DNA of 27,274 nt, from the IMG/VR virus record IMGVR_UViG_3300002180_000042, positions 1 to 27,274 of that record. One strand, written 5' to 3'. This DNA is from a virus. The notes beneath the pieces were generated by a model. That model was not told the DNA's origin. It ran no database searches and saw nothing but the letters and a program-made list of their open reading frames with translations. This document shows, one piece after another, positions 1 through 27,274 of the stretch (within the stretch, counting starts at the first letter, position 1; the number at the start of each line of letters is the position of its first letter). A program made the translations under genes and the position numbers.

Positions 1-171
1 CTCATAAGCGGCTTTGCCCGCCATGACAACGCCACCGGCGGCCAGGGCTGTCTTGACGGCATCGGCGGCTTTACCCAGGCCGCCAAAGTCTTTAGCAGCG
101 GCCTTAACACCCGGCCCGGCTTTATTGACGAACTCTAAGACCGCTTGGAGGGTTTCAGTTGACTTACCCAT
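1..171 (-). CDS. Tape measure protein, N-terminal fragment
   Basis: The first 57 codons of a gene that continues past the left edge. The ATG at 171 has a good ribosome site (AAGGA, 8 bases upstream) and overlaps the stop of the preceding tail-chaperone frame. The visible residues are Lys/Ala/Gly-rich and helical (MGKSTETLQAVLEFVNKAG, then an Ala/Gly-rich stretch), with no catalytic motif. Position is the main argument: in siphoviruses the gene directly after the tail tube and the two overlapping assembly-chaperone frames encodes the tape measure protein, which sets tail length and sits inside the tail tube. The N-terminus fits the start of such proteins, but the long helical body is not in the window, so the call rests on gene order and would be settled by the adjoining sequence. 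Confidence 0.72.
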   Translation of the reverse strand, partial: MGKSTETLQAVLEFVNKAGPGVKAAAKDFGGLGKAADAVKTALAAGGVVMAGKAAYE

Positions 172-406
172 CGCTCAATTCCTTAGACCACGTAGTCCAG
201 GCGTCCAACTCTCTCAAATCCATACCTGGTATGCCGCCAATATTCCAGGCTGTAAACACACTACAGTTCATCACTTCGTTGAGCCGCCGCGCAAGCAGCA
301 CGCGGCGGATAAACTCGGAAGGGGCGGGGTCAATCCCTTTGAGCCACAGAATTAACCCCCTGCGGCTTCCCCCCGCCCAGTTGCGTACTCCTCGATCAGT
401 TCCCAT
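164..406 (-). CDS. Tail assembly chaperone, second frame (gpT-like), probably reached by -1 frameshift
   Basis: An open frame of 80 codons, in the -1 frame relative to the gene ending at 352, ends exactly where the tape measure protein starts. Its protein-like part is the C-terminal half (FTAWNIGGIPGMDLRELDAW and onward). The ATG at 406 lies inside the upstream gene and has no ribosome site. This is the arrangement of lambda G/GT: a second frame of the assembly chaperone made by programmed slippage and fused to the first. Slippage on the six-G run at 369-374 would give a product of about 187 residues (119 + 68). No canonical XXXYYYZ heptamer is present; the other candidate is the five-G run at 356-360, just before the zero-frame stop. 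A sequencing indel is the alternative, though the tail gene order makes frameshifting the better reading. Confidence 0.55.
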   Translation of the reverse strand: MGTDRGVRNWAGGSRRGLILWLKGIDPAPSEFIRRVLLARRLNEVMNCSVFTAWNIGGIPGMDLRELDAWTTWSKELSDG

Positions 407-726
407 GTGCGGCGGCGTAGCCAGGTGCGCAACCCTGCCGCCTCTGGCTTGTCAAACAACGCCACTACATCAGATACATCCAGGTTCCACAGTTCAGCGA
501 ATAGTTCAGCGCGTCCCTGTTTCAATGCATCGGTGAGATTGGCGTCTGGCTCCTCTTCCGCCAGCGCCCCCACCTCTGCATTATACGCTCGCCAGCGGCC
601 CTGAAAGTCATCGCTCAGGTTGAGCCACACGTCAATGGTATTGTCTGCCAGGTCGAGGTGATATTCGCCCAGGTCGAGCGTGTGGCGCAGGATGGGAAAC
701 TCGTTAATGAAACTCAGTTTTGACAT
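352..726 (-). CDS. Tail assembly chaperone, first frame (gpG-like)
   Basis: 124 residues, acidic and helical, with a conserved-looking start (MSKLSFINEFPILRHTLDLG) and a Trp/Arg-rich helical end (RTWLRRRTWELIEEYATG). In siphoviruses this protein binds the tape measure protein and tail tube during tail assembly and is absent from the finished particle. I chose the ATG at 726 because GAAGGAGC lies about 5 bases upstream. An in-frame ATG at 753 overlaps the tail tube stop and has no ribosome site. The identification comes from size, acidity, position between tail tube and tape measure, and the overlapping -1 frame at its 3' end. Sequence similarity to a named family is not recognisable by eye. 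Confidence 0.65.
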   Translation of the reverse strand: MSKLSFINEFPILRHTLDLGEYHLDLADNTIDVWLNLSDDFQGRWRAYNAEVGALAEEEPDANLTDALKQGRAELFAELWNLDVSDVVALFDKPEAAGLRTWLRRRTWELIEEYATGRGEAAGG

Positions 727-743
727 TCGTGCTCCTTCGCTGG

Positions 744-1757
744 TTAACTCCAATAGTTGGCGGTTTCATTCACGACTATAATTTTCGGTCCCAAACTTGC
801 AGTCCCGTCATATGCCGCCCGGAACGTGCCGGTCATGATGTCCACTCCATCCTGATCAGATAGCGTCGTGAAGGTCTTCCACTTGCCCGGTAATTGAAAC
901 TGTACCGTCTTCTTGCTATATGCGCCCGCTGTGCCCAGGGTCGCCCCCTCCAGTTTGATTTCCAGCAGGCGCGCGGTCTGCGCTAGCCAGATCGCATGTT
1001 CGGTGTCTGTATTTGTGACGTGCTTGAATACTATATCGGCAGTGATCTCCCATCCCGGTTGTTCTACGTTGTAGAAATACAGCTGCCCGTCACCCGTCGT
1101 CACTGGTATCAATCCGGTCTTGACATTGATCGTGAAACCCAGGAAACTTCCAGCAACGTTCGTATCGCCCATCGTACCATCAATCGCATCCAGTTGCAGT
1201 GTACTCAAATTGAATACCGCCTCATCCACGGCGGCCACGCTTATATCGGCGAATGACTGGGCTGGCGTAGACTGTCGCCCGCGCAAGAGCCCACTCATCA
1301 TCACAGCGGCATTCGGCCCGCCTGTGACGGTGAACTCCGGGCAGAATGCGTATTCCATATCCGAGCACTCTTCATTGTTACCCGCCTCTACTGTATACGT
1401 GCGGATCGTGTTAGCAGATGTGAGGGGAAAATCAAATGTATAGATTTTCCCAGTAGGCGTACCATTCACGTCGGCCACACCGGTCTGCTGTGCCTCGATT
1501 CCCATCTGGCAGAGTAGTGGAAACTGCTCGAACGTCAGAGGCGTGGGGGCCAGCGTAACTTGAGCGCCCGAACCAACCTTGACGCTACGGTTATTGCCGC
1601 CAAATGTGCCGGTATCCTCCTCGATGAATTGAATATCGTCCAGCACCTCAATACCAGCACCCTCGCCGCGCCAGATAGTGTCGGCGGCTACCGCGCTGCC
1701 TGGTGTCCCCTCATCTCCTAACTGAATTTTGCGAAGTCTCTTTATTCCTGTAGCCAT
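744..1757 (-). CDS. Major tail protein (tail tube)
   Basis: 337 residues. Such proteins polymerise as hexamer rings into the tail tube. The N-terminus (IQLGDEGTPGSAVAADTIWR) and the following acidic, beta-rich stretch are typical of tail tube proteins: a stabilised TPG...A start, then an EDTGTFGG-type loop, then a segment on valerate-like beta strands around LTFEQFPLLCQMGI. No signal peptide or membrane segment is present. The start has GGGAGG 7-8 bases upstream. It follows the probable tail terminator and precedes the chaperone pair, the usual order. The length is within the usual range of about 150-350, toward the long end, so the C-terminal third may be an extra domain. The fold assignment is from pattern and context. 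Confidence 0.75.
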   Translation of the reverse strand: MATGIKRLRKIQLGDEGTPGSAVAADTIWRGEGAGIEVLDDIQFIEEDTGTFGGNNRSVKVGSGAQVTLAPTPLTFEQFPLLCQMGIEAQQTGVADVNGTPTGKIYTFDFPLTSANTIRTYTVEAGNNEECSDMEYAFCPEFTVTGGPNAAVMMSGLLRGRQSTPAQSFADISVAAVDEAVFNLSTLQLDAIDGTMGDTNVAGSFLGFTINVKTGLIPVTTGDGQLYFYNVEQPGWEITADIVFKHVTNTDTEHAIWLAQTARLLEIKLEGATLGTAGAYSKKTVQFQLPGKWKTFTTLSDQDGVDIMTGTFRAAYDGTASLGPKIIVVNETANYWS

Positions 1758-1772
1758 GTCGTAACCTCCCTC

Positions 1773-2222
1773 TCACGTGCTAACCGTGGTATTCCAAGTT
1801 TCCTTAACTGTCAAACTAAACTGCGTGCCTGCGAACCAATCGCCTGCATATTCTAGCGACATCGCTCCGCCGTCCTCGCCAATCCAGGCCCATTGCACAT
1901 CGCCCAGGTCGTTGAGTTGCTGAGCGTCGGCGAACGCTATCATGAACCGCCTGAAAAACGGTTCAACCTTCGCTGCCTTCTTCGCCGCGTCAATCGGGCG
2001 CTGTGCAGGCACGACATAGAGTGCCATCGTCCAGGTGCGTGTCTCTGTAATATCCCCGCTGCCCTCACCTTCGTAGGTTGCCGGGCCAGCAAAATTGATG
2101 ACGGCAGGCAGGAGCAGCGAGCCGAGCGAGTTGGGCATGGTGCTAGGCCGGTATGCCTTGCGCACGCCGTCTATGTCCTCCTGAATGTCCACTAGTCGTG
2201 CGCCAACTGTGGCAATGCTCAT
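1773..2222 (-). CDS. Probable tail terminator / tail completion protein
   Basis: 149 residues. It starts 4 bases inside the end of the preceding connector gene (ATGA overlap) with GGAGG 5 bases upstream, so the two are translationally coupled. The N-terminal helix (VGARLVDIQEDIDGVRKAYR), the central strand TRTWTMALYVVP and the C-terminal beta hairpin (GTQFSLTVKETWNTTVST) fit the small alpha/beta fold of proteins that cap the tail and join it to the head (lambda gpU-like). The call depends on position, directly between connector and tail tube, and on size; no family signature can be read with certainty. A neck protein of another family is the main alternative. Confidence 0.55.
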   Translation of the reverse strand: MSIATVGARLVDIQEDIDGVRKAYRPSTMPNSLGSLLLPAVINFAGPATYEGEGSGDITETRTWTMALYVVPAQRPIDAAKKAAKVEPFFRRFMIAFADAQQLNDLGDVQWAWIGEDGGAMSLEYAGDWFAGTQFSLTVKETWNTTVST

Positions 2223-3091
2223 CCACGCCTCCGGTACATCGCTGCTGTCGCCGTCACGTCGGCAGGCGCGCTTTTTGGTATGATGACAACTCCGCCGATC
2301 TCAACCGTCGCCAGTTGATCGGTATACCCTGCGTCCCGCTGCGCATAGAGCCAGCCAGCCAATCGTTTGGTGGCATGCGCTATCTCCACCATCGGCTGGT
2401 AGACGTAAATAGCCGTGGCGTTGTCGTGCTCCGCTGCTGTCGTGCCGTTGACGCCGCGCACCACGGTGAGGGTGTTGGCCGACTCGTTCTTGCCTGTGAC
2501 ATACAGATATTCGTCACCCACCTTCAGTAGGTCTTGGACCTTGAGCCGTGGCGATAGTCCATAAATGCCCCTGCCGTCTACATCAGATACCGTCAATGTC
2601 GTGGCGGCGATGGTCAATGGATCATCCTGCACAGTGTCGTTTGCACTCTGCCAGGCGCTGGCCCAGTCCTCGTGATAGCCCCAAATAGCCGTTAGCGCGT
2701 TTGCCTTCTGTAGCCTGTCAGAGTATAACAATACCGGCATGTCCCCGTCGGACTTCATCACCATCCGATCGTAGGGCATTAGGTTGTATGATGTCCCGCA
2801 CATCAAATAATAGTCGTCGCTGGATACTTCCTCATCACCGTTCTGCGTAGTGAACGTGCCCACTTCCAGCAAATCATCGTCCACCTTCAACCTGGTGGCA
2901 TCGGCGGGATGGTCGTAATAGCGGATCTTGCTGCGCGGGTAGAATTTGCGCCGAGTAGAGCCGTCGAACATCCTGGACGCTATGGTGCAGAAACGGCGCA
3001 GGTCGCGAACGTCAGTAGCCGTGCCGCCTTCATCTACTTCCAAATTCTTATATGCGTCGAGTGTCTCATAACTACAATATTCGTTAGCCAT
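2219..3091 (-). CDS. Head-tail connector / adaptor protein
   Basis: 290 residues. The first half has the helical pattern of gp6-like and Ad1-type connectors, which form a ring under the portal: MANEYCSYETLDAYKNLEV, then DLRRFCTIASRMFDGSTRRK, a helix that ends in the basic, aromatic segment RKFYPRSKIRYYDHP. The C-terminal half (HATKRLAGWLYAQRDAGYTD and a VGDEYLYVTG strand) is longer than the usual 100-200-residue connector, so an added domain is likely. It precedes the tail terminator in a 4-base overlap and follows the unknown at 3103. The function is inferred from this order and the helical pattern. Confidence 0.6.
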   Translation of the reverse strand: MANEYCSYETLDAYKNLEVDEGGTATDVRDLRRFCTIASRMFDGSTRRKFYPRSKIRYYDHPADATRLKVDDDLLEVGTFTTQNGDEEVSSDDYYLMCGTSYNLMPYDRMVMKSDGDMPVLLYSDRLQKANALTAIWGYHEDWASAWQSANDTVQDDPLTIAATTLTVSDVDGRGIYGLSPRLKVQDLLKVGDEYLYVTGKNESANTLTVVRGVNGTTAAEHDNATAIYVYQPMVEIAHATKRLAGWLYAQRDAGYTDQLATVEIGGVVIIPKSAPADVTATAAMYRRRG

Positions 3092-3102
3092 ATCGTCTCA
3101 CT

Positions 3103-3831
3103 CTATGCTGTCGCGCGTGTCACGTCTGCGGTAACCTCCGCATCACCAGCCGCTAGCGTACTCACGCTCCCGCTGTCTAATACCTGAACATCATATACTA
3201 GCGAGTTGTTCGGTCTTAACTTCGCTGTCTCCGCCTCATCTAGCGTTACCGTTATGTCACCTGCCGCCTCGTCATCGACTGTAATAACACCATTGCCGGA
3301 GGTCCCTGCGCTGTCGCCGTTGATGTAGAGCAGCCCAGCGGTTTCCTCAATCTGGAAGGCTGCCGCCGTGTCGGGCGTGCTGGCCTCCTCTTTGGCCGTG
3401 AACCATAGCTTGGTTCTGCCGGAGATGTCCCCCAGGCCAGTCAATACCACACTGAGACTATCACCTCGGCGGATCGTGAGGTCATCGCCGCTCAGCGTTG
3501 CCGCCACCTCTGCGCCTGTCTGCGTCAGTGTGCACGTCAGTTTGCCCGCTATACCTGTCACATGATCGGTATCGAGCGAGGTCGCGCCAGTATAGGACGC
3601 ACGAGCGTAATAGGTATAAACGTCAAAATCAGCACCGGTGTAGATACGTGTATAGGCTCCGATGTTGTCTATTTCCTCAGTCGGGTTCTGCGTACCATCC
3701 CACACCACCTCGTCCGCCCCGCTGCTAGTGGTCTGGCGTGTGAGGTATAAGTCAATCTCGGCCAGTGTCAAGCCGGTTGCCGGTTCACCCGTGTTTTTGG
3801 TAAACGCCGCTGTGACTATAATGTTACTCAT
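3103..3831 (-). CDS. Beta-rich virion protein, BppU-N-like repeats possible
   Basis: 242 residues that look all-beta: Thr/Ala/Asp/Gly-rich with alternating hydrophobic strands and no helix-rich segment. The C-terminal part starts at a RRGDSLSVVLTGLGDISG stretch and continues through TKLWFTAKE and VYDVQVLDSG. This pattern is seen in the N-terminal beta domain of BppU-type baseplate and other phage proteins that sit on the virion. The N-terminal part (IIVTAAFTKNTGEPATGLTL and LYLTRQ) looks like a separate immunoglobulin-like or adhesion domain. The gene starts inside the end of the glycosyltransferase gene (8-base overlap) with a distant GGGG ribosome site. It stands between ornament and neck genes, so capsid or neck decoration is as likely as baseplate. 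Confidence 0.5.
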   Translation of the reverse strand: MSNIIVTAAFTKNTGEPATGLTLAEIDLYLTRQTTSSGADEVVWDGTQNPTEEIDNIGAYTRIYTGADFDVYTYYARASYTGATSLDTDHVTGIAGKLTCTLTQTGAEVAATLSGDDLTIRRGDSLSVVLTGLGDISGRTKLWFTAKEEASTPDTAAAFQIEETAGLLYINGDSAGTSGNGVITVDDEAAGDITVTLDEAETAKLRPNNSLVYDVQVLDSGSVSTLAAGDAEVTADVTRATA

Positions 3832-4981
3832 AATGATGCCAGCCCCTTACACTGCTGTCAATGGCGCTCAGCCTTAATTGGTAGAGGTCATCGAACCAAC
3901 GTTGAAACTTCCAGCGCACGTTATCCATCAAGTAACGTTCAGCATGCCTGCGTATCTCATGCGGGTCTAGTATATCCACGCGGCGAGCGGCGGTGATGAA
4001 GTCCTGCAATGTGTTGCATCTCCATCCTGTTAAGCCGTCTTGGACCGTCTCAGGGAACACGCCGAAATTGGTCGTGATAACAGGCGTCCCGCAAAGTTGC
4101 GCCTCCACGTTCACCCCACCAAATGCCTCCAGGTATAGCGTTGGTACGAAGACGGCCCTGGCGCGCCCCATCAATTCCGCCCGCTCCCCTGGCTCTACGT
4201 AGCCCACGAACTTGCAATGAGGCGGGAGGGCATTGACATTGATCTCTGTGCTTTGCTGCCCGGCCAACAACAGCCGCGCACCTATCGCCTCTGTGGTCTT
4301 AATCGCCGTCCAAACTCCCTTGCGCTCAATCATTCTGCCGATGTAGAGGAAATAGTCCTCTTTGTCGGCGCAGAACGGGAAATCGTCCGGGTCAAAGTAA
4401 TTTGGTATCACACGGTCATAGTAATTGCCGTTGATGGACTGGCCTGGATTCTCGCTGCCATAGGTGAAGTTTTGCAGGTATGCACTCTCAAATGCCCGAA
4501 AGCGGCAATAGGAACCACGATAGCCAATACCCGGCTCGCAAGTAAGCCACAGGCCGACCTTATCCGCAATCGGTTTGTGATAGACGCCTTGCATTAGCAG
4601 TAGGAAGTCATCAGGCTGCTTGCGCTCGCTTATCTCTCTGGCGGTGACCTCGTAAAACTTCCGCGTCGTGGCCGTCCGGGCTGTGTTAAAATCGTGCCTG
4701 AACCCATCGCGCCGCCAATCGTAGCCAACTTCAAATCTATTGTCACCCGTGCCCCATTCGCGGCGGATGTCGGCGAGTGTGTGGGTCTGGACAAATGAAG
4801 TATACGGCGCGTCCGATCCTTCCGCGCCATATAGAATCACCTCGTGCCCTAGGCTCAGGAGCATTCGGGATAGTTTGACTATTTTACAAGTAAAAGCACA
4901 GCCAGCGTACCGGTCAGAAATTGGCAGGTGAACGTAGCCGGGAATGTGAAAGGTGTATTTATGCTGTCGGGAAGATTCCAT
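3824..4981 (-). CDS. GT-B fold glycosyltransferase, family GT4-like
   Basis: 385 residues. It should transfer a sugar from a nucleotide-activated donor. The C-terminal Rossmann half is clear: YFLYIGRMIERKGVWTAI (about 210-227), LLLAGQ, then PTLYLEAFGGVNVEAQLCGT with the EX7E motif at E285 and E293, followed by PVITTNFGVFPETVQDG, all typical of GT4 retaining enzymes. The N-terminal half has a GCAF...SRMLLSLGHEVILYG acceptor-side pattern. I chose the ATG at 4981; an ORF extension to 5044 lies inside the methyltransferase gene and has no support. It overlaps that gene by 23 bases and is followed by a virion protein. Embedded among structural genes, it probably modifies a phage structural protein; the Thr-rich collagen-like protein upstream is the obvious acceptor, but that is inference. 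Confidence 0.85.
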   Translation of the reverse strand: MESSRQHKYTFHIPGYVHLPISDRYAGCAFTCKIVKLSRMLLSLGHEVILYGAEGSDAPYTSFVQTHTLADIRREWGTGDNRFEVGYDWRRDGFRHDFNTARTATTRKFYEVTAREISERKQPDDFLLLMQGVYHKPIADKVGLWLTCEPGIGYRGSYCRFRAFESAYLQNFTYGSENPGQSINGNYYDRVIPNYFDPDDFPFCADKEDYFLYIGRMIERKGVWTAIKTTEAIGARLLLAGQQSTEINVNALPPHCKFVGYVEPGERAELMGRARAVFVPTLYLEAFGGVNVEAQLCGTPVITTNFGVFPETVQDGLTGWRCNTLQDFITAARRVDILDPHEIRRHAERYLMDNVRWKFQRWFDDLYQLRLSAIDSSVRGWHHYE

Positions 4982-5543
4982 AATAGCCTGTTCCTGTGCA
5001 TGCGTGCTGTCCGGTGAACCGCTCAACCCTGCCCTGCCCCCCAAGCCACTCGTTCAACTGTATCTCTGTCAATGAATGAGGATGGCCCCCGTTCGTCGGT
5101 GTGTCAATCCACTCAAAGAGACGAATAAGGCCAGCGGCGCGCCGTGCATTGCGGATAACCAAGGCCGGGCTTTCAGTGTGCTGGAGCACGTTGTAAAGCC
5201 AGGCCTCGTCCCACTCTGCATCACCGATATATTCGCCTTGCGCTCGCTCAAACTCAATACCGGCTATCTGGTAGCGCATCAGCACCCAAGCCGGAAACTT
5301 CAGCGGATCCACAACCTTGCCGATAACGTTGGTGCATTTGAGTAGCAGACTACATGGCCCGCCACCGATGTCCAACACTGACACACCATCCAGATCGAAA
5401 TTATACGGCGACTTGCCGTCGTGAAACGCCCGGAGCCCCATCCTGCTGGCATAAAGCAGTTGCTTTTGTTCCTCGCCGTAGGTATTGACGCAATTGGCCC
5501 ACCACTTCTGTTCCCACTCCTGCGCCACCTGCCAATTATGCAT
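4959..5543 (-). CDS. Class I SAM-dependent methyltransferase (small molecule or glycan type)
   Basis: 194 residues. Motif I is VLDIGGGPCS at 56-65, the glycine-rich S-adenosylmethionine loop, followed by an acidic strand end (KVVDPLKFP) and WDEAWLYNVLQHTESP, the usual motif IV-V region of FkbM/ubiE-like enzymes. The N-terminus is Trp-rich (MHNWQVAQEWEQKWW). The ATG at 5543 has an AAGGA site 12 bases upstream and overlaps the preceding stop. Upstream in-frame codons up to 5666 lie inside the previous gene and are rejected. It overlaps the glycosyltransferase gene by 23 bases, so the pair is cotranslated, consistent with methylation of the sugar that the transferase adds. No DNA methyltransferase DPPY motif is seen. 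Confidence 0.8.
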   Translation of the reverse strand: MHNWQVAQEWEQKWWANCVNTYGEEQKQLLYASRMGLRAFHDGKSPYNFDLDGVSVLDIGGGPCSLLLKCTNVIGKVVDPLKFPAWVLMRYQIAGIEFERAQGEYIGDAEWDEAWLYNVLQHTESPALVIRNARRAAGLIRLFEWIDTPTNGGHPHSLTEIQLNEWLGGQGRVERFTGQHACTGTGYYGIFPTA

Positions 5544-6033
5544 GAGTGATAAATATCCTTCTTGCCGATTCGGTATAGGTAACCCGCACCTGGATGTGAT
5601 CGAGCTGTGAGATACGATTGCCGTCGTGAGTACACCGGACGCGGAAATTGGCGTCAGAAAACTCACTCGCTGCCCAAGACCTCCCCCACGTATCGGCGGC
5701 TCCGCCCTGTGTGTGGCTAACGTCGGTTACCCCCGTCTCTTCGAGATAGGCCCCCTGGCTAGTGTAATTAGGCCCGCCATCCCAGGACAATTCAACTATG
5801 ATACGCGCGCCGCCGCCCGTAGCGTTCGCGCGGAATTCACAAATAACCTCTATGCCGTCTATTGACGTTACAGCGCCGGGTACACCTAATGAGAAATTAT
5901 ACCAATCGTGCTGGTTTGTACTTGCGGCTGGTTCAGCCCGGCTATCGTCACTAGAATACGCATATGTCGGGTCAGTCCACCCGGTATAATCCTCGCCATT
6001 GGCCGAGGGAGAGTGCAGCCCAGTATCTGCCAT
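5536..6033 (-). CDS. Beta-rich virion protein, unknown
   Basis: 165 residues; I do not recognise the family. It has an all-beta, jelly-roll-like pattern: TSIDGIEVICEFRANATGGG, then ARIIVELSWDGGPNYTSQG, then FRVRCTHDG, then LDHIQVRVTYTESARR. Such patterns are found in carbohydrate-binding and phage receptor or decoration domains. No signal peptide or membrane segment. It lies 1 base after the collagen-like gene and overlaps the methyltransferase start by 8 bases, so it belongs to the same transcription unit. A role as a second ornament component, for example a cap or anchor for the collagen-like fibre, is a guess from position. Confidence 0.5.
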   Translation of the reverse strand: MADTGLHSPSANGEDYTGWTDPTYAYSSDDSRAEPAASTNQHDWYNFSLGVPGAVTSIDGIEVICEFRANATGGGARIIVELSWDGGPNYTSQGAYLEETGVTDVSHTQGGAADTWGRSWAASEFSDANFRVRCTHDGNRISQLDHIQVRVTYTESARRIFITHA

Positions 6034-6034
6034 G

Positions 6035-8075
<2,041 letters not shown>

Positions 8076-8079
<4 letters not shown>

Positions 8080-8627
8080 GTCACCTCCCGATAATATGCC
8101 CTAAACTCCAACGTATCCTTCGCCGCCAGTCGCTTGCCCCGTTTCAGCGTTGAAAGTTTCACTCGGCGCTTTGCCCAACTCAGCGCTACCAACGGAGGAG
8201 CCCCCCGGGCCAGCAAACGGCGAAACCACAGGCCTAGCAGCCCGGCTCCTATCATTGCCCGCTTGCTCCCGGCCCAGTTCTGACCGTCGCCACCGATGAC
8301 ATAGTGCGCCCCGGCGCTGAGTAATGCGTCGAGCATCGGCGAGCCTGCGTCGGCCAGGTGGCAATTGACTGCAAAAACGATAGCGCCGGTGAGGTTAACC
8401 TTACTCAATTCAGCGGCTGTCATTGCTAAAGTACGATCGTCACCGAGCCAACAGGTCGCGCCTGGCGAACCGTGCAGGTCAAAGTAGAGCAAGTCGTTGT
8501 TCTCTAAAAGTGCTAGGTCGAGATTGTAAACTGTGGAAGGCGGCGAAGTCAGCGGTTCAACTCCCGCCGCCTTCCTCGTTATGTTCTTGAAACTTGCACA
8601 ACAGTATGCAAATACCCGCACCTGCAT
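8076..8627 (-). CDS. Caspase/CHAT-like (clan CD) peptidase-like protein
   Basis: 183 residues. The pattern is that of the caspase-haemoglobinase fold (caspase, gingipain C25, CHAT): strand then His-Gly (LLYFDLHGSPGATCW, H52-G53), helix, strand ending in a cysteine (GAIVFAVNCHLAD, C89), then ALLSAGAHYVIGGDGQNW and a helix. His52 and Cys89 have the spacing of a catalytic dyad. It is small for a whole peptidase, so only the core is present. It sits in the virion block between two genes for membrane-anchored proteins, with an ATGA overlap to the downstream one. A maturation or host-targeting protease, or a catalytically dead scaffold, is possible. The motif resemblance is by eye and needs a profile search. 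Confidence 0.5.
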
Positions 8628-8631
8628 TACC

Positions 8632-9312
8632 TCAGTTGTCGTTGTATCCGATGCAAAGCCAGTTCTCGGTATCCCACATCAGGAACAGCGCGTCACCCTC
8701 GCCGCCGGTGAGCGCTTTATCTCCTCCGAGGTTGGTATTGGCGCTATCGGTGATGGTGATAACGTCGCTGGCATTCTCGTTTGTGAGGATGAGCAACTGA
8801 CCCGCCACTGTGCCTGACATGATGGCGGTCGTGAGGCTGGTCGAGACCGTTGCGCCAGACGTCAACGGCTGATATGTTCCCGTCGGCGTAATGTGTGCCT
8901 GAGCCGTAACGGATATGGCTGTCTGCTCGGTAGCCGCCAGAAATTCTGAGAAGTCAAGCACTGTGTCGGTGGCTTCGCCGAGGGTGGTTCCGTTGGCAAA
9001 GGTAACGTCACCGCTCAGCGCGGGCGCGAACGTTGCGCCGGACTGTACATCGAAAATCCCGCCGGATAGTACCTCGATCTCACCTGCCGACTGTACCTCA
9101 AACTCACCGCTCAGTTCAATCTCGCCGCTAGAGGTTACGACATACTTGTCACAACCCTGCTCGGTGTAGACGTTGCACTGAGACGCTCTCGGGATGGCCT
9201 CTTCAGCCGGTGACCAGATGGCAATGCCAGCCAGCGTGGTAGCGCACGCCGACAATGCCAGCGCAACGGCAGCGATGAACCTCCATAGTTTCGTCCATTG
9301 TTCCTGTTTCAT
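8632..9312 (-). CDS. Fibre-like virion protein with N-terminal signal/anchor and beta-helix repeats
   Basis: 226 residues. N-terminal 12-33 is hydrophobic, behind MKQEQWTKLWR; LALSAC at 18-23 resembles a lipobox, though the hydrophobic run continues, so anchor versus lipoprotein cannot be decided. Then come short beta-helix-like repeats (SGEIELSGEFEVQSAGEIE and similar) and a C-terminal domain (LLILTNENASDVITITDSA, LFLMWDTENWLCIGYNDN) that looks like the trimeric tip of phage tail fibres. The ATG at 9312 is well supported by AGGAGG 5 bases upstream. Its neighbours are a decoration-like protein and the peptidase-like protein. It may bind receptor or sit on the capsid surface; a leader peptide on a phage fibre is unusual. 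Confidence 0.6.
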   Translation of the reverse strand: MKQEQWTKLWRFIAAVALALSACATTLAGIAIWSPAEEAIPRASQCNVYTEQGCDKYVVTSSGEIELSGEFEVQSAGEIEVLSGGIFDVQSGATFAPALSGDVTFANGTTLGEATDTVLDFSEFLAATEQTAISVTAQAHITPTGTYQPLTSGATVSTSLTTAIMSGTVAGQLLILTNENASDVITITDSANTNLGGDKALTGGEGDALFLMWDTENWLCIGYNDN

Positions 9313-9316
9313 CTGT

Positions 9317-9381
9317 ACCTCCTGTCATGGCGGGACAGGCTCTCGCCCGCCCCGCCTCTTGGTTATTCGTTACCGACTACC
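9317..9381 (-). other. Intergenic hairpin upstream of the fibre-like gene
   Basis: A GGCGGG/CCCGCC stem (9329-9334 with 9351-9356) lies between the 9382 gene stop and the fibre-like start. No U-run follows, so it is not a standard terminator; it could process or stabilise the mRNA between high- and low-level virion genes. Confidence 0.4.
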
Positions 9382-9864
9382 CTACCCGGTGAAGTAATAC
9401 TGATTGCCGTCCGGGAAGTACGTCGTACTTTGCGTCGGTGGCAACTCGCCAGCCATCTCTAAAAAGTAGATGATGGCGGCATAGTCGCTACCACTCACGC
9501 TACCGACTTTCGTGGTGAGAAAGTGATGGTCAAGGCTCATTCGTGCCACCTCAAGCGTGATAACGACGAACTCGCCCTCATCGGTAGCGACACAGGTGTG
9601 CTTGTAGTACGAGTCGCTCAGCGCATCCTCTGTACCGTCAGTGGCCTCCGCCTCGTACAATTGGAACGTGATCGCGTCCGCCAGCGTGCCGATGTGAATG
9701 AGCACGTGTACCCGCTCAGCACCGGAGACGTCGATGTAGGAGCCTGACGCGGGATAGTACTCGTTATTGACAAGTACGTCTTCCAGGTCATGGCTGGCAC
9801 TATCGGCGGCCTCGGTGTGGCCACTGACGAATTTGTATTTAGAACTCAGCAAACTTCCACTCAT
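9382..9864 (-). CDS. Putative capsid decoration or virion protein
   Basis: 160 residues, all-beta in pattern: MSGSLLSSKYKFVSG start, ASGSYIDVSGAERVHVLIHI, DAITFQLYEAEATDGTED, EFVVITLEVARMSL, and a Gly/Pro/Tyr tail (TTYFPDGNQYYFTG). Size and position directly downstream of the capsid gene suit a head decoration or stabilising protein (the slot used by gpD-like and similar proteins), but no family can be named. A GGGAGG site lies about 10 bases before the ATG. It lacks a signal or membrane segment, unlike its two downstream neighbours. An alternative is an ornament protein that binds the fibre-like protein next door. Confidence 0.55.
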   Translation of the reverse strand: MSGSLLSSKYKFVSGHTEAADSASHDLEDVLVNNEYYPASGSYIDVSGAERVHVLIHIGTLADAITFQLYEAEATDGTEDALSDSYYKHTCVATDEGEFVVITLEVARMSLDHHFLTTKVGSVSGSDYAAIIYFLEMAGELPPTQSTTYFPDGNQYYFTG

Positions 9865-9879
9865 TGTCTTTTAACCTCC

Positions 9880-11277
9880 CTAGCTCGCTGCAACTTCTTG
9901 GACCGCGAACTTCCACGGCTCAATGACGCGCCCACCCACCCGACGGCGGATGTGGAACTGTACCAGATTGATCCCGGTGTTGCTGTCGTTGTACCGCTGA
10001 ATAGCCATGCCCAGCCGCTCCGCGATCGCATAGCCGGACATGTCTCCGTAAATGAGAGGGAAATACCCGGCTGTTACATCGGGCATACTCTCACTCTCTC
10101 GCCATGTCGCGCCCAAAAACTTTTCGCCCACGTTCAGATCGTCTATGAAGTAGCGGCCCATACCGTCAACCATTGTCTCAATGTCTGCGCCGGTATCAGA
10201 GTTGCCGATGAGGGTAGCCCTACCCGCTGCGCGGTACTGTGATTTAATGCCGCGCTTGAGCAGCTTCAGGCCGTCCATCGTCAGTGCGCTAGCGGATCCC
10301 GAGGTTACCTCTGTCAACGAGTCGGCATTAGCGCCGCTCCCTGCTGTGCCGGGCAGGAGGCCCCGGGGCTTCCCTGCGCCGTCGCCGGTGAGAAGGGCGG
10401 TGTCCTCATCAATCGCCATCGTGTCAGAGACCAGGCTGGTGAATACCTGAACGAGATTTGTAGCATCCTCAAGCAGGCTTACACTCATGTGCACCTTGTA
10501 GGTATACACGTTCACCGGGATGTCCAGTTCGCCGATGTTGAAGTCGTCTTGGGTCGGCGTCTGGGTTTCAGTCCCCCATAAGCCGCGCATCGAGGTTGGA
10601 TACTGGCTCCCGCCTCCGGTCAACCGCATCCACTTGATCATGTTGCTGGCGCTCTGGATGACCAGCGCGCCGCCATCACGAACGGCGGTGAGACCCTTCA
10701 TCCGGGCGATGATACCGCTCATTACGTGGGGCGGTACTGCAAAGCCGCCCAGGATGTCCGTGCCCTCAACCATCGTGGCTTTGATTTCCTGAACGCTCAG
10801 GCCGGTCTTGAGCATGTCCACCACGTCGGTCGCGCTCCACATTTGCCGCTGGTCACGACCTACTTGTGCACGCGGATCACGCATGTAGGCTTTGAGCCCC
10901 TGCTCCTGGTTCCAGAACTTTTGCCGGTAGTCGTCGCCGTAAATCTCACGCATTACCAACGACGTTGGGTCATCGGTGATTCCGTAGCGTAAAATGGTGA
11001 CGGCCTTCGCTACCTCTGCGTCGTGTTCTGCCTGCGTAGGCGCAGCCGTCGGCGTTGGCTCGGGCTCAGTCGGTAATGCGGCGGGCAACTGTGGCTCTGA
11101 GATGGTGGCAAGACTACCCGCCACGGCCTTCATCGCCTCGGCCCGTTCCTGCAACTGTGCCGCGTCAGCCTGAAGCGTCTTGACCTGCTTCATGTCTGGC
11201 TCGTCGCCCTCGAGCAACGCTTTGGCGGCAATCAGCTTCTCTTTTGCTTGTTTGAAAAACTTTTCCCACTCGTTCAT
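9880..11277 (-). CDS. Major capsid protein, HK97 fold
   Basis: 465 residues. The N-terminal 110 or so residues are charged and helical (FFKQAKEKLIAAKALLEG, LQADAAQLQERAEAM), then a Pro/Ala linker: this is the scaffolding delta domain that the prohead protease removes. The capsid fold follows, with the E-loop region and the classical GDGAGKPRGLLPG motif at the start of the A domain, and a C-terminal MAIQRYNDSNTGINLVQFHIRRRVGG strand group typical of HK97-type capsids. It starts inside the protease stop (TAATG, 1-base overlap) with GGAGG 7 bases upstream. The length matches HK97-type capsids carrying a fused delta domain. The delta/capsid boundary, near residues 115-150, is not visible precisely. 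Confidence 0.93.
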   Translation of the reverse strand: MNEWEKFFKQAKEKLIAAKALLEGDEPDMKQVKTLQADAAQLQERAEAMKAVAGSLATISEPQLPAALPTEPEPTPTAAPTQAEHDAEVAKAVTILRYGITDDPTSLVMREIYGDDYRQKFWNQEQGLKAYMRDPRAQVGRDQRQMWSATDVVDMLKTGLSVQEIKATMVEGTDILGGFAVPPHVMSGIIARMKGLTAVRDGGALVIQSASNMIKWMRLTGGGSQYPTSMRGLWGTETQTPTQDDFNIGELDIPVNVYTYKVHMSVSLLEDATNLVQVFTSLVSDTMAIDEDTALLTGDGAGKPRGLLPGTAGSGANADSLTEVTSGSASALTMDGLKLLKRGIKSQYRAAGRATLIGNSDTGADIETMVDGMGRYFIDDLNVGEKFLGATWRESESMPDVTAGYFPLIYGDMSGYAIAERLGMAIQRYNDSNTGINLVQFHIRRRVGGRVIEPWKFAVQEVAAS

Positions 11278-12287
11278 TAGTTTGCCTCCGATAATTCGAT
11301 TTGCTGTAGTGTCAATTCAATCTCAGCCCGTGCCTTCTCCGCTTCTGCCTTCTGGCAATCGGCCCCCGCCGATTCTCCGCCTTCGTTCAGTTGCGGGAGG
11401 TCCAGGCCGTCCAGTAGTCCACCGACCGCCTTAGCAATCAATGGGTTTGTCGTCATCATGCGCCATTCCATGGGCGAAACGGTCAATGAGTCGCGCCGCA
11501 AGGGCCACTCTTCTATGCGCCCATCGCTGGCCGTCTTGGCTCCTCGAAACACAACCTCACTAGAAGTGCCAATCATTCCAGCTTCGATTAGTTCCTCCAA
11601 GAACTTCATGTATTTGTTGCGTCTATTCAGGACACGCTCCACCCACAAGCCGCGTGTATCTGCCTTGGCTGTGCTCCAATCTACGTGCCCTAGGATGTCA
11701 TCACGGCCCGGCGCATCCATATCACTGCCCGCGCCCGTGAGCCCTAGGCCGTGATCGAAGTCTACGCATACCGTGCCCGCTCTGGTATAATCGCTCTCAA
11801 ATTTAGTCTGTGCTGTGAAGTACTCACCAGCCTTGTGTCGTGATATTCCCGTGATACCTGACAGGTCGCGCGTGTCAAAAAGCACGATATAGTTGCCGAC
11901 GCGCATTTCGTCATCTTTGATACTGATTGCTTTCAGCGCGTTGCTCTCTAGCGGCATGTTCATTGCCTTACCTGATACTGGTCGGTATTCAACCTCAACC
12001 TTGACCGGTTCGCCAAACTCTATACCATCGTCTGTCATGGTATATGGATAGGAGAGTAGCCCGCCCTCTGCCTCAATAATAATCCTGTCCTCAAAAATCT
12101 CTTTGACCCAGGCGTTCGCTGTCACCGGCTCGGGCAATGTTGTTGTGTCTTTTTCAAATTTCGCATGCCACGCCTCACGCACGCGGCGGGATACCTCATC
12201 AAGACTAGCCGACATTTTATATGCTGCTACCAGGTCATCAATCTTTACGTCGCTGCCGTTGATCTCAATCGTCTTTACCTTTGGCAT
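11277..12287 (-). CDS. Prohead protease (HK97/XkdF-like, S78/U35-type)
   Basis: 336 residues. It matures the capsid by cutting the delta domain. The catalytic pattern is visible: His in FDHG (H179), Ser in GTSSEV (S242 or S243), and the terminal SLTVSPMEW strand after a WPLRRD segment, the LxExSLTxxP signature of the family. Residues 55-110 form a beta-rich N-terminal domain (VKEIFEDRIIIEAEGG, VKVEVEYRPV) of the type seen in XkdF-like proteins, so the protein is longer than the 200-residue core. The C-terminus is a charged helix (KAEAEKARAEIELTLQQIEL), possibly an internal scaffold. The ribosome site GGAG is 8 bases upstream in a 16-base sequence repeated before the gene at 12488. It lies directly upstream of its substrate. 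Confidence 0.85.
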   Translation of the reverse strand: MPKVKTIEINGSDVKIDDLVAAYKMSASLDEVSRRVREAWHAKFEKDTTTLPEPVTANAWVKEIFEDRIIIEAEGGLLSYPYTMTDDGIEFGEPVKVEVEYRPVSGKAMNMPLESNALKAISIKDDEMRVGNYIVLFDTRDLSGITGISRHKAGEYFTAQTKFESDYTRAGTVCVDFDHGLGLTGAGSDMDAPGRDDILGHVDWSTAKADTRGLWVERVLNRRNKYMKFLEELIEAGMIGTSSEVVFRGAKTASDGRIEEWPLRRDSLTVSPMEWRMMTTNPLIAKAVGGLLDGLDLPQLNEGGESAGADCQKAEAEKARAEIELTLQQIELSEAN

Positions 12288-12501
12288 AATTCAACTCCTG
12301 TCCTTGTCCTTGCCTGGCAATGGAAGTTCGCGCACCTCAAAATCGTCATCACCACAGTATTGATTGAGCCAGTGCAATTGTGCCTCAGCAACAGCATGAT
12401 AGATCGTGTGGAATACCTCAGATACCATGGCAACCCATCTCTGTTCTGTGAGGTTCCAGATGCCATATACCGTTATCTCATCTGCCATAATTCAACTCCT
12501 G
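12285..12501 (-). repeat. 16-base repeated translation-start module
   Basis: The same 16 bases, CATAATTCAACTCCTG on the plus strand, occur at 12285-12300 and 12486-12501. On the minus strand they carry the ribosome site and start codon of two consecutive genes, a trace of local duplication or recombination. The stretch between is the small paralogue gene. Confidence 0.75.
12291..12488 (-). CDS. Small protein, paralogue of the next one upstream
   Basis: 65 residues, unknown. It reads MADEITVYGIWNLTEQRWVA and then EVFHTIYHAVAEAQLHW, ending in a charged tail. It is clearly homologous to the upstream protein at 12492-12698: YGxW, W in the third strand, EVF, AVAEAQ/SVAAAQ and a D-(F/Y)-VVRE(L/F)P end all correspond. 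The alternating pattern suggests a small alpha/beta fold. AGGAG lies 7 bases upstream, and the 16-base sequence around it is shared exactly with the protease start. Tandem duplication of a small gene just before the protease is unusual; a scaffold, head-assembly or anti-host role cannot be told apart. Confidence 0.65.
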   Translation of the reverse strand: MADEITVYGIWNLTEQRWVAMVSEVFHTIYHAVAEAQLHWLNQYCGDDDFEVRELPLPGKDKDRS

Positions 12502-12698
12502 AATATTGCATCATCTTCCAGAACAGGAAACTCGCGCACGACATAGTCATCCTCAACACAATGGAATTCCACATGTTGTATTTGCGCCGCTGCAACAGAT
12601 GGATATGGTGTACTGAACACTTCGCCAGTCTCTAGGACATACCATTTCTCTCTCTGTAAAGCCCAAACGCCGTATGCTGTTACCGCTCCCGTTGTCAT
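12492..12698 (-). CDS. Small protein, tandem paralogue
   Basis: 68 residues. The ATG at 12698 has GAGGT 7 bases upstream; an extension to 12716 lacks support and would begin inside the terminator hairpin. It starts MTTGAVTAYGVWALQREKW, with EVFSTPYPSVAAAQIQHVEF in the middle and VVREFPVLEDD near the end, aligning over its length with the downstream small protein. The gene starts only 19 bases after the terminator T-tract, making it the first gene behind that element, so its expression depends on readthrough or on an unrecognised promoter in 12742-12822. No known family is recognised. Confidence 0.65.
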   Translation of the reverse strand: MTTGAVTAYGVWALQREKWYVLETGEVFSTPYPSVAAAQIQHVEFHCVEDDYVVREFPVLEDDAIFRS

Positions 12699-12716
12699 TG
12701 ATCTACCTCTAAACAC

Positions 12717-12741
12717 AAAAAGCCGCTGATCTCTCAGCGGC
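12717..12741 (-). terminator. Rho-independent terminator within the virion operon
   Basis: On the minus strand GCCGCTGA-GAGA-TCAGCGGC forms a perfect 8-bp stem followed by TTTTTGTG. It would end or attenuate transcription coming from the packaging genes ahead of the protease and capsid genes. Confidence 0.8.
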
Positions 12742-12792
12742 GTTCGCTTTCGCGACGGCTGCTAGAATCAGCGGCGTTCCGATTTCGGACGG
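12734..12792 (-). repeat. Two 25-base hairpin repeats with compensatory changes
   Basis: Minus-strand units at 12768-12792 and 12734-12758 share 19 of 25 bases (CCGTC...AACGCCGCTGA). The differing inner bases keep a stem: CCG-AAAT-CGG in one, CGC-GAAA-GCG in the other, i.e. two compensatory pairs. Both ends of GCCGCTGA can also pair with either TCAGCGGC copy, giving a mutually exclusive fold with the terminator stem. Confidence 0.7.
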
Positions 12793-12822
12793 CCAGTTAT
12801 TTAGTTGTTAGTCCTTCATCCT

Positions 12823-13035
12823 CTACAGTTTATCACATTCCGCGTCCGGTGTCAATACCCCGTGCTGGTATGCCCCGTGCTGATATGACTTCAATTGTTT
12901 CCGCACCTGAGACGTAGAAACACTAACACATGCGTCTAATTTGCACATCTCAATAACGTTCACTAGCTCCAACAGCGCCCGCCGGATACTGAGCCAGAAC
13001 TCCTCTTCATCGGTTCGGGTTAGTTTAGTACCCAT
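12823..13035 (-). CDS. Small hypothetical protein
   Basis: 70 residues, unknown. Acidic/helical N-terminus (TDEEEFWLSIRRALLELVNV), a Cys pair (MCKLDAC), and a repeated YQHGAYQHG segment that comes from a 15-base tandem duplication in the DNA (TACCCCGTGCTGGTA / TGCCCCGTGCTGATA on the plus strand). I chose the second of two adjacent ATGs because AGGAGG abuts the first one; the start is uncertain by one codon. It is the last gene before the internal terminator. The function cannot be inferred. Confidence 0.5.
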   Translation of the reverse strand: MGTKLTRTDEEEFWLSIRRALLELVNVIEMCKLDACVSVSTSQVRKQLKSYQHGAYQHGVLTPDAECDKL

Positions 13036-13079
13036 CATCCTCCTGCTGTGATCTTCGCTAGCACTTTCCTATCTATTAT

Positions 13080-13307
13080 CTATATCCCTGAACGTGCGCC
13101 ATCGTCGCCCCTAAGAAACGCTAGTGCCTTTTGGTCGCCTTGGAGTTCGGCTTGCCGTATCAGGATCTGTATGTGTGCCTGCATCCGCTCAAATAACGAG
13201 GGCAGCGGCGGCCTCGGTACACCATCGCCTGTTATCATCCAGGTTGCATCGTCTTCGTCGAGTGCATCGCGCCATTCTTGCTCAAATTTCTCAAGACAAT
13301 CCATCAT
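13080..13307 (-). CDS. Small hypothetical protein, helical
   Basis: 75 residues, unknown. Starts MMDCLEKFEQEWRDALDEDD, continues with a Pro-rich linker (GVPRPPLPS) and a helical end (ERMQAHIQILIRQAELQG). Acidic and soluble, with no motif. The start overlaps the stop of the preceding gene in the frame TGATGATGG, so translation is probably coupled; the ATG may be at 13307 or 13304. A longer open frame upstream lies within the preceding gene and is not used. It belongs to the group of small genes between gp10-like and terminator. Confidence 0.55.
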   Translation of the reverse strand: MMDCLEKFEQEWRDALDEDDATWMITGDGVPRPPLPSLFERMQAHIQILIRQAELQGDQKALAFLRGDDGARSGI

Positions 13308-13666
13308 CACCCCCCGCCCCCCAATCCTTGAAGGAAATCGTGCGCCTTTTGTGTCCTGCATTCAGTTTCCTCCCGATGTGCCTGGCAGCAATCATCATTT
13401 GCCCTGATGATGTCAGAAAACTTCGGCCAACGCCACACGAGGAAACTGGCAACCTTATTAGTGCTGTAGTTGTGAAACAGCCATTGCCACCAGTGCGGCT
13501 TGTGTCCAATCCTGGCGTGTACTAGGTTGGCCCATTTAGTCCTATCTGGCAAGGGCGGCATGCCGAGGTGAACCGCTACCTTTATTATGTATTCAGGCGA
13601 AATGAGGTAACCGCCCACCACGTCGCCGGATGTTAGCATTGCCTCGCGCAATCCCTGTCTGTTCAT
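13307..13666 (-). CDS. Small hypothetical head-region protein
   Basis: 119 residues, unknown. The start MNRQGLREAMLTSGDVVGGY and a basic, Trp-rich middle (HKPHWWQWLFHNYSTNK) are followed by a charged C-terminus. I chose the ATG at 13666 since it overlaps the gp10-like stop (ATGA) with GGGAGG close upstream; the 300 bases further upstream in the same frame lie inside the gp10-like gene and their protein is Arg/Gly-rich shadow. Placement after gp10-like suggests a head or connector role, but there is no motif. Confidence 0.55.
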   Translation of the reverse strand: MNRQGLREAMLTSGDVVGGYLISPEYIIKVAVHLGMPPLPDRTKWANLVHARIGHKPHWWQWLFHNYSTNKVASFLVWRWPKFSDIIRANDDCCQAHREETECRTQKAHDFLQGLGGGG

Positions 13667-14151
13667 CCCCCTCCCGCCGTAATCTTCGCCAGCGCCTTCT
13701 TGACCACATCCCCGAACGCGCGCCAGATACGCCCGCTCCTGATAAACAGTACGCGCTCGACTGTCTTCCATCCCCGCATGTTGTGAATGCCTGCCTGCCG
13801 CTTGCCTTGTACCCATCCCGCATAACTGACGTTCGTGCCGATGATACCTCGCACATAGCGTTGTGTAGACTTGACCCTCACAGTCCACGACTTGCCCAGG
13901 TTCTCGCTGGTGGCGTAGGCTCGGCCCGTGACTGTCTTCGTCCCAAATCCTCGTTGATACCACGAATAACCGTTCAGGCCCGGCGGCATGTTCGCGCCTG
14001 AGGCGGCGGGATATTCTGCCACACCTGAGCGCACCACCTCGCTCGCCACACGCATGGCGACTTTGAGCCCGCGCTGAACCTCTTTGGGAAACGCTTTCAG
14101 CGCGGCTATGAACTCATCTAGGTTCTCGATATAGCAACCGGCGTCAGACAT
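13663..14151 (-). CDS. HK97 gp10-like protein (head-tail joining / minor virion)
   Basis: 162 residues. N-terminal DEFIAALKAFPKEVQRGLKV helix and AMRVASEVVRSGVAEYP are the characteristic start of HK97 gp10-family proteins, which act in head closure or tail joining. A basic central loop (YQRGFGTKTVTGRAYAT) and VSYAGWVQGKRQAG with GWKTVERVL match the middle and C-terminal pattern of that family. It starts within the gp7-like stop (TAATG). Its first 14 residues, DAGCYIENLDEF, recur almost exactly at the end of the zinc-ribbon gene at 21409. Family assignment is by eye and the role is by analogy. Confidence 0.72.
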   Translation of the reverse strand: MSDAGCYIENLDEFIAALKAFPKEVQRGLKVAMRVASEVVRSGVAEYPAASGANMPPGLNGYSWYQRGFGTKTVTGRAYATSENLGKSWTVRVKSTQRYVRGIIGTNVSYAGWVQGKRQAGIHNMRGWKTVERVLFIRSGRIWRAFGDVVKKALAKITAGGG

Positions 14152-14996
14152 TATATCACCGCATCATAAGTAATCCAGCATCGCCCCCGGGGATGCCGTG
14201 GTGGTCCTTGCCCCGCACCATCAGGAAACTCAGCATCAACACCGATAACTGATACCCCATTCAGCGGGCCGCATAAATCACATACAAGTCCGTCATTATT
14301 CGTTCGCCATGTCTTGCGCCATTTGATCAGCCCTTCCACCTCAGTAGCCCGCGCCGCCGCTTGGTTACCCTCGAAGTAGGCCCGCGTCACCTCTGTAACG
14401 CCTATCATCTGTGCCCGGCTCTGGCCGAAGGCAAACATCTCATCGAGTGTGCCGAACAGGTCGCCCATCGTCGAGCCCGGCGTGTCGAGCCAGATAGCCA
14501 ATGTTTGCCGAACGCCCTCTTTTGTCGTAGCATTGACGCCCTTGATAAGCTCCCCTGAATGCCGGCGCGCCCACTCCACCGCCTCAGCGTTCGGCAGCGT
14601 CCAGTCAAGCATTAGCCCCAGGTCTTCGGTCTGCGCCTCCAACGTGGTCGCGCCGTCAACTGCCGCATCGCTCAGCAGTGGCAGAAACAGCGCCAATAGT
14701 TCCTCATCCTCGTTCCGCCAGAAGTCGGCATCCAGGCGCTTGGGCAGGTCACCGATGGCCTTACGGCTCTTCGGTATCCCAGGTGCAAGCCGCTTCTTTA
14801 TGCGCTCCCGCTGCTCGTTCCAGTACTGTAAAAGTGCTACCGTCCACTCGTGTTCGGCCTTGTCCTTCGCCGCGCCCGCTGGGTCTTTCAGGCCGTCTGC
14901 CGTCTCACGGATAGGCCGACCAGTCCTCCCGTCGGTGATCGTGGTCTGTTTCAGTATCTTGAAACGTGGCCGCAAAAACGGCCTTAACCTCCTCAC
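14151..14996 (-). CDS. SPP1 gp7 / Mu F-type head morphogenesis protein
   Basis: 281 residues. Known family members bind the portal and are packed in or enter the capsid with it. The C-terminal signature is clear: VCDLCGPLNG (C239, C242) and GQGPPRHPRGRCWITYD (HPRGRC 268-273), the zinc-type knuckle and HPxCRC-like end. FGQSRAQMIGVTEVTRAYF is the conserved central helix. The start is uncertain: the longest frame begins with GTG at 14996 and overlaps the portal gene by 92 bases; a shorter start further in is possible, since AGGAGG lies inside this overlap. Gene order after portal is typical. Confidence 0.85.
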   Translation of the reverse strand: MRRLRPFLRPRFKILKQTTITDGRTGRPIRETADGLKDPAGAAKDKAEHEWTVALLQYWNEQRERIKKRLAPGIPKSRKAIGDLPKRLDADFWRNEDEELLALFLPLLSDAAVDGATTLEAQTEDLGLMLDWTLPNAEAVEWARRHSGELIKGVNATTKEGVRQTLAIWLDTPGSTMGDLFGTLDEMFAFGQSRAQMIGVTEVTRAYFEGNQAAARATEVEGLIKWRKTWRTNNDGLVCDLCGPLNGVSVIGVDAEFPDGAGQGPPRHPRGRCWITYDAVI

Positions 14997-16422
14997 TGGT
15001 ACTGATGCCTGCTAACAGCGCCTTGATGTTTGCTGCCACGCTTGCTGGAATATGCTCGCTCACGAAGTCATACCCACCCGGCTCCTCACCCTCACCCAAC
15101 CGCCGCAACTCTACTGACTGCCAACGGCGTAGGTCTTCGCGTACCGCGCGACTATCGGATCCCACCGGTGAGGACGCGAACGGCGGCGCGTTGCTGGTGG
15201 AGGACTGAAGCCTCGTCGCCAGTGGCACGAGCGTGCCGCCCAGTTCAGCATCTGCCAACTCCACGAGACCCAGGTCTTGCCGCGCCTCGTCTACTGTTTT
15301 CACCTGCCAGTACTGGCGGCGTTCATTAACTAGCAATTCACGGTCAAGTGGCCTGATGTCTTCAAATTGTCCACGCAGGTTATCACCGTAGCGCGGTATG
15401 ATAACCTGTGACGTGATAGCCTCTGCTATCAGCACGTGGAGCGGGTAGACGGTAGAGTTGATGAGGGTGGTCTGCGCCGCCTGTGCATTGGCGTAGGTTG
15501 CGTCTTTGGCCCAGAAGCCGCCGGGCACGCCAAAGATACGGTCAACCTCTCGCTGCAAGAACTCACGCCCCGCCAGAAATTCCAGGTCTTTGTGGTTTAG
15601 GCCGAACTGTTCGGCTTTCAGATCGCCAGAGCGGGAGACCAGGAACCGGGCGCGCTCCTGTGTCAACTCGTGTACCAACTCTGTCTTGCGCACCTCGTAG
15701 TCCCGTTTGCCCATCTTGTCGGACAGGCTGAATAGCGTGCGCAGAACGGCCTCTTTGTCGAATGTTTCCTTGTTCCATCGCGCCGCGCTATAGTCCGCCT
15801 CTAGCGCCAGGCGAGCTGCTGATAACGGGGACAATCCACGATGATAATCAAACGGATTGGGCAGGCGGAAAAAGCATACTGTTTCAGGCGGGATGATAAC
15901 CGGCTTCTGTCCTGATTGCGGCTGATAAGCGTAGCCTGAGATGTACTCACTCTTGTCGGGTATCGGCCTCATCCTGCTGGACGGGATGTGCCATATCTCC
16001 GTTAGCTCCCCGCTGTTATCATCTACTAGCCACCAGTACGCCTCGCCGCGCAACTGTAGCCAGGTCATCGTGTAGCGCAGTAGGAACGAGTGATCGGTGA
16101 ACCGGTTCGGCTTGGCAAGCAGTGTCTCAAACGGATGAGCAACCACTTCCTCTAGGCTCTCTTCGCCTTGCGTATAGACACCGAAAGATGCCCGCGCGAA
16201 TTCGCTGGCTATCAGGTTGATGTCAGAATACGCCCAGGCCGACGTGATAGCCAGCCGTTCGGCCCGACGCTGTTTCTCATCGTCCATCACTGGCACATTC
16301 AACGGCCCGGTACGCGGCGCCTCACCCTCCAGCACGGTAGAGACAGATACGCCGCCCCTGTCACTGGCCTTGGTGTAGCCCATCCCGGTTATCTGTCTGT
16401 CAACCCATTGTCGTATGCCCAT
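14905..16422 (-). CDS. Portal protein (HK97 family)
   Basis: 505 residues. It forms the dodecameric ring through which DNA enters the head. Recognisable features are the N-terminal segment MDDEKQRRAERLAITSAWAYSDINLIASEFA, the strand-rich region around LLRYTMTWLQLRGEAYWW, the PNPFDYHRGLSPLSAARLALE helix, and the RIFGVPGGFWAKDATYANAQ segment leading to the stem and crown helices. The Arg/Asp-rich, Ser-containing tail after about 405 (TSNAPPFASSPVGSDS) looks disordered and overlaps the next gene. The start has AGGA 7 bases upstream. The neighbours are large terminase before and Mu F-like protein after. Confidence 0.93.
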   Translation of the reverse strand: MGIRQWVDRQITGMGYTKASDRGGVSVSTVLEGEAPRTGPLNVPVMDDEKQRRAERLAITSAWAYSDINLIASEFARASFGVYTQGEESLEEVVAHPFETLLAKPNRFTDHSFLLRYTMTWLQLRGEAYWWLVDDNSGELTEIWHIPSSRMRPIPDKSEYISGYAYQPQSGQKPVIIPPETVCFFRLPNPFDYHRGLSPLSAARLALEADYSAARWNKETFDKEAVLRTLFSLSDKMGKRDYEVRKTELVHELTQERARFLVSRSGDLKAEQFGLNHKDLEFLAGREFLQREVDRIFGVPGGFWAKDATYANAQAAQTTLINSTVYPLHVLIAEAITSQVIIPRYGDNLRGQFEDIRPLDRELLVNERRQYWQVKTVDEARQDLGLVELADAELGGTLVPLATRLQSSTSNAPPFASSPVGSDSRAVREDLRRWQSVELRRLGEGEEPGGYDFVSEHIPASVAANIKALLAGISTSEEVKAVFAATFQDTETDHDHRREDWSAYP

Positions 16423-16431
16423 AAGTTCGTC

Positions 16432-17841
16432 CTATGCGTAGCCGAAGGAGAATACCTGGCCGGCATCCAGGCCATGCCATGCTAATGCCATCGCCGCGAT
16501 GCTATCCGGGAGGTGACCGCTTCCGTATACATCATCTACCGATGCATGCTTGTGCTCATTATACATAAAATCAATCATCGGCGCTACTATCTCGCCACGC
16601 TCAATAGCGGCAATATAGTTGCTCAGCAAGTCAGAGCGGGCACGACCGACCATTACAAAGCTCGTGGCTGCCGATCTTAACTGATCGTTCACCACATCGC
16701 CTAGCCCTGTGCCGTCGTGGACGCCACTGCCGCCATATCGCTCTAGCCGCCTATCAAGCTTGCCTGTCATGACGGGCCAGGGAAGCCGCCCACACCGTTC
16801 AAATGCCACCGTCCGTATCGGGTTTGAACTCGCATTCAATGTAGCAACGACCGTCCAATCCTTCTTTTTAGCCCAGTCCGCGCCGGTGGTATAGGGCAAT
16901 AACTCCACGTTGCCGCTCTCGCACTCTGGGCATTCCTCATCAACCTCAAATAATGCGTCGCACTCCAGGCACTTCATCAGTGGCGGTTCAGCCTCAATAT
17001 ACTCGCCGTTGCCACCGGTATACTTGCCCAGGTCGGCGCGAAACATAGCCTCAACCGACGCGGGTTGAATGGCGCGGCTTTCTGGCGACGGCTCCTGTAG
17101 GTCATATTCCACATTCCACATAGCCGCCGTCACGTCTTGGCGCTTGCCCTCAATCTCGGCGGCGTCGAGCCATCCCTTCTCTGTTTCCTTGTAGCACCAT
17201 TCATGAACCTTCCAGCCCTTCTCCGCTGCCCGCTGTAGCACCTCTGTCATCGTGCCGTCGGCATGCTGGTGCGTACTGGAAATGACAGTCTGCGCCGGAA
17301 CGCCATCCTTGCCCATCGTCTGACCCATCGCGGCGTCGAGAATACTCAATTCCATTTCGTCGGCCTCATCCAGGCGCAGGCGCTGGGGATGTGGCCCTCT
17401 GGTGCTACGCGAGCTTGCCAGTAGCGCCTTGATAGTATTGCCCCATGCCAAGTGCGTCTCCCGTTTCGATGGGTCTGAAACTAGCAGATTGGCCGGCGCA
17501 CCCTCGTAATCCCAAAACTTTTTGGCATATTTATGTACGTTCTCTGACTGCTCGCCGCTGCCCCCCAAGATGTTTACGTCTGCTTTGAGCGTAACCGCTT
17601 CCGTCAGTCCCAACAATGCCAACAGGAATGACTTGCCGCCAAAGCCTCGGCTGGCCTTCCACACCGCCACTCGGTGACGGGCGAAGTAGGCATCAGCAAA
17701 AGCCCGCCAGGGAGTACTGTGATTCGGGCATACCTGAACATCCGGTATCTCCACGCCCCAAGCCACACGAATGAATTCGCGCAGGCTGTCCTCGTCTGCG
17801 ATGGGTAGGTGGAAACGATGCTCAGTCGCTTGCTGTGCCAT
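16432..17841 (-). CDS. terL: Terminase large subunit
   Basis: 469 residues. ATPase and nuclease motor of DNA packaging. Walker A is KASRGFGGKS (62-71), Walker B is RLRLDEADEM (154-163), the coupling motif is VISSTHQHADG. The RuvC-like nuclease domain contains TGADWAKKKDWT (acidic D322 and surroundings), HDGTGLGDV (D376, D382) and LPDSIAAMALAWHG at the end. Between ATPase and nuclease is a zinc ribbon: CLEC (291-294) and CPEC (304-307), nine residues between pairs. That insertion is uncommon in such subunits. The ATG at 17841 has no good ribosome site and lies 20 bases inside the small-subunit gene, so translational coupling is likely. Confidence 0.94.
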   Translation of the reverse strand: MAQQATEHRFHLPIADEDSLREFIRVAWGVEIPDVQVCPNHSTPWRAFADAYFARHRVAVWKASRGFGGKSFLLALLGLTEAVTLKADVNILGGSGEQSENVHKYAKKFWDYEGAPANLLVSDPSKRETHLAWGNTIKALLASSRSTRGPHPQRLRLDEADEMELSILDAAMGQTMGKDGVPAQTVISSTHQHADGTMTEVLQRAAEKGWKVHEWCYKETEKGWLDAAEIEGKRQDVTAAMWNVEYDLQEPSPESRAIQPASVEAMFRADLGKYTGGNGEYIEAEPPLMKCLECDALFEVDEECPECESGNVELLPYTTGADWAKKKDWTVVATLNASSNPIRTVAFERCGRLPWPVMTGKLDRRLERYGGSGVHDGTGLGDVVNDQLRSAATSFVMVGRARSDLLSNYIAAIERGEIVAPMIDFMYNEHKHASVDDVYGSGHLPDSIAAMALAWHGLDAGQVFSFGYA

Positions 17842-18208
17842 GCTCTATTATTGTGATAGTGTTTGAAAGCGGCTTGCCGTCGGTTGTCACGTCAAGATGC
17901 TTGCTGTCCGTCCATCCCGGTTCACCCGGTCGTTCGCGCCCTGGACCGTAACGTAGCCAGTTGAACGGTGCTTCAGCGAACACCTTATTTTCAGCCGCAA
18001 CGCGGGCTTGAGCACGAGCTTGCCGAACCTCAATGCAAAACGTGCGAAACGGCTCCTCTGCCCGCTTCTCCCCTCGGTTCATCCAGCGCCGAAAAGTTCC
18101 TGGATCGATTCCGACGGCCTGCGCCGCTACATAGTCAAATGCACCACCACGAATGTACTGGATGATGAGTTTATGCACTTCCGGCGTCAGTTTCGTTCGG
18201 CGTCCCAT
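17822..18208 (-). CDS. terS: Terminase small subunit (helix-turn-helix)
   Basis: 128 residues. It recognises phage DNA and directs the large subunit. The N-terminus has the expected helix-turn-helix: KLTPEVHKLIIQYIRGGAF, then YVAAQAVGIDPGTFRRWMNR, followed by a helical region with EVRQARAQARVAAENKV and a basic, Gly-rich tail. The TAGGAG site is 4-5 bases before ATG. It begins 7 bases after the ParB/Srx gene and overlaps the large subunit by 20 bases, so the modification cassette, terminases and head genes seem to be one transcription unit. Family membership follows the helix-turn-helix pattern and position. Confidence 0.85.
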   Translation of the reverse strand: MGRRTKLTPEVHKLIIQYIRGGAFDYVAAQAVGIDPGTFRRWMNRGEKRAEEPFRTFCIEVRQARAQARVAAENKVFAEAPFNWLRYGPGRERPGEPGWTDSKHLDVTTDGKPLSNTITIIEHGTASD

Positions 18209-18214
18209 TTGCTC

Positions 18215-18778
18215 CTACTTTGCACCCTGGCTATCCTCATACTTCTTCTTCAACAAAATCTGCTTCCTAGTTACCCAGGCCCTCTTATATTTGGTGTCCT
18301 TGAACAGTTTAGAGAAGCCGGTGATGTGCTTGAGCCTCAATATCTCCTCCGCCTCCATCCCCAACTCATTGCAAATATCAGCGTCACTCCATCCATTATC
18401 AAGCATTTGGAAAACTAAATTTGACATGCCGTTAGTAGAATGCTTGCCCCTGGCCCGGTTATGCCGTATCGTCGATGCCATTCTATCATTGATGCTCTTG
18501 TCAATTACAACGATCGGGAGCAGGCCCCCGCAACTGTCAAGAATGTCCTGGTGGCTCTTCATCACATAATAACGGTGAAAGCCATCCACGATGATGTACT
18601 TGTCCAGGCCTGGATCATAGATGGTTACGATTGGCTGGGTATACCCATCATGCTTGATTGAAATGTACAGTAGGTGCAACTCAATTGAAGCGACGAGGTT
18701 AGGATTATAGTCATTGGGTTGAACCTTTTCCAGTGGAACCCATTGCACATCACTGATTGGCTGGTCCTCAAGGCTCAT
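18215..18778 (-). CDS. ParB/Srx-fold protein, IbrB-like
   Basis: 187 residues. The N-terminal ParB/sulfiredoxin fold is visible: VPLEKVQPNDYNPNL, the strand QPIVTIYDPGLDKYIIV and the signature VDGFHRY (64-70), counterpart of the GxxR/DGHHR motif of ParB-type nucleotide-binding proteins. The rest has helix-turn-helix-like WSDADICNELGMEAEEILRL followed by a basic tail. In E. coli the ParB-like IbrB and the PAPS-reductase-like IbrA occur as a pair that activates prophage eib genes; here the two genes overlap by 4 bases in the same order as their partner. Its biochemistry is not known to me beyond that family link, and CTP or ATP binding is an inference from the fold. Confidence 0.72.
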   Translation of the reverse strand: MSLEDQPISDVQWVPLEKVQPNDYNPNLVASIELHLLYISIKHDGYTQPIVTIYDPGLDKYIIVDGFHRYYVMKSHQDILDSCGGLLPIVVIDKSINDRMASTIRHNRARGKHSTNGMSNLVFQMLDNGWSDADICNELGMEAEEILRLKHITGFSKLFKDTKYKRAWVTRKQILLKKKYEDSQGAK

Positions 18779-19917
18779 TGTATGCCCTGCGATTCGAGCA
18801 TCTGGCGTATACTGCGCTTGCCTGCGCCGAACCTACCGGTCACGAGATGCCTACCATTGGCGGCTACGAAGGTGCTCTGCTTCGTACCATGATAGTCATT
18901 GGTCAATATCACCCCAACCTGCATCTTCATCAGTTTTTGATAGATCGTGTCAGCGTAGCGCCTCTCCTCTGATGAAAAGGACTTCGCCATTTTACGCCTA
19001 CGGTTCTCATCATAAATCAAATTCTCCAAGAGATAATCGCGATACTCCCGCCAACTCTTGAACATATGGGGCAGGGTTGAGGGAAGCAAGAAATCCTTTG
19101 CCATTTGCCCCGCCGTGTTGATGCCAGATATGCGCCTTGTCAATTTAGCCCAGGTATCACCCTCAACCTCTTGGAGATAAAAAAGTGTTTTCACGGCTGT
19201 CTCATGATGAACGTTTGATACCCTCATCTCTCTTATTGGTATGCCATACTGGTACATGTAATCGTAAAGTTTGCAGTAGGGCCAGCCATTGTCATATATG
19301 GCCTTCCACACGTCAGTGTAACTCCAATCATAGATGGGATAAAAGGTGTAATGCCCCCTCTTGACGTCCTCCTTGCTGCCCCACGTGATGTCTTTGTATG
19401 TGATATAGCTGGTCAATCCCATCCGCCGGGCGGGGCTCTCCTCGGCCCTCACACCTGCAAGTCTAGCGACACTGGCGTGGGGATAATGCACTTTGTTATA
19501 AGCCTCAAACATGGCGGCAAACCTGTCACATCCATACCTATTGACCTTGATGCTGTCTGGCTCCTTGTCCCTAATCCACTCCTGGCCCTTTTCCCAGCAG
19601 TGAAGCCACGGCTCAATGGTTGAGGTGGCATTGAAGAGTCTCATTGGTATCTGCAACCAAAGCGGCTCAACGCGCGGGTCACTCATTATCACCCGCATGT
19701 GGTCAATGACCGCTTGCCACTCCGCCTCTTGGTCAATGAACATTGTTTTTAACGGTAATCGGCCCTTTTCTTCTGCTACCTGTAAGGCCAGATTGAGAAT
19801 GATTGTACTGTCCTTGCCGCCCGAGGTATTGACGATGACATTGGGAAATTCATCGAACAGGTATCGTATTCGATCCAGCGCCGCGTCGAAGACATTTTGA
19901 GAAAGGTAAATTTTCAC
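18775..19917 (-). CDS. PAPS-reductase family (IbrA-like, DUF3440-type) PP-loop protein
   Basis: 380 residues. The N-type ATP-pyrophosphatase signature SGGKDS is at 32-37 (NTSGGKDSTIILNLAL), followed by TMFIDQEAEW, characteristic of the PAPS-reductase-like HUP fold. The C-terminal half (YPIYDWSYTDVWKAIYDNGW, YDYMYQYGIPIREMRVSN) is the region that marks the IbrA/DUF3440 subgroup, in contrast to true sulfate reductases. In E. coli IbrA with IbrB is a regulator of prophage genes; related PP-loop proteins (DndC) take part in DNA phosphorothioation. It overlaps both neighbours by 4 bases. The reaction is not established here; nucleotide-dependent activation, for example adenylation, is a reasonable assumption. 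Confidence 0.8.
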   Translation of the reverse strand: MKIYLSQNVFDAALDRIRYLFDEFPNVIVNTSGGKDSTIILNLALQVAEEKGRLPLKTMFIDQEAEWQAVIDHMRVIMSDPRVEPLWLQIPMRLFNATSTIEPWLHCWEKGQEWIRDKEPDSIKVNRYGCDRFAAMFEAYNKVHYPHASVARLAGVRAEESPARRMGLTSYITYKDITWGSKEDVKRGHYTFYPIYDWSYTDVWKAIYDNGWPYCKLYDYMYQYGIPIREMRVSNVHHETAVKTLFYLQEVEGDTWAKLTRRISGINTAGQMAKDFLLPSTLPHMFKSWREYRDYLLENLIYDENRRRKMAKSFSSEERRYADTIYQKLMKMQVGVILTNDYHGTKQSTFVAANGRHLVTGRFGAGKRSIRQMLESQGIQ

Positions 19918-20726
19918 TTTTCACCCGTGGCAATCAAAAAGTTTCCGTACTCTATGATCTCACCACCTAGTTCCTCTTCCCCGCCTGTAAAATGCGGAAT
20001 CTCCACACCCGTCTTGGTATAAGTCAAAGGATAATACCCGGGCTTGTAGAACATCAAAAGATACTTTCCGCCTGGCTCAAGCATTGTCTCAATCCGTGAT
20101 AGAGTTGAAGGGTGAATGTAACTCGCAGCGCCAAATAGGGCCACGATGGTATCATATATCCCATCAAAGAAGGTTTCAAAGTGTGTCTTTATGACGTCTT
20201 CAGTGTATCGTGGATGCTTGGCTTTCAGCAAGTCAAGCATACCCCCAGAAGGGTCAATGCCCGTATACTGTGCCGGGGAGATGTAGTCCAATAGCAGACC
20301 TGAACCGCACCCGATGTCAAGAACGCTACCAACGTCTTGGGGCAACAGCGCGAAAACGTCTCGATTCTCTCGCTCACTCAACTCATCACAAAAGAGACTG
20401 TCATACCTGTCCGCAATATCATCATAGGGGCTGCGGGCGTCAACGTGCGCCCTATTGATAAGAATAGTCTTGGGTATTGGCGCGCCCATCGTCCAGTATT
20501 TCATGCCATTGATATTGAATTTAGTATACCAGGTGCGCCCATATCTTTCCTTGTAGCCGTATCGCCTGATCAGGGTGACTATCTCATTGAATAACTCATC
20601 ATTGTACCACTCCCTTCGCAAGGTATACCAGTGGGGAGCGTGCGGCATAGTCTTGGCGAAAATCCATCGCTTGCTCAATAAGGTCTTGCAGATGTGATTA
20701 AAAACGTCAAGGCTGGGAATATTCAC
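19914..20726 (-). CDS. SAM methyltransferase with an N-terminal recognition-like domain
   Basis: 270 residues. The C-terminal half is a class I methyltransferase: VLDIGCGSGLLLDYI with motif I at 135-143, YTGIDPSGGMLDLLKAKHP, and DTIVALFGAASYIHPSTL. The first 95 residues form a separate small domain (WIFAKTMPHAPHWYTLRREW, YGRTWYTKFNINGMKYWTMG) rich in Trp, Tyr and basic residues, seen with phage methyltransferases by impression only. No DNA methyltransferase NPPY/DPPY motif is present, so the substrate may be a small molecule, protein or modified base. It shares 4-base overlaps with the ParB-like gene before it and with the PAPS-reductase-like gene after it. Confidence 0.78.
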   Translation of the reverse strand: MNIPSLDVFNHICKTLLSKRWIFAKTMPHAPHWYTLRREWYNDELFNEIVTLIRRYGYKERYGRTWYTKFNINGMKYWTMGAPIPKTILINRAHVDARSPYDDIADRYDSLFCDELSERENRDVFALLPQDVGSVLDIGCGSGLLLDYISPAQYTGIDPSGGMLDLLKAKHPRYTEDVIKTHFETFFDGIYDTIVALFGAASYIHPSTLSRIETMLEPGGKYLLMFYKPGYYPLTYTKTGVEIPHFTGGEEELGGEIIEYGNFLIATGEK

Positions 20727-21286
20727 AGTATATCCCGCTTATTCAAAAAGAAAATCTCCGCACAGTGGGGGCAGGTAACTTCAACCTGATCAACATCTGT
20801 ATCCTCAAATCGACCTTCAAGCCGTTGCCTCTCTCGCTCTATGTCATCATCTGTTACTATACCACCCGCGCTAGTAGGGTTAAGCGAGGGACTGAATGGA
20901 GAGTCGTCCTCAGCCAATCTCTCCAACAGCGCCTTAACCGCCTCGCTCTCAGTCTCTACCGTCTCAAGCAAGGCATCGAGGGCGTCCGATTCGGCTTCCG
21001 CGAGGGCGGCGATAGGATCGAGGGTTGCGAGTATCAGTCGCTCCTGCTCCTCTGTCCAATTGCCAATGAGAACAGGAACCGGCCCATCGTGATCAATCTC
21101 CCGGCGCAGGTGGCCGTCAATGAGCCTATTAGTGCCTTCGTTGAAAAGCAGCGCCCCCGCCCACCCCACCTGATCAACAACTGCCTCTACCGCCTCCTTC
21201 TGTGCCTTTGGATGGCGTCGCCAGTTCGCCGGGTTGGGCGTGAGGGTTTCGGGATCAATCCATTCTAGCCGTAGTTTATCACTCAT
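20723..21286 (-). CDS. ParB-like nuclease-domain protein with C-terminal Cys pair
   Basis: 187 residues. The N-terminal ParB fold is marked by WIDPETLTPNPANWRRHPKAQ and the signature IDGHLRRE (56-63), typical of phage ParB-like proteins that often stand beside DNA methyltransferases. The middle is a long acidic helical stretch (EQERLILATLDPIAALAEAE and so on), and the end carries a CPHC pair (172-175) in EVTCPHCAEIFFL, half of a zinc knuckle. It is the first gene of the cassette, preceded by a structured 120-base leader; its ribosome site is weak (GATAGG, 2 bases before ATG). It overlaps the methyltransferase gene by 4 bases. It is unlike the second ParB-like protein of the cassette in sequence. 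Confidence 0.78.
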   Translation of the reverse strand: MSDKLRLEWIDPETLTPNPANWRRHPKAQKEAVEAVVDQVGWAGALLFNEGTNRLIDGHLRREIDHDGPVPVLIGNWTEEQERLILATLDPIAALAEAESDALDALLETVETESEAVKALLERLAEDDSPFSPSLNPTSAGGIVTDDDIERERQRLEGRFEDTDVDQVEVTCPHCAEIFFLNKRDIL

Positions 21287-21408
21287 AACCTATCCCAAAC
21301 CGGGCGGCGGGAAAGGAGAGAGGAACCCACCGCCCGGCGTCTCGCAGCCGCTGGGGACTGGCTGCCTGGTATGCGCGGGTAAAGGAGGATGAAAGCCCGC
21401 GCTTACAA
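21287..21408. other. Structured leader: three consecutive stem-loops
   Basis: Three stems lie between the zinc-ribbon gene and the ParB-like gene: CCGGGCGGcGGG/CCCaCCGCCCGG (21300-21311 with 21326-21337), GCAGCC/GGCTGC (21345-21366) and GCGCGGG/CCCGCGC (21373-21379 with 21396-21402). On the plus strand two loops hold purine-rich AAAGGAGAGAGG and AAAGGAGG. No T-run follows on either strand. It precedes the cassette on the minus strand and may be an mRNA leader or a protein-binding RNA. Confidence 0.55.
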
Positions 21409-21669
21409 TCACGTTCCTGCACTCATGGCACGGGTGAATTCATCCAGGTTTTCGATGTAGAGACCGGCGTCACATTCCCGTACCCACGGGGCGAGCGACC
21501 TGCCACAGCGTGGGCAAATCCAGCCCCGCCGCCCAGGAGATGGCGGCGTGTACGTCACCAGTCCAGGGGGGCCAAGATAGTTGGGACACCCTGGCTGATG
21601 CTCCCCTGCCGTATTTATGTCACAATAGGGACAAGAAAAGCCAATGTTACTAGACGCCGCCGTCAACAT
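21409..21669 (-). CDS. Small double zinc-ribbon protein
   Basis: 86 residues. The first knuckle is FSCPYCDINTAGEHQPGCPNY (C13, C16, C28) and the second is WICPRCGRSLAPWVREC (C52, C55, C66), a pattern common in small phage zinc-ribbon proteins of unknown role. The end DAGLYIENLDEFTRAMSAGT repeats the first residues of the gp10-like protein (11 of 12 identical at DAGxYIENLDEF), directly after the last Cys, so this gene appears fused to a copied fragment. GGAGG lies 6 bases before the ATG. It follows the holin-like gene by 15 bases. Nucleic-acid binding is plausible but unproven. Confidence 0.65.
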   Translation of the reverse strand: MLTAASSNIGFSCPYCDINTAGEHQPGCPNYLGPPGLVTYTPPSPGRRGWICPRCGRSLAPWVRECDAGLYIENLDEFTRAMSAGT

Positions 21670-21684
21670 GAAAAACCTCCACGC

Positions 21685-21888
21685 CTATTTCGTGGCCTTC
21701 TCTGCGCTGTCCTCTTTGGCGATGGCATAAATCAACATAATCGCCACGGGCTGGATCGCCGCAATCAAAAACTCGACATCCGGCCCACCCCAGTAGTGCA
21801 ATACCACTGAGATGATGGTGTCGAGCACAAGGATGAGAAACTTGCGGGAATACAACAGTTTGAGAAGCGGCCCCACGATCGGATTCAT
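21685..21888 (-). CDS. Holin-like small membrane protein
   Basis: 67 residues with two hydrophobic segments (about 17-31, FLILVLDTIISVVLH, and 39-56, EFLIAAIQPVAIMLIYAI), a short Gly/Pro turn between them and a charged tail (KEDSAEKATK), the form of small phage holins that puncture the inner membrane for lysis. AGGAGG lies 5 bases before the ATG at 21888; the GTG just upstream is too close to the site. No endolysin gene is seen nearby, so the holin role rests on topology alone; other small phage membrane proteins share it. It is the first gene of the leftward transcript, about 60 bases after the promoter. Confidence 0.6.
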   Translation of the reverse strand: MNPIVGPLLKLLYSRKFLILVLDTIISVVLHYWGGPDVEFLIAAIQPVAIMLIYAIAKEDSAEKATK

Positions 21889-21955
21889 CACAGCCTCCTA
21901 AATTTAAGTTTACCACCGGTGGCTTGTGCCTGCCGGTAGTCATGCATCTTACACC

Positions 21956-21985
21956 AGTATACCACAGTTTAGGCCGAATTGTCAA
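21956..21985 (-). promoter_or_regulatory. Leftward promoter for the virion/packaging arm
   Basis: Minus-strand TTGACA (plus 21980-21985), 18 bases, then TATACT (plus 21956-21961). It leads into the holin-like gene at 21888. A perfect palindrome CCACCGGTGG at 21913-21922 lies in the leader and could bind a regulator. Confidence 0.75.
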
Positions 21986-22003
21986 GTGAAAAGAGAATAC
22001 CTC

Positions 22004-22032
22004 TTGACAACCTGCTAAAAGTGTGCTAAAAT
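22004..22032 (+). promoter_or_regulatory. Rightward promoter with extended -10
   Basis: TTGACA (22004-22009), 17 bases, TAAAAT (22027-22032) preceded by TGC. Back-to-back with the leftward promoter, 18 bases apart. Start of transcription is expected near 22039. Confidence 0.8.
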
Positions 22033-22039
22033 AGAGACA

Positions 22040-22180
22040 GATTAAAAATTCAATGGCTTTGGCAGGCCAAAACGAACATCCAGCGGAGACGCACCTTATC
22101 TCATGCCGTTGACCAGACCCTAATGGATGCTCGGGGAACTTGCCAACGGCCAACGGCAGGAGATAGCGTGCGTCTTTTTT
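22040..22180 (+). ncRNA. Candidate structured RNA of about 140 nt, promoter to terminator
   Basis: Between the promoter and a T6 tract the sequence folds into a long stem: GACGCAC (22088-22094) with GTGCGTC (22168-22174), TATCTC (22097-22102) with GAGATA (22160-22165), TGCCGTTG (22104-22111) with CAACGGCA (22151-22158), over a 39-base loop. A second CCAACGGC copy (22143-22150) can pair with the same strand, a possible switch. A TTTGG/CCAAA hairpin precedes it (22057-22070). It may be a phage small RNA, or an attenuator of the rightward operon. I know of no named family that matches. Confidence 0.55.
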
Positions 22181-22181
22181 C

Positions 22182-22589
22182 GTAGATAGGGATTGTCCGT
22201 TTGTGGGCAGTCCCATCACAAACGGCTACAACGTATCACCAATCGTGCGGGTGATACCACAACAGCAAGACAAGGCCGTAAGACCCAGGCTAGCCGCAAG
22301 GCGAAGAGGTTGGTGAGCACGAACGAGCAAGGGGACAACTACCAGGATGATCCGCTGCGTGAAAACGGGAAATCTCCAGGGCATCAACGGGCTGCACTGG
22401 CTGGAGGCCGTGAGGATACAATACCGTGAGTAACTGGATGAAGGCAAACGACCGACCGATTGCCATTTGCCATAGAGTCCACTCTAGCAATAGGGTGGAC
22501 TCTACTTCACTCTCTCCCTCTTGCCTAGCCAATCGGTAACGCCAATCTGAGAGTGAGTTTCTCATATCGGTGAAGAACAAGGAGCAACG
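22182..22589 (+). other. Hairpin-rich leader without a convincing gene
   Basis: About 400 bases before the PAPS-reductase-like gene with no ATG frame that looks protein-like except a doubtful 28-residue one. Perfect stems are CCGTTTGTG/CACAAACGG (22197-22205, 22217-22225), GTATCACC/GGTGATAC (22233-22240, 22250-22257), TAGAGTCCAC/GTGGACTCTA (22473-22482, 22495-22504), enclosed by ACCGATTG/CAATCGGT (22455-22462, 22530-22537), and CACTCTC/GAGAGTG. It is likely untranslated RNA or DNA with binding sites. Confidence 0.55.
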
Positions 22590-23351
22590 ATGAAAATCAT
22601 ATCATTAGGCTGGGGCGTGCAATCATTTGCGCTGGCTGCAATGTCAGCACTGGGAGTACTGCCAAGGGTTGACGCGGCGGTACATGCCGATACGGGTCAC
22701 GAACGCGCTGAGACTTATGCTTTTGCTGAGAGGTGGACGCCGTGGCTAGAGGGACACGGGATTCGCGTTGTGACAGTATGCACTCAGGACGGTTCTAATC
22801 AGGTGATGTGGGATGAAACTGGGCGCACGATGGTGCCGCTATTTACACTAGGGCTAAAAGGAAAGGGGATGCTGCGCCGCTCTTGTACTGACCGCTGGAA
22901 GATCAGTGAAGTGAAACGTTGGACTAGAACGCAAATACAAAAAGGGGAAGTCGCTCAAACCTGGCTCGGTATCACGTGGGATGAGGCGTACAGAATGAAG
23001 CCGTCTAATGTCAGTTACCAGCAACTTGTATATCCTCTTATTGAGATGTTCGGCAAGCCAATGTCTCGTACTGATGTAATATGCTGGCTCAAAGACAACG
23101 GCCTGGAAATACCCGTCAAATCATCTTGCGTATTCTGTCCATTCCACGACCGCGCAACCTGGCGCGAAATTCAATTGAGCGGTAATGGTGATTGGGAAAA
23201 GGCACTGGCAGTTGATCAGGCAATCAGGAATAAGCGCCCCGGCTATCTATGCTACCTGACAGCAGAGCGAAAGCCGCTTGACAAGTGCGACTTCCGTAGC
23301 CAAGAAGAACACGGACAATTGAACCTATGGCAGACAGAGGAGCAGCGATGA
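22590..23351 (+). CDS. PAPS-reductase-like / adenine nucleotide alpha-hydrolase fold protein
   Basis: 253 residues. The nucleotide loop is LGWGVQSFALAAM (about 6-18), a variant of the SGGxQS motif of phage PP-loop proteins. Family-typical elements follow: HADTGHERAETYAF, then GMLRRSCTDRWKISEVKRW (C99), LGITWDEAYRMKPSN, YPLIEMFGKPMSRTDVICWL, and KSSCVFCPFHDRATW with C180, C183 and H186, probably binding metal. True PAPS reductase lacks this end, so the reaction is unknown; such genes often stand near phage DNA methyltransferases. AAGGAGC is 6 bases before ATG, in a motif GGAGCAACGATGAAA resembling that of the next gene. The two overlap by 4 bases. Confidence 0.82.
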   Translation: MKIISLGWGVQSFALAAMSALGVLPRVDAAVHADTGHERAETYAFAERWTPWLEGHGIRVVTVCTQDGSNQVMWDETGRTMVPLFTLGLKGKGMLRRSCTDRWKISEVKRWTRTQIQKGEVAQTWLGITWDEAYRMKPSNVSYQQLVYPLIEMFGKPMSRTDVICWLKDNGLEIPVKSSCVFCPFHDRATWREIQLSGNGDWEKALAVDQAIRNKRPGYLCYLTAERKPLDKCDFRSQEEHGQLNLWQTEEQR

Positions 23352-24043
23352 AACTGGGAGACTACGAACTGGGACCAGGTAGCGAGCACGAGGGCATCTA
23401 CACGGGGGACGCGCGGGAGCTGGCGCAGGGGATACCGGATGAAAGCGTGGACTTGATTTTTACGGATCCCGTGTACCAAAACATAGATGACTACCGCTGG
23501 CTGGCAGAGACGGCGGCGAGGGTGCTGAAACCAGATTCGGCTTGCTTGGTCTTCTACGGTATCGGGTATGCACCCCAAACAATGCAGGCACTAATTGAGG
23601 GCGGCCTATCCTTTCGGTGGCAGATGGTGCATTACATGCCTGGGCAAAACCAGCGTGGGGCCTACAGAACTTTTAGCAACTGGAAGGCGATGCTGTGGAT
23701 GGAAAAGGGCACTAGGCATCCAGACCACCACATTAGAGACTTGATACTTGACCGCTCTGTACGGGTGCTGCCAAGTGGGGCTAATCACCGGTGGACAAAA
23801 AACGCTGACACCGTGGCCTATTATCTGACAGCGTTTTGCTTGCCAGGCGCAACTATCTTCGACCCCCTCACCGGCAGCGGCACAGTTCCCGCCGTCTGCA
23901 AGATGCTAAGTCGCCGCTACCTCGCATTTGAGATTGAGCCCGACGTAGCCGAACTGGCCCGCGATCGCGTTCGCCAAACTCAACCGCCGCTCCCGGGCTT
24001 GACGCTGGAAACACAAGGGGCGCTTAACCTAACAAAAACTTGA
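23348..24043 (+). CDS. DNA (adenine-N6 or cytosine-N4) methyltransferase, beta class
   Basis: 231 residues. Motif IV is TDPVYQ at 39-44, a variant of DPPY (Pro to Val), with VDLIF before it; motif I is FDPLTGSGT at 171-179 near the C-terminus, so the order is IV before I, i.e. beta class (PF01555-like). A target-recognition region of about 90 residues lies between. EIEPDVAELARDRV is the strand-helix after motif I. The DPVY substitution might reduce activity or be tolerated. The ATG at 23348 overlaps the upstream stop (ATGA) with GAGG 7 bases before. Upstream in-frame codons are in the previous gene. It may protect phage DNA from host restriction. Confidence 0.85.
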   Translation: MKLGDYELGPGSEHEGIYTGDARELAQGIPDESVDLIFTDPVYQNIDDYRWLAETAARVLKPDSACLVFYGIGYAPQTMQALIEGGLSFRWQMVHYMPGQNQRGAYRTFSNWKAMLWMEKGTRHPDHHIRDLILDRSVRVLPSGANHRWTKNADTVAYYLTAFCLPGATIFDPLTGSGTVPAVCKMLSRRYLAFEIEPDVAELARDRVRQTQPPLPGLTLETQGALNLTKT

Positions 24044-24068
24044 CAACCGTCACCAAATATGATACAAT
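24040..24068 (+). promoter_or_regulatory. Rightward promoter, extended -10
   Basis: TTGACA (24040-24045), 17 bases, TACAAT (24063-24068) with TGA before it. It overlaps the methyltransferase stop codon. Confidence 0.82.
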
Positions 24069-24074
24069 ACAAAA

Positions 24075-24204
24075 GCCGCACCAGTCGCAGAACCGGCGCG
24101 GCAACGCCACCGCTGAGGAGAGGCCAGCGATAGCATCATCAAGGATTGTAGCACGAACGGCGAAAGATGACAAGCGGCCTACTCGGTGGATTGAGTAGGC
24201 TTTT
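24075..24204 (+). ncRNA. Candidate 130-nt leader RNA, promoter to terminator
   Basis: From the promoter start to the terminator. It contains a GCCGC/GCGGC stem (24075-24079, 24098-24102) and CGCTG/CAGCG (24111-24115, 24125-24129) with AGGAGAGGC in the loop. It may be an independent small RNA or an attenuated leader for the next genes. Weaker case than 22040-22180. Confidence 0.4.
24177..24204 (+). terminator. Rho-independent terminator ahead of the coiled-coil gene
   Basis: GCCTACTC (24177-24184), 8-base loop, GAGTAGGC (24193-24200), TTTT. The next gene starts 21 bases later at 24225, so it works as an attenuator unless read through. Confidence 0.75.
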
Positions 24205-24224
24205 GACGTTTAAGGAGGATTGAC

Positions 24225-24818
24225 ATGCATAGCAATGAACAAACAGCACGCATCGTCAGGCTGGAACGCCTGGTCGCTGAACAGATCAACAGTGAACAGG
24301 CAGCACGCATCATCAAATTAGAACGTCTGACCGCCGAGCAGGCCAAACGCATTGAGCAACTGGAAACCTGCGCCATGCTGAACGCTGATGCCATTGGCTG
24401 GATTGAGCAGATAAAGGCTGTATTGGTGGAGCAAGGCGAACGTATTAAGAGATTAGAGGCGGCACTTCCCAAGATGGGGCAAGAAAGCGAAACGCCTTCA
24501 CTGCGCAAATATCTTAATGAAAAACACCTGGGGCTGAAACCCGCTGCGTCACCTGAACCTGACAGGCCGCCACGCCCACAGACATTACCGTCAGAATCGT
24601 CAATACGGCCAGTAGCCGAACGATATGCAACGTACATGGATGCTGCACGGTTAGCGTGCAAGCAGGCGGCAAGCGCAATCGCTCGCATCGACCGTGTACA
24701 GTGGGCAGGGTTTATATGCTCTATTTTGGAGCACCTTGATAAAACTGCCCGCGGCGATACGTATTTGAGAAACTTGCGGGACAGCATCACGGCACGACTC
24801 AAGACAGGGAGATGGTAA
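24225..24818 (+). CDS. Coiled-coil protein of unknown function
   Basis: 197 residues. Heptad-like charged helices fill residues 1-85 (QTARIVRLERLVAEQINSEQ, AARIIKLERLTAEQAKRIEQ), so dimer or trimer formation is likely; then a Pro/Ser-rich linker (PEPDRPPRPQTLPSESS) and a helical C-terminal domain (AACKQAAS-type stretch, ICSILEHLDKTARGD, LRNLRDSITARL). No signal or membrane segment. GGAGG lies 7-8 bases before the ATG. The gene before it is across the terminator; the one after starts 2 bases downstream. Function cannot be inferred. Confidence 0.65.
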   Translation: MHSNEQTARIVRLERLVAEQINSEQAARIIKLERLTAEQAKRIEQLETCAMLNADAIGWIEQIKAVLVEQGERIKRLEAALPKMGQESETPSLRKYLNEKHLGLKPAASPEPDRPPRPQTLPSESSIRPVAERYATYMDAARLACKQAASAIARIDRVQWAGFICSILEHLDKTARGDTYLRNLRDSITARLKTGRW

Positions 24819-24819
24819 G

Positions 24820-25608
24820 GTGAAGCAACTCACCACCTCAGTCATCGTCGCTGCCCGCCAGGTCGACACCGTCGCGGGCGGCCTGGAGGCTATCGTGCTC
24901 GCCCTCACCTCCCGTGCCGCCGGGTGGATCGCCTGCGTGCCGACCATCCTGCTTACGGCCAGATCGTGCGAGGTGATATTCAGCCTCACGCCGATGGAGG
25001 CGTTGGCGTCAGCCGTGGCGTTGGAATTGGTCGGTCAGAGTACCGTCAAGACGTGGCTAGCAGCGAAGGAGTGGAATCGCATAAAGCGCGTGAGTGACGC
25101 GCCCGCCAGTGCGTGGTTATCCCTGATAATCACCGTCGGCTATTTCGTGATCGACTTCGCGCTGATCGCGATATTGCAAGTGCCGAAGGCACGGGTAGAG
25201 CCAGTTTACTATGCAGCACTGTTATTCCCGCTGGCGCAGGTCATCTCGACCATCACAACCGCTGAACGTGCGGCGCAGTTCGGGCGGGAGGCGGTGGCGG
25301 AGGAGGATCGGGAGAAGCGGCGGACGGCGACGGCACTGGGGAAGGCGAAGGCTGCGGAGAGAAGGGAAAGGGAACAAGCGCAGGCTATGGAAGCCGAGCG
25401 CGCACGTGCGCAGGATACGGCGCAGCCTGCGGAGGTATCCGTATCTTTTTCGGATAACGGTGGAAGCAAGCCGTATCGCGTTTGTACCGCCTGCGGTTTT
25501 ACGGCGCAGTCGCCGCAGGCCTGGGCAGGGCATTGTAAGGGTGCGCAGCACAAGCGCAATACTGCGGAACTTGCGCCGCTCATTTCCGGCAATGGAGGCC
25601 ATGCATGA
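24820..25608 (+). CDS. Membrane protein with C-terminal C2H2-type zinc finger
   Basis: 262 residues, GTG start with GGGAG 8 bases upstream. Membrane segments are likely at about 22-46, 99-120 (LSLIITVGYFVIDFALIAIL) and 128-147. A charged, Ala-rich coiled-coil (about 155-200) follows, then a finger CTACGFTAQSPQAWAGHCKG and QHK with C222, C225, H238, H244. Membrane proteins with a cytosolic zinc finger are rare in phages; the finger may bind nucleic acid or a partner. It lies 2 bases after the coiled-coil gene and overlaps the next by 8 bases. No known family recognised. Confidence 0.7.
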   Translation: MKQLTTSVIVAARQVDTVAGGLEAIVLALTSRAAGWIACVPTILLTARSCEVIFSLTPMEALASAVALELVGQSTVKTWLAAKEWNRIKRVSDAPASAWLSLIITVGYFVIDFALIAILQVPKARVEPVYYAALLFPLAQVISTITTAERAAQFGREAVAEEDREKRRTATALGKAKAAERREREQAQAMEAERARAQDTAQPAEVSVSFSDNGGSKPYRVCTACGFTAQSPQAWAGHCKGAQHKRNTAELAPLISGNGGHA

Positions 25609-26332
25609 TCATTACCGACAGTATCCGACGGTCCGCGCCGTGGCACATGTATCTATCATGAAACGCAAACAGAGAGCTAGTACCGCCAATGGTGCTACCA
25701 CGCTCAGCATTAAGCCGCCACCTCCTCGCCGCTCGGCAATTGAGAGTGAAGTCGCCGTTCCTGTGCTGTGGTCGGTGCTGCTGGCGGGTTCGCTAGCCGT
25801 CGCGGCAACGCTGGCCGCGCTGGCCGTTCGCGAAGTAGCCGGGGCCGACTGGGACTGGTGGTTACCGCTGGCCGCAGGTGGTAGCACGGGAGTGCTTGTG
25901 TTCGCTTGGCGGTGTATCGTCTGCGAGCAAGACCGTCGGGCACTGTTACTCTGGCCGATGGAAACCGCATTAGGGCAAGACCTGGACCAGGATGGCTATA
26001 TCGGAGAGCCAGAGCAGCCAGGAGTTGAACCGGTGGCGCAAGAAGACCACAGGGTGATTTATGTACATGATCCCTATAAGCGACAGCACGACCGGAACGC
26101 CGTTGACTTCCGGCATTTCCTCAAACAGGCCTACGGCGAGAAAGGCACGACATGGAGAGCGTGGGATGACGAACAGCTCCCCAGTGGCCGACGGGTGACG
26201 CGGCCCCTATGGGATATGTGGACGGGGAGGTTGGTACAAGCGGGGCTAGCGACGAGAGACTATCCCACGGCTCCCTTGGTACTGGCCTGTGACTATCGTA
26301 AAGCCCTCGACACGCTCAGGAATGTGCTGTAA
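25601..26332 (+). CDS. Membrane protein with C-terminal domain of unknown function
   Basis: 243 residues. Two membrane segments at about 53-75 (VPVLWSVLLAGSLAVAATLA) and 86-107, then a charged domain (HRVIYVHDPYKRQHDRNAVD, DFRHFLKQAYGEKGTTWRAW, LWDMWTGRLVQAGLATRDYP) that resembles a winged helix by secondary-structure pattern only. I place the start at 25601, where GGAGG is 2 bases upstream; 25592 and 25658 are alternatives. The frame runs open to 25211 inside the preceding gene and that extension is not used. It forms a pair with the zinc-finger membrane protein. Role unknown. Confidence 0.6.
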   Translation: MHDHYRQYPTVRAVAHVSIMKRKQRASTANGATTLSIKPPPPRRSAIESEVAVPVLWSVLLAGSLAVAATLAALAVREVAGADWDWWLPLAAGGSTGVLVFAWRCIVCEQDRRALLLWPMETALGQDLDQDGYIGEPEQPGVEPVAQEDHRVIYVHDPYKRQHDRNAVDFRHFLKQAYGEKGTTWRAWDDEQLPSGRRVTRPLWDMWTGRLVQAGLATRDYPTAPLVLACDYRKALDTLRNVL

Positions 26333-26448
26333 GTTGTGTTGTGTTGTGCTGTGTTGTGGACGCACAGCACGCACAAGTGGGCACAAGAGGCAGCGGGGTG
26401 GGGAGAGAGATAGTCTATTAGAATTTTAAGGGAGGCAAGAACAAGAAA
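26333..26448 (+). other. Intergenic stem-loop with TTGTG repeats
   Basis: Six TTGTG-like units follow the stop. They build a stem GTGCTGTG/CACAGCAC (26346-26353, 26363-26370), extended by TTGTG/CACAA (26339-26343, 26372-26376). No T-run follows. No gene in these 116 bases. Confidence 0.6.
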
Positions 26449-26883
26449 ATGACAGATAAATATCGCGTAGTGTGCTTTCGGAACCAAGGCTTTGGTTATC
26501 TCGGCCAGGCAGACTGGGATCGTATCTCCGACTTTGATAGACGCGAACGCGTGCGCGTCCTCGCAATATGTGACATTGAGGCAGACGCAGAGGCGATGTG
26601 CGCCAGGCTGCCCCAGGGGTGGCAAGACAAGCCGGGCTTACATTACACCAACGGCGAGTGGTGGTCGAGCACGGGTGAGACTATAGCCAACTCGGCCGGG
26701 CAGGCGATGGAGTTATTCGCGCCCGCCGATCGCCCCGTGCCCGTCGTTTTGCGGGAGCGCGTCACACAGGAACATGCGCGAATAGTCCGAGGCAAGCGAC
26801 CATCGGCGATGACCTGTGCTGATCGGCGGGTACTGGCGCTGGCTAGCCGAGAGGTGCTGGCTATTGAAGCGGGTACGGCGTGA
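26449..26883 (+). CDS. Hypothetical protein
   Basis: 144 residues. A globular N-terminal half (KYRVVCFRNQGFGYLGQADW, RVRVLAICDIEADAEAMCAR, GLHYTNGEWWSSTGETI) and a helical C-terminal part rich in Arg and Ala (RERVTQEHARIVRGKRPSAM). No membrane segment, no motif I can name. GGGAGG is 13 bases before the ATG, a long distance, so the start is only moderately supported. A terminator follows at 26917, making it the last gene of the unit. Confidence 0.6.
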   Translation: MTDKYRVVCFRNQGFGYLGQADWDRISDFDRRERVRVLAICDIEADAEAMCARLPQGWQDKPGLHYTNGEWWSSTGETIANSAGQAMELFAPADRPVPVVLRERVTQEHARIVRGKRPSAMTCADRRVLALASREVLAIEAGTA

Positions 26884-26916
26884 CGCAATAAGCGCCTATC
26901 CAGGCCATGTATAATG

Positions 26917-26955
26917 AGACCCAGCGCATCGTATCTCAAGTGCTGGGTCTTTTTG
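26917..26955 (+). terminator. Rho-independent terminator
   Basis: AGACCCAGC (26917-26925), 16-base loop, GCTGGGTCT (26942-26950), then TTTT. It ends the rightward unit. Confidence 0.85.
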
Positions 26956-26977
26956 CTACCTGTGCATAGTGCAGCAG

Positions 26978-27070
26978 ACTACTGAGAAGAATAGTACAAA
27001 AACTCAGTAGTAATACGCAGATGAAAACTCAGTAGAACTACTGAGAAAAATTGATGAAAAGATCAGTAGT
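26978..27070 (+). promoter_or_regulatory. Operator-like repeats: five CTCAGTAG elements
   Basis: CTACTGAG or CTCAGTAG occurs at 26979-26986, 27003-27010, 27028-27035, 27038-27045 and, with one base changed, 27062-27069. The pair 27028-27045 is a perfect 8-2-8 palindrome. They lie directly upstream of a consensus promoter and look like binding sites of one regulator. Confidence 0.75.
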
Positions 27071-27078
27071 TTGCACTA

Positions 27079-27107
27079 TTGACAAACGCCTGTTTTTGTA
27101 ATATAAT
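27079..27107 (+). promoter_or_regulatory. Perfect consensus promoter
   Basis: TTGACA (27079-27084), 17 bases, TATAAT (27102-27107). A strong rightward promoter whose transcript leaves the window. Confidence 0.88.
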
Positions 27108-27113
27108 ATTAAC

Positions 27114-27274
27114 AGATAAGACAAAGAGCACATTAACAAGGGTGAAAATCTAAAAGCCGAAAGTGGAGAGGACAGGACGCGGAGACAGACGGAGGCACTC
27201 AGCGGAGACTAACAGAGATGGACGGCCAGAGGATTGGATATAGCCCAAGCGCCGGAGGAGGCGATTGGGCAGGG
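27114..27274 (+). other. Purine-rich leader with GGA repeats
   Basis: Eleven GGA triplets fall in 27165-27259, and a stem GCCCAAgCGCC/GGCGaTTGGGC (27243-27253, 27260-27270) shows GGAGGA in its loop. A possible partial reading frame starts with ATG at 27218 and is open to the edge (MDGQRIGYSPSAGGGDWAG), with a poor ribosome site; I do not call it a gene. Confidence 0.45.

Follow-up and report, generated by a model that had tools for sequence, protein, structure and literature searches.

Gene content and layout of the locus

The window analysed here is a stretch of 27,274 nt corresponding to positions 1 to 27,274 of IMG/VR virus record IMGVR_UViG_3300002180_000042. ORF calling identified four co-directional minus-strand ORFs encoding ParB1, an NTD-methyltransferase, an IbrA-like and an IbrB-like protein (Table 1), in agreement with the original prediction of a four-gene ParB / methyltransferase / IbrA-like / IbrB-like cassette carrying an SGGKDS motif. 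The genes extend over 18215-21286, so that the final part of the 18215-21408 interval first given for the cassette and its leader is non-coding upstream sequence. All three cassette junctions are 4-base overlaps as anticipated, although only one reads ATGA and the other two are GTGA, with GTG starts; the further suggestion that the proteins are made in a fixed ratio is not supported by such overlaps, which are ordinary phage operon architecture. The placement of the cassette directly before the terminases was correct: TerS follows the IbrB-like gene after a gap of 6 bases, with TerL next. The upstream leader is structured, as had been proposed, with a 13-bp GC-rich hairpin and a 146-nt stretch of predicted folding energy -59.4 kcal/mol (z -2.88) that was more stable than 200 shuffled sequences. 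An Rfam search of the leader returned no match; the hairpin is a predicted structure and a role for it is unsupported.

Table 1. Positions of the cassette genes, their domains and neighbouring features in the window.
Feature	Position	Strand	Evidence
ParB1, ParB/Srx-fold, 187 aa, C-terminal CPHC (zinc-ribbon-like) tail	20723..21286	-	ORF; phrog_498, phrog_620
Methyltransferase with extra N-terminal domain (whole gene)	19914-20726	-	ORF
NTD, ~95-97 residues, N-terminal part of the methyltransferase	20436..20726	-	separate gene elsewhere; confident model
MTcore, class I SAM-dependent methyltransferase domain, small-molecule type	19914..20435	-	PF13489; Foldseek
IbrA-like PP-loop ATP pyrophosphatase with DUF3440, 380 aa	18775..19917	-	PF01507, PF11922, phrog_2302
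IbrB-like ParB/Srx-fold protein, DGFHR motif, 187 aa	18215..18778	-	phrog_2159
Hairpin, 13-bp, GC-rich, in upstream leader (21287-21408)	21299..21338	-	folding
Terminase small subunit (TerS), next gene after IbrB	17822..18208	-	phrog_4102 2.8e-17
Terminase large subunit (TerL)	16432..17841	-	phrog_9 1.4e-9

The IbrA-like and ParB-type proteins

The IbrA-like protein exceeded the cut-offs of two families named for searching in the original prediction, PF01507 (60.4 bits, cut-off 22.5) and PF11922/DUF3440 (35.0, cut-off 25), and matched phrog_2302 at 5e-85. The third family, PF02195, fell short for the IbrB-like protein (20.6 against a cut-off of 26.3), which did match the ParB-like phrog_2159 (1e-72), gave PDB profile matches to Noc/ParB and free serine kinase, and keeps its DGFHR and NRARG-type motifs in an alignment of 20 relatives. 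ParB1 had no ParB match in a Pfam search and was placed by phrog_498 (1.2e-13) and phrog_620 (6e-13), the former representing the ParB portion of phage proteins in which ParB is fused to a DNA methyltransferase. PHROG and profile matches, together with DGxxR/GHxR-type motifs, thus assign a ParB-type domain of the ParB/Srx superfamily. A PAPS_reduct and DUF3440 protein adjoining a DGFHR ParB protein is the signature of the IbrA/IbrB pair, and the two proteins are likewise adjacent, with the same family signatures, in E. coli ECOR-9, Flavobacterium and Streptococcus phages. Such pairs are frequent in phages (at least 590 confirmed matches in one scan), where annotations call them a PAPS reductase, an 'auxiliary metabolic' gene or a regulator.

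In an alignment of 74 IbrA relatives the motifs SGGKDS, D62xE64, GxRxxE(S) and PxxDW are invariant or nearly so, and the PP-loop of the active site is complete. The closest solved structures are FAD synthase and CysD. The same alignment bears on phosphorothioation, or another form of sulfur insertion with IbrA acting like DndC/SspD, a parallel drawn in the original prediction. Like Dnd/Ssp, the cassette combines a PAPS-reductase-type PP-loop enzyme with a ParB-superfamily protein (DndB has been assigned to the ParB superfamily; PMC10853773), and DndC profiles match IbrA weakly (PADLOC 2e-7; TIGR03183 30.7 bits against a cut-off of 290.4). However, no cysteine is conserved across the 74 relatives (the best column has Cys in 59, the next in 37), which argues against phosphorothioation, and no cassette protein matched DndD, DndE, SspB or SspC. 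We therefore regard the DndC parallel as weak and sulfur insertion as improbable.

A conserved N-terminal domain and a variable enzyme slot

The methyltransferase core scored 40.5 bits against PF13489 (cut-off 27), and PF08242, PF13649 and PF08241 also passed their cut-offs, identifying a class I SAM domain. Its best Foldseek match was 2gs9 (2.3e-8), accompanied by small-molecule N/C-methyltransferases, and inspection of the alignment found neither DPPW/NPPY nor PC/ENV DNA-methyltransferase motifs in it. The whole fusion protein was modelled with confidence (pLDDT 96.4, pTM 0.92), as was the NTD alone (pLDDT 94.7, pTM 0.85).

The NTD, which carries the motif WxFAKTMPxxPHxYTLR ... YKYWTMGxPxxxTxLINR, is in many loci a stand-alone gene of 90-120 aa. 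Fold and profile searches of the PDB gave nothing below E 0.5 and no significant match, respectively. It is a new domain, strongly conserved and confidently modelled, for which no fold relative is known. Of 38 viral loci retrieved with the NTD motif, about 35 have IbrA close by. Searches with tblastn of 50,697 phage genomes using the window methyltransferase gave no match, nor did tblastn with two more NTD proteins (one standalone, one fused); a profile search detected the domain in Rasputia gp155. Among 294 cellular genomes of a single phylum it occurred in 3: a MAG locus (L042) has the cassette, and the other cassette genes are absent from the other two loci, which have longer flanks. Judged from sequence, the NTD is an independent core component and not merely an extra methyltransferase domain.

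By the same kind of evidence the window methyltransferase is predicted to be one of several interchangeable enzymes occupying a slot beside the core. Neither point figures in the original prediction. Occupants comprise the class I methyltransferase of this phage, a DPPW-type DNA-amino methyltransferase, a glucosyltransferase, an HxD…H oxygenase-like protein, an acetyltransferase, an AdoMet decarboxylase and an arginine decarboxylase. Loci found through the window's own family served for the initial definition of the slot families, which were then tested on a separately queried set; across 80 IbrA-centred loci we counted GTb (30), MTcore (28), MTA70-like (21), DIOX (15), MT2 (15), GNAT (7), SpeD (3) and GTA (2). 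Pfam scores for slot proteins included PvlArgDC PF01862 (165 bits), AdoMet_dc PF02675 (74 bits), GNAT (45.7 bits) and N6_N4_Mtase (29.2 bits), and 17 of 17 GTb proteins matched the glucosyltransferase family phrog_854. DIOX, in which HxD...H is invariant and other matches are weak and cupin-like, is a putative, oxygenase-like enzyme; sequence-profile searches found no solved relative for DIOX or GTb. In relatives GTb and DIOX form adjacent pairs, suggesting a hydroxylate-then-glycosylate logic. Hypermodification of DNA by a 2OG-oxygenase and a glucosyltransferase follows a base-J-like logic, which these pairs resemble; the window has no such pair.

Recurrence and phylogenetic context

IbrB was present in all 80 IbrA-centred viral loci, a ParB1-like gene in 75 (and in 51 of 51 with enough flank) and the NTD in 60, the domain being undetectable in the other 20. 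The set recurs in the same order upstream of terminase genes in many divergent phage loci, which is more than expected by chance; in a few isolates the IbrA/IbrB pair occurs but decorators are missing. The co-occurrence survey, named in the original prediction as the test of a joint system, recovered recurring same-order sets instead of scattered single genes, in favour of that idea. On an IbrA tree (FastTree, deep order approximate) the slot changed state at least 45 times (MTcore 13, MTA70 15, GTb 17, DIOX 11). On sequence grounds, ParB1–NTD-methyltransferase–IbrA–IbrB is a conserved modular cassette consisting of a fixed four-part core and a swappable slot.

Control loci with Streptococcus-type IbrA contained ParB1 in 0 of 80, the NTD in 0 of 80 and decorators in 1 of 80. 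E. coli IbrA fell in this same clade of plain IbrAB pairs (99% support), apart from that of the window, and of the two clades only the window's is characterised by ParB1, the NTD, a decorator and a position before terminases. This separation bears on whether the cassette switches phage genes on by IbrA/IbrB-type regulation, with the methyltransferase as an accessory. Both family matches would suit such a role, ParB folds are able to regulate transcription, and PMC10434257, citing Sandt 2002, gives the E. coli pair as an activator of prophage eib genes. The E. coli parallel offered in the original prediction is nonetheless weakened by the lack of ParB1, NTD and decorators in that clade, and regulation leaves glycosyltransferase, oxygenase, acetyltransferase and decarboxylase slot genes unexplained; we consider it unlikely.

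A terminase-like ORF starts ~300-1100 bp downstream of the cassette in most loci. Several terminase types are represented, with unrelated types at the TerL gene position in other loci. Position is the sole support for packaging-site marking or terminase licensing, the former of which had been proposed alongside DNA modification. Several relatives have IbrAB away from a terminase, and local marking predicts no such range of interchangeable decorations, making this explanation very improbable. The swappable decorating enzymes, on the other hand, support the modification role.

A proposed hypermodification cassette

Given the observed gene content, active-site motifs, conserved association and modular swapping, we propose that the locus is probably a modular cassette for nucleic-acid hypermodification, whose most likely target is phage DNA prior to packaging. 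ParB1 and IbrB, with their ParB/Srx fold, may bind DNA, use nucleotides or both; IbrA may activate a substrate by adenylation, leading to attachment of a group; the NTD may dock or orient the substrate for the decorating enzyme; and the slot enzyme would complete the side chain, if the steps occur in this order. In this phage the NTD-fused class I methyltransferase would be expected to yield a methyl-capped modified base, while relatives would employ a glucosyltransferase and oxygenase, an acetyltransferase or polyamine-pathway enzymes. Evasion of host restriction would be a likely benefit. Against the proposal stand the small-molecule resemblance of the window methyltransferase, the lack of a recognised handle enzyme in the cassette, the loci in which the NTD is undetectable and the isolates whose IbrA/IbrB pair has no decorators. 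More tentatively, IbrA, IbrB, ParB1 and the NTD could form the core of a widespread kind of phage DNA hypermodification that has so far escaped recognition; there, the PP-loop enzyme activates a base or group directly on DNA, the NTD is essential and substrate-handling or catalytic, and the same handle receives different caps.

We infer that DNA is the substrate from the DPPW-type DNA-amino methyltransferases in the slot, the fusion of ParB1 kin to DNA methyltransferases and the adjacency to terminase. A different target, be it an RNA (tRNA included), a free nucleotide or a protein of the virion, would accord with the small-molecule type of MTcore and with general knowledge that polyamine-pathway enzymes also serve tRNA modification and that the substrates of PP-loop enzymes include tRNA, nucleotides and small molecules. 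The pre-terminase position, ParB-type partners and DPPW-type enzymes favour DNA, leaving a non-DNA target rather unlikely.

Co-encoded decorating enzymes, a feature of phage nucleobase hypermodification systems, comprise a methyltransferase in the window and glycosyl-, acetyl- and methyl-transferases and decarboxylases in relatives; no handle enzyme (thymidylate-synthase homologue, hydroxymethylase or CmoX) is among the four cassette proteins of this partial, 32-kb genome. The CmoA-CmoX-CmoY system of phage S-B43, which performs cytosine hypermodification (PMC12783734), similarly builds a base side chain; AMP is formed in its activation step, and the phage cluster often includes a gene with a ParB domain. 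There, however, CmoX and carboxy-SAM make the handle and an AMP-forming ligase the amide; neither enzyme was found in the window cassette, where the PP-loop enzyme is the only candidate activator.

The Microbacterium phages Rasputia and Hendrix (Rogerhendrixvirus; host M. foliorum NRRL B-24224) carry ParB-like genes and genes annotated 'adenylyltransferase/PAPS reductase' and 'methyltransferase', the Hendrix IbrA being found via tblastn. Rasputia encodes glycosyltransferases, an acetyltransferase, NTD-MT and IbrA, then IbrB, ParB1, ParB1, an HTH gene at the terminase small subunit position, and terminase. Compared with the window it has more decorators (several glycosyltransferases and GNAT) and an order permuted by the linearised record. 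The published text consulted on these phages does not present the genes as a modification system. Searches of the wider literature did not yield a description of the cassette as a modification system, although the survey of base-modification systems by Iyer et al., 2013 (NAR gkt573) might mention it.

The proposed role of the core and the NTD domain appear not to have been recognised before. If a major IbrA clade is indeed a swappable decorating core, its members would need re-annotation, new DNA chemistries would be predicted and interchangeable enzymes for nucleic-acid labelling might be gained. As Rasputia is a cultured lytic phage that carries the cassette, the claim is directly testable.

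Organisation of the cassette

The window covers 27.3 kb of an IMG/VR virus record of 32,070 bases. All consecutive genes of the minus-strand cassette are joined by 4-base overlaps; the original prediction was right on this point but read all three junctions as ATGA, which holds for one, the other two being GTGA. Only 6 bp separate the IbrB-like gene from the gene for the terminase small subunit (TerS), followed by those for the large subunit (TerL) and portal. Of the predicted structured leader upstream, the 13-bp hairpin is real, but comparison of the leader with RNA families gave no matches.

Open reading frames of the cassette in the window
Feature	Position	Strand	Remark
ParB1	20723-21286	-	first of four overlapping genes
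methyltransferase	19914-20726	-	second of four
IbrA-like PP-loop/DUF3440 protein	18775-19917	-	third of four
IbrB-like ParB protein	18215-18778	-	fourth of four

Directly upstream of the leader, an 86-aa protein with two CxxC pairs is encoded on the minus strand (21409-21669), and strong (11/12) back-to-back sigma-70-like promoter matches on both strands (21956-22032) lie between the cassette side and the plus-strand genes. Divergent from the cassette, on the plus strand at 22590-24043, a second PP-loop protein (phrog_424, 6.6e-33; SspD profile, 9.4e-13) is encoded by a gene overlapping one for an N6/N4-type DNA methyltransferase (PF01555, 42 bits), and the two may act in the same modification pathway as the cassette.

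Recurrence of the cassette

A tblastn search of 50,697 phage genomes with the window methyltransferase gave no matches, and a three-sequence methyltransferase profile recovered 38 loci in IMG/VR and a single one in a bacterial MAG. ParB1, IbrA and IbrB lay beside the methyltransferase or its N-terminal domain (NTD) in nearly all loci, mostly in identical order. In many loci the NTD alone (~95 residues) forms a separate small gene at the same place, so we regard it as a core component and the methyltransferase as one occupant of a variable slot for decorating enzymes. Scanning with an IbrA alignment yielded at least 590 relatives; among the best 80, which were fetched, IbrB was present in 80/80 loci, a ParB1-like gene in 75/80 and the NTD in 60/80 (51/51 and 41/51, respectively, for the latter two in loci with 3 kb or more of upstream and 1.5 kb or more of downstream sequence). 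The pattern was unchanged when the 126 IbrA-bearing loci were collapsed to 85 at 90% IbrA identity. The cassette, whose co-occurrence in other phages the original prediction had left to a survey, recurs in viral loci from two queries.

On a planctomycete MAG contig (L042), genes for MTA70-like, MTcore (the catalytic methyltransferase half), IbrA, NTD-MTcore and IbrB proteins follow one another. A bacterial genome contig (L215 1644-1979; G202:C286) holds a lone NTD gene with no other cassette gene, and an ORF resembling, by eye, the start of type I restriction HsdM.

The cultured Microbacterium phage Rasputia encodes glycosyltransferases, an acetyltransferase, an NTD-methyltransferase (gp155) and IbrA (gp156) and, across the record ends, IbrB (gp1, DGFHR) and two ParB1 proteins that both end in a CPxC tail (gp2 and gp3), followed by an HTH protein and terminase. 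Joining these ends is reasonable since its relative Hendrix is a lytic phage with a circularly permuted genome (PMC7302621). The well-studied phages Phlyer (Mycobacterium; L048 1-2717) and Laroye (Arthrobacter; L046 226-6106) have ParB-like, IbrA and IbrB genes ahead of terminase; their IbrA is distant and no NTD was detected.

The identical procedure started from a Streptococcus IbrA gathered 80 other loci, with IbrB in 77/80, decorators in 1/80, and ParB1 and NTD in 0/80 each; the association is therefore specific to window-type IbrA. For a regulation system, the rival explanation suggested by the E. coli IbrA/IbrB pair, this parallel is weak: IbrA of E. coli phage PhiR5_2 groups with the control clade (99% local support, FastTree), making E. 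coli IbrAB regulation a poor guide to the window cassette. In this other clade an SNF2-like helicase gene lies directly ahead of IbrA/IbrB, in L044 (3243-4454), in L047 (2761-3999) and in 24/80 control loci, and is a second, different IbrAB context.

Position before the terminases

The predicted placement before the terminases is true of the window, and across the 85 nonredundant loci the first downstream ORF of >350 aa mostly lies ~300-1100 bp past the cassette. Two similarity clusters hold 69/74 of these ORFs; the members tested in them are Terminase_6C, Terminase_3 and TerL_ATPase/nuclease. The terminase of L065 is of the gpA type, and that of the window is of a further type. Such placement could suggest packaging marking as a rival reading; with several terminase types behind the cassette, the location is independent of terminase type.

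An exchangeable decorating enzyme

MTcore is fused to the NTD in the window and many loci and is a separate gene in L020, L088, L097 and L106. Other slot occupants are a DPPW-type amino-methyltransferase family (L014: N6_N4_Mtase, 29.2 bits, cut-off 26.7), a glucosyltransferase family (phrog_854 matched by 17/17 members), a family with an invariant HxD...H, putatively iron oxygenases, with weak profile matches, another methyltransferase-like family marked by an EPPW-like motif, GNAT acetyltransferases, AdoMet decarboxylase and pyruvoyl arginine decarboxylase. Glucosyltransferase and oxygenase-like genes are repeatedly adjacent, which fits a hydroxylation-then-glycosylation scheme. Slot-family combinations changed at least 45 times on the IbrA tree and single families 5 to 17 times (FastTree; single nodes should not be over-read), indicating that the decorator is exchanged around a retained core. 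Cassette-borne genes for the two decarboxylases (L015 5925-6458; L036 6991-7368; L038 7292-7669) suggest agmatine or aminopropyl decorations. In L036 (6200-6982) and L038 (6543-7295) the NTD is fused behind a ~160-residue domain without Pfam match.

Active sites and structure models

Across 74 IbrA proteins of the window type, SGGKDS, D62/E64, G155xR157xxE160 and P194xYDW show little or no variation. Among solved structures, FAD synthase, CysD (ATP sulfurylase) and PAPS reductase are the closest; the products of the first two are AMP adducts. Sulfur modification, the rival implied by the earlier DndC/phosphorothioation parallel, sits poorly with the lack of a conserved cysteine (Cys in 59/74 in the best column, 37/74 in the next), and active site and kinship together point to activation by adenylation over sulfur carriage, as judged from sequence. 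IbrB retains DGFHR, and its profile matches are to ParB/Noc and free serine kinase. For ParB1 the best match is to phrog_498, a family of phage DNA methyltransferases, and covers the ParB-like portion at their N terminus.

The NTD model (pLDDT 94.7, pTM 0.85) is helix-strand-strand-helix-four strands, with P31, H32 and W78 invariant across 55 diverse NTDs; Foldseek against the PDB gave no matches below E 0.5. In the whole NTD-methyltransferase model (pLDDT 96.4), the catalytic half matches small-molecule rather than DNA methyltransferases. Modification of RNA, protein or the nucleotide pool is a rival; ParB relatives, DPPW-type enzymes and genomic position suggest DNA as the probable substrate.

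Proposed function

Systems that hypermodify phage DNA are already known, as is the IbrA/IbrB pair; neither the ParB1-NTD-IbrA-IbrB core and its exchangeable decorator nor the NTD itself was found in the literature searched, which excluded one relevant 2013 survey. The favoured reading is a modular hypermodification cassette in which ParB1 and IbrB would recognise or prepare the substrate, IbrA would provide activation by adenylation, the NTD would present the substrate to the slot enzyme, and that enzyme would attach the final group, methyl in the window phage.
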